From Flammeovirga sp. SJP92 (GTDB taxonomy: Bacteria > Bacteroidota > Bacteroidia > Cytophagales > Flammeovirgaceae): a stretch of DNA of 64,000 nt. The DNA is taken from the NCBI RefSeq assembly GCF_001583495.1, contig NZ_LQAQ01000111.1, forward strand, positions 248,001 through 312,000, read 5' to 3'. The notes below the pieces were generated by a model that saw nothing but the letters and a program-made list of their open reading frames with translations, was not told where the DNA came from and made no database searches. The translations under genes and the position numbers were made by a program. This document shows, piece after piece, positions 1 to 64,000 of the stretch (position 1 is the first letter of the stretch; the number at the start of each line of letters is the position of its first letter).

Positions 1-1041
1 TCGCCTATAAACAAAGGTTACTTTGGTTATTCTGTAGATGTGCAAGATAAAACAATCTTAGTGGGAGCGTACCAAACTAATAACTACCAAGGTAGTGCCT
101 ACCTTTATAGAAGAGATGGAGCCACTTGGTCTGATGATTTAACAGTACATAATCTAACTTCTCCATCACCGCAAGTCAATGAATACTATGGTCATGTTTT
201 AAAAATTGAAGGGAATACAATAGCAATAGGAGCTTTAGGGAATAACAATTGGAAAGGGACCGTTTATGTTTACAATATTCCACCTAATGGAGAATTGGAT
301 CTTAACACTCCACCTGTAGACCTTTCAGTATCCAATGATGGTGAAGATTATCAATTTGGAATTCATTTCGATTTAAATCAGAATACTATTGCTGTTACTG
401 ATTATGGAAGAGATGTAAATGGAAACGTTTATGTATACCAGAGAGAAGAAGGCAAATTATGGACTGATAGGACAGAAAGTTATGTAATCGAAAATCCAAA
501 CCCAGCAGATGGAAGTGGTTTTGGGAGTGCAATTCATATAAAAGGTGATACTCTTGCAATTGGATCTTATGGTGATAACAAAATTGGATCAGCTCATGTT
601 TATCAACTTACTGATTATAATGCGAGGTGGATTTTCAATTATCAATTAGAAAGAGGTGAAGAAAATGATTTATTTGGTGCTGATCTAAAATTGATGGAAA
701 ACCATTTAGTGGTTTTGGCAGGGAATAGAAAAGGAGACTTTCTTCATACTTTCACATTGCCTACAATTAGTGCTGTTACTTCAATAAAAGATCAAGACTT
801 AATTGCTATTCCTAAATTATTGAATACAGATCCTGTGTTAAGACACGTGTCAAGGATTTTACAGTTTGTAGACCTTCAGTCTAAACATTATTCCTATTCT
901 GTTATAGGTGTTGATGGTAAATTATTACAAAAGGGAGAATTAAATTCTAAAAGACAGATTGAATTAGAAACTGAAGGTGCTCATTTTATCATACAGCTTA
1001 TTGAATCGAAGTCTAAAACGAAATACACATTTAGATATTAG
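1..1041 (+). CDS. Secreted FG-GAP/beta-propeller protein, 5'-truncated by window edge
   Basis: The reading frame is open from base 1, so the gene begins outside the window; the first internal GTG at 40 is not a real start. The 346 visible residues match the C-terminal half of the next gene: propeller repeats with motifs such as TILVGAYQTNNYQGSAYLY, each giving 'value, identity, Y-V-Y' blades like FG-GAP/integrin-alpha-type repeats. The last ~70 residues (YSYSVIGVDGKLLQKG through KYTFRY at the stop) resemble a type IX secretion C-terminal sorting domain, so the product is probably secreted or anchored at the cell surface. No catalytic motif is visible, and ligand or partner is unknown. A hairpin repeat starts 10 bp after the stop, followed by a terminator. 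Alternative reading: a generic surface adhesin. Family-level call is fairly secure; function is not. Confidence 0.75.
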   Translation, partial: SPINKGYFGYSVDVQDKTILVGAYQTNNYQGSAYLYRRDGATWSDDLTVHNLTSPSPQVNEYYGHVLKIEGNTIAIGALGNNNWKGTVYVYNIPPNGELDLNTPPVDLSVSNDGEDYQFGIHFDLNQNTIAVTDYGRDVNGNVYVYQREEGKLWTDRTESYVIENPNPADGSGFGSAIHIKGDTLAIGSYGDNKIGSAHVYQLTDYNARWIFNYQLERGEENDLFGADLKLMENHLVVLAGNRKGDFLHTFTLPTISAVTSIKDQDLIAIPKLLNTDPVLRHVSRILQFVDLQSKHYSYSVIGVDGKLLQKGELNSKRQIELETEGAHFIIQLIESKSKTKYTFRY

Positions 1042-1050
1042 TGAATAATT

Positions 1051-1211
1051 AAGTACAAATTCAAAATTATCTAATACTAATTCTATTTATTGTTTTGCGA
1101 TTGCTTCCTTCAAAAAAACTTTTAATAGAACCACTATTAATACGTTTTTTAGCGTTGTACTTACAAAAAATAAATTAGAATTAACTATGATTTATTTTTG
1201 ATTTAGTACTT
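1051..1211 (+). repeat. ~160-bp hairpin repeat, copy A
   Basis: Begins aagtacaaattcaaaatta and ends gatttatttttgatttagtactt. The two ends are imperfect inverted repeats, and the middle contains nested complementary runs (aatag/ctatt around the loop aacca), so the whole element can fold into one long bulged hairpin. By eye it is about 90% identical to copy C (25468-25624) and clearly related to copy B (4181-4338). It has no ORF. It sits directly downstream of a CDS, as do the other two copies. It could be a MITE-like element or a structured 3' UTR. Confidence 0.8.
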
Positions 1212-1245
1212 ATCTGAATTAGGTTACAACTATAGAGTCAGTAGA

Positions 1246-1284
1246 ATAAGGCTATTTCATTTTTTGGAATAGCCTAATTTTTTT
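1246..1284 (+). terminator. Rho-independent terminator after the truncated propeller gene
   Basis: Arms aggctatttc (1249-1258) and ggaatagcct (1266-1275) pair with one G-U, and a run of seven T follows. Between here and the next gene there is only a small hairpin (1333-1354) and the promoter at 1523; the rest of the 1042-1608 gap is AT-rich with nothing recognisable. Confidence 0.75.
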
Positions 1285-1522
1285 GAATGCGAATTAATTT
1301 TTGATGGAATTGTTGTAATAATACGACTTGATATTCATCTGTATGTAGATGAATTGATCATTATTGGCTTTTTAGATGAGAATGTAATTATAAATCATAT
1401 AACAATATTTATATCAATAAAAACTGACTTGATAAACAAATTTAAAACAGGTTATCTTTGAGTGAATTAATTAAAAACCCTTTGTGAAGTTAAAATAAAT
1501 ATTACAAAAAATAAATAACTCC

Positions 1523-1562
1523 TTTGCTATTTAAATATTAATCAATACTTTTGTCAAAAGTA
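1523..1562 (+). promoter_or_regulatory. Bacteroidota-type promoter with palindrome over the -7 box
   Basis: TTTG at 1523-1526, 19 bp, then TACTTTTG at 1546-1553 matches the Bacteroidota sigma-ABfr consensus TTTG-N19-TAnnTTTG exactly. The -7 box is the left arm of a perfect 17-bp palindrome (tacttttg, t, caaaagta; 1546-1562), a possible operator or start-site hairpin. Transcription would begin near 1560, about 50 nt before the ATG at 1609. Confidence 0.6.
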
Positions 1563-1608
1563 CTTTTTATTAAATTTTATTTAACGATTTTAAATTAAAC
1601 TCAAAACA

Positions 1609-4173
1609 ATGAAAGCGAACTATTTCTGGGTGCGTAACATGTCTTTGTGCGTACTCCTCCTCCTCATGTCTAACATTTCATACTGTTACAGTGTTGCTCC
1701 AGATCTTGATTTGTATCAAGATATTAACAGTATTGAAAAACATGGTGACATTATGGTAGTCGGAGGTATTAGATCTTCAGATTATGCAGGTGCGGCCTAT
1801 GTTTACAAAAATGTAAACAATGTATGGGAAAATGTAGCCATTTTAAGATCTTCTAAAGGTCTATTGGCTAACGATGACTTATTTGGATTTTCAATTGCAG
1901 TCAATGATGATGTGATTGTTGTTGGAGCTCCATTATCGGGTAAAGTTTATGTTTATGAAAAACCTGCTTCAGGCTGGTCAGACATGACTGAAACTTTAGA
2001 ATTATCTTCTCCTTATCATACAGGAGATCATTTTGGTTATTCCGTTGCTCTTGGAGACAACGAAATTGCAGTAGGTGCTTTTAAGGCCTATAATTATCAA
2101 GGTAGAATTGCCTTATATAAAAAATCAGCGGGGAGCAAGTGGAGCACACAGACCCCTAAGCTAACTACTTTAACTTCTTCATCTCCAAGCTCAAAAGAAT
2201 ATGTTGGTCATGAAATTGCTTTAGCAGGAAGCACATTAGTATCAGGAGCTATAGGTAACTCTTCTTGGACGGGTGCTTTGTATGTTTTTGATATTGATTC
2301 ATCAGTTGGATCTACTATCACTGCTAAAGCTAAATTAACTTCATCTGCTCCAGATTTTCAATTAGGTATGCATGTATCTATATCTGAAGATGGAAATTTT
2401 ATTGCTGCTACTGAGTATGGACGATCGAAAAAAGGTTCAGTGAAAATCTTCAAGAAATCTGCAGGTTCTGATTGGACTGACAGAAAGGAAGCTTTTAGTA
2501 TTACTGAGTCTGAACTAGTGAATAATGATCATTTCGGTGCTGCTTTGAGCATAAGTGGAAACGGAATAGCAATTAGTGCTAGAAGCAAAAACAATAACAA
2601 AGGCAAGGTGTATGAATATGCCCTTAATTTTGTTGCTGATTCGGCTAGATTAGTCAAAACTTATGTGGCTGAAGATGGTCAAGAAGGAGATCTTTTCGGA
2701 AAAGAAGTATGTTATTTTGGAAATAGTGAACTTGTGGTAGCTGCTCCAGTGAAAGAAATTGACAAACTTTATTTCTTCGGTAATGCAACAGGTGTACCTC
2801 GTTCAAATTACACAAGATCAAGACATTTGGACATTGATGGAGATGTAATGGTATTGGGTGCTTTTGAAACTACTGAAACGATGTCAGGAACAGCATTTGT
2901 TTACGAAAGACAAAACGGGAAGTGGTTGCTAAAAGCGAAATTGACACCATCTGACAGAAGCAATAATGATATGTTTGGTTTTGCTGTTTCTATTCATGGT
3001 GACGATATTGTAGTTGGAGCACCAGCATCTAATACTGTTTATGTCTATGAAAAGCCTGCAAGTGGCTGGGCAAATGCAACAGAAACTAAAACTTTAAAAA
3101 ATCCTTTAGGAAGCTCTGGCTATTTTGGATTTTCTGTTGATAACAAATCTTCTGAAATTGTAGTTGGAGCATATCGATATTCAGGCTACACGGGTAGAGG
3201 TTTCTACTTTACAAAAACAGGAGCTTCATGGAAAGATGGTTCAAAAGTGACAACTTTAGTTTCACCTTCTCCAAGAGGGAATGAGTATTTTGGACATCAA
3301 ATCCGTTTATCTGATGATGCAATTTTGGTTGGAGCATTAGGTAAAAATTCATGGAGAGGTACTGCATATGTTTATAACCTGCCAGCTAGTGGTTTTAACA
3401 CTACTTCTGTTACTCCTGATGTAGAGTTGGTATCTCCTGATAATTCTGGTTTCCAATATGGAATACACTTAGATATTGAAGGTGACAGAATTGCAATTAC
3501 AGATTATGTAAGTTCATCAAACCTTATTGGAAAAGTACATATATTCGAAAAGAATTCTGGAGCACTTTGGACTTCAAATGTTCCGCACTTGACAATTAAT
3601 AATCCGTCATCAAGTCATGGAGATGGTTTTGGTTCTGATGTGAAACTAAAAGGTGGATCTTTATTAGTTGGTGCTTATGGTGAAGAAGTACATGGTGGAG
3701 CATATCTTTACAATGTAGATGTTGCTAATTCTACATATGATTCACTTGCATTGTTTGTTCCTGCAGGCGAAACAGATGCCATTCGTTTTGGTACTGGGGT
3801 AAGATTTCATGATGATCATGTAGTTGTATTAGCAGAGGAGAATCCTGAGCAATTCTTCTTTACATTCAACTATCCTGTAGGTGTTAGTAATTTACGTGAA
3901 GTATCTGGTGGATCATTAGCAAGTGAATTACAGAACAGTGTACCGAAATTGTTGAATACTGATCCTCTATTAAGAGGTGCTTCGAGTGCTCTTCAATTTA
4001 TCGATTTATCAAATAATGAATATTCATATTCAATTTTTAGTGCTGATGGAAGATTATTACAAAATGGAAAAGTAGATGGTAATGGCAATGTGAAATTAAA
4101 TGTAAATAGCGATCATTTAATTATTAAACTTGTTGATACTAAAGCAAACTTAGTTTATACATTTAGGTATTAA
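1609..4173 (+). CDS. Secreted double FG-GAP/beta-propeller protein with C-terminal sorting-like domain
   Basis: 854 residues. A hydrophobic signal peptide lies in about residues 10-27. Two related propeller-sized regions follow, roughly 30-395 and 400-760. They are internally duplicated: the motif VYVYEKPASGW occurs near residues 113 and 478, and blade phrases such as 'VVGA...Y..G..YVY' recur throughout. The last ~65 residues (YSYSIFSADGRLLQNGKV to TFRY) look like a T9SS-type sorting domain, suggesting secretion across the outer membrane. The second half is closely similar to the upstream truncated gene, so the pair is a tandem duplication. No enzyme motif is seen. The promoter at 1523 supports this start, and a hairpin repeat plus terminator follow the stop. 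Probable role is surface adhesion or ligand binding, by inference from FG-GAP propellers. Confidence 0.75.
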   Translation: MKANYFWVRNMSLCVLLLLMSNISYCYSVAPDLDLYQDINSIEKHGDIMVVGGIRSSDYAGAAYVYKNVNNVWENVAILRSSKGLLANDDLFGFSIAVNDDVIVVGAPLSGKVYVYEKPASGWSDMTETLELSSPYHTGDHFGYSVALGDNEIAVGAFKAYNYQGRIALYKKSAGSKWSTQTPKLTTLTSSSPSSKEYVGHEIALAGSTLVSGAIGNSSWTGALYVFDIDSSVGSTITAKAKLTSSAPDFQLGMHVSISEDGNFIAATEYGRSKKGSVKIFKKSAGSDWTDRKEAFSITESELVNNDHFGAALSISGNGIAISARSKNNNKGKVYEYALNFVADSARLVKTYVAEDGQEGDLFGKEVCYFGNSELVVAAPVKEIDKLYFFGNATGVPRSNYTRSRHLDIDGDVMVLGAFETTETMSGTAFVYERQNGKWLLKAKLTPSDRSNNDMFGFAVSIHGDDIVVGAPASNTVYVYEKPASGWANATETKTLKNPLGSSGYFGFSVDNKSSEIVVGAYRYSGYTGRGFYFTKTGASWKDGSKVTTLVSPSPRGNEYFGHQIRLSDDAILVGALGKNSWRGTAYVYNLPASGFNTTSVTPDVELVSPDNSGFQYGIHLDIEGDRIAITDYVSSSNLIGKVHIFEKNSGALWTSNVPHLTINNPSSSHGDGFGSDVKLKGGSLLVGAYGEEVHGGAYLYNVDVANSTYDSLALFVPAGETDAIRFGTGVRFHDDHVVVLAEENPEQFFFTFNYPVGVSNLREVSGGSLASELQNSVPKLLNTDPLLRGASSALQFIDLSNNEYSYSIFSADGRLLQNGKVDGNGNVKLNVNSDHLIIKLVDTKANLVYTFRY

Positions 4174-4180
4174 TCCTTAT

Positions 4181-4338
4181 AAGTACTAAGCCAAAATTAA
4201 ATAACACTAATTCATATTGTTTTTTCCGATTACTGCCTTTCAAAAACTTTAAATAGAACCACTATTTATTTGTTTTTGAGCGTTGTACTCGCAAAAAAAA
4301 CTAAGAATTAATTATCATTTATTTTCGGCTTAGTACTT
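4181..4338 (+). repeat. ~160-bp hairpin repeat, copy B
   Basis: Starts aagtactaagccaaaatt and ends tttcggcttagtactt, with 12 bp of perfect terminal inverted repeat (aagtactaagcc). The core has aaatag/ctattt around the same aacca loop as copy A. It is more diverged from A and C (about three quarters identical by eye), but changes in one arm are often matched in the other. It lies 7 bp after the stop of the propeller gene. The rest of the 4174-4481 gap holds the terminator below and AT-rich sequence. Confidence 0.8.
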
Positions 4339-4346
4339 AAAGCTCA

Positions 4347-4382
4347 AAAAAGGCTATTTCAGAGATGAAATAGCCTTTTTCT
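4347..4382 (+). terminator. Rho-independent terminator
   Basis: Perfect 14-bp arms, aaaaaggctatttc (4347-4360) and gaaatagccttttt (4367-4380), with a 6-nt loop and a following T-rich tail. It terminates the propeller gene after the hairpin repeat. Confidence 0.85.
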
Positions 4383-4481
4383 TTTACAGAAAAATAATAT
4401 TTTTGAAACATGATTTCAATAAATTTCCTAGATTAGGATAATGGTAAAATATTACTCAAAAAAGGATAGAACTTTTTAAAT

Positions 4482-5936
4482 ATGACAATACAGGAACTTC
4501 AAGAGCGTTATCAGTTTAATCGTGAAACACCAATTGTAATTGGTGATAGATGTAAAGTTTTTTATGGTAAACTAGAGGAGGATGCGGTACTCGTAATCTC
4601 AGACCTTTCTCCCAGAATAATAGCCAATGAACCTGTAGATTCCTTTGAAGCAGGAGCTACTTTTTCTTTTGAAGGAACGTCAGAAAGTACGGATACTTAT
4701 GTTTTTGGTTCTATTCAATATACAATTCGAATGTTGGACAATTATTCTGAAGAAATTCAGAGTAAAGTTGAGCAAATTATTAATGAGAAAGATGAAGAGT
4801 CTTTAAGGCAGCATGAAAAAGACTTATTATTTGCCTTGAAATTACCGGAATTAGATCGTACACAAAAATTGTTAGATATTAAAAGTCTTTATAAACAAGA
4901 GTTGTATGATGAGACTTTTAAAGCAATAGCTTACGATTATGCTGATGATCTATTGCTAGATGGAGAAACCCTTTATTTATTAGGTGATATGTGTGAGAAG
5001 GGAATGGGTACTTTTCGAAATATTGACCAAGCAAGACAATTCTTTGCAAGAGCGGCAGAAGTTGGGGTGACCAATGCTCAAAAAAGAGTAGAGTTAATTG
5101 ATGAGGAATTAAAAAGGGAACAAGCATCTCAGGTAAAAGCACAGGAACAGGAAGTGGAAGTCACGGAACCTGCACCATCTACTTCAAGGTTAAAAAGAAA
5201 GTCAGGGCCTGTTAATAGAAGAAGAGGTTTATCAAAAAAGAACAAAATCAGATATACAATTATTGGTTCAATTTCTTTTCTTTTAGGACTTTTTATCTCA
5301 ACAATTTTTAGCTTTATACTTTCTTTTAGTGGTACATCAATAGATAGTAGCTCTGATACAGGAGAGGAAATGAATTCTTCAACAGAAGAGACTTTAACAG
5401 AATCTGACCTTTACTTTAAAAAGCTAGAAGGGGATATTTTGAAACAGATGGCTGATCTTAGAAATTACACTTATGGAATTGGAAAGCTGAAGGAAGGAAT
5501 TACAATGATTGAACAAGCTGAAAGAACGAATAAATTGACTCCAGCTCAAGAAAAGAGACTGAACCAATTGAGTGGATTTATAATGGGACAAATTTCAGCT
5601 ATGAATGATAATAAGAAAGAAGATTTCTGGTTTAAGCATAAAAGTAAAGCTGGTGAAACCGTTATCAGTATAGCCAATCATTATAAAGTACCGGAAAAAA
5701 AGGTATTAGATGCAGAAGGTAAACCTATTTCTATGGATAGAATTTTGAAAAATAATGAAGTGGTAAAGGTAGGAGTTCCAGCGTTGTTCTTTGATCATAA
5801 AATTTTACCTGGAGAAAGCATTGGTACTATTTCAAATAAATATGATATCCAGCCAGAGGATATCAGGAAGCTGAATGAATTATCTTCAGATGTGATTCAT
5901 CCAGGTCAAGAACTAAGAGTTTATATTCGCCAATAA
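4482..5936 (+). CDS. Sel1-like / single-TM / double LysM membrane protein
   Basis: 484 residues and no signal peptide. Residues ~1-110 are an unassigned globular region. A Sel1/TPR-like unit lies near 160-205 (LYLLGDMCEKGMGTFRNI... ARQFFARAA). A charged, K/R-rich linker (~210-255) leads to one membrane segment (~258-283). The C-terminal part carries a serine/threonine-rich spacer and two LysM-type modules, near 387-433 (AGETVISIANHYKVPEKKVL) and 439-484 (PGESIGTISNKYDIQPEDI). LysM modules bind peptidoglycan, so the expected topology is cytoplasmic Sel1 end, periplasmic LysM end: a possible envelope-anchored scaffold. It is a single gene ending in convergence with the flippase at 5981; a short hairpin (5971-5986, agatag/ctatct) overlaps the junction. 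Precise function unknown. Confidence 0.7.
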   Translation: MTIQELQERYQFNRETPIVIGDRCKVFYGKLEEDAVLVISDLSPRIIANEPVDSFEAGATFSFEGTSESTDTYVFGSIQYTIRMLDNYSEEIQSKVEQIINEKDEESLRQHEKDLLFALKLPELDRTQKLLDIKSLYKQELYDETFKAIAYDYADDLLLDGETLYLLGDMCEKGMGTFRNIDQARQFFARAAEVGVTNAQKRVELIDEELKREQASQVKAQEQEVEVTEPAPSTSRLKRKSGPVNRRRGLSKKNKIRYTIIGSISFLLGLFISTIFSFILSFSGTSIDSSSDTGEEMNSSTEETLTESDLYFKKLEGDILKQMADLRNYTYGIGKLKEGITMIEQAERTNKLTPAQEKRLNQLSGFIMGQISAMNDNKKEDFWFKHKSKAGETVISIANHYKVPEKKVLDAEGKPISMDRILKNNEVVKVGVPALFFDHKILPGESIGTISNKYDIQPEDIRKLNELSSDVIHPGQELRVYIRQ

Positions 5937-5980
5937 TTGATAGCTCTTTAATACCATTAATCAGAATTAAAGATAGGTGT

Positions 5981-7327
5981 CTATCTCTTTCTTTTAAGGA
6001 AAAGATAGGCATCTATTAAAAATAAGTTTCGGACCTGAATCAAAGAAATTTTTCTTGTCTCTTTAAAAAAGATATTCACTACATATAAACTGAAAAACTG
6101 AGTAATTAATGTAGCATAGGCTGCTCCTGTACCGCCATATTCTGGTATCAAATAAAGATTCAACCCCACATTGATAATACTTCCCAAGATGGTACTGTAC
6201 ATTATAATATGTTGATTATTAGAAAGGGATAAATAATTTGACCTTAAAGATGCATTGAATAAAAATATAGCTCCAATGCACTGAATTGAGAAGATGTGAT
6301 AAGATGGTAAAAAGGCATCGCCGAATAGAAATAAGATAATCCATTCCCCAAAGAACCAATTAAATAGACATCCTAAATAAGCTAAAACTGTCAATCCTAA
6401 AGTAGTTTTCTTATAACGGTCATAAAACTGTTGTTTTGAGTCTCTATTCCATAGCTCAATAAAGGGCGGGTAAATGGACGCTAAGATAATTCCAATGACT
6501 GAAATTGGTATGTCATAGAGCTTACTTGCTGTACCATAAATACCAACATCATAAGTAGACTCTCTTAAATCACCCAGCATTATTTGATCAATTTTGGAAT
6601 AAATAATGAAGGCTAAACTCGAAACGGCTAAAGGCCAAGAATCTCTAAACAGTTCTTTTAGGTATTGTATATTGAATTTCCAAAGCCTTATTTTCTTGGT
6701 CTCAAAAGCGTAAATACCTAGTAAGAATATACTGCCTATGCAAATATCCAAAGTGTTGACAAGAGCAAAGAAAAACAAACTGCTTTCGTTGTAGATCAAG
6801 AATATTTTAAAAAGCGAAAAAGAGATAAATGAGATGTTTTTGACAATTACAGTCTTTTTAACATCCAAATGAGCTTGGTAAAAATATTGTATGATATCAC
6901 TGGTCTGAAAAAATAGCCCTGAAGCACCCAATATACCTAACATCATCAGCAGTGAGGATTCTACTTCCGAGAAAAAGTAGATATATGCCACAATTCCTAA
7001 TCCGCTCAGTAATGAAGTAGAAGCCCTAAATAAAAAGGAAGTGCCTAAAACGTCTTCCTCTTTAAATTTAGTACTCAGTAAATCTCTTATTACAATTCTT
7101 TCAAGCCCAAAAGTGGCGATGCTCGTAAACATCACAGTTAAGGCGATGGAATACTCCCAAAGCCCAACATCTTCAACACCCAAATATCTCCTTACCCAAG
7201 CATTGATAAAGAGACCAACTAAGATCCTTGAAACTTTATCAAAAGCGAGCCAATTGAGGTTTTTAAAGATGGCAACGACACCCTCTTTTTTCCGCCAATT
7301 ATTAAAATCCTCGAAAATTTTTCTCAT
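5981..7327 (-). CDS. Polysaccharide flippase (Wzx/RfbX, MOP superfamily)
   Basis: 448 residues, almost entirely hydrophobic segments separated by short charged loops, the pattern of 12-14-helix oligosaccharide flippases. An amphipathic N-terminus (about 1-30) precedes the first helix. The family phrase LAFDKVSRILVGLFINAWV and the mid-protein 'SWPLAVSSLAFIIYSKIDQIML' type repeat (shared by MOP transporters at the start of each half) support the call. It would move lipid-linked glycan units across the inner membrane. The gene starts 3 bp after the stop of the CMP-sugar synthetase, so it is the last gene of a three-gene minus-strand operon for a nonulosonic-acid glycan. Length is normal for the family. 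Confidence 0.88.
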   Translation of the reverse strand: MRKIFEDFNNWRKKEGVVAIFKNLNWLAFDKVSRILVGLFINAWVRRYLGVEDVGLWEYSIALTVMFTSIATFGLERIVIRDLLSTKFKEEDVLGTSFLFRASTSLLSGLGIVAYIYFFSEVESSLLMMLGILGASGLFFQTSDIIQYFYQAHLDVKKTVIVKNISFISFSLFKIFLIYNESSLFFFALVNTLDICIGSIFLLGIYAFETKKIRLWKFNIQYLKELFRDSWPLAVSSLAFIIYSKIDQIMLGDLRESTYDVGIYGTASKLYDIPISVIGIILASIYPPFIELWNRDSKQQFYDRYKKTTLGLTVLAYLGCLFNWFFGEWIILFLFGDAFLPSYHIFSIQCIGAIFLFNASLRSNYLSLSNNQHIIMYSTILGSIINVGLNLYLIPEYGGTGAAYATLITQFFSLYVVNIFFKETRKISLIQVRNLFLIDAYLFLKRKR

Positions 7328-7330
7328 GGA

Positions 7331-8482
7331 CTAAATCAGGATATAATCTTCAACAAACTCTCTAAAGGCTCCTTCACCGCCTTTCTTAGAAAGAATTTTA
7401 ATATTTTGAATTTCTTTAATCTTCTTCAATGCATCATTTGGGCAAGCGGCTAAACCTACCGAAGATAGAAGGTCTTTACAGTTGATGTCGTCACCGATAT
7501 AAGCAACTTGTGATAATTTAATATTTAATTCACCACAAATCTTTTTGGCAACTTCTAGCTTTCCTCCATCTTTTTTACCTTGATAAAGAAAATCAACTTT
7601 CATTTTTTTGCCTCTTCTCTCTACAAGTTGAGTGTCTTCAGAAGTTACAATTCCAGTTTTTATACCATTTTCTCTTAATAGTTGGAAGGCCATACCATCT
7701 CTTGTATTGAACTTTTTGAGTTCTTCACCATTTTCAGAATAATACATGCCAGCATCAGTAAGTACGCCGTCAACATCTGAAAGTACAAGTTTGATATCAG
7801 AAGTTTTATCTTGGAACAAATGTTTATGCATTAATTTTTCAGCAATGATCCAATCATCTTCCTCGTCAATCTCAACAGCAGTATAATGAGGTAATTCAAC
7901 TACACCAATATTCCCACTCAGCCTGTTTTTATCTTTAATGATATTATTTACGGTATTAATATAAAATGCACCATTTTCAACGAGCATACCATCAAAATCT
8001 TGCCTTCTAGGTCTGTTTCTATAATCATAATTAATAGGGGTTCCGTCTTCATTCCAGTAAAAACGTTTTTCCCTTACACATGAAATGACAGAATCAATAC
8101 CTTCCTGTTTAAACTTGGCAAACCCCTGTTCAATATCATTGGCACTAAGGAGTGGCGATGTGGCTTGAATCAAAGTGAAAATTTTGTTGCTGTCAGACTC
8201 TAGCTGATTGATGTACTCTAGCATCACACTTTCTGTAGAAGAATGATCTTGAGCGTTTTCAGCTGAGCGGTCATAAATCTCTACATTTTGAAATTGAAAA
8301 GATTGAACTGCTTTTTTGATTTCAATAGAGTCTGTTGCAACTACTACAGTATCAAATTGATGAGAATCCACAGCGGCTTTTACTGTCCAGTACACTAAAG
8401 GCTGACCGCAAAATGCTTTGATATTTTTTAAAGGGATAGATTTGCTTCCTCCTCTAACAGGGATAAATGCAATAGAAGACAT
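7331..8482 (-). CDS. CMP-sialic-acid-type synthetase fused to HAD phosphatase (NeuA-HAD)
   Basis: 383 residues with two domains. Residues 1-~225 are an N-acylneuraminate cytidylyltransferase: FIPVRGGSKSIPLKNIKAF is the CTP-binding motif and NGAFYINT is typical of the family. Residues ~229-383 are a KdsC-like HAD phosphatase: LSDVDGVLTD holds the nucleophile Asp pair, and TSED, then K, then IGDDINC complete the HAD motifs. The combined enzyme should activate a nonulosonic acid with CTP and may first remove a 9-phosphate. The same two-domain order is known in vertebrate CMAS. Its ATG overlaps the stop of the synthase gene by one base, implying translational coupling. Substrate (Neu5Ac, KDN, legionaminate or other) cannot be read from the sequence. 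Confidence 0.85.
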   Translation of the reverse strand: MSSIAFIPVRGGSKSIPLKNIKAFCGQPLVYWTVKAAVDSHQFDTVVVATDSIEIKKAVQSFQFQNVEIYDRSAENAQDHSSTESVMLEYINQLESDSNKIFTLIQATSPLLSANDIEQGFAKFKQEGIDSVISCVREKRFYWNEDGTPINYDYRNRPRRQDFDGMLVENGAFYINTVNNIIKDKNRLSGNIGVVELPHYTAVEIDEEDDWIIAEKLMHKHLFQDKTSDIKLVLSDVDGVLTDAGMYYSENGEELKKFNTRDGMAFQLLRENGIKTGIVTSEDTQLVERRGKKMKVDFLYQGKKDGGKLEVAKKICGELNIKLSQVAYIGDDINCKDLLSSVGLAACPNDALKKIKEIQNIKILSKKGGEGAFREFVEDYILI

Positions 8483-9360
8483 TATGATTTTCTGTACTTT
8501 AATTTTTCTCTTTGAACTTTTTCGATATCTAGAATCTCTTCTTTTTTATATGATAAAGCTGTGTAGGTCGCTTTTAAATCTCTACATAATTTTTGAAGTC
8601 CTGTAGGTTCTAAAGAGGCAGCATGATCAGTACCTTTCCACGTTCTGTCTTTCGTAAAGTGGCGTTCAACCCAAGTAGCACCAAGAGTATAAGCCGCATT
8701 GTCAATGGCAATTCCCAAATGATGTCCAGAAAAACCTACATCTTTTACTTTGTCACCATAGTTTTCCTGTAACCTTTTAATTTCAAGAAGACAAACATCT
8801 TCAAAAGGAACTGGGTAACCTGATGTACAAGAATAAATCACTAATCTATCTTTTCCTTGAGATGTTTCATTGAAAAAGTTAATGATTTCAAGCTCTTCTG
8901 ATTTTGAGGTCATACCAAAAGATAAATGTACTTCACCTTGGTATTCATCTCTCAATACTTTAAGCATCTCAAAGTTATTATTACAAGCAGAAGGAACTTT
9001 GATTAAAGTAGGGTTGAGTTGAATAATTTCTTGAGCAGAAGTAACATCCCAAACAGAAGTAGAATACTCTATATCGATAGACTCACAGAATTCCTTTAAT
9101 TCTTTATGTTGCTCCAAGTTAAACTCAAGATATTCTCTATGTTCACCATAAGTATCTCCATAAGAATTTCTAGGATTAGGATGTGGGGCTTGATATTGTT
9201 CTTCAGTCAGTAACTCTTTATTATTTCTCTTTTGGAATTTTGCCACATCTGCATTACAGAATTTAGCAAGCTTGATCAGCTCTTTGGCAATTTCCATATC
9301 ACCTTTATGGTTACAACCAATTTCAGCAATAACTTTAGGTTGTTTATATATATTAGTCAT
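8482..9360 (-). CDS. neuB: Sialic acid (nonulosonate) synthase, NeuB family, lacking the SAF domain
   Basis: 292 residues from the ATG at 9360; an in-frame upstream extension to 9441 lacks similarity and crosses the predicted promoter, so I prefer 9360. The N-terminus KVIAEIGCNHKGDMEIAKEL and the segments DVAKFQKRNN, PSACNNNFEML, SCTSGYPVP, FSGHHLGI and ERHFTKDRTWKGTDHAASL are the PEP/hexosamine condensing TIM barrel of NeuB. It makes a nine-carbon sugar from phosphoenolpyruvate and a hexosamine or its 6-phosphate. Usual NeuB enzymes run to ~340-350 residues with a C-terminal SAF (antifreeze-like) domain; here the protein ends at KLKYRKS, where that domain would begin. It is first in the operon with the synthetase fusion and flippase. 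No UDP-GlcNAc 2-epimerase (neuC) gene is present nearby. Confidence 0.85.
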   Translation of the reverse strand: MTNIYKQPKVIAEIGCNHKGDMEIAKELIKLAKFCNADVAKFQKRNNKELLTEEQYQAPHPNPRNSYGDTYGEHREYLEFNLEQHKELKEFCESIDIEYSTSVWDVTSAQEIIQLNPTLIKVPSACNNNFEMLKVLRDEYQGEVHLSFGMTSKSEELEIINFFNETSQGKDRLVIYSCTSGYPVPFEDVCLLEIKRLQENYGDKVKDVGFSGHHLGIAIDNAAYTLGATWVERHFTKDRTWKGTDHAASLEPTGLQKLCRDLKATYTALSYKKEEILDIEKVQREKLKYRKS

Positions 9361-9384
9361 AATGTTTTTTAGATTTGTATCAAT

Positions 9385-9415
9385 CAAAATTACATTTTCT
9401 TGGTTAGAAATAAAA
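9385..9415 (-). promoter_or_regulatory. Probable promoter of the sialic acid operon
   Basis: On the minus strand TTTT (9415-9412), 19 bp, then TAATTTTG (9392-9385) fits TTTG-N19-TAnnTTTG with one mismatch. It lies 25 bp before the preferred neuB start at 9360 and inside the alternative longer reading frame, which argues against the longer start. The region 9361-9490 is the divergent spacer between the two glycan operons. Confidence 0.45.
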
Positions 9416-9490
9416 CCATTAAATGTAACCCATTTATACATTAGTTTTTAGAAGCAGATAAGGGGTTGATATTCAATAAAAATTAAATTA

Positions 9491-10354
9491 ATGAATAGAG
9501 TAAAAGCTGAAAGTTTTATAAAGGATTGGTTGCCGAAAAAAGTTTATGTTTATTTATTTAAGAGGTTTGCTGATCTACAATTTTTTTCGTTCAATAAAAA
9601 AGAGCTAATTAAGGCTAATAAATCATTAAAAAATACTAAAAAGGGCAAGAGGTGTTTTATGATTGCCACAGGACCTTCTTTAAAGTTAGAGAACTTAAAA
9701 TTGTTGGAAAATGAGGATTGTTACACCATTAGTAATGCCTTTTTGCATGAAGATATTAAAGTGATTAACCCCCTTGCTCATTTTTATGCACCATATCATG
9801 AACCCTTAATTTTGGATAATTACCTAGACTGGCTTCAGAAATCTGATAAGGAGCTTCCTGAAAGAACTAAAATTGTTACAGGTCATAAAAATATTCCATT
9901 TATAGAAAGTAGAGAAGGTCTTTTCAAAAACAGAAAAGTAGAATATTTGTTTTTAGCCCGACATACCGATGCTTTCAATGATATATCTAAACCAATTATG
10001 CCTCCAATTAATGGCCCTCAAATGATGATTCCTTATCTTTTGTATTTGGGTTATTCTGAGATTTATCTTCTAGGTTGTGATAGTACAGTGATGAGAGATT
10101 ATAAGAAGGCAAACATTACTCATTTTTATGATTCTAAAAAGAAAGATGTCCGAAAGAATGCCTCAGATCAGAATTCCTGGTCAAAAGCTGTAGATCAATT
10201 TAAATATCAGTATGACCATTTTAAGGTCTATGAGCATTTCAATTCACATCCAACTATTCAATCTGGAGAACAAAAAATTTTAAATTTGTCTCAGGACAGC
10301 TGGATCGACTCTTATCCATTTGAAACATTAGATCACATTATTCAAAAAGGCTAA
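9491..10354 (+). CDS. DUF115/GT42-like putative sialyltransferase-type protein
   Basis: 287 residues, soluble, no signal peptide. Near residue 55 it has CFMIATGPSLKLENL, a Rossmann-like nucleotide-sugar signature. Near 175-200 it has INGPQMMIPYLLYLGYSEIY followed by LLGCDST. That pair, 'xxxGPSLK...' plus 'A/LGYxEIYLxGxD', is the layout of CMP-sialic-acid-dependent GT42 transferases and of the related DUF115/MptE-like families. The gene is divergent from the CMP-sialic-acid operon, which supports a sialyltransferase role, but this is inference: DUF115-type proteins have several activities. Its stop overlaps the next ATG by one base (TAATG), placing it first in an operon with a GT4 glycosyltransferase and a YfhO protein. 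Confidence 0.55.
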   Translation: MNRVKAESFIKDWLPKKVYVYLFKRFADLQFFSFNKKELIKANKSLKNTKKGKRCFMIATGPSLKLENLKLLENEDCYTISNAFLHEDIKVINPLAHFYAPYHEPLILDNYLDWLQKSDKELPERTKIVTGHKNIPFIESREGLFKNRKVEYLFLARHTDAFNDISKPIMPPINGPQMMIPYLLYLGYSEIYLLGCDSTVMRDYKKANITHFYDSKKKDVRKNASDQNSWSKAVDQFKYQYDHFKVYEHFNSHPTIQSGEQKILNLSQDSWIDSYPFETLDHIIQKG

Positions 10355-11553
10355 TGAAAGTAGTTCATATCAGTACATATCCCAATGGAGGAGCAGGTAA
10401 AGCAGCCTTTCGTTTACATAAAGGACTGTTGCATCACGGTGTTGATTCTAAGATAATTACAAGGGCAGAGACAAATGGACTGAAAGAAGTCTATGCATTT
10501 AATCCTTCAGTATGGTTTAGAAAACTATCTTCATTGTGGAAAGCAATAAGGATTTTCCCCAAAGTATTAAAAGAAAATCCAGATTGTGAAGGGTTTAGTT
10601 CACCTTTTTCATTATTTCGAGTAGATAGACATCCTTTTGTTAAACAGGCAGATGTTGTTGTTTTACATTGGACTACCAACTTTTTAGATTACCCGTCTTT
10701 CTTTAAAAATATAGATAAGCCTATTGTTATTTATTTGCACGATATGGCTCATTTTTTAGGAGGATTTCATTATTTAAATGATCTCAACAGATTCAAAGAA
10801 TTTGCTGCTTTGGAAGCAGATTTCAGAAAAGTGAAAAGAGAGGCTTTCTCCAATAAAGATATTGAGATCTCGGCTCCTTCTCAATGGGTAATGGATCACT
10901 CCCTAAGAAGTGAATTACTATCAAATTTCAAACATAATTTACTTTATAATTGCTTAGATGAAAGTGAATATAAGATTTATGAAAAGGAGATAGCAAGGTC
11001 GTTTTTCAATTTAAATAAGGAAGAAAAAGTAATTCTTTTTATTAGTGAAAGGGTTTCCAATTACCGAAAAGGAGCTGATATTTTAATTGAAGCATTGAAA
11101 AAAGTAGATTTGAAGAATATACAGCTTCTTATTGTGGGTAACTATGATAAAACGCTTTTTGATTCAGAAAATATAAAAATTGCAGGTCTTTTAACTTCTG
11201 AAAAGGAAATGGCTATGGCCTATAGTGCCTCAGATTTATTTATTTTGCCGACGCGTGAAGATGTATTGACAAACGTTATGTTGGAAAGCTTGTACTGTGG
11301 AACACCCGTAATGTCTTTTGCTAATGGAGGAATGAGAGAAGTACTGAATGAATCGAATGGTGTGCTTTTAGAAGAAATTGACTCTGATTGTTTGGCGAGA
11401 GGAATTCAGGATTGGATTGAAGAGGATAAAACTTACAATAGGGAATTAATTAGGAAAAATGCAGTTGAAAAATTTAATATTAAAGATGCAGGCTTTAATT
11501 TTAAAAAAATAATAGAAGGAAGATTAAACCAAGAAAAAAATACAGATAATTAA
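10354..11553 (+). CDS. Glycosyltransferase family 4 (group 1)
   Basis: 399 residues. N-terminus MKVVHISTYPNGGAGKAAFR is the GT-B acceptor-side start with a glycine-rich loop. The C-terminal domain has VGNYDKTLFDSENI, then FILPTREDVLTNVMLESLYC, GTPVMSFANGGMREVL, which is the E-x7-E nucleotide-sugar motif of GT4 retaining enzymes. It likely adds a sugar to a lipid-linked or surface glycan at the inner membrane face. It overlaps the genes on both sides by one base (TAATG at 10354 and 11553), so the three are translationally coupled. Donor and acceptor are not determinable from sequence. Confidence 0.88.
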   Translation: MKVVHISTYPNGGAGKAAFRLHKGLLHHGVDSKIITRAETNGLKEVYAFNPSVWFRKLSSLWKAIRIFPKVLKENPDCEGFSSPFSLFRVDRHPFVKQADVVVLHWTTNFLDYPSFFKNIDKPIVIYLHDMAHFLGGFHYLNDLNRFKEFAALEADFRKVKREAFSNKDIEISAPSQWVMDHSLRSELLSNFKHNLLYNCLDESEYKIYEKEIARSFFNLNKEEKVILFISERVSNYRKGADILIEALKKVDLKNIQLLIVGNYDKTLFDSENIKIAGLLTSEKEMAMAYSASDLFILPTREDVLTNVMLESLYCGTPVMSFANGGMREVLNESNGVLLEEIDSDCLARGIQDWIEEDKTYNRELIRKNAVEKFNIKDAGFNFKKIIEGRLNQEKNTDN

Positions 11554-14048
11554 TGAACAAATTTAGTTTTCAAAAATATAATTGGGTATTAGTAATACCA
11601 GTATTTTTTATTTTGACTATAATATACTTTAGTCCAGAATTTTTTGATAATAAATCGATTCAGCAAAGTGACTTAGTTCACTTTAAAGGGATGTCTCATC
11701 AGTCTCACCTTGAATCAGAAAAAACAGGGGAGCCACCATTATGGAACTCGGCCATGTTTTCTGGTATGCCAGAATTACTTTTCTCTAGTATTCAGGGTGA
11801 TCCAGCCCATGTCCTTTATACTATTTCAATGTTTGGAATGTATGAAAACTACGAATCTCCAATGACAGTTTTGTTACTCATGACGACATTATGGATTTGT
11901 TTGATGTGTTTTAGAGTAAACCCATGGATTGCAGCTTTTATATCGGCTGCATTCGCCTTCAATACTTTTTATATTACATCACTAGAAGCGGGTCATATGA
12001 CAAAACTTTTAGCCATTGGATATGCTGCATTGGTAATTGGTGGTATGCGTCTTCTTTTTGATAAGAAATTATTATTAGGGGCAGGCGTTTTAGCTGGGGC
12101 TATGTTGCTGGAATTGAGAGCAGGGCACTATCAAATTACATATTACTTGGTTTTTGTATGCTTGATTTATGGTATTGTTGAATTAATATATGCCTATAAA
12201 AAAGGTGAATTGGCTTATTTCCTAAAGATTATTGTACCTATCGGAATTCTTTCAGTTGGTTTAGGAGCATCATCTCAATTATGGAGAGTCTTGACAACTA
12301 AAGAATATTCAGAGTTTTCAATTAGAGGTAAAAAAGAATTAACTCCTTTACCAGGTGAACAAAATAATCACACAGAAGAAGGATTGGACAAAGGGTATGC
12401 ATTCAGTTGGAGTGAAGGGAAAATGGAATCTCTAACACTTTTAGCTCCAAATTTCTATGGAGGAAGTAGCCATGAAAAAATCTCTAAAGATGGACCTTTA
12501 GTTGAAGCTTTGGTAAAAAAATATGGAAAAAGGACAGTTGAAAATCAAGTATTGAGTCAGCCTAATTTTAGAATGCCATTATACTTTGGGGAGCAGCCTT
12601 TTACTGGAGGTCCAATTTACCAAGGTATTTTGATCTCATTCTTTTTCATTTTAGCATTATTTATTCTTGATACTAAAACTAGAGCTTGGCTAATTGGTGG
12701 TGCATTAATTACCTTAATGTTTGCATGGGGAAAAAACCTTCAATGGTTCAACTATACCTTATTTGATATTTTACCAGGTATGAATAAATTCAGAACACCG
12801 GCGATGTCATTAGGAGTGAGCTGTGTTGTGATGGCTTTAGGTGGTGCTATTGGTTTGGATAAGCTAATAAAAGAAGGATGGAATGAAAAGAACCAAAAAG
12901 CATTTTTATATGCAGGTGGAAGTACTTTAGGACTTTTGATCTTAATGTGGCTAGGAGCAGGTTTCATGGATGTCAGTGGTCCAAGAGATGCAGGAATCAT
13001 CCAACAGTTAGGTCTTACTAATAAAGGGATCTTAGAAGAGGAAAGAGTTTTTGTAATGAGAAGTGATGTGAGAAGATCAATCATATTCTTACTATTAGCT
13101 TTAGTGACATTATTTGTATATTCTAAAGGGAAAATCAAAACATCAATTCTTGTTGTTGTATTATCAATTTTGACCTTTACGGATGTTTGGGTAGTAGCAA
13201 AGCGATACATTAATGAGTCTTCATTCCAGAAAAAATCGAATGCTGAATTCCACTCTCCAACAGCAGCAGATAAAGAAATCTTAAAAGACAAAGATCCGAA
13301 CTATAGGGTCTTAAACTTGACAACAAGTACTTTTAATGAAGCCAATACATCATATTATCATAAGTCAATTGGTGGTTATTTTGCCGCTAAGTTGCGCAGA
13401 TATCAAGACCTCATTGAGCGTGAATTAATGACAGAAATGCAAACTCTAGCCTCAGGTATCCAATCAGGACAGCCTTTGCCAGTAAAAGCAACACCTGCTT
13501 TGAACATGCTGAATATGAAATATGCAATCTTAGGTTCAACAGCACAAGCGGTTTATAGAAATCCAAATGCTTTAGGACATGCTTGGTTTGTGGATAAGGT
13601 AATTAAGGTCAATTCTGCAGATGAAGAAATGGAAGCTTTATCAACCATTGATCCAAGTTTCCAAGCAATTGTGGATGTTCAGAAATTCCCGAATGCTGAA
13701 ATCACAACTAATTTTGCGGAAGGTGACCAAATCAAATTGACTTCATTTAATCAAAGAAGGTTGAAATATACGGCTGATAGTAAGAATGGAGGTTTTGCTG
13801 TTTTCTCAGAAGTGTGGTACCCTGCAGGTTGGGTAGCTAAAATTGATGGGGAACCTGTGGATATTGTTTGTGCCAATTATGTTTTAAGAGGTTTACAAAT
13901 TCCAGCAGGAAAGCATGAGATTACCTTTGATTTTGACCCCAACTCTTTTGTAGTTGGAGGAATGATTTCAAAAATTGCCGGTTATCTTACAATCTTGCTA
14001 CTATTTGGAGCCATTGGATTAGTTATTTATAAGGAAACAAAAAAATAG
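11553..14048 (+). CDS. YfhO family membrane protein (GT-C-like)
   Basis: 831 residues with about a dozen membrane helices in the first ~520 residues, one near the C-terminus, and a large extracytoplasmic domain at ~560-800. A conserved stretch after the first helix includes DLVHFKGMSHQSHLESEKTG and PPLWNSAMFSGMPELLFS, as in Bacteroidota YfhO proteins, and the GT-C-like acidic/aromatic features sit in the first periplasmic loop. YfhO-family proteins in Firmicutes act in glycosylation of teichoic or lipoteichoic acid; by analogy this one may transfer a sugar on the outer face of the inner membrane. Last gene of the three-gene plus-strand glycan operon, followed by a strong terminator. Confidence 0.8.
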   Translation: MNKFSFQKYNWVLVIPVFFILTIIYFSPEFFDNKSIQQSDLVHFKGMSHQSHLESEKTGEPPLWNSAMFSGMPELLFSSIQGDPAHVLYTISMFGMYENYESPMTVLLLMTTLWICLMCFRVNPWIAAFISAAFAFNTFYITSLEAGHMTKLLAIGYAALVIGGMRLLFDKKLLLGAGVLAGAMLLELRAGHYQITYYLVFVCLIYGIVELIYAYKKGELAYFLKIIVPIGILSVGLGASSQLWRVLTTKEYSEFSIRGKKELTPLPGEQNNHTEEGLDKGYAFSWSEGKMESLTLLAPNFYGGSSHEKISKDGPLVEALVKKYGKRTVENQVLSQPNFRMPLYFGEQPFTGGPIYQGILISFFFILALFILDTKTRAWLIGGALITLMFAWGKNLQWFNYTLFDILPGMNKFRTPAMSLGVSCVVMALGGAIGLDKLIKEGWNEKNQKAFLYAGGSTLGLLILMWLGAGFMDVSGPRDAGIIQQLGLTNKGILEEERVFVMRSDVRRSIIFLLLALVTLFVYSKGKIKTSILVVVLSILTFTDVWVVAKRYINESSFQKKSNAEFHSPTAADKEILKDKDPNYRVLNLTTSTFNEANTSYYHKSIGGYFAAKLRRYQDLIERELMTEMQTLASGIQSGQPLPVKATPALNMLNMKYAILGSTAQAVYRNPNALGHAWFVDKVIKVNSADEEMEALSTIDPSFQAIVDVQKFPNAEITTNFAEGDQIKLTSFNQRRLKYTADSKNGGFAVFSEVWYPAGWVAKIDGEPVDIVCANYVLRGLQIPAGKHEITFDFDPNSFVVGGMISKIAGYLTILLLFGAIGLVIYKETKK

Positions 14049-14070
14049 AGTTTCTCTTATCTTAAATATA

Positions 14071-14102
14071 AAGCGAAGTCTTTTGAAGGCTTCGCTTTTT
14101 TT
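14071..14102 (+). terminator. Rho-independent terminator of the glycan operon
   Basis: Arms aagcgaagtc (14071-14080) and ggcttcgctt (14088-14097) pair along 10 bp with one G-U, followed by a run of T to 14102. Confidence 0.88.
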
Positions 14103-14128
14103 GTAGTTGAACTTATTAATTACCTTTG
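14101..14128 (+). promoter_or_regulatory. Promoter candidate for the BaiN-type flavoprotein
   Basis: TACCTTTG at 14121-14128 is a perfect TAnnTTTG -7 box; a TTG at 14101-14103, 17 bp upstream, could be the -33 element and overlaps the preceding terminator tail. The start codon at 14145 would give a very short leader. Confidence 0.45.
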
Positions 14129-14144
14129 CTCAAAATACAGAAAA

Positions 14145-15356
14145 ATGAAAATAGGAGTTATTGGAGGAGGTGCTGCAGGGTTCTTTGCAGCCATACATTC
14201 AGCGGAAAATAATCCAGAAGCTGAAGTACATATCATTGAGAAAACAAGTAAGGTATTAGGAAAAGTAAAAATATCTGGAGGGGGAAGGTGTAATGTCACT
14301 AATGTGATTTATCAACCTGTTCCCTTGTCAAAACATTATCCAAGGGGTGAAAAATTTCTCAAAAAAGCATTTGGCCATTTTAATAGCCAAGATACTGTAA
14401 AATGGTTTGAAGATAGAGGTGTGAAAATAAAAGCAGAAGAGGATGGAAGAATGTTTCCTGATACAGATGATTCTCAAACCATCATTGATTGCTTGATGAA
14501 TGAAGTGAGGAGATTGGGGATTCAATTAAGATACAGTACTACGGTGCAAAGTCTTACAGCTTTAGAAGAGGAGAGCATCGGTTTGGAGATTGATGGACAA
14601 CAAGAGGTTTTTGATAAAGTAATTGTTTGTACTGGAGGACAGCCTAAGATAGATGGTTTTAATTGGTTGAAATCTCTTGGGCATAAAATTGAAAGTCCGG
14701 TTCCTTCTTTATTTACTTTTAAAATAAATCATAAACCACTTACTGCTTTGATGGGATTATCGGTTCCTAACGCTAAAATTAGAGTGATTGGTGAGAAAAA
14801 ATTGGTAGAAGAAGGACCTCTATTAATTACACATTGGGGTGTAAGTGGACCAGTTGTATTAAGAACTTCAGCTTGGGGAGCTAGGACATTATCTGATAAA
14901 AATTATCAATTTTCAATTCTTGTTTCATGGCTGAGTAATTACACGGAAGAGGAATTAAGGCAATATATCTATGAACAAAAAGAGGTTTTAAAGAAAAAGC
15001 AAATCAAAAATAAGAACCCATTTCAGTTGCCTCAGCGTTTATGGGATTATTGCTTGCAAAGAATTGAGGTGCCTGAAACTAAACTTTGGTTGGACCTAAG
15101 TAAAAAGGAATTGAATAAACTGATCAATTTCCTTTTGTCTGATCAATATGATGTGGTGGGTCAGACAAAGTTTAAAGAGGAATTTGTGACTTGTGGAGGA
15201 ATCAGCCTCTCTGATATTGATGTAAAAACCATGGAAAGCAAGAAAGTAAAGAACTTACATTTTGCGGGTGAAATCATGGATATTGATGGAATTACAGGTG
15301 GATTTAATTTTCAAGCTGCTTGGACAACTGCCTTTATTGCATCAAAAAACAATTAA
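14145..15356 (+). CDS. BaiN/RdsA-family (HI0933-like) FAD-dependent oxidoreductase
   Basis: 403 residues. The N-terminus MKIGVIGGGAAGFFAAIHSA is a dinucleotide-binding GxGxxG fold, followed by the family-specific KVKISGGGRCNVTN (about residues 43-56). The C-terminus closes with LHFAGEIMDIDGITGGFNFQ, the second FAD-contacting motif. TGGQPKIDGFNWLKSLGHKI is also characteristic. Members are soluble flavoproteins of mostly unknown physiological substrate; annotation as aminoacetone oxidase or BaiN (bile acid reductase) is by homology only. It appears monocistronic, with its own promoter candidate at 14101-14128 and a long hairpin downstream. Confidence 0.88.
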   Translation: MKIGVIGGGAAGFFAAIHSAENNPEAEVHIIEKTSKVLGKVKISGGGRCNVTNVIYQPVPLSKHYPRGEKFLKKAFGHFNSQDTVKWFEDRGVKIKAEEDGRMFPDTDDSQTIIDCLMNEVRRLGIQLRYSTTVQSLTALEEESIGLEIDGQQEVFDKVIVCTGGQPKIDGFNWLKSLGHKIESPVPSLFTFKINHKPLTALMGLSVPNAKIRVIGEKKLVEEGPLLITHWGVSGPVVLRTSAWGARTLSDKNYQFSILVSWLSNYTEEELRQYIYEQKEVLKKKQIKNKNPFQLPQRLWDYCLQRIEVPETKLWLDLSKKELNKLINFLLSDQYDVVGQTKFKEEFVTCGGISLSDIDVKTMESKKVKNLHFAGEIMDIDGITGGFNFQAAWTTAFIASKNN

Positions 15357-15414
15357 AATCTTTGAATAGTACAATTTCAATGTGATTTTACTGTACTATT
15401 TTAATATAAATAAA

Positions 15415-15460
15415 GTGTTCAAAATTTAACACATGAGAAGTGGTGTTAAATTTTGAACAC
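15415..15460. other. Perfect 18-bp inverted repeat (long AT-rich hairpin)
   Basis: Arms gtgttcaaaatttaacac (15415-15432) and gtgttaaattttgaacac (15443-15460) are exactly complementary, with a 10-nt loop. The stem is mostly A-T and only a weak T-run follows. It lies 59 bp after the flavoprotein stop and ~150 bp before the TonB receptor start, so it could be a terminator, a leader structure or an operator for the receptor. Confidence 0.8.
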
Positions 15461-15611
15461 AGCTCTTTTATCTAAAACTAACAAACAGTGGAATATTATT
15501 AATAAGATTTAATACTCCTTGTAACACTGTATATGATTTGTTTTTGTGATCTTAATCCCTACAACTTTGATTCATCTCAAACAGAGAAAAGAAGAAAAGT
15601 ACAATAATTAC

Positions 15612-18155
15612 ATGAAACAGATCTTACCGAATTTATTTTTATTACTACTCATATCTTTCACGAGCCTAAATGCTCAAACTACACTTATCTCAGGTATTAT
15701 TAATGATCAAAATGGAGATCCGTTGCCTGGAGCTGTAATATATGAGAAATCAAACCCTTCGCATGGTACAGCGGCCAACTTTGAAGGACAATTTCAGATT
15801 GAAGTCAAAGAGAACTCTGAATTGGTAGTTCGCTTGATGGGATTTCAAGAACAAGTAGTTATAGCAACTCAAAATATCAAAGTGATAATGAAAGAGGATG
15901 CTATGGAATTAGAGGCCATTGAAGTGGTAGGTTCAAGAAGTCAAAACAGAACAGTGACTGAAACACCTGTGGCTATTGATGTTATTAATTTAGAAGAAGT
16001 AACAGCAGCAACAGGGCAGTTGGATATGAACCAATTACTACAATATGTTGCTCCTTCATTCAATGCCAACCGTCAGTCTGGTGCAGATGGTGCAGACCAC
16101 GTTGACCCTGCGACTTTGAGAGGTTTAGGTCCAGACCAAACGTTGGTTTTAATTAATGGTAAGAGAAGACATCAATCTTCATTAGTCAATATTTATGGTA
16201 CACGCGGTAGAGGTAATACAGGTACCGACTTGAATGCTATTCCTATGGCGGCAATTGAGAGAATTGAAATTCTTAGAGATGGTGCTTCAGCTCAATATGG
16301 TTCTGATGCAATTGCTGGTGTAATCAATATTGTATTAAAGAAAAACAGTGAAGGCGTTAATGTCAATATAGGAACTGGTGTGACTTCAGAAGGAGATGGT
16401 GCGACTGCGAATATGGACGTAAACTACGGAACAAAATTAGGTAACGATGGTGGATATTTGAACCTTACAGGTCAATATCAATTCAGAGATAGAACCAATA
16501 GAGTACCAGAAGATCAAGAAGTATTTAGAAACTACGTTGGTGATGCACTGGCCCAAAGTGGGGGAGCATTCTTTAATGCAGGTTTACCGCTTTCTGAAAA
16601 TACAGAAATTTATGCTTTTGGTGGAGCAAACTATCGTCATGGTGAATCTTATGCATGGACACGTACAGCAGATGATGACAGAAATGTTCCAGGTATCTTT
16701 CCTGACGGTTTTGATCCAAATATTATTTCAGACATTACTGACTTCTCAATCAGTGCTGGTGTGAAAACAAATTATAAAGACTGGAAAATTGATTTTAACA
16801 ACACTTTCGGTCACAACGAATTCAAGTATTCATTGAACAATACAGTAAATGCATCAATGGGAATGATGTCACCTACAAGTTTTTATGCAGGTAAACATTA
16901 TTTATCTCAAAATGTAACAGGTGTTGATGTTTCAAAATACTATGATGGTATTTTAGAAGGAATGAACATTGCATTTGGTTCTGAATTTAGAATTGATACC
17001 TACGGAATTGGTGCTGGTGAGTATGATTCATATGCACAATATCCAAATGGTACTGGCGGAGCTCCTGAAGGTGCACCAGGTGGTTCACAAGGTTTCCCAG
17101 GTTTTAGACCTGAAAATGTTGTCAATGCTCACAGAACAAATGTTGCTTTGTACTTAGATATTGAAACTGATATTACTGAAAAGTGGATGGTTGCTATAGC
17201 GGGTAGATATGAAAACTACAGTGATTTTGGTTCAACACTGAATGGTAAAATTGCAACGAGATATGAGTTTTCTCCTGCCTTTGCGATGAGAGGTTCGGTA
17301 AGTACAGGTTTTAGAGCACCTTCATTGGCACAAAAACACTACAGTTCAACATTTACAGACGTGGAAGGTGGTGTGACAATTGATAAAGTAATTGCTCCAA
17401 ACGATAGTGAATTAGCAAAGGCTTTAGGTATTCCTGAGTTATCACAAGAGAAAGCATTGAATGCAAGTTTAGGTTTTACATTAAATCCAATTGAAGGCCT
17501 ATCTTTAACAGTGGATGGTTACTATGTAGCAATTGACGATAGAATTGTATTGACAGGTGCATTTACAGATGATGATCCAGATATTGGAGACGATTTGAAA
17601 GATTTGAATGTAGGTGCTGCTCAATTCTTTACAAATGCATTAGATACAAGAACATATGGTGTAGACGTTGTATTGGCTTATACTTACCAGATGGATTTGC
17701 ATAATTTCACAGCTTCAGTGGCAGGTAACTTCAACCACATGGAATTAGGTGACATTAATACCAATGAAAAATTAGAAGGAAAGGAAGATATTTATTTTGG
17801 AGAAAGAGAACAGATGTTCTTATTGGCTTCGGCTCCAAGAAGTAAATTCAATTTCTCTTTGAGCCATAACCATAAAAAATTATCATCAATGATTCGTCTG
17901 AACAGATATTCTGAAGTAGAATTAATGAACTGGGATGGAGAAGTTGATCATTATGCCCCTAGGGTAACAACAGACATCGCTATTACTTACGCTGTTAATC
18001 CAAAAGTGAACTGGACTTTAGGTGGAAATAACATCTTCAATGTGTATCCTACAAAACAAGATCCTTTAGCTACCGAATCAGGTGGTTATCATGATGCTGT
18101 TCAAATGGGATTCAATGGAGCTTATTTCTATACTAAACTAGGATTCACTTTTTAA
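15612..18155 (+). CDS. TonB-dependent outer membrane receptor
   Basis: 847 residues from the ATG at 15612; the frame is open back to a GTG at 15546, but the signal peptide MKQILPNLFLLLLISFTSLN-AQ begins at 15612. Residues ~25-105 are a carboxypeptidase-like regulatory domain (SGIINDQNGDPLPGAVIYEK). The plug follows (~110-235), with GLGPDQTLVLINGKRRHQSS, IPMAAIERIEILRDGASAQYG and SDAIAGVINIVLKK. The remainder is the 22-strand barrel, ending in the terminal aromatic residue of an outer-membrane protein (KLGFTF). No SusD partner follows, so it is not a SusCD pair; iron-siderophore, vitamin or oligomer uptake are all possible. Preceded by an 18-bp hairpin, followed by a terminator. Confidence 0.92.
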   Translation: MKQILPNLFLLLLISFTSLNAQTTLISGIINDQNGDPLPGAVIYEKSNPSHGTAANFEGQFQIEVKENSELVVRLMGFQEQVVIATQNIKVIMKEDAMELEAIEVVGSRSQNRTVTETPVAIDVINLEEVTAATGQLDMNQLLQYVAPSFNANRQSGADGADHVDPATLRGLGPDQTLVLINGKRRHQSSLVNIYGTRGRGNTGTDLNAIPMAAIERIEILRDGASAQYGSDAIAGVINIVLKKNSEGVNVNIGTGVTSEGDGATANMDVNYGTKLGNDGGYLNLTGQYQFRDRTNRVPEDQEVFRNYVGDALAQSGGAFFNAGLPLSENTEIYAFGGANYRHGESYAWTRTADDDRNVPGIFPDGFDPNIISDITDFSISAGVKTNYKDWKIDFNNTFGHNEFKYSLNNTVNASMGMMSPTSFYAGKHYLSQNVTGVDVSKYYDGILEGMNIAFGSEFRIDTYGIGAGEYDSYAQYPNGTGGAPEGAPGGSQGFPGFRPENVVNAHRTNVALYLDIETDITEKWMVAIAGRYENYSDFGSTLNGKIATRYEFSPAFAMRGSVSTGFRAPSLAQKHYSSTFTDVEGGVTIDKVIAPNDSELAKALGIPELSQEKALNASLGFTLNPIEGLSLTVDGYYVAIDDRIVLTGAFTDDDPDIGDDLKDLNVGAAQFFTNALDTRTYGVDVVLAYTYQMDLHNFTASVAGNFNHMELGDINTNEKLEGKEDIYFGEREQMFLLASAPRSKFNFSLSHNHKKLSSMIRLNRYSEVELMNWDGEVDHYAPRVTTDIAITYAVNPKVNWTLGGNNIFNVYPTKQDPLATESGGYHDAVQMGFNGAYFYTKLGFTF

Positions 18156-18173
18156 TATTGTGATTATTGTTTT

Positions 18174-18207
18174 AACCTCATTGCCTTATGGTGATGAGGT
18201 TTTTTTA
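18174..18207 (+). terminator. Rho-independent terminator after TonB receptor
   Basis: Arms aacctcattgcc (18174-18185) and ggtgatgaggtt (18190-18201) pair over 12 bp with two wobbles and a ttat loop, followed by seven T. Confidence 0.85.
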
Positions 18208-18294
18208 TAAATTATCTTTTCTATTTCTTTTGAAAATACCCTTAAATAGTTATCATGAGTTGCTCTTCTTCTTATTAAAAAAATTAAATAAAAA

Positions 18295-19587
18295 ATGAAG
18301 CTCAATCCGCTATTATACTTATTGTTTTTACTTTCAGTTAGTTGCCAAAAAGAAAATACCCAGACGTGCGATCTATTGGATTTAGGTCAAGTGGGAATAC
18401 AATGTGATGTTTTCAGAGAGAGAGGAGAGAATGCAAAAGCGGCTCATTTATATTTTAAAGCAGGTCAACAAAATCAATCCAGTGAACTTTTTGTTTATTC
18501 TGCATGGCAATTTGGAATAGCAAACATAGCAGATTCAGCCCTATTAGCAGTAAAGGAGTCCATCAAATATGGATTGAATAGTCCTTATATTCTTCAAAAG
18601 CTAGGTCTTGAAAAATTGACAAGAAATCATGATATGAGAGAAGAGTTGGATAGCCTTCTTCATCAAATTGAGTTACAACAGAACAATGTGTCAAATTTTG
18701 AAATTGTAACCGCACCTGTTGATCGGTTTTGGAAGTATTTTGATCAGGCACTTACTGATACTCTAAATGGACGGATTTATCTTTCAAATTATATCTGTGA
18801 AGGATCATTTGCTCTGAAAGATTATTATCATATACGATATGAAAATACTGATAAAATGTATAAGGTGATGATTAAAAAAAATCCTAATTATTATCTCTAC
18901 TTAAGGAATCATATAAGCCAAGAAAAATTACACAAAGTAGCACAAGAAGCTACCCAAATGATGCAGAAGTTTGCAAGTTTATATCCTAAAGCAGTATTTC
19001 CTAAAACCTATATTGTTCCTGATTTGATCAATGGATCTGGTACGCTTACTGAATCAAGTTTGTACATAGGTGTAGACATGTTTGCCAAATCGGATAGTAT
19101 GCCTAAGGAAAATCTGAATGATTGGCAAATTGCAACCATCACTGAGTTTGAGAATATGAAGTTTGATTTGGTGCATGAACTGATGCACTTTCAGCAATCA
19201 TATTCTGATTTTGAAGGAAAAGAAGTGCTCTTTGGTAAACTAATAGAAGAAGGTTCCTGCGACTTTTTAGTTTCATTGCTGACGGAAAATCAAGAAGTAA
19301 GCCCTGGAGTGCAACGTAATCTTGATTATTTGTCTGTTCAAAAAAACTATGATTTTGTGATGAACGAATTAAAGAGAGATATCTACAGCAAAGACTTGTC
19401 AAAATGGATGCATAACGGTGGAGCAATTAAAGACAGGCCGAGCAATCTTGGTTATACGATGGGATTTCTCATTTGTAAATCATATTATGAAAAGGCACCC
19501 AATAAAAATGAGGCGATTAAAAAGATATTGACAACAGGTGACTTTAAAGCAATTATTTTGGGTAGTGATTACAATGAAATCCTTTAA
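18295..19587 (+). CDS. Putative zinc-dependent lipoprotein peptidase (zincin, DUF2268/GldB-like)
   Basis: 430 residues. The N-terminus MKLNPLLYLLFLLSVSC is a lipoprotein signal with Cys17. Near residues 294-298 there is H-E-L-M-H, the HExxH zinc-binding helix, preceded by FDLV and followed ~20 residues later by LIEEGSCDF (Glu318/319), a plausible third zinc ligand as in gluzincins. Hence a probable periplasmic or outer-membrane-anchored metallopeptidase, similar in layout to the DUF2268 and GldB groups. Whether it has a gliding role is unknown. It follows a terminator, so it is probably transcribed alone. Substrate unknown, and activity is inferred from the motif alone. Confidence 0.65.
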   Translation: MKLNPLLYLLFLLSVSCQKENTQTCDLLDLGQVGIQCDVFRERGENAKAAHLYFKAGQQNQSSELFVYSAWQFGIANIADSALLAVKESIKYGLNSPYILQKLGLEKLTRNHDMREELDSLLHQIELQQNNVSNFEIVTAPVDRFWKYFDQALTDTLNGRIYLSNYICEGSFALKDYYHIRYENTDKMYKVMIKKNPNYYLYLRNHISQEKLHKVAQEATQMMQKFASLYPKAVFPKTYIVPDLINGSGTLTESSLYIGVDMFAKSDSMPKENLNDWQIATITEFENMKFDLVHELMHFQQSYSDFEGKEVLFGKLIEEGSCDFLVSLLTENQEVSPGVQRNLDYLSVQKNYDFVMNELKRDIYSKDLSKWMHNGGAIKDRPSNLGYTMGFLICKSYYEKAPNKNEAIKKILTTGDFKAIILGSDYNEIL

Positions 19588-19746
19588 AGCTGACCACTAG
19601 AATCATTCAAAAGAACATTTAAGTAGTCAATAAATTAATCAAATTAAGGTGTCAGATTTTAAAGGTCTTCAATCTCATCTTTTTAGAATAGATCAAAGGT
19701 GGAGGAAACATTAAATTAGAATACTTATTCACTTCCTTGATTTTGT

Positions 19747-22700
19747 ATGAAATATTATTTGATCTTATTCATTTTTCTTCATCCTTTTTTCAGCTCTGCC
19801 CAGTCTTTAGGTTCTTTTGAAAGCATAACAAGTAATGATGGTTTAAGCCAGAATGATGTGTTATGTATTTTACAAGACCAATATGGGTTTTTATGGTTTG
19901 GGACCAATGATGGACTCAACAAATATGATGGTTATAGCTTTCATCGTTATGGAATTCATCCGAATGGTAAACTGCGTTTAAGCAGTAATCTAATATATAA
20001 AATTGAAGAAGATAGGAAAGGAAACTTATGGATAGGAACAACAGGAAAGGGGCTCAACTATTTTAATCAAAAAACGAATGAAATTGTCATAATTACGACG
20101 GAAGGTAATGAACACCAAGGGAAATTAAGTAATGATTATATCAAAGAATTATGGATGGATGAGGATACTCTTTGGGTAGGAACAAGAAGAGGGTTGGATA
20201 AAGTAATTTTTGATGCTGAAACTGGAAAAGCAATAATTGAAAATATTCTGACTTATAATCATGATAAAAACCTTGAGGTAAATAGTATAATAAAAGATAA
20301 GAAAGGGAATATTTTTGCCGGCACAACACAAGGATTATTTCTCATAAAACAAAAGGAAAAAGGGCAATATGATATTGAAAAAATTGTGAGTTCAATCTCC
20401 ATTTATGATATCATAATGAAGAAAGAAAAGCTAATTCTTGCTACTTTGAGTGGATTGCATTCTTATTCTAATAATCAGCTAGTAAGGTTAACAAATCAAA
20501 GCTGTACGGTACTCTTGAATGATAAAAAGGAAACATTTTGGATGGGTGCCATCTATGGTTTACAGCTTCTGAATTTATCAGAAAATAATGTGAATATTCT
20601 GAAATCATTTACCCATCAAATTGCTAATGATAAAAGTTTGACTACCAACTCTATTCGATCTATTTATAAGGATTATACCGGCTTGCTTTGGGTAGGTACA
20701 CAGGGTGGTGGATTGAATAAATACAACCGTAGAAGTGAACAATTTCGACATATTTATAAATCATCCATCAATAATAATATATCGAATAACACAGTGAAAT
20801 CATTTGCTGTTAGTCAAAGTCAAAAGTTATGGATTGGAACTCAGAGAGGTGTAAATGTAATTAATTTAAGTGATTTTAAAGAAGGAAGAAATAATTATCA
20901 GAAAATAAGAGAAATTGATCTAGCAGTATGTATCAAAGAATTAAGGGTAGGAAGTACTGCAAAAATGTTTATTGGAACCTCAAATGGAAGTGGACCTTAT
21001 TGGGTAGAGTCTTCCTCAAAAAATGATAAGGTTGATAAATTCAAAGAGTATAAGGGTGCTGTTTTTTGTGTGGAACAAGATGAAAAAGATGTCATTTGGT
21101 TGGGTACTTATTTTGATGGCTTACTGAGGTTCAATCCCAAAACAAAACAGCTAACTCAATTCAATACAAGTACCCTTTCCAATTTTCCATCCAATACAGT
21201 TCGAAGTTTACTTATTGATACTAGTGAAAATATTTGGGTTGGCACCGACAAGGGATTGGTGAAAATAAGTAGTGAGGAGAAATATTTAGAGAATCCTTCT
21301 TTTAAGGTTTTCAAACATGAAAAAGAGAATGAATTATCCATAAGTCATGATTATATTATTTCCCTTTTGGAAGATAATCAAAACAGAATATGGGCAGGCA
21401 CTTTGGGTGGAGGTTTGAACAGACTTGAAGATGAAAAAAAAGAAGAATTTAAACGCTTAACTACTGAAAATGGTTTACCCAACAATACCATAAAAGGAAT
21501 ATTGGAGGATTTAAAAGGGAATTTATGGGTCTCGACAAATACAGGTTTATGTAAAATAAATGTAGCAGATAGTTTATATACTACTTATGATGTAAGTGAC
21601 GGCTTACAAGCGAATGAATTTCAAGAACAAGCTTGTTTAAAGTTAGATAATGAAATGATGTTTTTTGGCGGTATAAATGGTTTCAATAGCTTTTATCCTG
21701 AAAAGGTTCTGTCTAATCAAAATCCTCCTAAAGTACAAATTACAGCATTTTACCTATGGAATAAGGCAATCACAGCAGGTGATGAGGTGGAAGGGAGAGT
21801 TTTGTTGAAAAATAGTATAAATACACCTCAAGATATTATTTTAAATTATAATGAAAATAGTGTGTCATTTGAGTTTTCAGCATTGCATTTCTTATCTCCT
21901 GATAATAATAAATACCAATATCGTTTGTTAGGTTATCAAGGTACATGGCAAAATGCAACAGCATCACGTCGCTTTGTAAGCTACACAAACCTTCCGGCAG
22001 GGAATTATATTTTTGAAGTTAGAGGTGCCAATAATGATGGGGTTTGGTCTATAAATAGTACAAAGTTTCGTTTCATGATAAAGCCCATTTTTTGGAAAAG
22101 TAATTGGGCCTATTTCTTTTATATATTTTTGATTTTCGTAATGATAGTTGGGTTCAGTGACATAATGAAGAAAAGACGCGAAAACAAGCATAGATTGTTA
22201 GTAACTCAGCTTGAAAAAGAAAAGGAAGAAGCCATTTACAAGATGAAACTTCAGTTTTTTACGAATATCTCGCATGAGTTCAGAACACCGCTAACGCTCA
22301 TCAACGGCCCTTTAGATTACCTTAATGAAAATGATATGGATTTGTCTCATCAAGAACGTTTGAATCAATATACCTTGATGAAAAAGAACAGCTCATTATT
22401 ATTGAAGTTAATCAATCAGGTATTGGATTTTAGAAAAATGGAAACGGATAATTACGAATTAGAATTTGAGAGGAATGATATTATTAGTTTTATTCAAGAT
22501 CTTATTCAACCGTTCTATCCATTAGCCCAAAAAAGACAAATTAACTTTGAGATAGAAACCCCTCTTTCACCCATTACCATTTTATTTTCACCTGATGCAA
22601 TGGAAAAGATTATTTATAATCTTCTTTCGAATGCTTTCAAATTCAACAAAGCAGGAGGTGAGGTTTTATTATTGATAAAAATTGTTGAAGATAGTTTTCA

Positions 22701-23814
22701 CTTCATAGTTCAAGATACAGGAGATGGAATTCCTTTAGAAAATAAAAGCAAACTGTTTGATCGCTTTTTTAATTTCAAAGATAAAATTGCTGACAGCAAC
22801 CATAGTTCTGGTATTGGATTATCATTGACTAAAAGTTTAGTGGAATTACATCATGGCTCAATCGAGTTGGATAATACATATACATCGGGAGCAAGATTTA
22901 TTGTAAAAATTCCAATGTCAGATGTGTATTATAAAACTGATAAAATCAAAGTGAACAAACTTCCAAAAACAAACAACAAAGAAGGGGCGGAGCAAAGGTT
23001 AGATTTAAAGGAAAACAATACTACCTCTCCAATTGAATCTAAAAATAAACCATTGGTTTTGTTGGTAGAAGACAATGAGGATATGCGATTTTTCTTAAGG
23101 GAAGGAATTATACATCACTACAAAGTTAAGGAGGCTAGTAATGGTAAAGAGGCTTTGGAATTATTAAACAAGCATACACCTCATTTGATTATAAGTGATA
23201 TCATGATGCCTGTTTTGGATGGCTTGGAGTTTGCGAAAACAGTACGTTCCAATAGAGAATATGATCACATACCTTTCATTTTCTTATCCGCAAAAACTTC
23301 TGATGAAAGTCAAGTACAAGGTTTAAAAATGGGAGCAGACGATTACATCTGTAAGCCATTTAATATAAACGTACTTCTTCATAAAGTAAATAATATAATT
23401 GCTTACCGATCGTCTTTGGTTCAAGAATTTCAAACACCAGATCTCATAATTCCTAAAGCAATTGAAATGATATCAAAAGATAAAAAATTCTTAGAAGAAG
23501 TAATTACAATTCTTGAGGATAATTTGATGGATGCGAATTTTAATGTAGACGCATTAGTGAGTAAAATGGGGATGAGTAGAACTGGACTCTATCATAAATT
23601 CAAGGATCTAACAGGACTCTCAGCAGGTGATTATATTAGAAGATACAGGTTGACTTGTGCTCATCAATACCTTGAAAAAACAGATTGGAGTATCAAAGAA
23701 ATCATGTATCAAACAGGCTTTAATACGACTTCCTATTTCGCAAAATGTTTCAAAAAACAATATGGTATTTTACCAAGTGAACTTAGAGAAAAACTGGATC
23801 ATGATACGGTTTAA
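19747..23814 (+). CDS. Hybrid two-component system sensor/regulator (HTCS)
   Basis: 1355 residues. The signal peptide (MKYYLILFIFLHPFFSSAQS) leads a periplasmic double propeller of Reg_prop repeats (GLSQNDVLCILQDQYGFLWF; repeated 'W.GT..GLN'), then a Y_Y_Y domain (~700-780). A membrane helix lies near 785-805. The cytoplasmic part has a HisKA box (FFTNISHEFRTPLT, His843), HATPase (NLLSNAFKFN, DTGDGIP, SSGIGLSL), a receiver domain (LVEDNED, phosphoacceptor Asp1151 in ISDIMMPVLDG) and a C-terminal AraC-type double HTH (~1260-1350). HTCS proteins sense oligosaccharides in the periplasm and activate polysaccharide utilisation genes. The next gene, 158 bp downstream on the same strand, is a sulfatase, a likely target. 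Confidence 0.96.
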   Translation: MKYYLILFIFLHPFFSSAQSLGSFESITSNDGLSQNDVLCILQDQYGFLWFGTNDGLNKYDGYSFHRYGIHPNGKLRLSSNLIYKIEEDRKGNLWIGTTGKGLNYFNQKTNEIVIITTEGNEHQGKLSNDYIKELWMDEDTLWVGTRRGLDKVIFDAETGKAIIENILTYNHDKNLEVNSIIKDKKGNIFAGTTQGLFLIKQKEKGQYDIEKIVSSISIYDIIMKKEKLILATLSGLHSYSNNQLVRLTNQSCTVLLNDKKETFWMGAIYGLQLLNLSENNVNILKSFTHQIANDKSLTTNSIRSIYKDYTGLLWVGTQGGGLNKYNRRSEQFRHIYKSSINNNISNNTVKSFAVSQSQKLWIGTQRGVNVINLSDFKEGRNNYQKIREIDLAVCIKELRVGSTAKMFIGTSNGSGPYWVESSSKNDKVDKFKEYKGAVFCVEQDEKDVIWLGTYFDGLLRFNPKTKQLTQFNTSTLSNFPSNTVRSLLIDTSENIWVGTDKGLVKISSEEKYLENPSFKVFKHEKENELSISHDYIISLLEDNQNRIWAGTLGGGLNRLEDEKKEEFKRLTTENGLPNNTIKGILEDLKGNLWVSTNTGLCKINVADSLYTTYDVSDGLQANEFQEQACLKLDNEMMFFGGINGFNSFYPEKVLSNQNPPKVQITAFYLWNKAITAGDEVEGRVLLKNSINTPQDIILNYNENSVSFEFSALHFLSPDNNKYQYRLLGYQGTWQNATASRRFVSYTNLPAGNYIFEVRGANNDGVWSINSTKFRFMIKPIFWKSNWAYFFYIFLIFVMIVGFSDIMKKRRENKHRLLVTQLEKEKEEAIYKMKLQFFTNISHEFRTPLTLINGPLDYLNENDMDLSHQERLNQYTLMKKNSSLLLKLINQVLDFRKMETDNYELEFERNDIISFIQDLIQPFYPLAQKRQINFEIETPLSPITILFSPDAMEKIIYNLLSNAFKFNKAGGEVLLLIKIVEDSFHFIVQDTGDGIPLENKSKLFDRFFNFKDKIADSNHSSGIGLSLTKSLVELHHGSIELDNTYTSGARFIVKIPMSDVYYKTDKIKVNKLPKTNNKEGAEQRLDLKENNTTSPIESKNKPLVLLVEDNEDMRFFLREGIIHHYKVKEASNGKEALELLNKHTPHLIISDIMMPVLDGLEFAKTVRSNREYDHIPFIFLSAKTSDESQVQGLKMGADDYICKPFNINVLLHKVNNIIAYRSSLVQEFQTPDLIIPKAIEMISKDKKFLEEVITILEDNLMDANFNVDALVSKMGMSRTGLYHKFKDLTGLSAGDYIRRYRLTCAHQYLEKTDWSIKEIMYQTGFNTTSYFAKCFKKQYGILPSELREKLDHDTV

Positions 23815-23972
23815 GTATTGATTTTTAGTAGAGTAATAAATGTTCAGATAAAGAGAACAAATGTTTATAGCCCTTTATTATGAATGATTTATCTCTTCAT
23901 TTTCTTTTCAAGTAAAGATATTTGACTGTTGCTTCAATACATGGAGAAGAGTACATTAAAATCTGATTTGAA

Positions 23973-25466
23973 ATGATGAAAAATGAAAAAATACTTATTG
24001 CAATACTGTTTTTAATAACAGTTTTACCACAAGTTGTAAGAGCTCAAACTCAAAAGGGAAATCGACCTAATATTATAGTAATTCTAGCGGATGATCTAGG
24101 GTATGGGGACGTAGGTTTTACAGGTTGTAAAGACATCAAGACACCTCAATTGGACGCACTTGCTAGTAATGGAATCATTTGTACTAATGCATATGTAACG
24201 CATCCTTATTGTGGGCCTTCCCGTGCTGGTCTTCTCACTGGTCGATATCAGGCTAGGTTTGGAATGGAAATCAATCCTACTAACTCACCTTTTGATTTAC
24301 ATATGGGATTGCCACTTGAGGAAAAGACATTTGGAGAAAGATTGCAAAAGGTAGGATATAAGACTGCAATTATAGGAAAGTGGCATATGGGTGGTGCTCC
24401 TCCTTATCACCCTAATAATAGAGGTTTTGATCATTTTTATGGATTTTTATCTGGCGGACATAGTTATTTCCCTTCGGGAATAAATGCAATTTCACCTTTG
24501 ATCAATAAAAATGGCGATCCAAATTATTGTGCAAACGAAGGGGATTATAAACCTCTTTGGCGAAATAATGGAGCTGGAGAATTTAAGGAGTATTTGACCA
24601 AAGCATTAAGTCGTGATGCAGCTGCTTTTGTGAAGTCCACCGACAAGCCTTTTTTGTTGTATTTGGCTTATAATGCTCCTCATCAGCCACTTGAGGCACC
24701 TAAAGAAACGATAAAAAAGTACAGCCATATTGAAAACAAATATCGCAGAGTTTATGCGGCTATGATTGATGAAATGGACCAAGGAATTGGAATGGTTGTC
24801 AATGCGCTAAAGGAAACTGGGAAATTGGAAAATACAATTATATTTTTCTTGTCAGATAATGGTGGAGACCGTGGTATAAAACCATGGCAACCGGTACATT
24901 ATACTAGCAATTATCCTTTTAAAAAAGGTAAAGGCTCTTTCTTTGAAGGCGGTGTACACGTTCCGTTTTTTGTTCATTGGCCAAATGGAATCAACGAGGC
25001 TCTTGAGTTTGAAGGATTGGTTTCATCTTTGGATATCGCTTCAACTGCATATGCTGTGGCGGGTGTGGATACAACAGGGGCAAAGCTCGACGGAATTGAC
25101 CTGCTCCCATTCATTAAAAAAGAGAAAAAAGGTTCCCCCCATGAAGCGATCTTCTGGAGAGAATATGAGGGTAAATCTTGGGCTGTTAGAACTGTAGATT
25201 CAAAATACCTATTGAATAAACCTGGTGGTCAGCCTCAACTTTTTGACATGAAAAAGGATCCTTATGAGGATAAAAATATAGTAGAAAGTCAATCCAAAAA
25301 GAAAGCTTATTTAGCTGATCTATGGAATACTTGGAATGTTGATAATCAGCCTGTAATATGGTTGCAATCTTCAGATTACCAGAAAAGGAGGTTACAACTT
25401 TATGAAGACCTGCATCAAGAAATGTTGGATAAATCTTCTAAAAGAAAACCTGTACTAATTGAATAG
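23973..25466 (+). CDS. Type I sulfatase (S1 family)
   Basis: 497 residues. A signal peptide spans about residues 5-24 (ILIAILFLITVLPQVVRA). Metal-binding ILADDLGYGDVGFTG comes next. The formylglycine motif C-x-P-S-R is CGPSRAGLLTGR with Cys80, and GKWHMGG and FLSDNGG add further active-site residues. The Cys requires anaerobic or FGE-type maturation enzymes that are not in this window. It should remove sulfate esters from a polysaccharide in the periplasm or at the cell surface; the sugar and position cannot be told from sequence. It lies just downstream of the hybrid sensor, which supports regulation by it. A hairpin repeat begins 2 bp after the stop. Confidence 0.93.
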   Translation: MMKNEKILIAILFLITVLPQVVRAQTQKGNRPNIIVILADDLGYGDVGFTGCKDIKTPQLDALASNGIICTNAYVTHPYCGPSRAGLLTGRYQARFGMEINPTNSPFDLHMGLPLEEKTFGERLQKVGYKTAIIGKWHMGGAPPYHPNNRGFDHFYGFLSGGHSYFPSGINAISPLINKNGDPNYCANEGDYKPLWRNNGAGEFKEYLTKALSRDAAAFVKSTDKPFLLYLAYNAPHQPLEAPKETIKKYSHIENKYRRVYAAMIDEMDQGIGMVVNALKETGKLENTIIFFLSDNGGDRGIKPWQPVHYTSNYPFKKGKGSFFEGGVHVPFFVHWPNGINEALEFEGLVSSLDIASTAYAVAGVDTTGAKLDGIDLLPFIKKEKKGSPHEAIFWREYEGKSWAVRTVDSKYLLNKPGGQPQLFDMKKDPYEDKNIVESQSKKKAYLADLWNTWNVDNQPVIWLQSSDYQKRRLQLYEDLHQEMLDKSSKRKPVLIE

Positions 25467-25467
25467 T

Positions 25468-25624
25468 AAGTACGAATTCAAAATTATCTAATACTAATTC
25501 TATTTATTGTTTTGCGATTATTTCCTTCAAAAAACTCTTAACAGAACTACTATTAATACGTTTTTAGCGTTGTACTCACAAAAAATAAATTAGAATAAAT
25601 CATGATTTATTTTTGATTTAGTAC
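25468..25624 (+). repeat. ~160-bp hairpin repeat, copy C
   Basis: Starts aagtacgaattcaaaattat and ends atttttgatttagtac. It differs from copy A at only scattered positions and lies immediately after the sulfatase stop, in the same orientation relative to the upstream gene. The rest of the 25467-25844 gap is a second hairpin (about 25662-25695, agaacc/ggttct) with a weak T-run, AT-rich sequence and the SulP terminator. Confidence 0.8.
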
Positions 25625-25784
25625 CTACTTTCAATAAAGATTGTTTTCGTAAATCATAAACTGAGAACCTCATTACTATTTGGTGATGTGGTTCTTGATG
25701 ATTTATTCTACTCCCTAGCAGTCATTTTTTCTTTTTTGAAGAAATAATCAGAAAAGAATTATCTACTGTTCCAATAGAATTAAT

Positions 25785-25815
25785 ATAAAAAAACTCCTTG
25801 CAATACTGCAAGGAG
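25785..25815 (-). terminator. Rho-independent terminator of the SulP gene
   Basis: Arms ctccttgca (25794-25802) and tgcaaggag (25807-25815) are perfect complements. On the minus strand the stem is followed by seven U. Confidence 0.88.
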
Positions 25816-25844
25816 CCTAAAATTAAAAAATTGTGTTTCAAAGA

Positions 25845-27341
25845 TTATTTCGCTAATATCAATTCAGCTTGAATATTCTTTTGGTCTGCTTCACTTTTCA
25901 TAAAGTCTTCAATAATTTCTTTTACATCACTATGAAGTGCCTTACTTTTACTAGCATCAATAATAACTTGTGAATTTTCAGGTACTTCATCTAATGCCTT
26001 TTTAACTTGAGCCTTATTCAAGAAACTTACTTGATTAGAAAGCTCAATATGAATTGGACCATTTTGGTCTGCTTCTAATTCTTCTTTTTTAACCTCAACA
26101 GTATCTTTCATTGCTTCCCAAACCACTTCTACAACAGAAACGATAAGTCCCAATGCAATACCCTCTAATAAGTCTGTAAATACAACACCTAAAGTAGTTA
26201 CAATGAAAGGTAAAAACTGTTGAATACCTTTATTGTACATCTGAATAAAGTTTTGGGGTTTAGCAAGTTTGTAACCTACTGTCAAAAGTATAGCAGCTAA
26301 ACATGCTAATGGAATCAAATCCAATAAAACTGGAATAGTCAATACACAGATGAATAGCAAAACGCCATGGAAAATGGCTGATAATTTACTTTGTCCACCG
26401 GATTGAACGTTAACAGAACTACGAACAATTACTTGAGTAATCGGAAGCCCGCCAATCAAACCAGAAATAATATTACCAGTACCTTGTGCAATTAGTTCAC
26501 GGTTGGTAGGTGTGTGTCTTTTTTGAGGGTCCATTTTATCAGCAGCCTCAACAGACAGAAGTGTTTCTAAACTAGCCACAATTGCCATTGTAAAAGCGAT
26601 AGTATAAACATGTGGATTGTTCCATGCACTAAAGTCAGGAAATCTGAACGTTCCTAAAAACTCATCCATATTGTGAATCACAGGTAAAGCAACTAATTGT
26701 GAATCAAGAATACCTAAGGTAGGGTGCCCTTCTGTACCTACGTAAAAAAGAATGCCGAACAATACTGTTGCTAACGGTCCTGGTATAATTTTAAGGAACC
26801 TGTTTTTTTGAATAAAAGGTTTTTCCCAGCTAATCAAAATGAGTAACGATACAGCAGTTACAATCACTGCACCTAATGTGATATTGGAAAGGCTCAACGT
26901 TAGTTCATGTTCCGGACCAACATAACCCAATGCATTAGGCAATTGTTGGAAAAGAATATTAATACCAATACCAGTCAACATTCCTTTGATAACAGCATTG
27001 GGGAAGTAATATCCAATCACACCCGCTTTAAAAACACCAAGGAGAATTTGAATAACACCGGCTAAAACAACGGTACAAAGAAAAGCTTCAAAAGAACCTA
27101 AATCTTGAATTGAGTGGAAAACGATAACAGCAAGTCCAGCTGCAGGACCACTTACACCAACTGCAGATCCACTAAATGAGGCTACTACAATTCCTCCAAT
27201 GATACCAGCAATGACACCTGAAAGTAATGGCGCACCTGAGGCTAATGCAATTCCGAGGCAGAGGGGTAATGCTACTAGAAATACAACTATACTAGCAGGA
27301 AAATCCTTCTTATAGTTGTTGAATAAATTTGATTTGTTCAT
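25845..27341 (-). CDS. SulP family inorganic anion transporter
   Basis: 498 residues, about 12-14 hydrophobic segments over residues 15-400. PASIVVFLVALPLCLGIALA and GSAVGVSGPAAGLAVIVF (near 50-70) are the SulP substrate-site helices. The C-terminal ~100 residues resemble a reduced STAS domain (IHIELSNQVSFLNKAQV). It may carry sulfate, bicarbonate or another oxyanion; location next to a sulfatase makes sulfate attractive, but the two genes are convergent and not an operon. A small palindrome (acagattatctgt, 27356-27368) lies 15 bp upstream of the start on its promoter side and may be an operator. Length is normal for the bacterial family. Confidence 0.9.
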   Translation of the reverse strand: MNKSNLFNNYKKDFPASIVVFLVALPLCLGIALASGAPLLSGVIAGIIGGIVVASFSGSAVGVSGPAAGLAVIVFHSIQDLGSFEAFLCTVVLAGVIQILLGVFKAGVIGYYFPNAVIKGMLTGIGINILFQQLPNALGYVGPEHELTLSLSNITLGAVIVTAVSLLILISWEKPFIQKNRFLKIIPGPLATVLFGILFYVGTEGHPTLGILDSQLVALPVIHNMDEFLGTFRFPDFSAWNNPHVYTIAFTMAIVASLETLLSVEAADKMDPQKRHTPTNRELIAQGTGNIISGLIGGLPITQVIVRSSVNVQSGGQSKLSAIFHGVLLFICVLTIPVLLDLIPLACLAAILLTVGYKLAKPQNFIQMYNKGIQQFLPFIVTTLGVVFTDLLEGIALGLIVSVVEVVWEAMKDTVEVKKEELEADQNGPIHIELSNQVSFLNKAQVKKALDEVPENSQVIIDASKSKALHSDVKEIIEDFMKSEADQKNIQAELILAK

Positions 27342-27553
27342 CTTAAAAGTTATAGACAGATTATCTGTTGAATTAATATAGTATCTGATTTTAATACAAT
27401 AATAGTCTGTACACTTTCTCTAGAACAATGCTAACAATCATCGTTTCATATTTGGATAAAAATGAAATTGAATTATGAAACTAATCAAAAACATTAATAA
27501 CAAAGCGTATAATGAAAAATGTTTATACTAAAACAATTGTTATTTTTTTTAAA

Positions 27554-29293
27554 TTATATTCTTGCCTGATATTTATATAGTTGATAGTACCTTCCTTGCT
27601 TATCTAGTAGCTCATTGTGTGTACCTGTTTCAATAATTTCACCTTTGTCCATTACTAGTATCTGATCAGCCTGTTGTATGGTGCTTAAGCGATGTGCAAT
27701 GACAATAGTAGTTCTTCCTTGCATTAATTTTGCCAATGATTCTTGAATTAAAGCTTCACTTTCAGTGTCCAAATTTGAGGTTGCTTCATCTAAAATGATG
27801 ATTTGAGGGTCGGCAATTATAGCTCTAGCAATTGCAATTCTTTGTCGTTGGCCACCTGATAATTTCACTCCTCTTTCTCCTATTATTGTTAGAAGTCCAT
27901 CATCAAATCTGTCCGTAAATTCATCAACATACGCACTTTTTATTGCATTTTGTAATTCATCTTCTGAAGCTTCTGGGTTTGAAAATAGGATGTTTTCTCT
28001 TATACTTCCTTCAAAAAGGAAATCATCTTGAAGTACAACTCCAAGATGCTGTCTGAAAGAGGGAAGATAGACGGTTCTGAGATCTTGTTTATCAAGAAAA
28101 ATAGTTCCTTTGGTTGGATTCAAAAAGGAAGCAGCCAAACTTGCTATAGTTGTTTTTCCTGATCCCGATGAACCAACAAGTGCCGTAATACTTCCTGCTT
28201 TGGCGTTGAAACTTATATTATGTAAAACCTCCTTGTTTTCTTCGTATTCAAAAGAAACATTTTCAAACTTGATATCCCCATTGATTTCTTGAGGAACAAC
28301 TTCCACTCTTAAAGGATCATCTTGTTCGCCAGCTTGATTCATAATTTCTTCTGTTCGATCTAACCCTGCAAAAGCTTCTGTAAGTTGACTGCCTATGTTA
28401 CTCATTTGTACAATTGGAGCAACCATAAAACCAAGATACAATGTGAAAGAAAGGAAATCACCCACAGTCAATTCTCCTTGCATGATCTTATAGCCACCAA
28501 TACCCATAATTCCAGTGGAGGCCAATCCCAAAAGAAAAGCACTAGAACTGGTCATAATAGCTGTGGCTGTCATACTCTTTTTTATGTTATTGAATAAACG
28601 GATGACACCGTCCTCAAAAATTCGATTTTCCTCACTCTCAGCATTAAACCCTTTGATTACCCTAACGCCATTCAAAGATTCAGTAAGTCGACCTGTAACC
28701 TCTGCTTTAATCTGTCCTCTTTTCCTGAAAATAGGTCGGATAGATTTGAAAGCCTTCATAGATACTACTCCAAAAATAGAAACCGGAATAAGTACAAACA
28801 AAGTCATTGATAGACTAATTTTTACCAATAAAATAGTTGAAATAACAGCTGTAATAGTCCCACCAATTAACTGTACCAATCCTGTACCTACTAAATTTCT
28901 AACGCCTTCCACATCACTCATTATTCTGGAGACCAGTACACCTGACTTAGTGTTGTCAAAGAAGGAGATAGGTAAAGATATAATGTGTTTTTGAACCTTG
29001 GCTCTCAATTCCGAAATAAGGCGCTGTGCTTCAATACTTAGTACCTTTGTGAGCATAAAACTACTGAAGGCTTGGATGAAGATGGAAGAAATAACAACAG
29101 AGACTAATAGTTTCAATTTTTCGTAATCTTCATTGACAATCACATCATCCATCAAGTACTTACTTGCACCAGGTAATACAAGTCCACTTAAACGATTGAC
29201 AATAATTAGTAATAAGCCAATAAGAAGATATTTTCTTCTAGGCCATATGATTTCTTTGAAAACTTTCTGAAGTGAAATTCTTTGTTTTGCCAT
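27554..29293 (-). CDS. ABC transporter, fused permease-ATPase (MsbA-like exporter)
   Basis: 579 residues from the ATG at 29293 (MAKQRISLQKVFKE). The in-frame extension to 29362 would span a terminator hairpin, so the shorter start is preferred. Residues ~20-310 hold the six-helix ABC type I exporter domain; residues ~335-579 are the ATPase. Walker A is VGSSGSGKTT (~373-382), the signature LSGGQRQRIAIARAI lies near 475, and Walker B IIILDEATSNLD follows. H-loop: IVIAHRLSTI. It probably works as a homodimer exporting lipid or peptide-like cargo; no cognate gene is linked. A separate transcript from the DinB-like gene upstream is likely. Confidence 0.9.
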   Translation of the reverse strand: MAKQRISLQKVFKEIIWPRRKYLLIGLLLIIVNRLSGLVLPGASKYLMDDVIVNEDYEKLKLLVSVVISSIFIQAFSSFMLTKVLSIEAQRLISELRAKVQKHIISLPISFFDNTKSGVLVSRIMSDVEGVRNLVGTGLVQLIGGTITAVISTILLVKISLSMTLFVLIPVSIFGVVSMKAFKSIRPIFRKRGQIKAEVTGRLTESLNGVRVIKGFNAESEENRIFEDGVIRLFNNIKKSMTATAIMTSSSAFLLGLASTGIMGIGGYKIMQGELTVGDFLSFTLYLGFMVAPIVQMSNIGSQLTEAFAGLDRTEEIMNQAGEQDDPLRVEVVPQEINGDIKFENVSFEYEENKEVLHNISFNAKAGSITALVGSSGSGKTTIASLAASFLNPTKGTIFLDKQDLRTVYLPSFRQHLGVVLQDDFLFEGSIRENILFSNPEASEDELQNAIKSAYVDEFTDRFDDGLLTIIGERGVKLSGGQRQRIAIARAIIADPQIIILDEATSNLDTESEALIQESLAKLMQGRTTIVIAHRLSTIQQADQILVMDKGEIIETGTHNELLDKQGRYYQLYKYQARI

Positions 29294-29343
29294 ATTAAGT
29301 AACGTAAGATATTCTTTACATAATACTACATCAAAAATTGGAC

Positions 29344-29376
29344 AAAAAAAAGATCTATACATTTTATATGTATAGA
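29344..29376 (-). terminator. Terminator of the DinB-like gene
   Basis: Arms tctataca (29354-29361) and tgtataga (29369-29376) with a 7-nt loop; on the minus strand the stem leads into eight U. It separates the DinB-like gene from the ABC transporter gene. Confidence 0.75.
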
Positions 29377-29567
29377 CCTGATAGTGATTAAATTACAGTT
29401 AGTACTTGGGTGTAAATGTCATTAATGGGTTAATAAATTCTGCTTATTCTAAAAGTACCAAAAAAAAATTTCTAACCCTGTGTAACGAAAGTAGAATCTT
29501 TAAAAGGTTCAGTGTTTTCTTATTATCCTACTATTCAATGATTTTCTATCAGAAATTACATAATTTA

Positions 29568-30146
29568 TTAAGAATTTAATTGTTCTAACTCTTCTTTATA
29601 AATCAATATTTTCTTCACTTGTAGCATATGTCTTTCTTCATGATTAATGATGAAATGTATCGTGTCACCCAACTGTAGTGTAATAAATTTTGAAATTGTT
29701 ATGGGACACCTTTTTTTCTCTAAATCTTTTTCCTGAGCCTTATTGACCACTTCAATAAGCTCATTAAGCTGTTTGATTCTTGTTGAAATGATATCTTTTT
29801 CTAAGGGTAAACCTAATGGGTTTTTGTCCTTAGGAGAGGGCATTTTATTTTTTACTTTCTGAGCTGTAGGTTTCATACTATTAGCAAAGTAATTACCTAG
29901 CCACCCACTTCTGTAAACATCTCTTTTTTTAGGTTGTGCTTTTGTTAGTAGCCTAAGGAAGTGAGGAATATAAAATTCACCATAGAGATTTAAATGATAA
30001 AGGCATTCAAGAATATTCCAAGCCTTTTCATTTTTACGAAACTGCAATGTGTCTATAGGAAGCTTTTCCAGGTCTTGAGTTTGAGTTAATTCTTCTTGAA
30101 GATTCTGAAGAAGGGAGCGAAGGAATTGTTTTTGATCAATTTTCAT
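29568..30146 (-). CDS. DinB-like four-helix protein (putative metal-dependent)
   Basis: 192 residues, soluble and helical. WNILECLYHLNLYGEFYIP (~50-70) and HFIINHEERHMLQVKKIL near the C-terminus place histidines where DinB/YfiT-type proteins bind a divalent metal. The family includes damage-inducible proteins and thiol transferases (such as bacillithiol enzymes), but specific activity cannot be assigned. It is alone between two terminators, with an AT-rich spacer of 270-280 bp on each side; the start at 30146 is the first Met. Confidence 0.65.
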   Translation of the reverse strand: MKIDQKQFLRSLLQNLQEELTQTQDLEKLPIDTLQFRKNEKAWNILECLYHLNLYGEFYIPHFLRLLTKAQPKKRDVYRSGWLGNYFANSMKPTAQKVKNKMPSPKDKNPLGLPLEKDIISTRIKQLNELIEVVNKAQEKDLEKKRCPITISKFITLQLGDTIHFIINHEERHMLQVKKILIYKEELEQLNS

Positions 30147-30269
30147 GTTTAAGTATTTAATTTAAACAAATATGCCACCCTTTAATTTTCAAAATCTTGA
30201 TTTCAATCAAGATTTTGAAATCACTTAAATATGGTTGTAAATAATGATGATTTTGTATTGGGAAATTTT

Positions 30270-30338
30270 AGACATAAAAAACTACCTCTTTCATATAATA
30301 GAAAATCAAATTCCATTTAACATATGAAAGAGGTAGTT
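30270..30338 (-). terminator. Terminator of the HNH-AP2 operon
   Basis: A perfect 17-bp inverted repeat: aactacctctttcatat (30280-30296) and atatgaaagaggtagtt (30322-30338), with a 25-nt loop. On the minus strand the stem is followed by six U. It lies 90 bp downstream of the HNH-AP2 stop. Confidence 0.8.
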
Positions 30339-30428
30339 GTTTTAGTTAATATCTTCGATAAAGCAAATTAAAAAAATGCAGTAATCACTTAATATTAGCG
30401 ATAAAGTTGTAAAAAAAGTTGGTGAATT

Positions 30429-31010
30429 TTAATCAAGACTTTCCCTGTTAGGGACATCAGGAGTAATTTCCTCAATGTCCTTAATTTTATTGAGGTTTCT
30501 TGTCTTACCAAACAATTCAATTGACTTCTTATTATAAGCAAGTGCAGCTTCTTGAGGTGTTTTATAAGTGCCTAAAGAAATTGGTTTTCTGTCCTTATAA
30601 ATAACTGCTCTGTAGCTATACTTGTCTTTTACTACTCCAATATAACCGGTCTTATTATGTTTAGAAGGTGTGTTTCTTTTAATAATTGATCGGTTTGAAT
30701 AGGTAAGGTTCTTGATCCGACAATCTAACTTATTACCATTAATAATTCTGATTAAAGTGTAATCTCCCTTTGAACTTTCATCTAAATATTTTTCAGCAAT
30801 AAGTTTATGAAGATAAATAGTTTCTGTTTTGTATTTACCATCACTCTGTTTCCAAGATTTTTGGAAAACTGCTCTTCCTGAAGAATGCTCCCTGAGGTTG
30901 TAGATAAAGTCTAGGCTCTTGTAGTACGGATTGTCTCTTAAAAATTCATATACATGATCATCAACGATCACCTGATTTGGAGAGTTTTTTAGTTGTAATT
31001 TGACAAGCAT
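30429..31010 (-). CDS. HNH-AP2 DNA-binding protein with degenerate HNH motif
   Basis: 193 residues. Residues ~78-125 look like an HNH_3-type zinc-finger nuclease core (LHKLIAEKYL ... INGNKLDCRIKNL), but the catalytic His expected in the 'H-I-D-G-N' position is Ile and the second Asn is replaced. Residues ~130-180 match the AP2 DNA-binding fold: TGYIGVVKDKYSYRAVIYKD, then ISLGTYKTPQEAALAYNKK and LFG. HNH-AP2 proteins are usually homing endonucleases in phages or introns; here the likely lost active site suggests a domesticated DNA-binding protein. It follows a small basic gene by 30 bp on the same strand and shares its terminator. No intron or phage genes surround it. Confidence 0.72.
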   Translation of the reverse strand: MLVKLQLKNSPNQVIVDDHVYEFLRDNPYYKSLDFIYNLREHSSGRAVFQKSWKQSDGKYKTETIYLHKLIAEKYLDESSKGDYTLIRIINGNKLDCRIKNLTYSNRSIIKRNTPSKHNKTGYIGVVKDKYSYRAVIYKDRKPISLGTYKTPQEAALAYNKKSIELFGKTRNLNKIKDIEEITPDVPNRESLD

Positions 31011-31040
31011 GATAGATGAGGAGAGATATTTAAAAAATAA

Positions 31041-31409
31041 TTAAATTGTCACAGTTGAACTTTTCTTAGCAGCTTTTTTGTTCTTTTCTTTAGCAGCTTC
31101 ATGTCTTTCCTTAGCCTCATGCCAGTACTTGTTCGTTATCTCAATTACTTCTTCTTTTTTCTTTTGAGTAATGTCTTGATAAAGACCTAGTTTTCGACGT
31201 CCAACTCTATTTTTCACGGTATTTGAGGCACGTAAACATCCAAGTTCTTTTAATTTTTCAGCTATCTTAGAAAAAATAAATCCCATTCTCTGTTCATCAT
31301 TTTCTCTCATTAGTTGATTGCGGTAATTCATCAAGTTACCCAGGATTAAGCTGTAGTCTTTCGTTCCTACTTCACGCTGTTCTCCAGGATAGTTTTTCCT
31401 TTTTCTCAT
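31041..31409 (-). CDS. Small basic protein of unknown function
   Basis: 122 residues, not recognised. It is strongly basic, with a lysine-alanine-rich helical C-terminus (KERHEAAKEKNKKAAKKSS). The middle (GFIFSKIAEKLKELGCLRASNTVKNRVGR) could form a helix-turn-helix-like helical pair, compatible with DNA binding, but I cannot name a family. It is the first gene of a two-gene minus-strand operon with the HNH-AP2 protein. Confidence 0.5.
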   Translation of the reverse strand: MRKRKNYPGEQREVGTKDYSLILGNLMNYRNQLMRENDEQRMGFIFSKIAEKLKELGCLRASNTVKNRVGRRKLGLYQDITQKKKEEVIEITNKYWHEAKERHEAAKEKNKKAAKKSSTVTI

Positions 31410-31552
31410 TAGTTTGTTAAGTATATTAGTATCGACGCTAATTGGTAGCTATATTCAATTAAATGTTAATTAAATCAAATGCAATGAATTATACAATTTT
31501 ATCTAGGTTTATTTTATAAAAACATAATTTTACGTAAAATATAACGTGATTT

Positions 31553-31583
31553 TTTGAATTTTGTAAACTTATTTATATAATTG
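31553..31583 (+). promoter_or_regulatory. Promoter candidate for the DUF2061 gene
   Basis: TTTG at 31553-31556, 19 bp, then TATAATTG at 31576-31583 matches the Bacteroidota consensus with one mismatch. A short inverted repeat (gagtaaa/tttactc, about 31599-31616) follows in the leader. Confidence 0.5.
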
Positions 31584-31638
31584 CCTACTAATCCACTAGA
31601 GTAAAGATTTTTACTCAAAAAAATAAACTAATAACTTA

Positions 31639-31899
31639 ATGCTTGTAGATAAAGTTTTAGAGAGAAAGATCGAAGAAAGCGATCAGGCTGTGAAAGACAA
31701 GAGTAATAAACAGCCTAAATGGGTGAGCGTTGCTAAATCAGTTTCATGGAGAGCTGTAGGAACGGTTGATACTATGGTAATTTCTTATTTTGTTACAGGT
31801 GAAATAACAATGGCTGTCTCAATTGGTTCATTTGAAGTATTTTCTAAGATGGTACTTTATTATTTCCATGAAAGAGCATGGGAAAAATTCACTAAATAA
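31639..31899 (+). CDS. DUF2061 small membrane protein
   Basis: 86 residues. The core WVSVAKSVSWRAVGTVDTMV, then SYFVTGEITMAVSIGSFEVFS and KMVLYYFHERAWEK, is the DUF2061 pattern: two membrane helices with the conserved K-x-x-x-Y-x-x-H-E-R-x-W end. DUF2061 is often found beside or fused to adenylylsulfate kinase, but the role is unknown and no such neighbour is seen here. It is transcribed before the WD40-caspase gene (55 bp gap) and could share its promoter. Confidence 0.8.
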   Translation: MLVDKVLERKIEESDQAVKDKSNKQPKWVSVAKSVSWRAVGTVDTMVISYFVTGEITMAVSIGSFEVFSKMVLYYFHERAWEKFTK

Positions 31900-31953
31900 T
31901 ATTTTGAAATTAATTTGATGGTTATATTTACATTGTAAATTAAACAATGTGAT

Positions 31954-34900
31954 ATGTACTTCATTGAAAATCATATACAAAAAAGAAGGTTGATAATTTT
32001 ATTGAACCTTCTTTTTTGTTTCCCAATTTTTTTATTTCCCCAAACTTCTAACATTACACTTACCTTTTCTCAAGGACATCTTGGAGAAGTGACAGCTTTA
32101 GATATTAGCAAAGATGCTTCTTTGGTTATATCTGCTGGAAAAGATAAAAAGGTAAAACTGTGGGATATAGAGCAGGAAAGACTACTGAGGACAATCAATG
32201 CTCATGAAATTGAAATTACTGATATTGCTTTATCTTTTGATAAAAAGTTTATAGCCACTTGTGGAGCTGATCATAAAGTCAAAGTTTGGCAAACCAAAAC
32301 CGGAGCTCTTTTGGCTGAAGTAGAAGATCTTGACGATCCTGTTATTGAAGTTAAATTTCTAAAAAATATTGTAGTTTTTATTGATTCACAAGGGAATATA
32401 TACCATTGGAATTGGCAAGAAAATGAGCAAGATTTAAGGAGTTGGGCTCATGAAATGACAGGTGGTATTTCTTGTTTTATTACAAAACCAAAATCCAATT
32501 CTTGGGTTGCTTTTGGTAAATATAATGGGGAAGTAGAGATCTGGAATACGACTCAGAAAAAACTTAAGTATTCCAAAAGCCTTCATGATGATTGGGTAAC
32601 AGACCTTATTTATATCAATAGTAAAAAAGTAATTGTTTCGGGTGGCTACGATGGTACTTTAAGGGTTTGGAACCAACAAACAGACGCCGTTTCGGAGCCT
32701 ATTCGTTTACCGGATAACAATGCTGTAAGGTCGATTACTTACTCACATTCTATTGATAGGCTAATTGTTACTTCACATGGTAATCACGCTTACTACTATA
32801 GTCTTGAGAATGATAAATTAGTGCTAATTTCTACTTTTGAAGAGCGTGAAATAGTAACGAATGCTTTTAATAGAAAAGGAGAACTTGCTGTTGTGGCCTA
32901 TAAAAATGGAGAAATAGCACTCTGGGAGATCAAAGGTTCTCGGTTAAAAGCAGCTTGGAAACCAATATTGGATAAAGCTATTGGTTTTTCAGCGTCATTA
33001 GCTTCTAATGCTATTGCGGTATCCTCTGAAAGTGGGTATGTAAGGCTCTGGGAGTCAGGGAGCAGGGGGGATTTAAAAAAATGGAAGGCTCATCATCAAT
33101 GTGTTTCTTCTATTTTCTTCAACAGAAGAGGTGAATTGGTCACGACGTCCATAGATAGTACATTTAAAGTTTGGGATCATAAAAATAATTATAAACTTAA
33201 GTTCTCTAAAAACTTTAATTATCCCATAACAATTGCAAAGCTTCACCCTGTTGACACTTTGGCTATATTAGCTAACAATGGGGGAGATCTGATACTACAA
33301 AATCTCAATCACCTTGAAGAGGCTAGAAAGATATTCAGTTCTTTCAATAATATCACCGCTCTTGATATTTCTTTGGATGGTACAAAAGTAGCCTTAAGCT
33401 TAAGTAATCGAACCGTTCATATTCTAGATGTAAGAAATAACTTTAAGCTCTTAAAGAAAATAAGAGTAAGCGACTGGCTTATTAATTCATTGGCTTTCAG
33501 TCTTGATGGTCAATCGATATTAATAGGAGGTAAAAATAAGCTCTCTTTATATAGTCTTTCTGAAGGTGAAATTCTTCAGGAAAGAATGGTTGAGCACCCT
33601 GTTAAGAGCAGTACGTTTACTTACGATGGTAAATATATATTGGTCGCAGAGGAAAGTGGACAGTTACAATCTTTTTCAAGCGACTTAAAAAATGAGGTTT
33701 TCAACTATGTGCAAAGTAATGGAGATATTATTGAGTTGTTTGATTTTCCAGGTAAACAAGTTTTTGTTACACTGTCAAATGACTTTGCGGTAGGAATTTG
33801 GGATTTAGAATCTCCATACAAATACGGAGCAGTGCTTTCTGATGGAGATGTAGGTTGGGTTGTGGAACATTTTTCAGGGTTATTCGATGCTTCTGAAGCG
33901 AACATGAATAATCTTTATTATGTAGTAGATAATGAAACCATTGATTTGGGGCAGTTGCAAGGTATGTATTGGGAGCCTGGTTTAGGGACCAAGCTTTTCA
34001 ACGGACAACCTCTCCGTGAAGTGCCACTTTTAAGTACCGTTTCTTTATTCCCTGAAGCAAACTCTTATACTAAAAATAATAAGCTTTATATAGAGGTTTT
34101 CGATAGAGGTGGTGGCATAGGGAAGGTATCGGTGTTAGTCAATAATAAAGAAGTATTGGATGATGCTTCTCCTTATAAAGTGGCTATAGATGTTAACCAC
34201 CTTAACCTTAATATCCTAAAACAAAAACAGCAGACTGTTAAGTATGCTGTCCCTATGGAAAAGTTAAGCTATCTTTTTCAAAGTGGTGATGCATTAAATC
34301 AGATCACAATAAAGGTGGAGAACAAACAGGGTACCTTATCTGGAAGAGGACTTACAATTAAACATAAGTCAAAAAATACGCAAAAAGAGATCCCTTCATT
34401 CTATGGAATTGTAATAGGTGTTTCTGATTATAGGGGAAATACATTAGACCTGAAATATGCGGCAAGTGATGCAGAGAAGATTGCTTCATCTATTCAAGAG
34501 TCAGCAGAAGAATTATTTGGAGAACATCGTGTGAAGGTAGATCTCTTCTCAACAAGTTCAGAGAATCCCCTTTATCAGCCTTCTAAAGAAAATATTAAAA
34601 GAAGTTTTGATAGCCTTCAGGTTTTAGCCAATCCATCAGATGTATTATTTGTCTTTTTAGCAGGGCATGGCATGGCAGTGCAGGAGCAAAATGGAGATGA
34701 AGATTTTTATTATCTCACAAAAGATATGATGACTGCAGATCTGAAAGATACGTCAATTAGAGATAATTATACTATTGCAGGTAAAGAATGGCTGGATTGG
34801 ATGAAGAAAATTCCTATTACCCGCCAAGTATTTATCATGGATGCTTGTAATGCAGGGAAATTTGCCGAAACAATAATTGCTATGCGTAATGTAGATGATG

Positions 34901-35571
34901 AGTCAGTTCGATTGAGAGCATTAGAAAGAGTGAGGTCAAGGTCTGGGATGTATCTTTTAGCAGGTTCAGCAGCAGATAAAGTAAGTTATGAATCTACAAT
35001 GTATGGGCAGGGATTGTTGACATATGCTATTTTGGATTACCTGAAAAGAGGAACATTGAGAAAAGGGGAGTTTTTGGATGTTCAAATGATGTTTGGAAAT
35101 GCCGTCGATGAGGTGCCGAGGTTAGCAGAAAGGTTTGGAGCATCTCAACAGCCTGAAATGAGAATTCCAGAAGGAGGAGATAGTTTTGATATTGGTAGAG
35201 TAACAGATGAAGTAAAAAATGGTATAGATATTTCAACTGCTTTATCGCGTATTTCTTCTAGTGATATTGAAGAAGATAGTTCTTGGGTGGACCATGAAGG
35301 TTTGTCAAAAGCTATTGATGAAAGGCTCTTAAGATTATCGGAAGGGCTAAATAGCGGTTATAATTATTTTACTTTTTCTCCATTTGCAAAAGGCGTAGAT
35401 GTATATCAAGTCAAAGGAAGATATTCTGTTGTCAATGATTCTATTTCCTTGACAATGAAAATAGTGGAAGGTAAAAGTGAAAAATACCACAAAGTATATC
35501 TAGCAAAAGAAAAAGAGTCTTTGATTGAAGAATGTATAATTGATATTCTAAACTTTTTTAAGGATCTCTAA
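31954..35571 (+). CDS. Exported WD40-repeat protein with C-terminal caspase (C14) domain
   Basis: 1205 residues. A hydrophobic segment near residues 11-30 looks like a signal peptide or anchor. Residues ~35-600 hold about a dozen WD40 repeats (GHLGEVTALDISKDASLVIS; KLWDIEQERL; RVWNQQTD). A linker of beta-rich, Ig-like character (~680-800) leads to a caspase fold: FYGIVIGVSDYRG (~813), DVLFVFLAGHGMA with catalytic His905, and VFIMDACNAGKF with catalytic Cys965. It should be a cysteine peptidase with a beta-propeller sensing or scaffold half, acting outside the cytoplasm if exported. Substrate, activation and partners are not visible. Bacterial WD40-caspase fusions are known in predicted defence and signalling proteins, where they are usually cytoplasmic. 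Confidence 0.8.
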   Translation: MYFIENHIQKRRLIILLNLLFCFPIFLFPQTSNITLTFSQGHLGEVTALDISKDASLVISAGKDKKVKLWDIEQERLLRTINAHEIEITDIALSFDKKFIATCGADHKVKVWQTKTGALLAEVEDLDDPVIEVKFLKNIVVFIDSQGNIYHWNWQENEQDLRSWAHEMTGGISCFITKPKSNSWVAFGKYNGEVEIWNTTQKKLKYSKSLHDDWVTDLIYINSKKVIVSGGYDGTLRVWNQQTDAVSEPIRLPDNNAVRSITYSHSIDRLIVTSHGNHAYYYSLENDKLVLISTFEEREIVTNAFNRKGELAVVAYKNGEIALWEIKGSRLKAAWKPILDKAIGFSASLASNAIAVSSESGYVRLWESGSRGDLKKWKAHHQCVSSIFFNRRGELVTTSIDSTFKVWDHKNNYKLKFSKNFNYPITIAKLHPVDTLAILANNGGDLILQNLNHLEEARKIFSSFNNITALDISLDGTKVALSLSNRTVHILDVRNNFKLLKKIRVSDWLINSLAFSLDGQSILIGGKNKLSLYSLSEGEILQERMVEHPVKSSTFTYDGKYILVAEESGQLQSFSSDLKNEVFNYVQSNGDIIELFDFPGKQVFVTLSNDFAVGIWDLESPYKYGAVLSDGDVGWVVEHFSGLFDASEANMNNLYYVVDNETIDLGQLQGMYWEPGLGTKLFNGQPLREVPLLSTVSLFPEANSYTKNNKLYIEVFDRGGGIGKVSVLVNNKEVLDDASPYKVAIDVNHLNLNILKQKQQTVKYAVPMEKLSYLFQSGDALNQITIKVENKQGTLSGRGLTIKHKSKNTQKEIPSFYGIVIGVSDYRGNTLDLKYAASDAEKIASSIQESAEELFGEHRVKVDLFSTSSENPLYQPSKENIKRSFDSLQVLANPSDVLFVFLAGHGMAVQEQNGDEDFYYLTKDMMTADLKDTSIRDNYTIAGKEWLDWMKKIPITRQVFIMDACNAGKFAETIIAMRNVDDESVRLRALERVRSRSGMYLLAGSAADKVSYESTMYGQGLLTYAILDYLKRGTLRKGEFLDVQMMFGNAVDEVPRLAERFGASQQPEMRIPEGGDSFDIGRVTDEVKNGIDISTALSRISSSDIEEDSSWVDHEGLSKAIDERLLRLSEGLNSGYNYFTFSPFAKGVDVYQVKGRYSVVNDSISLTMKIVEGKSEKYHKVYLAKEKESLIEECIIDILNFFKDL

Positions 35572-35601
35572 TAGGAAAGTCTTTAAAAGGATCAAATTTA
35601 T

Positions 35602-35609
35602 TACTTTTG
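35602..35609 (+). promoter_or_regulatory. -7 box candidate upstream of maf
   Basis: TACTTTTG (35602-35609) is a perfect TAnnTTTG box 40 bp before the Maf start; the TTTA at 35582-35585 upstream is at a less ideal spacing, so only the -7 part is well supported. Confidence 0.35.
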
Positions 35610-35648
35610 AGTTTTGAAAAACTGAACAACAAAGAGAAATAATACCTG

Positions 35649-36236
35649 ATGATAGATTTAAAAGGTAAAAAAATAATTTTGGCTTCAAAAAGTCCTAGAA
35701 GAGCCTCGCTTTTAAAAGATATGGACATCCCCTTTGAAATAAAAGTCAGAGAGGTAGATGAGTCCTATCCAGAAAGCCTCCCTTCTCAAGAGGTAGCAGA
35801 ATATATTGCTAACCAAAAGGCAGTGGCATTTGATGATTTAAATGAAAATGAAATTGCGATTTTCTCCGATACTGTGGTGGTAAACCAAAAAGATGTATTA
35901 GGTAAACCAAAAGACTTTGATGAGGCAAAAGCAATGTTACAAGGTTTGTCAGGGAAATCTCATACCGTTTATTCTGCTGTATGTATAAAAACGCATTCAA
36001 AAGTAATTTCATTCACAGATGAAACCTTAGTGACTTTTCTTCCAATGAGTGATGAGGTTTTGAATTATTATATTGATGAAAAAAAACCTTTTGACAAAGC
36101 AGGAGCCTATGGTATCCAAGAATGGATTGGCATGACAATGATTGAAAAAATTGAGGGATCATATTTTACAGTCATGGGGTTGCCAACAGCTATTTTATAT
36201 CAAAAATTAAATCAAATACTAAAAGAAGATAATTAA
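35649..36236 (+). CDS. maf: Maf-like nucleoside triphosphate pyrophosphatase
   Basis: 195 residues. ILASKSPRRASLLKDMDIPF is the Maf N-terminal motif (S-x-S-P-R-R), DTVVV (near 77) and GKP, KAGAYGIQEW (about 157-167) complete the family. Maf/YhdE proteins hydrolyse non-canonical nucleoside triphosphates such as dTTP/UTP or modified nucleotides and limit misincorporation. The start at 35649 is the first in-frame ATG, just after a promoter-like -7 box. The stop overlaps the DUF445 start by one base (TAATG), so the two genes are translationally coupled. Confidence 0.92.
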   Translation: MIDLKGKKIILASKSPRRASLLKDMDIPFEIKVREVDESYPESLPSQEVAEYIANQKAVAFDDLNENEIAIFSDTVVVNQKDVLGKPKDFDEAKAMLQGLSGKSHTVYSAVCIKTHSKVISFTDETLVTFLPMSDEVLNYYIDEKKPFDKAGAYGIQEWIGMTMIEKIEGSYFTVMGLPTAILYQKLNQILKEDN

Positions 36237-36838
36237 TGAATTCATATTTAATGTGGATGTTTCCGGTGATCTCTGCTGGAATTGGGTGGATTACTAACTA
36301 TGTGGCGATTAAGATGCTTTTTCATCCAAGAAAGCCAATTAAAGTACTGTTTTTTACATTGCACGGAGTTTTTCCTAGAAGAAAGAAGACTTTAGCAAGA
36401 AGATTAGGGATTATTGTGGAGAAAGATCTTTTTACCCCTGATATGATCTTAGATAAATTGAAGACGGAGGAAAATAAAGAGAAGCTTTTTAAGGCCATTA
36501 TGGTGAGGGTAAATGAGTTTGTAGATGAAAAAGCAACTCAATTTGGTCCAATGTTACAGATGTTTGGAGGTGATGCTATTATCCAACAGATCAGAACAGG
36601 GATGGAGAATTCTGTGAAGGAAATGGTCCCCAAACTTTTAGATGATATTGGAAGTAATATCTCAGGCATAAGTATTGAACAAGTGGTCTATGAGAAAGTA
36701 ATGGACTTCTCCGATGCAAAATTTGAAGATTTATTAATGTCAGTAATTAAGCAAGAACTCACTTTTATTGAAATAATGGGTGCTGTTTTAGGTTTCTTTA
36801 TTGGTTTAATTCAAGTAGGAATATTAATGCTAGCTTAA
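36236..36838 (+). CDS. DUF445 family membrane protein (short form)
   Basis: 200 residues. The N-terminus is membrane-embedded (about 1-24), containing SAGIGWITNYVAIKMLFHP and RKPIKVLFFTLHGVFPRRK, which is the conserved start of DUF445 proteins. A second helix is at the C-terminus (GAVLGFFIGLIQVGILML). Many DUF445 members are ~400 residues; this is the short two-helix form. Function unknown. It is cotranscribed with Maf and ends in a terminator. Confidence 0.8.
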   Translation: MNSYLMWMFPVISAGIGWITNYVAIKMLFHPRKPIKVLFFTLHGVFPRRKKTLARRLGIIVEKDLFTPDMILDKLKTEENKEKLFKAIMVRVNEFVDEKATQFGPMLQMFGGDAIIQQIRTGMENSVKEMVPKLLDDIGSNISGISIEQVVYEKVMDFSDAKFEDLLMSVIKQELTFIEIMGAVLGFFIGLIQVGILMLA

Positions 36839-36865
36839 TTGATCATTCCTCATTTATAACTTTCA

Positions 36866-36905
36866 GAAAGGATTGGGTTACTTTGCTCAATCCTTTCATT
36901 TTATT
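36866..36905 (+). terminator. Rho-independent terminator of the maf-DUF445 operon
   Basis: Arms gaaaggattg (36866-36875) and caatcctttc (36888-36897) are perfect complements, with a 12-nt loop and a T-rich tail. Confidence 0.75.
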
Positions 36906-36914
36906 AGGCAACTT

Positions 36915-37643
36915 TTATTTCCTGATCATTTTCAAAAAATAACGCCATCTGAAACATGTAAAGGTTAGAGCGTAGAAAAACGCACCGCCGATAGCAATGC
37001 CCCAATCCCAAAGTATCAAAGGCTTTGGTAGAATTAAGTTTCTAATAAAAATTACTAAGAAAAGAACAATAATTAACTCTACCCAAAAAGCAGGAAACCA
37101 TTCTGTAAATTTTACTTTTACAAGGCTGTTATTTAAATCAAAGGCGGTAATCCCTAACCAAATGCATTGAATTGTACCGAATAATGAAATACTGACCCAA
37201 ATAATATTATGAATGTTCATTTTAAAATTAGGGGTGACATTAACGTCATCCATAAGGTAAGGTAGATCTTTGACGAAAAATCCTTCTTCTCCAGTGATTG
37301 CGTCCAATAGGAAGTGAGTGATAACCCCAATGAAAATAGATAGGGAAATTTGAAAAAATGAATATTGAGTACGGGGTTGCTGTCTTTTAAATCGTATAGG
37401 TGTCACTCTTCTTAAGACAGGTTTAAAAAGCCTTTTATTGATGTAATAAACTAAAATACCTACAGGTAAATTGAAGACAAAAATCCCTAATATCGTATGG
37501 CCTAATTTTACACTTTGTTGAAGTTGAAGATAATGTTCAAAATCAGGAATAACACTTCCAATGATTAATGCAGATACTGACAAATAATGCGAATATCTAA
37601 AAAGTGGTAATACAGCACTTGGGTGAGCAAATGTTATGGGCAT
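36915..37643 (-). CDS. DUF4184 family membrane protein
   Basis: 242 residues with six likely membrane helices. The N-terminus MPITFAHPSAVLPLFRY carries the conserved H-P and is followed by GSVIPDFEHYL, both characteristic of DUF4184. A further conserved HFLLDAITG occurs near residue 103. These His/Asp residues recall a metal-dependent membrane hydrolase fold, but no activity is known. It is monocistronic and convergent with DUF445. Confidence 0.8.
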   Translation of the reverse strand: MPITFAHPSAVLPLFRYSHYLSVSALIIGSVIPDFEHYLQLQQSVKLGHTILGIFVFNLPVGILVYYINKRLFKPVLRRVTPIRFKRQQPRTQYSFFQISLSIFIGVITHFLLDAITGEEGFFVKDLPYLMDDVNVTPNFKMNIHNIIWVSISLFGTIQCIWLGITAFDLNNSLVKVKFTEWFPAFWVELIIVLFLVIFIRNLILPKPLILWDWGIAIGGAFFYALTFTCFRWRYFLKMIRK

Positions 37644-37762
37644 AGGTTTAAGCAGGTTTTGTGTATTTTAATATATAAAGATGAATACATATAACATACC
37701 GTCAAATAAATAATCCGGTTATATTGATGTAATAAAATTACTTTATTTCTATTTTTCTTTAG

Positions 37763-37808
37763 GTGCTAAGTCGAAAATAGATAATAATTAATTCTGATTC
37801 ATATTCTG
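37763..37808. repeat. Degenerate half of the hairpin repeat
   Basis: tgctaagtcgaaaatagat and the following aataattaattct resemble the end of copy B read on the opposite strand (aagtactaagccgaaaata...). No matching second half follows. It is adjacent to the ispG terminator. Confidence 0.4.
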
Positions 37809-37841
37809 TGTACACAATTCGAATAATGGAATATAGTATTA

Positions 37842-37872
37842 ATAAAAAAGGGTTAAGCTTTCACCTAACCCT
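37842..37872 (-). terminator. Terminator of ispG
   Basis: Arms agggtta (37849-37855) and taaccct (37866-37872), extendable by wobble pairs, with a U-run on the minus strand. Confidence 0.8.
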
Positions 37873-37893
37873 CCTTTACAATACTATTATTTA

Positions 37894-39861
37894 TTATTGA
37901 ACAACTTCTTCCGAAGGAGCAAACCAATTACCGTCTTCATCAATAAGTTTGATTAATTCATCTACTGCATTTTCTTCAGGAACAGATCGTTTCACAACCT
38001 CCTGACCTCTGTATAATGTAATTTTACCCTTACCTGATCCAACATAACCATAATCAGCATCAGCCATTTCACCAGGTCCATTAACAATACAACCCATGAT
38101 TCCAATTTTGACACCTTTTAAGTGATCCGTTCTCTGACGAATCATAGCCGTTGTTTCCTGTAAGTCAAACAAAGTACGACCGCATGAAGGACATGAAATA
38201 TACTCCGTTTTTGTCATTCTTGTTCGTGCTGCTTGTAAAATGCCGAATGATAAGCGATTACAGAATTCAATGGATTCTAAACTGTTATCAGTGCTCAACA
38301 TCACACCATCACCTAGACCATCAATCAATAAACCACCAATGTCTGTAGAACTATAAAGTTGTAACTGATCATCTGTGAGATCTGTGTAGTTTCTTTCAAT
38401 GATCACAGGTGTTTTTACATCATTGCTATACAACTTATACAGTAAAGCTCTTAATTCTGGCATCGCATGAGCATTTTCAGTATGAATCATAAGTACCACA
38501 TTAGATGCATTTTTTAAAGTAGCGATGATGGATTCATCAAGCTCCTTTAAAGTAGTCCTTACAAAATTAAGATCTTGGTGTAAGTTGTTGCTACTATCAA
38601 TGTATTCAGATAACTCAAAAAGAGGGTAGGTGTCATCTTCTTTGTTCCAGATTGAAGCGTCAACAATATTTTTCAATCCATTTGGAGCCATAAAAGGAAG
38701 AGGCTTAGTACCTGTATAGATATAATCAGCACCATGATCACTCATAGCCCACTTGTCTGTAGCAGGTAAATAATGGTGACCAATGACTTTTAAACTTTTC
38801 ATAGTGATTTCATCCACCGGAGCAAAGTTAGCAATTACTCTTGGTACATTGTGATCACCAAAAGTGGCTACTTCTGCAGTTGACCTTCTTTCATATTTAA
38901 AAGGGTTTTTAGGAGATGAAGTAATTGAGGTTGGAATGACATTACTTTCTTCTCTTCTGTTATCATATCTCTTGATCAAGGCTTCAGCAACAGGAGCTTC
39001 TGCTTCTGGTGCCTCAGTTAAAGAAACACGTACTGTATCCCCTAAGCCATCTTCTAAAAGTGTTCCAATCCCAACAGCAGATTTTACCCTGCCATCTTCA
39101 CCATCACCAGCTTCTGTAACACCTAAATGCAGAGGGTAAGGCTTAAGCCCCTCTTCATCCATTTTCTGAACTAATAGTCTGTATGCCTGTACCATCACTT
39201 GAGTGTTACTTGCTTTCATAGAAAGTACAATTTCATGATAGTCTAATTCATCGCAAATTCTAAGGAATTCCAAAGCAGATTCAACCATTCCAAGAGGTGT
39301 GTCTCCATAACGGCTTAAGATACGGTCAGACAAAGAGCCATGGTTTGTACCAATTCTCATTGCTGTTCCGTATTCTTTACAGATTTCAACTAAAGGAATA
39401 AATTTTTCTCTGATTCTATCTAGCTCTGCTTGATACGTAGCATCATCGTATTCAATAAAATCAAATTTTTTCTTATCGGCATAATTACCAGGATTGATTC
39501 TTACTTTTTCAACGATTTTAGCGGCTACTTCTGCTGCGTTTGGAGTAAAATGTATATCAGCTACTAAAGGGACATTAAAGCCTCTAGCTCTTAATCCATC
39601 TTTAATATTTTGAAGGTTTTCAGCTTCCTTTTTACTAGGAGCAGTGATTCTTACATACTCACAACCTGATTCAACCATTCTTATTATTTCCTCTATGGAG
39701 CCTTCTGTATCCATTGTGTCTACAGTGGTCATAGATTGAATTCGTATAGGGTTGTCTCCTCCCATAGGAACTCCTCCAATATTAACGGTTACGGTTTGCC
39801 TTCTCTGATATGCGTTAATATTGTCGCAGTAGTTATATGTTTGAATATCTTCTTTTTTCAT
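37894..39861 (-). CDS. ispG: (E)-4-hydroxy-3-methylbut-2-enyl-diphosphate synthase, long form
   Basis: 655 residues from the ATG at 39861; the TTG at 39882 adds seven residues that are not needed. The N-terminal TIM barrel begins with QTVTVNIGGVPMGGDNPIRI and includes PLVADIHF, INPGNYADKKKF and RIGTNHGSLS. The C-terminal reductase part binds a 4Fe-4S cluster through SCPSCGRTLFDLQ and GIMGCIVNGPGEMADADYGY. Between them is a ~250-residue insertion, as in the plant/Bacteroidota/Chlamydia-type enzyme. It converts MEcPP to HMBPP in the MEP isoprenoid pathway in the cytoplasm. No other pathway genes are adjacent. Confidence 0.95.
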   Translation of the reverse strand: MKKEDIQTYNYCDNINAYQRRQTVTVNIGGVPMGGDNPIRIQSMTTVDTMDTEGSIEEIIRMVESGCEYVRITAPSKKEAENLQNIKDGLRARGFNVPLVADIHFTPNAAEVAAKIVEKVRINPGNYADKKKFDFIEYDDATYQAELDRIREKFIPLVEICKEYGTAMRIGTNHGSLSDRILSRYGDTPLGMVESALEFLRICDELDYHEIVLSMKASNTQVMVQAYRLLVQKMDEEGLKPYPLHLGVTEAGDGEDGRVKSAVGIGTLLEDGLGDTVRVSLTEAPEAEAPVAEALIKRYDNRREESNVIPTSITSSPKNPFKYERRSTAEVATFGDHNVPRVIANFAPVDEITMKSLKVIGHHYLPATDKWAMSDHGADYIYTGTKPLPFMAPNGLKNIVDASIWNKEDDTYPLFELSEYIDSSNNLHQDLNFVRTTLKELDESIIATLKNASNVVLMIHTENAHAMPELRALLYKLYSNDVKTPVIIERNYTDLTDDQLQLYSSTDIGGLLIDGLGDGVMLSTDNSLESIEFCNRLSFGILQAARTRMTKTEYISCPSCGRTLFDLQETTAMIRQRTDHLKGVKIGIMGCIVNGPGEMADADYGYVGSGKGKITLYRGQEVVKRSVPEENAVDELIKLIDEDGNWFAPSEEVVQ

Positions 39862-39930
39862 TGAAATGCTTGTTTGCGACAAAAATACAGATAAAATTTA
39901 GATTGGGAATAGAATAAATGTTATAAGTAT

Positions 39931-39968
39931 TAAGTCAAAAATAATTTATCGTTGATTCCTAAAAGCCA
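39931..39968. repeat. Second degenerate half of the hairpin repeat
   Basis: ataagtattaagtcaaaaat and the following aatttatcgttgattcc match the outer end of the hairpin repeat at most positions. Together with 37763 it brackets ispG, in the same orientation, not inverted. The remainder of the 39862-40173 gap is AT-rich plus the AraC-gene terminator. Confidence 0.4.
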
Positions 39969-40114
39969 AGTGAAGAGAAATTTCTTTTTTTTCAGCTATT
40001 GGAGTTTAAAAATCAAAAATAAAACGATTTTGTTCACAGTTCTATTGTCTTTCTACTTATGTTACCAATAACCAAAATCTTAATGTTTTGTTTATATTGT
40101 AGGGATATTTGGTC

Positions 40115-40143
40115 AAAAAAAAGAGGCTCCTAATAAGAGCCTC
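40115..40143 (-). terminator. Terminator of the AraC-type regulator gene
   Basis: Arms gaggctc (40123-40129) and gagcctc (40137-40143), followed on the minus strand by eight U. Confidence 0.88.
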
Positions 40144-40173
40144 CGCCTGATAGCATATATTTTTAAAGAGAGA

Positions 40174-41103
40174 TTATACATTCATTAATGAATCTCTTCT
40201 TCTCATTTTTCCTGCAGGAATACCAAACATCATTTTGAAACGTCTACAGAAATATGCAGTGTCTTTATAGCCTACTTCAGATCCGATAGCACGGATACTC
40301 TTTCTTGATGTACGAAGCAATTCAACTGCTTTTTCCATTCTTTGGTATTCGATATAATCTTGAGGGTTGATACCCGTCAGCATTTTAAAGTATTGCCCTA
40401 CGTAATCCTCAGATACATTCGCAACGTTCGCAAGGATTTTATTCGAAAGGTCACTTGAAATATTATCCTTGATGAAATTGAAAATATCAATCAATCGAGG
40501 ATCTTTAAAGTAATTGCTGTTAGTAGCAATCTGCTCCACAAACAATTTCTTTTCTAACACATGTCTGAATACTTCTATTACAGCATATTCTGTAATATTA
40601 GTAGCGATTCTGTCTCTACCTGGCTTATCGCCTAAAGATTCTTTATAAACTTTTTCAATCGCTTCACTGATTTCCTCATGTTTTGGAATGATAAAAGGAG
40701 GGATATCAAGTGAATTGAAGAAATTTACCGAATCAAAAGCCTTTGCATCAAAAGTTACTGACGTAAAGCTTGTGTGGATGGTATGCAATGAGACATCGTC
40801 ATTGATTTTTCTTAAGTAGGAGTCTCTATCGTTGATAAAGCTCTCATTCGTTACTTCCGTTGTGTTTGAGTTACCGAAAGCAATCTCAATCGATTTACCT
40901 CCAGGTATAAAAACTAGGTCACCCGCATGAGCTACTTCATTCTCGTTGATAGTGATATCACCAGATTTAACTTGGATAAGGGTGTTTTGAACATCATAAA
41001 AGTTAGAGACTTTTACAGAACGGATAACGTTTAAACTGTTTGAACGGATAAACTTGATGTTTAACGATTCAATGATTTTGTTGTAATCTTCTATCATAGT
41101 CAT
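40174..41103 (-). CDS. AraC family transcriptional regulator
   Basis: 309 residues. The N-terminal ~100 residues have cupin-like sensor features (VKSGDITINENEVAHAGDLV, FIPGGKSIEI). The C-terminal ~100 residues are an AraC double HTH: NKILANVANVSEDYVGQYFK, then TGINPQDYIEYQRMEKAVEL and SEVGYKDTAYFCRRFKMMFG. Target genes are unknown. It is divergent from nothing close, being followed by its own terminator. The 418-bp space to the flavin reductase gene (41104-41521) is very AT-rich; it holds this gene's promoter region on its right side, with the reductase-operon terminator at its far end, and no other gene. Confidence 0.92.
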   Translation of the reverse strand: MTMIEDYNKIIESLNIKFIRSNSLNVIRSVKVSNFYDVQNTLIQVKSGDITINENEVAHAGDLVFIPGGKSIEIAFGNSNTTEVTNESFINDRDSYLRKINDDVSLHTIHTSFTSVTFDAKAFDSVNFFNSLDIPPFIIPKHEEISEAIEKVYKESLGDKPGRDRIATNITEYAVIEVFRHVLEKKLFVEQIATNSNYFKDPRLIDIFNFIKDNISSDLSNKILANVANVSEDYVGQYFKMLTGINPQDYIEYQRMEKAVELLRTSRKSIRAIGSEVGYKDTAYFCRRFKMMFGIPAGKMRRRDSLMNV

Positions 41104-41440
41104 TGTAATTAAAAAGGAGAAATAACTACTACCTACCTAGGCATATGGGTTTCGACATCAGTTATACAAAATGTGCAATTTTTTTCTATTACTTATAATC
41201 AACTTTCTGTGTAATAATAGGAGGATAACCATGTAGTTTATAGTTATAATATAGTTCCAATACTTAAATAAAGTAATAATGGATCTTAAAATCAAGCATT
41301 TTTTTATCTTTTTTTTAATTAATGAATTAAGATCAATCTTGATATTGTGCAAATTTGTATAAAAATTATCTTTTTTGAAAGAAATACTTAAAATTATATT
41401 TATCTAATATTGCCTATTTGGGCATAAAAATGAGGGTATA

Positions 41441-41465
41441 AAAAAAGCCCAATTATTATTGAGCT
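41441..41465 (-). terminator. Terminator of the receptor-reductase operon
   Basis: Arms agcccaat (41446-41453) and attgagct (41458-41465); the one mismatch on the plus strand is a G-U pair in minus-strand RNA. A U-run follows. It closes the four-gene minus-strand operon. Confidence 0.75.
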
Positions 41466-41521
41466 TTAATTATTTTTTGAGCAGAACATTAATTCAACCT
41501 CAATATTTTTACAATCAAAAT

Positions 41522-42007
41522 TTAAGTTTGAATAGTTGTATACTGCCCTTGACTGTATAATAACGGCTTATCATTTTGATTTTCAGTGTTTTTTATGCTT
41601 GTGATACTCCCAATGAAAATGCTATGAGTAAAGCCGTCATAAGCTTCCTGAAGTTCGCATTCTATGTTGGTCAAAGCGTTCTCTAAAATTCTATTTTCTT
41701 CAGAAAATTCCCATGAACCTAATTGAAACTTTTCTTCACCTTGCAAGCCTTTGTAACCGGCAAAACAATTCGAAATTTCTGACATGTCTTCTCTGAGAAT
41801 GTGTACTGAGAATTTTTTGTTTTTCAAGACCTGATCATGGAATTCTCCATTTTTATTCACAGATACTAATAAGCTGGGTGGGGTGTCTGAAAGAGATGTG
41901 ACTGCTGTTGCTGTAATTCCATTTCTCCCTGCTTCCCCATCTGTTGAAATGACATTTACAGTAGCGGCTAGATGTCGCATTGCCTCTTTAAAAAGTTGTT
42001 TGTCCAT
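41522..42007 (-). CDS. Flavin reductase (DIM6/NTAB) family protein
   Basis: 161 residues, soluble, of usual length. The N-terminal FKEAMRHLAATVNVISTDG is the flavin reductase domain start, followed by NGITATAVTSLSDTPPSLLV and SVNKNGEFHDQVLKNKKFSV HILRED, FMN-contacting motifs. Such proteins reduce FMN or FAD using NAD(P)H, often for a partner monooxygenase; none is nearby. It is the last gene of an operon, 15 bp behind the GAF/PAS sensor gene. Cofactor preference is not visible. Confidence 0.85.
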   Translation of the reverse strand: MDKQLFKEAMRHLAATVNVISTDGEAGRNGITATAVTSLSDTPPSLLVSVNKNGEFHDQVLKNKKFSVHILREDMSEISNCFAGYKGLQGEEKFQLGSWEFSEENRILENALTNIECELQEAYDGFTHSIFIGSITSIKNTENQNDKPLLYSQGQYTTIQT

Positions 42008-42022
42008 GTAAGTAGATATATA

Positions 42023-43909
42023 CTAAGAATTCTTTTTTATTTGTTGGTGAAGACGGCCAATTTCAAGTTCAAGCTCAACCACTTTCTTCCTTGCATTGTT
42101 AAGCTCTTCCTTTGTGCTGATCATAAGACTCAAGCTTTCTTTCATAGTCTTCTCTTGTATAACTAATTGCTCGTTCTTTAGTTGTGCTTTATCCAATAAA
42201 ATTCGAAGTTCTTTCTCTTTTTTATCTTGTTCAGAAATATCCTGTATATAAGCAATCCTCCTTACACCTTCGTTATTTTTAATTTCAGTAATAAAAATCA
42301 AAGCAGTAAAGACATCGCCAGAAGAACGCTTCAGTTTCATTGTTCTTCTATTATTAATTGCTCTGTCATAGCTTTTGCCTAATAACTCAGTGATATTCTG
42401 TCCGTCCGAAACAATTCCAATCTGGAAGATATGAGAAGCGGCAGGATTGAGCTTTAAGATTTCTCCATCTTCATTAAAGGCAATCATAGCGTCCATGGCT
42501 CTTTCAAAGAAAAGAAGACTTTCTTCCTCCTGTGCCTCTAACTGCACTTGCTTGACCTCCATTTCCTTTTTGGTCTCTTCCAGAAGCATCATATTCTCCT
42601 TGAGTGTTTCTTCTTTCTCCTTGAGTTCTTCGTTGGTTTTTTGTGCTTCATCCAATAGCTGATTTGTTCTCAGAGTAGATTGAATAGTACGTATAGTAAG
42701 TGCAATAGAAGGAGCAATCTCCGTGAGAAGTGCTTTCTCTTGTTCATTATATTCTCTTATAGAACCCAGTTCAATTACACCCACTACATCATTTTTAATC
42801 GCAAGAGGAACGAGGAAGATATTTTTAGGTATTGCTTCTCCTAATCCAGACTGAATAGGAGTGTAGTCGCTAGGAATATCAGAAATTAACGTAGGTGTAT
42901 TTTTCAAGAAAACCTCTCCAACTTGACCTTCGCCTTTTTGGTAAACATCACCCACTTTTTTCCTTCTATGTTGACTGTAGCAGGCAGTGATTTCTAGATA
43001 ATCTTTTTCATCATTGTAAAGGTAAAAAGCACCCAAAGTGGATTGTGTATATTCAGTAATCTCACGGAGTGTTTTGGTAGACAGCCTTTTTATATCTTTT
43101 ACAGATAATAATAATTCACTTATTGAAGAAAGACCTGAAGCGATCCAACCTTGATTTTCTACATTTTCTTTTTGAATACGGACCTGGTCACGCATTGAGA
43201 TCAAGAGGTTTCCAAGAATATCATTCTCATGAATGTTGTATTCTTCATATAATTTGCCATTTTCAATGTCTTGTGCAAGTTTAGTGTTTTCGTCAATATG
43301 CATTTGATCTTCAAGGAAAATAGCATAACGGGCATTTCTAAAACTCTGCTTTTTTAATTGATTGGCAATAAATACACAAGCCATGTAAAAACTCAATGCA
43401 ACAAGCGGGATAGAGACTATACCTTTAAAAGATTTAGTCGTTAAACTTTCTTGATAAACATGCGTGAGCCACATGTCTGACCCCAAAAGCACTAATGAAA
43501 CGTACATTAATACTGTCAGCATGAAATATACGGTAAGCAAATTGGCGTTTTGATAGAGTGCCAGCAGTGCGAGTATGCCAAAAAAGGCAAACTGCCCATA
43601 AGGCGTCTGAGGTGACACCATAAGGTATTGCACTTGGTATAAAAAGAAAGTAAATGCTAAAATGTACCTTGTTGATGATGTATTTGTAGAGCTATACAGT
43701 AATAAAAAGTAAGCGATAGAGCTCAGTGTAGCTAGTCCTAACGCTAAAATCCAGTTTCCCGACTCAAATGACAGTCCTATTGCAAGTATAAATGACCCAA
43801 TCAGGGTGTATTGCATCGCTCTGTCTAATCTTTTAAAGTTTTCGTAATAATAACTTTCAACTCTTTCCCGGGTAGGAGTGAATTTATCTACTTCTTGCTC
43901 TATTGACAT
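42023..43909 (-). CDS. Membrane-bound GAF-PAS sensor without output domain
   Basis: 628 residues. About six membrane helices occupy residues ~35-190. A linker with short heptads leads to a GAF domain (~260-410; TLGAFYLYNDEKDYLEITAC, GVIELGSIREYNEQEKALLT). A coiled coil (~410-465) precedes a PAS domain (~467-575; FFERAMDAMIAFNEDGEILK, LNPAASHIFQ, RIAYIQDISE). The C-terminus is another coiled coil. There is no HisKA, HATPase, GGDEF or HTH domain, so it cannot signal by itself; it may work through protein partners or be a light/redox/ligand sensor subunit. It lies between the DUF4249 lipoprotein and flavin reductase genes on one probable transcript. Similar proteins exist in marine Cytophagales, by recollection. 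Confidence 0.8.
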   Translation of the reverse strand: MSIEQEVDKFTPTRERVESYYYENFKRLDRAMQYTLIGSFILAIGLSFESGNWILALGLATLSSIAYFLLLYSSTNTSSTRYILAFTFFLYQVQYLMVSPQTPYGQFAFFGILALLALYQNANLLTVYFMLTVLMYVSLVLLGSDMWLTHVYQESLTTKSFKGIVSIPLVALSFYMACVFIANQLKKQSFRNARYAIFLEDQMHIDENTKLAQDIENGKLYEEYNIHENDILGNLLISMRDQVRIQKENVENQGWIASGLSSISELLLSVKDIKRLSTKTLREITEYTQSTLGAFYLYNDEKDYLEITACYSQHRRKKVGDVYQKGEGQVGEVFLKNTPTLISDIPSDYTPIQSGLGEAIPKNIFLVPLAIKNDVVGVIELGSIREYNEQEKALLTEIAPSIALTIRTIQSTLRTNQLLDEAQKTNEELKEKEETLKENMMLLEETKKEMEVKQVQLEAQEEESLLFFERAMDAMIAFNEDGEILKLNPAASHIFQIGIVSDGQNITELLGKSYDRAINNRRTMKLKRSSGDVFTALIFITEIKNNEGVRRIAYIQDISEQDKKEKELRILLDKAQLKNEQLVIQEKTMKESLSLMISTKEELNNARKKVVELELEIGRLHQQIKKNS

Positions 43910-43945
43910 ATCAAAAAAATTTAACGAAAAACCTCCACCTTTTTA

Positions 43946-44935
43946 TTAATCATCATAAGGAGGTTGTGTAGTAATACGATATCCTTTGGAAGATATTGCT
44001 GAACCACAAAAAATACCAACAGCTTGTCCCTCACTTTCTTCGTTCAGAGGGATAATATTGGTTGGAACATTTGCTAAAGGTCTAGCAAAAAGTCCTCCAT
44101 TTGACATCTGTTGCCTTGATTGGCTTAAAAAATCAAATGTATTTTCAGTGATTGAGTGGATTTCACAATAGATAGAATCTCCTATTTCATATAAAGGAGC
44201 ATTGTTTTCTATTTCTTCTTCAGTACGGCTAGGATTGATACTGTTACGGATAGGAGGAATAAAGTAAGTGTCTTCTGTAATGATATCACCAAATTCACTA
44301 CGGCCAGGAGTGATGTCAAAAGCGATAGAAAGTTCATTGCTTTTATTTAGGAAGTCACCATTTTTATAAGTTTTGATCCAATAGCAATCTGCAGGTCCTG
44401 CAAAATCTTTGGCCCAAATTTCACCAAAAATAAGCTCTTCTTCAACATTAGATTCTCTTGATGTTTTAAATATCAGTGAATCAATAGGTGGTACTCTTTC
44501 TAAAGAAGTATACGCTTCAAAAGCAAGGTTTTTATCTAAGAAATTAACGGTTACATCAAGCTTATAATAGTTGTCGTATCGGCCATCGCCATCTCTGTCA
44601 AAATCAGCAGGACGTTGTCTAACAATTAACGTATCTGCTAATGTTTGTGGCGTCCATGTATAATATCCATTACTTTCGTATGAAAATATCATTGTCTTGT
44701 TATTGACCAGATCAGTCACTTTAACGTCAGCATTCTCAATAAGAGGTGGAGTAGTCGGATCAAAATAACCATTTGTTGAAATAAGTCTAATGCGTTGTTT
44801 TTCAAATTTGTTATTGAGGAAACCGTCAACAACAATCTGGGCTCTTCCCTGTGCGAGGTCAACATCAATGATATCTTCGCAGGAGTAGGAAAGAAAAGCG
44901 AGGAATACGAATAAATATATCTTATAGTTTTTCAT
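43946..44935 (-). CDS. DUF4249 family lipoprotein
   Basis: 329 residues. MKNYKIYLFVFLAFLSYSC is a lipoprotein signal with Cys19. The body has QIVVDGFLNNKFEKQRIRLI and the PPLIENADVKVTDL pattern that define DUF4249, a beta-rich periplasmic or outer-membrane family. DUF4249 genes are typically linked to a TonB-dependent receptor and probably help it handle substrate. That is the case here: the receptor gene is directly upstream with a 3-bp gap. Confidence 0.88.
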   Translation of the reverse strand: MKNYKIYLFVFLAFLSYSCEDIIDVDLAQGRAQIVVDGFLNNKFEKQRIRLISTNGYFDPTTPPLIENADVKVTDLVNNKTMIFSYESNGYYTWTPQTLADTLIVRQRPADFDRDGDGRYDNYYKLDVTVNFLDKNLAFEAYTSLERVPPIDSLIFKTSRESNVEEELIFGEIWAKDFAGPADCYWIKTYKNGDFLNKSNELSIAFDITPGRSEFGDIITEDTYFIPPIRNSINPSRTEEEIENNAPLYEIGDSIYCEIHSITENTFDFLSQSRQQMSNGGLFARPLANVPTNIIPLNEESEGQAVGIFCGSAISSKGYRITTQPPYDD

Positions 44936-44938
44936 TAT

Positions 44939-47329
44939 TTACCATTTGAAATTGAATGAAACAGAAGGGATGATATTTGCCAAAACAGAGAACTGTATTG
45001 CTTGATTTGGAGCAGGTTCACCTTGTTCAGGTCGTTCTTCTGAAGGCAAGAAGTAAATAGAATAAGGATTTTTACGAGCATAAGTATTATAAAAACCAAA
45101 TACCCAATAATGCTCCCATCTTCGATTAGGTTTTTTTCTGCCTTGCAATGTAGCTGAAACATCTAATCTGTGATAGTAAGGTATCCTTTGATTGTTTCTA
45201 ACACCATCTACATTATGTGGTATTCCATAACCTTGTATTTGAAGTTGGTTTGTAGGGAATGTTGTAGGAGTTCCACTTATTAAAGAGAAGTTTGCAGCAA
45301 AAGACCATCTCTTATTTAATGTGTAAAAATTACTCAGTGTTAAGTTGTGAGCTTGATCAAACCTTCTTGGGTAATACTGGCTTTGATTAATTCCCTCCGT
45401 TTGTTGTTCAGATCTAGCTAAAGTATAGCTTAGCCACCCTGTATATTTCCCTTTTTTCTTTCTTAAATAAAACTCTATACCGTATGCTCTGCCGGTTGAG
45501 TTTAGTAAATCTCCTTCAAGATAAGGGTTGAGTAATAAATCGGCTCCATTGATATAATCAATCAAATTCCTCATTGGTTTGTAGTAAACCTCTGTTGAGA
45601 ATTCAAAAGTATTATTTTTTATATTTCTAAAATAACCCAATGCATACTGATCACCACGTTGCGGAACAATATTATTGGTACTAGGAGACCAAACGTCGAG
45701 TGGTGAAGCGGCTGAAGTATTTGAGATCAAGTGTATATACTGGGCCATATGCGTATAACTTGCCTTGATAGAGCTTTTCTCATTGAATTGATACTTAATA
45801 GCAAGCCTTGGCTCTAAGCTGAAGTACGTTTCTACTGGATCCCAATCACCATACACTGTTTCAGATTCTTCTATCGGATCTCTTCTTGTGTTTGGAAGAA
45901 CAGCTTCTTCGTATTCGTAAGTTGTAACCGGTCCTAAATAAGTAAATGAACTCCCTCGAATACCATATTGAAGAGAAATGGAATTGGAAATTTTATGATC
46001 GTTACCAATATAAATAGCATTTTCTAAAGCATATTGATTTTGCAAAGCAAAAGGAGGTAATTCTTGTCCTCCACTTTTAGCCGTTGTTGTTCCTGGGGCA
46101 AAATCATAATAAATAGATTGAGCACCGAATGTGACCGTACTATGGCTGCCCAAGTACCAAGTGAATTCTGGTTTGACTGAATAGGTTTTAACTCTCGACT
46201 TCCAATTGAAAGCGTCTGTGCCATCTTGACTAAAACTTAAATCATAGTCATAGTCAGAAATGTAAGCCGTAGTATTAAGGAATAATTTGTCATTAAATAA
46301 ATGGTTCCATCTGAATGTCCCTGTTACATTTCCCCATCCGGAATTAAAAGTTCCTGCAGCACCAAAATTATCACGTCCCCAATAAGCTGAAAGGTATATT
46401 TTATTATTGTCATTAATGTCATAATTTACTTTTGCAGTCAAATCCCAGAAGTTGAATTTTGAATCTCTAAGATCCTCTTCTAGAAATGGCTTCGCAAGAA
46501 TATCAATATAGGATCTCCTGGCAGCTACAAGGAATGACATTTTATCCTTAATAATAGGTGCCTCAACGGTAAGTCTACTGAATATGACGCCAATTCCACC
46601 TTGAACAGTAAGTTCTTTTGCATTTCCCTCTTTCATACGGACATCTAGAATTGAAGAAATTCGTCCACCGTACTGTGCAGGAATACCACCTTTAATCAGT
46701 TTCACTTCTTTTACAGCGTCTGGATTGAAGACAGAGAAAAAGCCAAAAAGATGGGAAGAATTAAATACTGGAGCTTCATCAAGCAATACTAGGTTTTGCC
46801 CAATTCCGCCACCTCTTACATTAAACCCTGTGGCACCTTCTCCAACAGAACTTACACCAGGAAGCAGTTGTATTGATTTGATGATATCAACTTCACCCAA
46901 AAGAGCAGGTATTTTCAGCATGGTTTCGATGTCCATTTTCTGAGTACTCATTTGAATATCAGAAACATTAGCATCTTCCCGTTCACCAGTGATTAATACT
47001 TCATCAAGTTCTGTGTCTGTGCCTGAAAGTTCAATGCTTAATTTTTTATTGTCGTTGAGTTTTACTTTTTTGGAGAAACTTTGAAAACCAACGAAAGTAG
47101 AGATAATGGTATATTCTCCTTCTGGTAGTGTCAACGAATAAAAACCATAAGCATTCGTGACAACACCTGCTTTGATTTCATTGGCATAAACAGTAGCGCC
47201 AATGAGTGTTTCGCCTGTAGTTTTATCTTTTATATAGCCACTTAATGTGAAATTTTTTGTTTGGCCATAGAGAAAAGAGGAGAAAAACAAACTATAGATA
47301 ATGAGAGCAACTCGTCTAACTTTTGACAT
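44939..47329 (-). CDS. TonB-dependent receptor paired with DUF4249
   Basis: 796 residues. A signal peptide (about residues 8-22, LIIYSLFFSSFLYGQ) precedes a carboxypeptidase-like domain (FTLSGYIKDKTTGETLIGAT) and the plug (~115-225), with IQLLPGVSSVGEGATGFNVR, GGIGQNLVLLDEAPVFNSSH, and KEVKLIKGGIPAQYGGRISS. The C-terminus ends IIPSVSFNFKW. It imports an unidentified substrate across the outer membrane using TonB-ExbBD energy. First gene of a four-gene operon running to 41522 (gaps 3, 36 and 15 bp). Confidence 0.94.
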   Translation of the reverse strand: MSKVRRVALIIYSLFFSSFLYGQTKNFTLSGYIKDKTTGETLIGATVYANEIKAGVVTNAYGFYSLTLPEGEYTIISTFVGFQSFSKKVKLNDNKKLSIELSGTDTELDEVLITGEREDANVSDIQMSTQKMDIETMLKIPALLGEVDIIKSIQLLPGVSSVGEGATGFNVRGGGIGQNLVLLDEAPVFNSSHLFGFFSVFNPDAVKEVKLIKGGIPAQYGGRISSILDVRMKEGNAKELTVQGGIGVIFSRLTVEAPIIKDKMSFLVAARRSYIDILAKPFLEEDLRDSKFNFWDLTAKVNYDINDNNKIYLSAYWGRDNFGAAGTFNSGWGNVTGTFRWNHLFNDKLFLNTTAYISDYDYDLSFSQDGTDAFNWKSRVKTYSVKPEFTWYLGSHSTVTFGAQSIYYDFAPGTTTAKSGGQELPPFALQNQYALENAIYIGNDHKISNSISLQYGIRGSSFTYLGPVTTYEYEEAVLPNTRRDPIEESETVYGDWDPVETYFSLEPRLAIKYQFNEKSSIKASYTHMAQYIHLISNTSAASPLDVWSPSTNNIVPQRGDQYALGYFRNIKNNTFEFSTEVYYKPMRNLIDYINGADLLLNPYLEGDLLNSTGRAYGIEFYLRKKKGKYTGWLSYTLARSEQQTEGINQSQYYPRRFDQAHNLTLSNFYTLNKRWSFAANFSLISGTPTTFPTNQLQIQGYGIPHNVDGVRNNQRIPYYHRLDVSATLQGRKKPNRRWEHYWVFGFYNTYARKNPYSIYFLPSEERPEQGEPAPNQAIQFSVLANIIPSVSFNFKW

Positions 47330-47486
47330 GTAGTTTACTAAAAGGGTGATTAAGTTAATGTAATATTACAATTACTAATTAAGAGTTAATTTGTTTATTA
47401 AAATTAGAAAAATAAATCAAAAAGAAGAGAATCTTATTAAATTACTTTTACAAATTACCATAAAATAGACACTTTAATACTAAGAT

Positions 47487-49046
47487 ATGATGAACAGGAA
47501 TAAGATGCTGGAAGATACTAAAGCATCTGAGAGATATGACGTAATTGTTATTGGAGGTGGAGCTTCAGGTTTAGGTACAGCATTGGATAGTTGTTTAAGA
47601 GGGTATAAAACATTGCTATTAGAACAGCATGATTTTGCCAAAGGAACATCTAGCAGAAGTACAAAATTGGCACATGGAGGTGTGCGCTACTTGAAGCAAG
47701 GTGATGTGGCGATGGTACGTGAAGCCTTGAGAGAACGTGGTTTGATGAAAGAAAATGCACCTCATCTGGTTCATGATCAAAAGTTTATTGTTCCTGTATA
47801 TGATTGGTGGGATGCTCCTTTGTATACCACAGGTTTGAAAGTTTATGATGTTATGTCCGGTAATTTAGGGCTTGGTCCATCCGAGATGATTTCAAAAGAA
47901 ACGACATTAAATCACATTCCTAATCTCAACCAAGAAGGCCTTTTAGGCGGAGTTAGGTATTATGATGGACAATTTGATGATGCAAGGTATGCTATGACTT
48001 TGGCCTTGACCATCAATGATTATGGCGGAACTATTCTAAATCACACCAAAGTAACGGGTCTTATCAAAGATGAAAATGAAAAGGTCTGTGGTGTGCAAGT
48101 GAAGGATACAATTAATGAGGAGGTTTTTGAAGTTCAAGCCAAAGTCATCGTAAACGCAACAGGTGTTTTTGTAGATAAAATCCTTAAAATGGATAAGGAT
48201 GATCATAAAAGAATGGTAAGCCCTAGCCAAGGAGTACATGTTATTTTAGATAAAGAATTTCTTCAGGGTGCTTCATCAATTATGGTGCCTCGAACAAGTG
48301 ACGGGAGAGTACTGTTTGCCGTGCCGTGGTATGATAAGATTGTGGTCGGGACCACTGATACACCATTAAAAAAAGTATCACATGAGCCAAGAGCATTGGA
48401 GGAAGAAATTGATTTTATATTAAAAACGGCAGCGAAATACCTAAATAAAACGCCTCAAAGGGAAGATGTGAAAAGTGTCTATGCAGGTCTTCGCCCCTTG
48501 GTGAAAAAACAGAAAGCAGAAACGAAAAATATTTCAAGGTCGCATAAAATTGTAGTAAGTGATTCCAGCTTGATTACAATTGTTGGAGGAAAATGGACCA
48601 CTTACAGACAAATGGCTGAAGATGCTGTAAATACCATAGAAAGAGTAGGAAAGTGGCCTCCAGTAAAATGCATTACAAAGGAGGTTTTGCTTCATGGTTA
48701 CAAAAAAGGATTGGATAAATCTGATGTAAGAAGTGTTTATGGTAATGATCTTGATAAAATAGATCAATTGACAGAAAATGTCCCTTCCCTCAAGAAAAGA
48801 TTGCACAAGGATTTACCTTATACTTTTGCTGATATTTATTGGGGAACTCAGTTTGAAATGGCCATGACTTTAGAAGATGTATTGGCAAGGAGAACACGCT
48901 GTTTACTTTTAAATGCAAAAGCAAGTATAAAGGTTGCTCCCAAGGTGGCTAAATTGATGTCAGGTATTTTGGAGTATGATGAGGAATGGGAGATCGATCA
49001 AATCAAAAAATACAAGAAACTAGCCAAAGGATATCTTTTGACATAG
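47487..49046 (+). CDS. glpD: Glycerol-3-phosphate dehydrogenase (quinone-dependent FAD enzyme)
   Basis: 519 residues. The N-terminal YDVIVIGGGASGLGTALDSC is the FAD-binding motif, followed by GTSSRSTKLAHGGVRYLKQG, the GlpD family signature. VPRTSDGRVLFAVPWYDKIV and TTDTP continue the family pattern, and GGKWTTYRQMAEDAV lies near the C-terminal half. It oxidises sn-glycerol 3-phosphate to dihydroxyacetone phosphate and passes electrons to quinone at the inner membrane. The usual length for the bacterial enzyme is about 500-560. Apparently monocistronic; a glycerol kinase gene is not in the window. Start: the first ATG (47487) or the third Met (47505) are both possible. Confidence 0.93.
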   Translation: MMNRNKMLEDTKASERYDVIVIGGGASGLGTALDSCLRGYKTLLLEQHDFAKGTSSRSTKLAHGGVRYLKQGDVAMVREALRERGLMKENAPHLVHDQKFIVPVYDWWDAPLYTTGLKVYDVMSGNLGLGPSEMISKETTLNHIPNLNQEGLLGGVRYYDGQFDDARYAMTLALTINDYGGTILNHTKVTGLIKDENEKVCGVQVKDTINEEVFEVQAKVIVNATGVFVDKILKMDKDDHKRMVSPSQGVHVILDKEFLQGASSIMVPRTSDGRVLFAVPWYDKIVVGTTDTPLKKVSHEPRALEEEIDFILKTAAKYLNKTPQREDVKSVYAGLRPLVKKQKAETKNISRSHKIVVSDSSLITIVGGKWTTYRQMAEDAVNTIERVGKWPPVKCITKEVLLHGYKKGLDKSDVRSVYGNDLDKIDQLTENVPSLKKRLHKDLPYTFADIYWGTQFEMAMTLEDVLARRTRCLLLNAKASIKVAPKVAKLMSGILEYDEEWEIDQIKKYKKLAKGYLLT

Positions 49047-49110
49047 CAAAGACAATAAAGATGGTCTTATTAAGGAATTGAGTGAGCCTTTTGAGGTAAA
49101 CGAAGCATGA

Positions 49111-49178
49111 GCAAGTTAGTTAGATAATATACAATTGAATGAACTAAAACATCAAAGTATATTGATCAGCTAACTTGT
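49111..49178 (+). other. Long imperfect hairpin ending just before a start codon
   Basis: Left arm gcaagttagttagataat (49111 to about 49132) and right arm gatcagctaacttgt (about 49157-49178) form ~22 pairs with a few wobbles and mismatches. The right arm ends 6 bp before the ATG at 49185. It may be the glpD terminator (followed by ttttatta) or may mask translation initiation of the next gene. Confidence 0.55.
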
Positions 49179-49184
49179 TTTATT

Positions 49185-50117
49185 ATGAAACGATTTTACA
49201 TATTACAACTGTCTTTAATGGTGCTCTTTTCATGTTCTAATCTTGAGGAAGTACCGGTGGGAATTAAACCTAGTTTTGAAACCACTGAAATTCACATTAA
49301 AAATGACACTACTATTAATGCCGTCAATCTTATATGGTCAAATGTGACAATTCATGAAAACGTTAGGGTAGATGTGGTGACAGTGCAATTGACTTCTTCA
49401 GGTCTTTTTATGAAAGAGGGGGCTGAAATCATGATTCACGGAAGCGCACATCTTACAGATATTACATTTGAATCTGAAAATAAATATTCTATTTGTGGTA
49501 AAGAAGGAGTGAGAATTGATATTGATGGCCTAGAGTATATTATGCCTGAGGAAGGAGGTTGTTTTGATTCAGGAGATGACTTGCCTGTTGAATTGCTTTA
49601 TTTTAATACAACTAAAAAAGAAGAGGGCGTTCTGGTGGAATGGTCTACTGCTTCAGAAATCAATAATGAGAAATTTATTGTAGAAAGAAGTATAGATAAG
49701 AAAGCCTGGTATGAAATCACCACAATTCAAGGAGCTGGAAACTCTAATGTCCCATTAAAATATGAGTACCTAGATACAGAGGTTCCCAATTCAAGCATTA
49801 TATATTACAGGCTAAAACAGATAGACTTTGATGGGGCCGCATCTATTTATGGACCCAATGCGGTATCAAATTCATCAACTGCTCCAGAATTGAACATTTA
49901 CCCTAACCCAATAGACTATAATGAAAAGCTCAACATATTATCAAATTCCGATGGTTTTAATGTCAACATATATGATTCAGTGGGAAAATGGTATGGTCAA
50001 TTTTCTACAGAAGGAAATTATATGGAAGTACCAATGGTGTATGGAACGGGACTTTTCATTGTTGAGGTGAAATCATTTTCTGGAAATTTAAAGACAGAAA
50101 AAGTGATTGTTCGGTAA
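49185..50117 (+). CDS. Lipoprotein with C-terminal T9SS type A sorting domain
   Basis: 310 residues. MKRFYILQLSLMVLFSC is a lipobox signal with Cys17. The middle region has the phrases LPVELLYFNTTKKEEGVLVE and WSTASEINNEKFIVERSIDK, very common in Bacteroidota secreted proteins, followed by YYRLKQIDFDG. The C-terminal ~75 residues, starting LNIYPNPI and ending KTEKVIVR, are a type A sorting domain of the type IX secretion system. A lipobox and a T9SS sorting domain in one protein is an unusual combination, because each normally directs a different surface route. No enzymatic domain is recognised. The only close upstream signal is the hairpin at 49111. Confidence 0.75.
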   Translation: MKRFYILQLSLMVLFSCSNLEEVPVGIKPSFETTEIHIKNDTTINAVNLIWSNVTIHENVRVDVVTVQLTSSGLFMKEGAEIMIHGSAHLTDITFESENKYSICGKEGVRIDIDGLEYIMPEEGGCFDSGDDLPVELLYFNTTKKEEGVLVEWSTASEINNEKFIVERSIDKKAWYEITTIQGAGNSNVPLKYEYLDTEVPNSSIIYYRLKQIDFDGAASIYGPNAVSNSSTAPELNIYPNPIDYNEKLNILSNSDGFNVNIYDSVGKWYGQFSTEGNYMEVPMVYGTGLFIVEVKSFSGNLKTEKVIVR

Positions 50118-50288
50118 ATCATTACAAACTAAAATAATGCTTCGTTTTTTAGCAATGAAAAGATGCAAAACCAAGAGATTTGGAAGGAGTGTATAGAAAG
50201 CTAACAGAAATTTCTACTGATAGTATACAAAGTAATAATTAACGTTGCTACATCTGCATTTTTCATAAAAGATCTTCTCTTTTTTCTT

Positions 50289-50296
50289 TAGTTTTG
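50289..50296 (+). promoter_or_regulatory. -7 box candidate for the HAD gene
   Basis: TAGTTTTG (50289-50296) fits TAnnTTTG, 23 bp before the ATG at 50319. No clear -33 TTTG is seen at 19 bp, so support is partial. Confidence 0.3.
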
Positions 50297-50318
50297 TTGA
50301 AAATTAAATTTGACAGCA

Positions 50319-50906
50319 ATGAGCAAAACAATCAAAATCCCACAAGGTATTCAAGGCCTGATCTTTGATATGGATGGAACATTGGCAGATACAATGCCAA
50401 CGCACTATTTAGCATGGAAAAAGACATTGGCATCCGTTGGATATGATTTTACAGAAGAGGAGTTTTACAGCTTGGCAGGTATGTCAACAGAAAGAATCCT
50501 TGAGAAAATCGGAAAGGAACATAATATTGAAATGGATGTGCCTAAACTTGCCGACCTCAAAGAAAAGGAATACTTACAGTTGATTGATGATGTTAAACCT
50601 ATTGAACCTGTATTTAAAATAGCGGAAGCGAATTATGGTAAAATGCCAATGGCTATTGGGACAGGAAATATTGATGAGTTAATAGAACATACACTCACAA
50701 GTTTGGGCGTTTATCATTGGTTTGATGTAAAAGTAGGGGCAGATCAGGTGGAAAACCCTAAGCCGGATCCTGAAACGTTTTTACAATGTGCCATCCGTAT
50801 GGGAGTGGAGCCTCGTTTTTGTTTAGTATTTGAAGATGGTGATCCTGGTATTCAGGCGGCAAGAGCGGCAGGGATGAAAGTGATAGATGTGAGAGAGTAT
50901 CTGTAA
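50319..50906 (+). CDS. HAD-IA hydrolase, beta-phosphoglucomutase-like
   Basis: 195 residues from the ATG at 50319 (MSKTIKIPQG); a TTG nine bases earlier is an unlikely start. Motif I is FDMDGTLADT (nucleophile and acid Asp), followed by the cap domain, motif II in IGTGN, the Lys of motif III near NPKPDPETF, and motif IV FEDGDPGIQAARAAGM. This is the layout of beta-phosphoglucomutase-like HAD phosphatases. The substrate is probably a sugar phosphate but is not determined by sequence. It is followed by a 268-bp AT-rich spacer before enolase. Confidence 0.85.
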   Translation: MSKTIKIPQGIQGLIFDMDGTLADTMPTHYLAWKKTLASVGYDFTEEEFYSLAGMSTERILEKIGKEHNIEMDVPKLADLKEKEYLQLIDDVKPIEPVFKIAEANYGKMPMAIGTGNIDELIEHTLTSLGVYHWFDVKVGADQVENPKPDPETFLQCAIRMGVEPRFCLVFEDGDPGIQAARAAGMKVIDVREYL

Positions 50907-51159
50907 AAGACTTTCTATTTCATTGATTTTAAATAGGTTAAAGTTACACTTAATTGATTTTTATATTAAATAAATGTTAAATAATTGTATTTGTTTAATC
51001 TTTATCAATCTTGTGTAAAGTTTGTAAATGGGTCAAAAACAAAGGATTATTTAATGATCTAATTGAAACATATTGATGTCTTTAAGCTAGACTGACAATA
51101 GTCATGTTTTAAACCGTTTCCATTCCCTAGTATTGTATCGTTTTAAAAATCAATAATAA

Positions 51160-52473
<1,314 letters not shown>

Positions 52474-52522
52474 TTAGAAGTTAATCATATTTTCGTACTG
52501 TAACTAGGTTGCAGTCGAGTTG

Positions 52523-52554
52523 GAGGCTATCCTTTTGGGTAGCCTCTTTTTTTT
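52523..52554 (+). terminator. Terminator of eno
   Basis: Arms gaggctatcc (52523-52532) and gggtagcctc (52537-52546) with a tttt loop, followed by a run of eight T. The rest of the 52474-52910 gap is AT-rich and shows nothing I recognise. Confidence 0.9.
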
Positions 52555-52910
52555 ATCTATGCAATATGACTGTTCTTAAATTTCAATACTAATCAATTTT
52601 CGTCTGTAGTAGTGTATCCCCGTTATGTGTGTATGGCATTTGACCATACTATGATGCAAGATTAAATAGTGTTTTATCAAAGCAATTTATTCATTATCAC
52701 CAAAAGTAGTACTACAAATAATAATAACAACATTACCATTTCAACACTCTTGTATTTAGAAGTAAAAAAGATAACTTTAAGTCTCGATTAATATGTGATT
52801 GAAGATAAAACCAATTAAGTTAGGGATAAATCAAGTAAACTGGTAATATCGATAAATTGAAAGACGATTTAGGCTAAAAAGGTGAATTCAGAATCATATC
52901 AAACAATAGT

Positions 52911-53504
52911 ATGAGATTAATTCCAATAATTTTATTTATTACACTGTGTAGTACAAAGATATATTCACAGGTTAATTTTGAAGAACAGAAGAAAATTGTA
53001 AAAGTTTTTGAAAAGAATTTTAATTTAAAAAATCTAAATGATTACAAAACATTATTAGTGTCAATTAATAATGGTAATGATGTTCTCGCTATTTATAAGA
53101 CAAACGGTTATAAAATACTAAACGACATAAATATAAAATCTTTTAAATCGGTTTGGAATATTGGTAGAGGATATAATACTGTAACAAAAGATAGCCTTTA
53201 TGTGTTAATTCCAAATTTTAATGGAACATATTTAAAGTTAATTGAAGAGTTAGGAAAACAAAATAGCACAGTAAGTGAATATTTTGAATACATAGAAAGT
53301 GTGGGTGATTTTCCAGGACATATTGAAGGCTTGTTTTATTTATATGAAGATTTATCAAAAAAGGATAATAAACAATATAATGAAAATTTAAAAACGATAA
53401 TTAGTATTAACCTCATTAGAATTTTTTGTGATTTTTTCGAAGAAGATGAATACCCGTCTTCATTTCCAGATTATAAAAGGTTGTTTCATAATTTTAACGA
53501 TTAA
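52911..53504 (+). CDS. Hypothetical secreted protein, AT-rich
   Basis: 197 residues, not recognised. A signal peptide (about residues 3-19, LIPIILFITLCSTKIYS) is followed by Q-V-N-F. The rest is a mixture of charged and aromatic residues with many Lys, Asn and Ile, and ends in FPDYKRLFHNFND. Its A+T content and codon use are higher than those of eno and the branching enzyme, so it may be horizontally acquired or poorly conserved. No catalytic motif or domain is seen; it lies alone between the enolase terminator and the convergent branching-enzyme gene. Confidence 0.55.
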   Translation: MRLIPIILFITLCSTKIYSQVNFEEQKKIVKVFEKNFNLKNLNDYKTLLVSINNGNDVLAIYKTNGYKILNDINIKSFKSVWNIGRGYNTVTKDSLYVLIPNFNGTYLKLIEELGKQNSTVSEYFEYIESVGDFPGHIEGLFYLYEDLSKKDNKQYNENLKTIISINLIRIFCDFFEEDEYPSSFPDYKRLFHNFND

Positions 53505-53613
53505 ATCAAAAATTTTCTACAATAAATAGTATTTCACTTAATACTCATGTATTTCTCATAGTTAGTACCGTTAAGAGATACCTTCACAGTGAACAACTTA
53601 CCGAATAATGTAC

Positions 53614-53651
53614 AAAAAAAGCTGATTTGCACCATTACAGTACAAATCAGC
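53614..53651 (-). terminator. Terminator of glgB
   Basis: Arms gctgatttg (53621-53629) and caaatcagc (53643-53651) are perfect complements; a run of seven U follows on the minus strand. Confidence 0.85.
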
Positions 53652-53683
53652 CTTATATATTTTCATATTACAGGTAGAATTTA

Positions 53684-55711
53684 TTAATCTACTTTCTTTA
53701 ATACAACTGCTGTTCTATTGACATTGTATATTGATATATTTTTGTCTTCATCAGTGAAGAACTTACTTGAAGTATCTACACGGTTATGTCCGCCATATTG
53801 TTTGTCATCTGAACACAATACAATCTCATACGTTCCTTCATCACCAACATAGAATTTGTAATCAGGTAGTGAATTTGTAGGAGAGAAGTTGAAAACAAAA
53901 ACAAGGTCGCCTTTCTTGAAGCAGATGGTTTTATTTTCAGTATCCATATTCAATAAGTTGACAGCAGTGTGTTCTTGAAGCAGGTTGTGGTCTCTTACCA
54001 AGTGAACCATTGCACCATCAAAGTTATTTAACTTTTCATAGCGTAGAAAACCATTTTCAACTAATGACCATTGACGTCTAGCGTATTGGTAGCTCCAGCC
54101 ATTTCCTTCTCTTGGGAAATCAATCCACTCAGGATGGCCAAATTCATTACCCATAAAGTTAAGGTAACCTTCACCACCAAGAACACAAGTTAAGAAACGG
54201 ATAATTTTGTGAAGTGCAATACCTCTGTCTACAACAAGACTTCCACTTTCATTGTCCATGCCTGTATACATTTCTGCATCCATTAACCACATGGCAATTG
54301 TTTTATCACCTACAAGTGCTTGGTCATGAGACTCAGCATATGCAATGGCTTTCTCATTTGCTCTTCTGTTCAGCATTACGCTCCAAAGATCCCATACATT
54401 CCAGTTTTCATCTTGTTGCTCTTCAAGAATCTTTACCCAGAAATCTGGAATACCCATGCTCAAACGATAATCAAAGCCTACTCCGCCTTCCTCAGACGCT
54501 CTACTTAGACCTGGCATACCTGATACATCCTCAGCGATAGAAATAACGTCAGGCTTGATCTGATGGGCTACGTCGTTAGCTAATTGTAGGTAACGTACAG
54601 CATCTACATCAACGCCCATATTGAAGTAGTCATCATAACTACCAAAGCCAGCGTGACCATGATGGTGATACATCATAGAAGTAACCCCATCAAAACGGAA
54701 ACCGTCGAAGTGATACTCCTCTAACCAGTATCTAACATTAGAAGCAAGGAATTGAATTACTTCCCATTTAGCATAATCAAATAACTTAGAATCCCAATCC
54801 GGATGATCTCCTTTTCCACCAGTATGGAAGTATTGGTATACCGTACCGTCAAACTCATTGATACCTTCGTTGTGGTTTTTTACAGCATGTGAGTGAACGA
54901 TATCCATGATCACAGCAATACCCATAGAGTGTGCTGTTTTGATCAATTGTTTTAATTCCTCAGGTGTACCAAATTTGGAAGTTGCTGCATAGAAATTACT
55001 AACGTGATATCCGAATGATCCATAATAAGGATGCTCCTGAACAGCCATTAATTGAATACAATTGTACCCTAAATCTCTGACTCTTGGAAGAACATTTTCT
55101 GTGAACTCAACATAAGTACCCATTTTTTCTTCTTCCTGGGACATTCCAACGTGAGCCTCGTATATGATTGGATTCTTGATTGATGCAGTTTCGAAGTTAT
55201 CCCCCGACCAATCAAAGTTAGTCTCTTCTGTGAACCATAACTGTCCTTTGAAGTTAGGAGAATTAGGTTCTTGCACTACTCTAGTAATGTAAGCAGGAAT
55301 TCTATCATGATCACCTATCTGTGATAACACTCTTACTTTTACAAAACTTCCGTGCACAAACGTGTCTTTGTATTCATCTTTTGGAAGGAAAATCTCCCAA
55401 ACACCATCCCAATGCAGTGATCCTTCAATTTTTCTCAAAGGATGACTATCTCTATTCCAGTTGTTAAAGTCTCCAGTCAGATATAAAGCATGTGCAGCAG
55501 GAGCCCACTCTCTATACCACCAACCGTTGTTTGTTGCGTCGTAGTTAAAGCCTAGAAACTTATGAGCACCGGCGAATTCATATATACTACCATATTTATC
55601 ATTCAGGTCATTTTTAAGTTGCTCGAAGCTGTTTATTCTAGCATTAATCTCTTCAGTTTGTGGTTCCAACCATGGGTCGTCCTTAACTAGTTTTGGTAAT
55701 TTTGTACTCAT
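53684..55711 (-). CDS. glgB: 1,4-alpha-glucan branching enzyme, eukaryote-like GH13_8 type
   Basis: 675 residues. An N-terminal CBM48-like domain (FLGFNYDATNNGWWYREWAP, AHALYLTGDFNNWNRDSHPL) precedes a GH13 barrel. Key motifs are DIVHSHA, DGFRFDGVTSMMYHHHG (with the nucleophile Asp), AEDVSGMPG (acid/base Glu) and YAESHDQALVGDKTIA. The wording of those motifs (for example the YHHHG and MDAEMYTGM runs) is closer to the eukaryotic glycogen branching enzymes than to E. coli GlgB, which is ~730 residues with an extra N-terminal module. It makes alpha-1,6 branches in glycogen. No glgA, glgC or glgP gene is nearby. Start is the ATG at 55711. Confidence 0.93.
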   Translation of the reverse strand: MSTKLPKLVKDDPWLEPQTEEINARINSFEQLKNDLNDKYGSIYEFAGAHKFLGFNYDATNNGWWYREWAPAAHALYLTGDFNNWNRDSHPLRKIEGSLHWDGVWEIFLPKDEYKDTFVHGSFVKVRVLSQIGDHDRIPAYITRVVQEPNSPNFKGQLWFTEETNFDWSGDNFETASIKNPIIYEAHVGMSQEEEKMGTYVEFTENVLPRVRDLGYNCIQLMAVQEHPYYGSFGYHVSNFYAATSKFGTPEELKQLIKTAHSMGIAVIMDIVHSHAVKNHNEGINEFDGTVYQYFHTGGKGDHPDWDSKLFDYAKWEVIQFLASNVRYWLEEYHFDGFRFDGVTSMMYHHHGHAGFGSYDDYFNMGVDVDAVRYLQLANDVAHQIKPDVISIAEDVSGMPGLSRASEEGGVGFDYRLSMGIPDFWVKILEEQQDENWNVWDLWSVMLNRRANEKAIAYAESHDQALVGDKTIAMWLMDAEMYTGMDNESGSLVVDRGIALHKIIRFLTCVLGGEGYLNFMGNEFGHPEWIDFPREGNGWSYQYARRQWSLVENGFLRYEKLNNFDGAMVHLVRDHNLLQEHTAVNLLNMDTENKTICFKKGDLVFVFNFSPTNSLPDYKFYVGDEGTYEIVLCSDDKQYGGHNRVDTSSKFFTDEDKNISIYNVNRTAVVLKKVD

Positions 55712-55956
55712 TATTTTTTAGATGTGATAAACAAATAACACGAACGAAAGTACTAACATAGTCAATGTTTCGGACTTCTCAATTTAAGTGTATAAATTAC
55801 ATACTAATAATAAGTTATAAAATATTGTTAATCAATGCATTTCTTTGTTTTTCTCTGTGGGTTAACAATTCAGAAAACGAAAAATATTTTATTTTACAAT
55901 AAAGAAATACCAAATCTTTTTTTGTTACACGGAGGAAGTTTATTTTTTTTGCGCTT

Positions 55957-56604
55957 ATGAAAACACTAATTGCACCTTCAGTATTGGCAGCAGACTTTGC
56001 AAATTTGCAGAGAGATGCTGAAATGCTTAATGAAAGCCAAGCAGATTGGTTTCACATTGACATTATGGACGGGATGTTTGTTCCTAACATTTCTTTTGGA
56101 TTGCCAGTATGTGCAGCCATTAGCAAGCACGCTAAGAAACCTATGGATGTTCACTTGATGATTGAACAACCTGACCGTTATCTTGAAGATTTTAAGAAAG
56201 CAGGTGCAGATATGATTTCAGTACATGCTGAAGCTTGTCCTCATTTACACCGTACAATTCAAAAAATCAAGGAATTAGGCTTAAGAGCTGGTGTAGCTTT
56301 GAATCCACATACTTCAATTGATTGCTTGAGATACTTATTGCATGAGATTGATTACGTATGTATCATGTCTGTAAACCCTGGTTTTGGAGGTCAAAAATTT
56401 ATTCCGACTACTTATCAAAAAGTAAGAGATTTAAAAGATATGATCGATGAAGCGGGTGCAGAAGTTTTGATCCAGATTGATGGAGGAGTTGATGCATCAA
56501 ATGCTGCTAAATTGAAAGAAGCAGGTGCTTCTGTTTTAGTGGCAGGTAGCTATGTTTTTGGAGCGGAAGATCCAAAAGCAGCTATTGAAAAAATAAAACT
56601 GTAA
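55957..56604 (+). CDS. rpe: Ribulose-phosphate 3-epimerase
   Basis: 215 residues, usual length. APSVLAADFANLQRD, FHIDIMDGMFVPNISFG, MDVHLMIEQPDRYLEDF, VNPGFGGQKFIPTTYQKVRD, and QIDGGVDASNAAKL are the RPE TIM-barrel motifs with metal-binding His and Asp residues. It interconverts ribulose 5-phosphate and xylulose 5-phosphate in the pentose phosphate pathway. It is followed by a terminator and then aspartate kinase. The 245-bp upstream gap is AT-rich and holds its promoter but nothing else I recognise. Confidence 0.97.
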   Translation: MKTLIAPSVLAADFANLQRDAEMLNESQADWFHIDIMDGMFVPNISFGLPVCAAISKHAKKPMDVHLMIEQPDRYLEDFKKAGADMISVHAEACPHLHRTIQKIKELGLRAGVALNPHTSIDCLRYLLHEIDYVCIMSVNPGFGGQKFIPTTYQKVRDLKDMIDEAGAEVLIQIDGGVDASNAAKLKEAGASVLVAGSYVFGAEDPKAAIEKIKL

Positions 56605-56617
56605 AACAGAAAGGAGG

Positions 56618-56654
56618 CAAGAGTAATGAATGTAACATTCATTACTCTTGTTTT
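56618..56654 (+). terminator. Terminator of rpe
   Basis: Perfect 15-bp arms caagagtaatgaatg (56618-56632) and cattcattactcttg (56636-56650), a 3-nt loop, then tttta. Confidence 0.85.
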
Positions 56655-56678
56655 ATCACTATTACCAATAAATAACCC

Positions 56679-57953
56679 ATGCGTGTATTCAAATTTGGAG
56701 GAGCATCCGTAAAAAGTGCCGAAGCTGTAAGAAATGTTCAAAAGATTATTGGACAATATTCTGAACAGAAAGATTTAGTTGTGGTAGTTTCTGCTATGGG
56801 TAAAACAACCAACTTGATCGAAAGGGTTGTGTTGGATGTCATTAAAGGAGAACCTTTTGAACATCATATCGACGAACTGAAATCTTTTCACCTCACCATT
56901 GCGAAAGAACTATTTCAAAATCCTAAAGCTAGTATCTTTCAGCAAATAGAAAAATTAATTATTGATTTAGAGGGGAAGTTGAATCTCCGTTATTTTTCGG
57001 AGGAAGAACTGTATGATCAAACGGTTTGCTACGGTGAATTATTGTCCACTCATATCGTTTCAGCTTATCTAAATCAAGAACAAATACCGACTCACTTTCT
57101 GGATGCGAGAATCTACATTCAAACCGATGATAATTGGAGAGAAGGTAATGTAGATTGGACTTGGACAGAACGTATGATGAATGCGGATGTACCGAAATTA
57201 ATTGAAGAAAATGTAGTAGTTACACAAGGTTTTATTGGTGGGACGATCAACAATAAAACCACCACACTCGGGAGGGAAGGATCTGACTTTACTGCTGCCA
57301 TTTTTGCCTATTGTTTAAATGCGGAAAGCGTTTGTATTTGGAAAGATGTTCCGGGCATTATGAGCAGTGATCCTCGAAGGGTAGAAGATGTTACGCTTTT
57401 TCATGAGTTGCCTTATAAATATGCGGCTGAATTAACGTATTATGGGGCTTCTGTGATTCATCCTAAGACTATTAGACCTTTGGCATTAAAGAACATACCA
57501 TTGCATGTCAATAGTTTCTTAAATCCAGAGGAAAATGGGACAGTGATTGGTGATTTTGAGACTTCACCTACCTTGCCTTCAATTATCTTCAAAACCGATC
57601 AGACAATTATCAGATTTGAAGAGAAAGACTTTTTGAATGTAAGTAAAGGTGATTTAGGCTTAGTATTCAGTGAATTTTCAAAGATGAATATGAAAGTGAA
57701 TTTGATAAAAAATAGTGCACTTTCACTTTCTATTTGTACGAACAATGAGCCAAAGAAACTTCAGAAACTAGAAGAATTGTTCCAAGATAAATTCAATATT
57801 GAGATTGTGAATCAAATGGAGTTGGTGACGGTTAAAAACTACAAGGAGGACATCATTCAACAACTTGGAATTGATCTATCAAAAGTATATATGAGACAAA
57901 TTTCTTTTGATACACTACAAATCGTACTGAAGAAAGAGGATTTAGATCTTTAA
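56679..57953 (+). CDS. lysC: Aspartate kinase (monofunctional, ACT-containing)
   Basis: 424 residues. RVFKFGGASVKSAEAVRNVQ is the amino-acid kinase N-terminal motif. DARIYIQTDDNW, GFIGGTINNKTTTLGREGSD and FTAA match the aspartate-binding and ATP-binding loops, and WKDVPGIMSSDPRRVED is the family's conserved Asp/Pro loop. The last ~120 residues contain ACT-type regulatory repeats (KVNLIKNSALSLSICTNNEP). It phosphorylates aspartate, committing it to lysine, methionine and threonine synthesis. No homoserine dehydrogenase is fused. It starts 25 bp after the rpe terminator. Confidence 0.94.
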   Translation: MRVFKFGGASVKSAEAVRNVQKIIGQYSEQKDLVVVVSAMGKTTNLIERVVLDVIKGEPFEHHIDELKSFHLTIAKELFQNPKASIFQQIEKLIIDLEGKLNLRYFSEEELYDQTVCYGELLSTHIVSAYLNQEQIPTHFLDARIYIQTDDNWREGNVDWTWTERMMNADVPKLIEENVVVTQGFIGGTINNKTTTLGREGSDFTAAIFAYCLNAESVCIWKDVPGIMSSDPRRVEDVTLFHELPYKYAAELTYYGASVIHPKTIRPLALKNIPLHVNSFLNPEENGTVIGDFETSPTLPSIIFKTDQTIIRFEEKDFLNVSKGDLGLVFSEFSKMNMKVNLIKNSALSLSICTNNEPKKLQKLEELFQDKFNIEIVNQMELVTVKNYKEDIIQQLGIDLSKVYMRQISFDTLQIVLKKEDLDL

Positions 57954-58144
57954 TAACATTTTGGGTTTTAAATATATCCTGTAATCGATCCCTTTTTAAA
58001 GTCTTTGAAAAAGAGTTTTTTATCATAAATATTACTTTGTATTAACAAAAACAATTACCTATTTTTAATTCATAGAAGAAATTATTCTTTTATCTTTAAC
58101 CCCGAATAAAAAATACTTTTACATATTTATATTTAATCAGATAC

Positions 58145-58564
58145 ATGGATACAACTGCAATTGATAAAGCACTAATTGAAATTATTGAGAAGCGTAATCA
58201 ATTAAACGCATTATCTTATGAAGATGAGTCTTATGATGATATCGAGGATGAACTTCATGATTTAGAGGATGACTTTATTGATGAACATGGAGAGACATTA
58301 GAAGACATTATTGGTGACGTCCATGAAGATTTTTCTGTAGATACAGACGTATTATCTCCGTTAAGTTATATCGCTCAAAGTTATACGAAGACAGGAGACA
58401 ATGAAGTAGGTGCTCAGTTTGACTGTGATCACGGTCAAGGAGTTCCTGTAGAGGTGGATGACTTGGAGAGAAAACCAACAAAATTGGTGATTATTCCTAA
58501 TCCATTGAGAATTATTCTTAACGTGGATAGCAAGAATAGAAAGATCGTTTGGCAAAACAGCTAA
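58145..58564 (+). CDS. Small acidic conserved-type hypothetical protein
   Basis: 139 residues, not recognised. The N-terminal half is a predicted acidic coiled helix rich in Asp and Glu (YDDIEDELHDLEDDFIDEHG), giving a strongly negative protein. The C-terminal half is a beta-type domain with VGAQFDCDHGQGVPVEVDDL and TKLVIIPNPLRIILNV. It lies alone between aspartate kinase and dapA (transcribed the other way) with its own terminator. No signal peptide. Function unknown; the acid-rich N-terminus could be a protein-binding arm. Confidence 0.6.
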   Translation: MDTTAIDKALIEIIEKRNQLNALSYEDESYDDIEDELHDLEDDFIDEHGETLEDIIGDVHEDFSVDTDVLSPLSYIAQSYTKTGDNEVGAQFDCDHGQGVPVEVDDLERKPTKLVIIPNPLRIILNVDSKNRKIVWQNS

Positions 58565-58621
58565 ACTTATTTCAAGATATTTAGTACTGTTAAAAATAAT
58601 ATTTTAGCTAGTGCTTATAAG

Positions 58622-58652
58622 TCCCATAGGTTTTTACTTATGGGATTTTTTT
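58622..58652 (+). terminator. Terminator of the small acidic gene
   Basis: Arms tcccata (58622-58628) and tatggga (58639-58645) around a 10-nt loop, followed by seven T. Confidence 0.85.
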
Positions 58653-58670
58653 GTGCCTGAAAATTTGAGC

Positions 58671-58703
58671 ATAAAAAAACACCTCAACATAACGTTAGAG
58701 GTG
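58671..58703 (-). terminator. Terminator of dapA
   Basis: Arms cacctc (58680-58685) and gaggtg (58698-58703), extended by partial pairs, and a U-run on the minus strand. The two terminators at 58622 and 58671 face each other. Confidence 0.85.
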
Positions 58704-58727
58704 CTTATAGATGTGATTGTGAGTCTT

Positions 58728-59651
58728 TTATATCGCGTATTTTGCATCGAAGTTCGATACAAAAATTGATTTTCTACTTGAAATTTTAATTGCTTCATAC
58801 ATAGAAGAAAGTTTTTGTTCCAATTCCTCAGAACCTTCCACCAATGGAAGTCTAACTCTCTTGCCACAGATACCTGCAATATCTAATGCTAATTTGATTC
58901 CGACAGGGTTACCTTCTTCAAATAAAGCATCAGTGAAATCTAGCATCTCAGACATTTGCTTTGTTGCTAATTTAACATCACCGTTTAAAGCGTTTTTCAC
59001 AGTTGAACCAAATTCTTGAGGTAAAACATTACCCAATACAGTAATAACACCATTACCGCCAACACCAAGAATAGGCACTGTTAGTGCATCGTCTCCAGAA
59101 ATGTAAAGGAAATCATCAGGAGTACTGCTGATCACACGCATTGCTTGAGCAAGGTCTCCACCAGCATCTTTAACACCAAAGATGTTTTTGTGCTGAGAAA
59201 GTGTAACAATCGTTTCAACGCTCATGTTTACACCCGTTCTACCAGGAACATTATATAATAAAACAGGCAGAGGAGAAGCGTCAGCTATGGCAGTGTAGTG
59301 TGCTACAATACCCGCTTGTGTAGGCTTCACATAGTAAGGACAAACAGAAAGGATAGCATCTACCCCAGAAAGATCCCAAGTAGTTAGTTGTTCAACTACT
59401 TCAGCAGTGTTGTTACTGCCAATACCAAACATGATTGGCTTTTCAGTAGGATTGTTTGACTTTACAAAATTTAAAACCGCACGTTTTTCGGATTTGGATA
59501 AATTTGCACTTTCAGCTGTTGTTCCATTTACTACCCAATAGTCAGCATCCTTTGTGTGCTCTAAAAGTTTCTTTAAAGCAGGAAAATCTATCGTGTTTTC
59601 TGATGTGAATGGTGTCACTAATGCAATACCTTGTCCAATAAACGTTTCCAT
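58728..59651 (-). CDS. dapA: 4-hydroxy-tetrahydrodipicolinate synthase
   Basis: 307 residues. GIALVTPFTSENTIDFPALK is the N-terminal motif, followed by WVVNGTTAESANLSKSEKRA, PYYVKPTQAGIVAHY (catalytic Tyr), LLYNVPGRTGVNMSVETI and GVKDAGGDL with the Schiff-base Lys. It condenses pyruvate with aspartate semialdehyde, the first committed lysine/diaminopimelate step, downstream of aspartate kinase. The usual GTTGE is GTTAE here, and the next residues are ANL where many have ATL. A terminator lies ~25 bp after its stop; its start region has no partner gene. Confidence 0.95.
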   Translation of the reverse strand: METFIGQGIALVTPFTSENTIDFPALKKLLEHTKDADYWVVNGTTAESANLSKSEKRAVLNFVKSNNPTEKPIMFGIGSNNTAEVVEQLTTWDLSGVDAILSVCPYYVKPTQAGIVAHYTAIADASPLPVLLYNVPGRTGVNMSVETIVTLSQHKNIFGVKDAGGDLAQAMRVISSTPDDFLYISGDDALTVPILGVGGNGVITVLGNVLPQEFGSTVKNALNGDVKLATKQMSEMLDFTDALFEEGNPVGIKLALDIAGICGKRVRLPLVEGSEELEQKLSSMYEAIKISSRKSIFVSNFDAKYAI

Positions 59652-59807
59652 GATTATAAATTTATATGAATTTTGATGGTGTTTCTCTTTATATTTTACG
59701 AGAACAAAAATAAATAGATCTATTAATTGCTCAAATTTACAATAAAAAGAAAACCTTTTCGTAACAAGTTGTTATATTTATAACTTCAAGAATTTAAATA
59801 TTAGAAA

Positions 59808-60470
59808 ATGATAACAATTGCAGAGGCTGTAGAAGAGATTGTACGTAAATCTCCGTTCCTAGAAGAGGCGATCGTAGACGGTATTGTTAACTACACAGGA
59901 TTGGCAAGACAGATTATGCCAGAGGTGGAAGACAAGTTGATGAAAGATGTTCAAATCGGTGGTGTAGTGATGGCGATTCAGCGTTTGAGACCCAAATTAT
60001 CAAAGTTAGATATTGAACATGAAGTGCTCAATTACCTAAAGAAAATGGGTGAAATTATTGTCAGATCTGATTTAGTCGATTACACTTTTAAAAATTCACC
60101 AAGCTTGATCGGAAAGCAACAGGAATTATTGAGATCCATCCAAGGCGAAAAAGATGTTTTTCAGGCATCTTCAAAAGGGGTGTATGAAACCAACATTGTA
60201 ACCAGTAAAAAAATGCTGGATCAATTATTATCAATTTTTGAAGGAGAGGAGATCATCAGTAGAAAAGAAAATCTAGCATCTTTAACGATGAGATTGCCAC
60301 AGGACAATACTTCCGTTCCGGGTATCTATTATTATTTATTGAAAAAAATTGCTTGGGAAGGAATCAACATTGTAGAGGTAATTTCTACGACCAATGAGTT
60401 TACATTGATTCTTGCAAAACGTGATGTGAATAGAACTTTTAGTCTTCTTCATAACCTTGTGAATGATTAA
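59808..60470 (+). CDS. ACT-domain-like conserved hypothetical protein
   Basis: 220 residues, soluble. The N-terminal ~90 residues look like a winged or helical region (FLEEAIVDGIVNYTGLARQI and MPEVEDKLMKDVQIGGVVMA). The C-terminal half has the beta-alpha-beta feature of ACT domains: NTSVPGIYYYLLKKIAWEGI, NIVEVISTTNEFTLILAKRD. ACT domains usually bind amino acids, and the gene lies in a region with aspartate kinase and dapA, so a regulatory role in amino-acid metabolism is possible but not shown. It is followed 55 bp later by MsrBA. Confidence 0.6.
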   Translation: MITIAEAVEEIVRKSPFLEEAIVDGIVNYTGLARQIMPEVEDKLMKDVQIGGVVMAIQRLRPKLSKLDIEHEVLNYLKKMGEIIVRSDLVDYTFKNSPSLIGKQQELLRSIQGEKDVFQASSKGVYETNIVTSKKMLDQLLSIFEGEEIISRKENLASLTMRLPQDNTSVPGIYYYLLKKIAWEGINIVEVISTTNEFTLILAKRDVNRTFSLLHNLVND

Positions 60471-60525
60471 TTGTTATATAACTATCAATTAATACGATTT
60501 TACACCAAAACTAGAGCATCAAGCT

Positions 60526-61374
60526 ATGAAAAAATTAACACCCTTTGAAGAATGGGTTATTGTCAATAAAGGGACAGAAAGACCCAATACAGGAAAATAT
60601 AATTTACATTCAGAACCGGGAACTTATACTTGTAAAAGATGCGATGCTCCTTTGTACAAATCAGATCATAAGTTTGAGTCTTCTTGTGGATGGCCAAGCT
60701 TTGATGATGAGATACCCGGTGCAGTAGAAAGAGTTCCTGATGCTGATGGGCAGAGAGTAGAAATTCTTTGTTCCAATTGTGGAGGTCATTTAGGGCATGT
60801 TTTTGAAGGGGAACAGCTAACGCCCAAAAATGTTAGACATTGTGTGAATTCAGTGTCTATGAACTTTGAAGGAAATGAAGTCAAGAATCCCAAAACAGCC
60901 ATTTTTGCTTCAGGTTGTTTCTGGGGTACTCAATTTTATTTCTTAAGATGGAAAGGAGTGATTTCATGTGATGTGGGCTACATAGGGGGAACCGTTGATA
61001 ATCCTACTTACAAAGAAGTTTGTACAGGGCAGACAGGACATGCAGAAGCTGTAAAAGTAGTGTATGATTCAGATAGAGTTAGTTTTGAGTCACTGACCAA
61101 ACTCTTCTTTGAAACGCATGATCCTTCTCAAGTAGACCGACAAGGACCGGATATTGGAACACAATACCGCTCAGAAATTTTTTATATGGACGAGAAACAA
61201 AGGGAAGAAGCCATACTGTTGATTGCTCAGTTAAAAGCAAAAGGTTATGAAGTTGTGACAAAACTTACACCAGCAGAAGATTTAACTTTCTGGAAAGCCG
61301 AAGATTATCATCAAGATTATTACGAGAAAACAGCAGGCTTACCGTATTGTCATATTTACAAGAAAAAGTTTTAA
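60526..61374 (+). CDS. msrBA: Bifunctional MsrB-MsrA methionine sulfoxide reductase
   Basis: 282 residues. Residues ~1-118 are MsrB: KYNLHSEPGTYTCKRCDAPL and LCSNCGGHLGHVFE hold the zinc cysteines, and HCVNS has the catalytic Cys106. Residues ~122-282 are MsrA: FASGCFWGTQFYFLRWKGV has catalytic Cys131, then GYIGGTVDNPTYKEVCTGQT GHAEAV and the DPSQVDRQGPDIGTQYRS loop. The domain order B-A is less common than A-B. It repairs both R and S diastereomers of oxidised methionine. No signal peptide, so it is probably cytoplasmic; the recycling Cys of each domain is not fully assigned. A terminator follows. Confidence 0.94.
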   Translation: MKKLTPFEEWVIVNKGTERPNTGKYNLHSEPGTYTCKRCDAPLYKSDHKFESSCGWPSFDDEIPGAVERVPDADGQRVEILCSNCGGHLGHVFEGEQLTPKNVRHCVNSVSMNFEGNEVKNPKTAIFASGCFWGTQFYFLRWKGVISCDVGYIGGTVDNPTYKEVCTGQTGHAEAVKVVYDSDRVSFESLTKLFFETHDPSQVDRQGPDIGTQYRSEIFYMDEKQREEAILLIAQLKAKGYEVVTKLTPAEDLTFWKAEDYHQDYYEKTAGLPYCHIYKKKF

Positions 61375-61393
61375 ATTAAATCTGTAATTTTAG

Positions 61394-61436
61394 ACCCAAG
61401 TATTCGAGATAAAGAACTACTTGGGTTTATTTTTTC
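61394..61436 (+). terminator. Terminator of msrBA
   Basis: Arms acccaagta (61394-61402) and tacttgggt (61418-61426) are perfect complements, with a T-rich tail to 61436. Confidence 0.85.
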
Positions 61437-61454
61437 CCGAAGTATGATGAAATT

Positions 61455-61489
61455 GAGTTAAGAGTTAAGAGTTAAGAGTTAAGAGTTAA
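61455..61489 (+). repeat. Five-copy heptanucleotide tandem repeat (gagttaa)
   Basis: gagttaa is repeated five times without interruption (61455-61489). It lies 18 bp upstream of the ATG of the GH53 gene. Seven-base units are not a multiple of three, but the repeat is outside the coding frame, so copy number would alter promoter or leader spacing. Confidence 0.9.
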
Positions 61490-61507
61490 GAAGGTGCTCA
61501 TTAATCC

Positions 61508-62593
61508 ATGTTTATGATTAAAAATTCTATTATTACCCTGCTATTATTAGTTAGTATTTTTTCCTGTAAATCCTCTAGTGAAGAACAAACTCCCATAGAT
61601 GATAAAGATACTTTTATCAAAGGTGTTGATATCTCAAGGTATCCTGAAATTAAAACTTACAATCATCAATTTTATAGTCAAGAAGGGGCAGAGGTTGACT
61701 TTGTACAGCACTTGAAAGAGAAAGGTGTAAATACAATTCGTTTGAGGTTATGGGTTGATCCTGAAAATGAACATTCTGGCTTGGAGGAAGTGACGACTTT
61801 TTCAAATGAGTTAAAAAGCGTTGGTTTAAAAATTTGGTTAACGGTGCATTATTCTGATACTTGGGCTGATCCAGGGCAACAAAAAAAACCTCAAGCTTGG
61901 TCGAATTTGTCTTTTGAGGAATTAAATACTACTGTATACCAATACACGAAAGATATCGTTCAGAAAATCCAGCCAGACTATATTCAAATTGGTAATGAAA
62001 TCAATAATGGACTGCTTCATCCTGAAGGAAATTTACATTCTAATGAAGCACAATGTCTTACGTTGTTGCAGTCAGGAATAAAGGCAACAAGAGAAATTAA
62101 AAGTGATGCAAAGATTATGTTGCACTTTGCAGGATATGAAGGTGCTGATTGTTTTTTTGATAAAATGAAAGCTTTGGACTTTGATTATATTGGTTTGTCT
62201 TACTATACAAATTGGCATGGCAAATCATTATCTGATTTAGATGTGTCTATTAAAAGTTTGTCAAATAAATACAATAAAGAAGTATTAATTGCCGAAACGG
62301 CTTATCCTTTTACATTAGGTTGGAATGATTGGACGAATAATATAATTAGTTCGGATGAACAAATTATTCCATCAGACTATCCAGCTACAGAAGAAGGTCA
62401 AAAGGAATTCTTATCTCAAATCAAATCAATTTCAGAACAAAAGGGAATCACTAAAGGATTCTGCTATTGGGGAGGAGAACTGATCGCTTGGAAAGGTCCT
62501 GAAGCTAGAGATGCTTCCTCATGGGAAAATCAGGCGTTGTTTGATTTTGGGAATAAGGCATTGCCTGCTTTGGATGTTTTTGATACACAATAA
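61508..62593 (+). CDS. GH53 endo-beta-1,4-galactanase lipoprotein
   Basis: 361 residues. MFMIKNSIITLLLLVSIFSC is a lipoprotein signal with Cys20; the third residue Met is an alternative start (61514). GVDISRYPEI, TIRLRLWVDP and KIWLTVHYSDTWADPGQQKK are GH53 motifs. Catalytic acid/base is Glu164 in QIGNEINNG, and the nucleophile Glu263 is in LIAETAYPF. It should cleave beta-1,4-galactan (pectic arabinogalactan I or similar) at the cell surface. It is not embedded in a SusCD locus; the heptamer repeat upstream may set expression. Length is normal for the catalytic domain alone. Confidence 0.94.
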   Translation: MFMIKNSIITLLLLVSIFSCKSSSEEQTPIDDKDTFIKGVDISRYPEIKTYNHQFYSQEGAEVDFVQHLKEKGVNTIRLRLWVDPENEHSGLEEVTTFSNELKSVGLKIWLTVHYSDTWADPGQQKKPQAWSNLSFEELNTTVYQYTKDIVQKIQPDYIQIGNEINNGLLHPEGNLHSNEAQCLTLLQSGIKATREIKSDAKIMLHFAGYEGADCFFDKMKALDFDYIGLSYYTNWHGKSLSDLDVSIKSLSNKYNKEVLIAETAYPFTLGWNDWTNNIISSDEQIIPSDYPATEEGQKEFLSQIKSISEQKGITKGFCYWGGELIAWKGPEARDASSWENQALFDFGNKALPALDVFDTQ

Positions 62594-62652
62594 GAAGAGA
62601 GTTTTGTTTAAGGATATTACAGACAGATTATTTTGATGTGTTTTTGAGAACT

Positions 62653-63180
62653 ATGATTAAGAAAATAATAAACAACAATCCATTAAAGGAATTTATATTA
62701 ATTATACCCTTGGTTGTTCTTCCAACAGCTTTATTAATTATTGCTGAATTACTTTTTGGAGATGGAAGTAGAAATTATTCTAAACTGGAAATAATAAATA
62801 ATCAGTACAATATAGATAGTGTCGTTTTTGAAGTGGAAAATTTACATTCACCTATATTGAAGAATAACATAAACCATAAATTAAAAATTGATGATTATTC
62901 GAAATTTATATCTTGTTTAGAGAATGTGATAGAACCAATAGGTTATACAGGTAGAGCATATGAATTATCATCTAAATGGGTGATTTATGTAACAGTTTAT
63001 TTTAAGAATCATAGCCCTATTTATATACAATGCTATGATGTAATTGATAAACATACTAATGAACCTTCTGGTGTCTATAGTATCAATATTAGGAATGTTA
63101 ATACTAAATTCTATCATGATACTTTTCATAGGTCGGAGTGTTTTAAAGAAATGACCTTAAATTATATGAGTGATGACTAA
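62653..63180 (+). CDS. Hypothetical single-membrane-segment protein
   Basis: 175 residues from the ATG at 62653 (MIKKIINNNPLKEF); a GTG five codons earlier is possible. One membrane helix spans ~15-35 (FILIIPLVVLPTALLIIAEL), with the remaining ~135 residues outside, rich in Asn, Tyr and Ile. No domain or motif is recognised. It starts about 60 bp after the galactanase stop and might be cotranscribed, but similarity to a known accessory protein is not seen. Low G+C like the galactanase. Confidence 0.55.
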   Translation: MIKKIINNNPLKEFILIIPLVVLPTALLIIAELLFGDGSRNYSKLEIINNQYNIDSVVFEVENLHSPILKNNINHKLKIDDYSKFISCLENVIEPIGYTGRAYELSSKWVIYVTVYFKNHSPIYIQCYDVIDKHTNEPSGVYSINIRNVNTKFYHDTFHRSECFKEMTLNYMSDD

Positions 63181-63255
63181 AATAATCCAGGTTATAATAT
63201 AAAGCTATATAGTGACTTGTTGATAATCAATGTTATGAGGGTAGATAAAAGAATA

Positions 63256-63286
63256 AGACTGATGGCTTAATCATCAGTCTTTTTCA
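63256..63286 (+). terminator. Terminator between the hypothetical and MORN genes
   Basis: Arms agactgatg (63256-63264) and catcagtct (63272-63280) are perfect complements with a 7-nt loop, followed by ttttt-like sequence on the plus strand; the minus side also has a short U-rich tail, so it may act both ways. Confidence 0.75.
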
Positions 63287-63306
63287 TTAATAACATTTCA
63301 TGTGAA

Positions 63307-64000
63307 TTACAATGCCTCACCTGTACTTTGTGAGGTTTTGATTTTCTTCTTTTCAAAAACTTTATTCAATTCTCCATTGACCCAATACCCAACAACCACC
63401 GTATCAGCAGTAGTCAGTGTACCCTTGCCATTTCGAAGGTCTTTTTTGAAGGAGCCATTAAATACATCACCATTGACGTAATGTATAGTACCTAATCCTC
63501 TCTTCTTGCCTTTTTTGAATTCTCCAGTGTAGATATCACCATTTTTATAGGTATAAACACCGTTTCCTTCTGCTTTGCCATCGTTAAACTCACCTTGGTA
63601 GTGATCGCCGTTGGCAAAGTCAAATTGTCCTTTACCTAGAATAGCATCTTGATGAAAGCGTCCTTCATAGCGGTTGCCATTGGCCCACAGCATTACGCCT
63701 TCACCATGTAAAGCATTGGATTGGAAGTCGCCAAAATAAATTGTTCCGTCAGCCCAAGTTAGTTTTCCTTTTCCGTCAAAGTTTCCGTTTAGAAATTCAC
63801 CGACGTATACACTTTGGCCAAAAGCAAAAGTGCCTTTTCCATTTGGGTAGCCATTGGTCCAGTGGCCTTCATACGTATCTTGATTTTTGTAAATCATTTT
63901 TCCATCTCCGTTTTCACAGTTACCTGTGATACATTGGGCATTTAGATTTAATGAGATGGAAAGCAGTGCATTTAAAACGAATAATGTTCGTAAATATCTC
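63307..64000 (-). CDS. Exported MORN-repeat protein, 5'-truncated by window edge
   Basis: The frame is open from the right edge: the codons before the internal Met at 63897 read RYLRTLFVLNALLSISLNLN, then AQCITGNCENGDGKM, a signal peptide whose start codon lies just outside the window. The mature part is about eight MORN repeats (YEGHWTNGYPNGKGTFAFG, YVGEFLNGNFDGKGKLTWAD, and so on) with the alternating Y.G.F..G...G.G pattern. The C-terminus (STADTVVVGYW... KVFEKKKIKTSQSTGEAL) leaves the repeat pattern. MORN repeats usually bind membranes or act as scaffolds; an exported one may contact the outer membrane or cell wall. Function and partners unknown. Confidence 0.8.
   Translation of the reverse strand, partial: RYLRTLFVLNALLSISLNLNAQCITGNCENGDGKMIYKNQDTYEGHWTNGYPNGKGTFAFGQSVYVGEFLNGNFDGKGKLTWADGTIYFGDFQSNALHGEGVMLWANGNRYEGRFHQDAILGKGQFDFANGDHYQGEFNDGKAEGNGVYTYKNGDIYTGEFKKGKKRGLGTIHYVNGDVFNGSFKKDLRNGKGTLTTADTVVVGYWVNGELNKVFEKKKIKTSQSTGEAL

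Follow-up and report, generated by a model that had tools for sequence, protein, structure and literature searches.

A hairpin-shaped mobile repeat of Flammeovirga, often just 3' of genes, as a probable IS630-type MITE

The repeat described here, which occurs as three copies in the window (the whole stretch of 64,000 nucleotides of Flammeovirga sp. SJP92 DNA that was analysed), is a gene-less, hairpin-shaped mobile DNA, present at dozens of sites in some Flammeovirga species and often located just 3' of genes. It is very probably (about 0.92) an IS630-type MITE, that is, a non-autonomous DNA transposon, which inserts at TA. The earlier note on this DNA had offered a MITE-like element kept by its ends as one of two options, and it is this option that is borne out by TA borders, by pairs of filled and empty sites, and by IS630 elements of sister species that have similar ends and are likewise bordered by TA. 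The features by which MITEs are recognised occur together: the element is short and non-coding, it has terminal inverted repeats, its target duplication can be read from filled and empty sites, and its many copies are dispersed. At 158 bp, it could hold at most 52 codons, leaving no room for a gene. Its TA target and the likeness of its ends to those of an IS630-family insertion sequence are the features that relate it to IS630.

An IS630-type transposase probably moves or moved the element, judging from the sequences. In the proposed mechanism, an IS630-family transposase supplied in trans would recognise both ends (AGTAC... read inwards), cut the element out, paste it into a TA dinucleotide and duplicate that TA. 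By such steps the element would have spread in a few Flammeovirga species. It is found preferentially just 3' of stop codons, in either orientation, and some copies separate the stop codon from a terminator-like hairpin. When a TAA stop codon is entered at its TA, the first letter of the element, an A, would rebuild the TAA.

Copies in the window and in the genus

The three hairpin elements first noticed in the window are real. They form one homologous family of 158 bp, and the borders originally given for them were within 1-2 bp of those below. The terminal inverted repeats and the core with a conserved loop, also described at that time, correspond to AGTAC...GTACT ends and to a loop stem, AATAG-AACCA-CTATT, which is conserved in the copies, with two changes in copy C. 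A degraded half copy, additional to the three elements listed in the earlier note, is included here.

1050..1051, no strand: left target duplication TA of copy A
1052..1210, + strand: copy A, 158-bp palindromic MITE, main subfamily
1211..1212, no strand: right target duplication TA of copy A
1249..1275, + strand: hairpin resembling an intrinsic terminator, with a T tract after it, beyond copy A
4180..4181, no strand: left target duplication TA of copy B
4182..4337, + strand: copy B, MITE of the second subfamily, ends AGTACTAAGCC/GGCTTAGTACT
4338..4339, no strand: right target duplication TA of copy B
4346..4381, + strand: terminator-like hairpin beyond copy B, in one terminator scan and absent from the other
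25467..25468, no strand: left target duplication TA of copy C, immediately 3' of a TAG stop codon
25469..25625, + strand: copy C, MITE of the main subfamily, more mutated; absent at the orthologous places in three sister species
25626..25627, no strand: right target duplication TA of copy C
about 37761-37826, - strand: degraded right half of another copy, model positions 94-157 (E 3e-7)

Pairwise identity is 92% between A and C, 80% between B and A, and 77% between B and C. The stop codons before the copies (1039-1041 for A, 4171-4173 for B and 25464-25466 for C) are separated from the left TA by 8, 6 and 0 bp, respectively, and all three copies run in the direction of their upstream gene. Copy A is located between its stop codon and the terminator-like hairpin at 1249..1275. 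The genes at 40-1041 and 1609-4173 of the window encode adjacent FG-GAP_2 proteins with C-terminal ends that are alike, and both are followed downstream by a MITE copy (A and B, of different subfamilies) and then by a similar terminator-like hairpin. Elsewhere in the window, a stretch of 134-135 bp at 39926-40060 lies between two TA and has the ends AGTATTAAGTCAAAAATAATTTATC and ATTGTCTTTCTACT. One of these ends matches the repeat family weakly (E 0.015), and the stretch is either an old copy of the family or a different IS630-type MITE.

A search of the genome and its relatives for more copies, as the earlier note had proposed, was productive. In the SJP92 genome, which comprises 8.49 Mb in 123 contigs, a core pattern searched with up to 2 mismatches is matched 81 times, and the same pattern reversed, as a control, 2 times. 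There are 100 core matches in F. aprica JL-4, 43 in Flammeovirga sp. OC4 and 70 in Flammeovirga sp. EKP202; the other five Flammeovirga genomes have 2-5 each (controls 0-1), and nine genomes of other genera have 0-3 each (controls 0-4). When the complete element serves as query, G001 and G008 among the five low-copy Flammeovirga genomes give no match, and the remaining three give 1, 5 and 2. Matches to a pattern built on the ends number 353, 456, 215 and 256 in the four genomes with many copies and 19-28 in the five other Flammeovirga genomes, the reversed control giving 13-20 in these nine genomes. Some insertions are seen by eye to be common to two species, and part of the spread is therefore older than those species.

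In all, 245 hits were reduced to 165 distinct copies, the remainder being the same site fetched again, partial copies, or copies with indistinct ends. Distinctness was judged by exact flanks, and inherited insertions are counted twice where one flank letter differs (by eye, L058/L163, L062/L161, L130/L178 and others); the copies are thus not all independent events. Loci L114 to L206 are among the matches listed for an exact core pattern, and because they rest on that pattern, degraded copies are under-represented.

Target sites and the candidate IS630 partner

The element starts with AGTAC in 149 of the 165 copies and ends with GTACT in 140; it is exactly 158 bp long in 97 and 157-158 bp long in 124. 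TA is present on both sides of 141 of the 165 distinct copies, a set in which the choice of borders favours TA. A second set was restricted to the 55 copies that are 158 bp long and have exact AGTAC/GTACT ends, and here the choice of borders weakly favoured only A and T next to the ends; TA is present on both sides in 48 of them, the frequency of TA in the flanks being 0.109.

Empty sites, which the earlier note had named as the test for a transposon, were looked for, and pairs of filled and empty sites were found that place the insertion at TA. Seven candidate pairs were aligned, and three have a readable junction. The pair L011 (SJP92) and L183 (F. aprica) is in exact agreement with the duplication of one TA, and the pair L077 (SJP92) and L199 (OC4) agrees with it apart from one changed letter. 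It counts against an IS630-type MITE that the third pair, L116 (OC4) and L194 (EKP202), has a clean junction but an empty site one TA short of what a 2-bp duplication predicts, and that the other four pairs lack a readable junction. At the place that corresponds to copy C in each of three sister species (F. aprica, OC4 and EKP202), the end of a sulfatase gene is followed by a hairpin, with no element between them. The case of copy B is weaker, since its upstream gene is unmatched in the relatives; the neighbourhood of its downstream gene is found in eight genomes without the element. The idea that the element inserts into palindromic terminators was rejected, as the complementarity of its flanks equals that of shuffled pairs (over 8 bp, 2.69 versus 2.62).

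The repeat had been described as having no associated transposase. This holds for the SJP92 genome, in which no matching transposase was found, but not for two relatives. In F. aprica, an IS630-family transposase is encoded between TA-AGTACTAGGACAAAAG and CTTTTGTCACAGTACT-TA, and in EKP202 another is encoded between TA-AGTACTGGAACATATT and AATTTGTCTTAATACT-TA; the EKP202 insertion sequence directly adjoins, and apparently sits inside, a repeat copy. The assignment to IS630 is based on a DDE_3 domain and on the NCBIfam model transpos_IS630, which scores above its cut-off; a search of PDB sequences with the transposase gave no match. An end of the second subfamily, AGTACTAAGACAAAAT, shares 14 of 16 letters with the left end and 13 with the right end of the F. 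aprica insertion sequence, and 11 and 14 with the left and right ends of that from EKP202. The ends of the main subfamily match less well, which also speaks against an IS630-type MITE: with the same four IS ends, its left end shares 11, 10, 9 and 11 of 16 letters, and its right end 13, 12, 9 and 12.

A further difficulty is that neither the SJP92 genome (G000) nor OC4, both of them rich in copies, yields a match to the transposase of F. aprica, and the mobilising enzyme is for that reason deduced from relatives. In these two genomes, loss of the transposase, its location in a gap of the assembly, or the action of a different enzyme could account for this. Because a partner can be lost, a matching insertion sequence in the same genome was not counted as defining. 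DDE_3 genes are present in all four high-copy Flammeovirga genomes and in none of the five others, a co-occurrence that is partly coincidental, because in SJP92 and OC4 these genes belong to IS630 elements whose ends are different. The repeat ends and those of the other IS630 in SJP92 agree at 7-8 of 16 letters; the only DDE_3 gene of that genome, with ends ACATTGTAAACTAA..., was considered as the partner and rejected, as no more than 8 of 16 letters agree. No autonomous element with the ends of the repeat was found in 20 regions of the SJP92 genome, read around end matches from the listed first part of the 353; in these regions, with the nearest partner taken up to a limit of 2.5 kb, no two paired ends are more than 264 bp apart. 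The second IS630 of this genome (C39:10013) has the ends ACATTGTAAACTAA, and similar ends interrupt repeat copies at L217, L218 and L220 (on contigs C58, C39 and C15).

Position relative to genes

In the SJP92 genome and the three relatives, 178 copies were placed relative to genes, which in these counts are open frames of at least 80 aa and not curated annotations. After exclusion of 18 copies at the edges of loci and 13 that fall within open frames, 102 are in tandem, 28 in convergent and 17 in divergent intervals. Convergent intervals hold 19% and divergent intervals 12% of these 147 copies, for which TA sites predict 13% and 22% in a control that pools all intervals, and these exceed the element-bearing ones in length. 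A control matched by interval was therefore run with 155 of the 178 copies, excluding 19 edge copies and 4 that shared an interval. It gives 16.0 tandem copies within 20 bp of a 3' end (sd 3.2; 0 of 2000 draws as high as the observed value), and 38 of the 107 tandem copies are found there. At 5' ends, 13 of the same 107 copies are within 20 bp and 33 within 50 bp, against 16.8 and 35.2. The bias towards 3' ends is real, and 5' ends are neither enriched nor clearly depleted; simple promoter avoidance thus fails to explain the position of the element. The bias may come from survival or from targeting. In a separate count of flanking genes for 79 copies of the SJP92 genome, the arrangement is > > in 28, < < in 25, > < in 13 and < > in 9, and 4 are without an upstream gene.

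The earlier note had placed the elements in the same orientation as the preceding gene, which is correct for copies A, B and C but is not a rule. Among 102 tandem copies, 49 have the same orientation as the genes and 53 the opposite one, and the agreement of the three copies is therefore due to chance. Where a stop codon is no more than 60 bp from the side of an element, the two orientations number 48 and 34.

At 13 of 134 element sides (those, out of 316 tested, with a gene end within 150 bp), the target TA supplies the first two letters of the stop codon, and the A with which the element begins supplies the third. In 10 of the 13, an A beyond the far TA indicates that the insertion went into a TAA stop codon and re-created it, although two of these (L130 and L178) look like one inherited insertion. 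In two others (L185:7010 and L204:5488), the former codon was TAC or TAT and the frame was truncated; the last is ambiguous. A terminator-like hairpin follows at most 110 bp beyond the element at 27 of 82 sides, compared with 1.0 in sequence subjected to a mononucleotide shuffle, and window copies A and B both retain such a hairpin.

The hairpin, rival explanations and known systems

Deleted and rearranged forms are part of the family. Short forms of 38-62 bp keep only the ends (lengths include the two TA, the full form being 162 bp when so counted). A 49-bp form recurs at L210, L221, L222 and L224 and as a stretch of L209, and there are two further 49-bp spacings in F. aprica. Five copies of the SJP92 genome have internal tandem duplications with different break points. 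In L060 (1406-1563), the apex of the hairpin is exactly inverted, and in L078 (1957-2127) it has turned symmetrical, or homogenised; both are as template switching in a palindrome would give. At L214 (about 1114-1276), another palindromic, TA-flanked element with the ends AGTACTAGGACAGAAGAAAA lies inside a repeat copy. The same core also occurs with different ends: a divergent relative, L099 (genome G005), has AGTACTCCAC/GTGGAGTACT, L089 has AGTACTGTGACAAA, whose 14 letters are identical to those with which the F. aprica IS630 ends on its right side, and a further type has AGTAC(T/C)AAGACAAAA. In the 40 most divergent copies, conservation is 0.88-0.90 for the inner parts and 0.80-0.84 for the ends. 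Taken together, these end types and the better conserved core suggest another, unlikely reading, in which the inner hairpin and not the ends is the lasting unit, and the ends are exchanged to follow the transposase at hand. If this were true, the core may aid transposition or protect the element when transcribed.

The second option of the earlier note, a selected structure, would make the hairpin an RNA structure at the 3' ends of mRNAs, serving as a terminator, stability element or processing site. The bias towards 3' ends and the better conserved core would fit such a role, as would the folding of the window copies. Compared with dinucleotide shuffles and with the TA included, the fold has a z of -5.2 for copy A and -9.0 for copy B (0 of 200 shuffles as good) and of -2.4 for copy C (4 of 200 as good; the folded stretch, 25467-25626, is one base short of the right TA end). 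The co-variation of the arms that had been noticed between A and B is found at 4 of 57 consensus pairs, where double changes leave the pair intact (10-149, 34-124, 61-98 and 71-87); of the other changed pairs, three have double changes that are unpaired (one with a gap), four are broken by one-sided changes and two still pair after one-sided changes, and no double change separates A from C. RNAalifold, which the earlier note had recommended, finds almost no structure (-0.96) in 155 copies, and the pair statistics therefore use the fold of the consensus sequence, on a tree of the 155 distinct sequences among the 162 in the range of 150-166 bp. Double changes on the same branch number 21, about 10 more than the 11.4 obtained when changes are dealt out at random on the tree (sd 3.1, maximum 21 of 300). 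Eight of the 21 end paired, compared with 3-6 of the 9-12 double changes in slid controls, but 13 of the 21 fall in seven of the most divergent copies. One-sided changes on the terminal branches of the 149 youngest copies keep the pair in 51 of 203 cases (25%), and the mutation spectrum predicts 26-27%; because this is the chance rate, no upkeep of pairing after insertion is seen, and compensatory pairing does not exceed chance. The change rate of stem columns is about one third lower than that of unpaired columns (0.015 versus 0.023 per site), which is in favour of selection and is not predicted by drift after insertion of a MITE; it cannot be explained fully, and the unpaired columns include those that separate the subfamilies. 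Considering also the random orientation, the empty orthologous place of copy C in three species, the recurrence of deleted forms that lack the core, and the lack of an Rfam match for the window (at gathering scores) or copy A (at E up to 1), a selected RNA is highly improbable.

The compensated differences between subfamilies may be due to selection for matched ends, to template switching from arm to arm, or to both. Template switching of DNA in the hairpin would renew the pairing of the arms without selection for structure, and would add to the explanation as a MITE rather than replace it. The apices of L060 and L078 and the five tandem duplications are in keeping with this process, which is possible though doubtful, as there are two clear cases among 165 copies (a third that was flagged, L070, is a deletion form) and most differences between the subfamilies are single letters that require no such event. 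It is also conceivable that the repeat is a palindrome of the REP/RAYT or IS200/IS605 kind, for which an HUH enzyme reads the folded single strand. A long, imperfect and mostly extragenic palindrome in many copies, with one inverted and one homogenised apex, would suit that model, yet the TA borders and the IS630-like terminal inverted repeats make it scarcely credible.

Read as an IS630-type MITE, the repeat adds an abundant family of such elements to Flammeovirga, and the rebuilding of stop codons on insertion is a simple route to harmlessness at gene ends. For annotators, it gives a named cause for hairpins 3' of Flammeovirga genes that could be mistaken for terminators or RNA elements. A literature search found no paper joining Flammeovirga with "miniature inverted-repeat" or with IS630, and MITE, transposase and IS630 are all absent from the main text of a paper on Flammeovirga genomes (PMC8653839).

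Among known systems, RUP of the pneumococcus is described in the relevant passages of two papers (PMC2229807, PMC3049150) as a non-coding repeat of 107 bp with 108 intergenic copies, IS630-like ends and TA targets. In those accounts, RUP with IS630-Spn1 resembles the Flammeovirga family as a short non-coding repeat with IS630-like ends and TA target sites; it differs in length (107 bp, not 158 bp), in sequence, and in having its insertion sequence in the same host, whereas that of the Flammeovirga element is found only in sister species. The Correia or NEMIS elements of Neisseria, at about 107 and 155 bp, have terminal inverted repeats, TA termini and hairpin transcripts according to the part of PMC2229807 that deals with them, and their long and short forms have a parallel in the internally deleted forms of the Flammeovirga family. 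As portrayed in the corresponding parts of PMC2229807 and PMC3049150, Correia elements have ends of 24-26 bp with another sequence; their long form carries an IHF motif, and they undergo cleavage by RNase III. The pneumococcal BOX element supplies the 3' stop codon in 36 of 58 overlapping coding sequences, as stated in the section on BOX in PMC3049150. The provision of a stop codon by a repeat is thus similar, the Flammeovirga element giving it by its first A, but BOX is linked in that section to ISSpn2 and not to IS630. The Flammeovirga repeat is a new family of IS630-type MITEs, the same sort of element as RUP and comparable to Correia elements; it is interesting in its detail and ordinary in kind.
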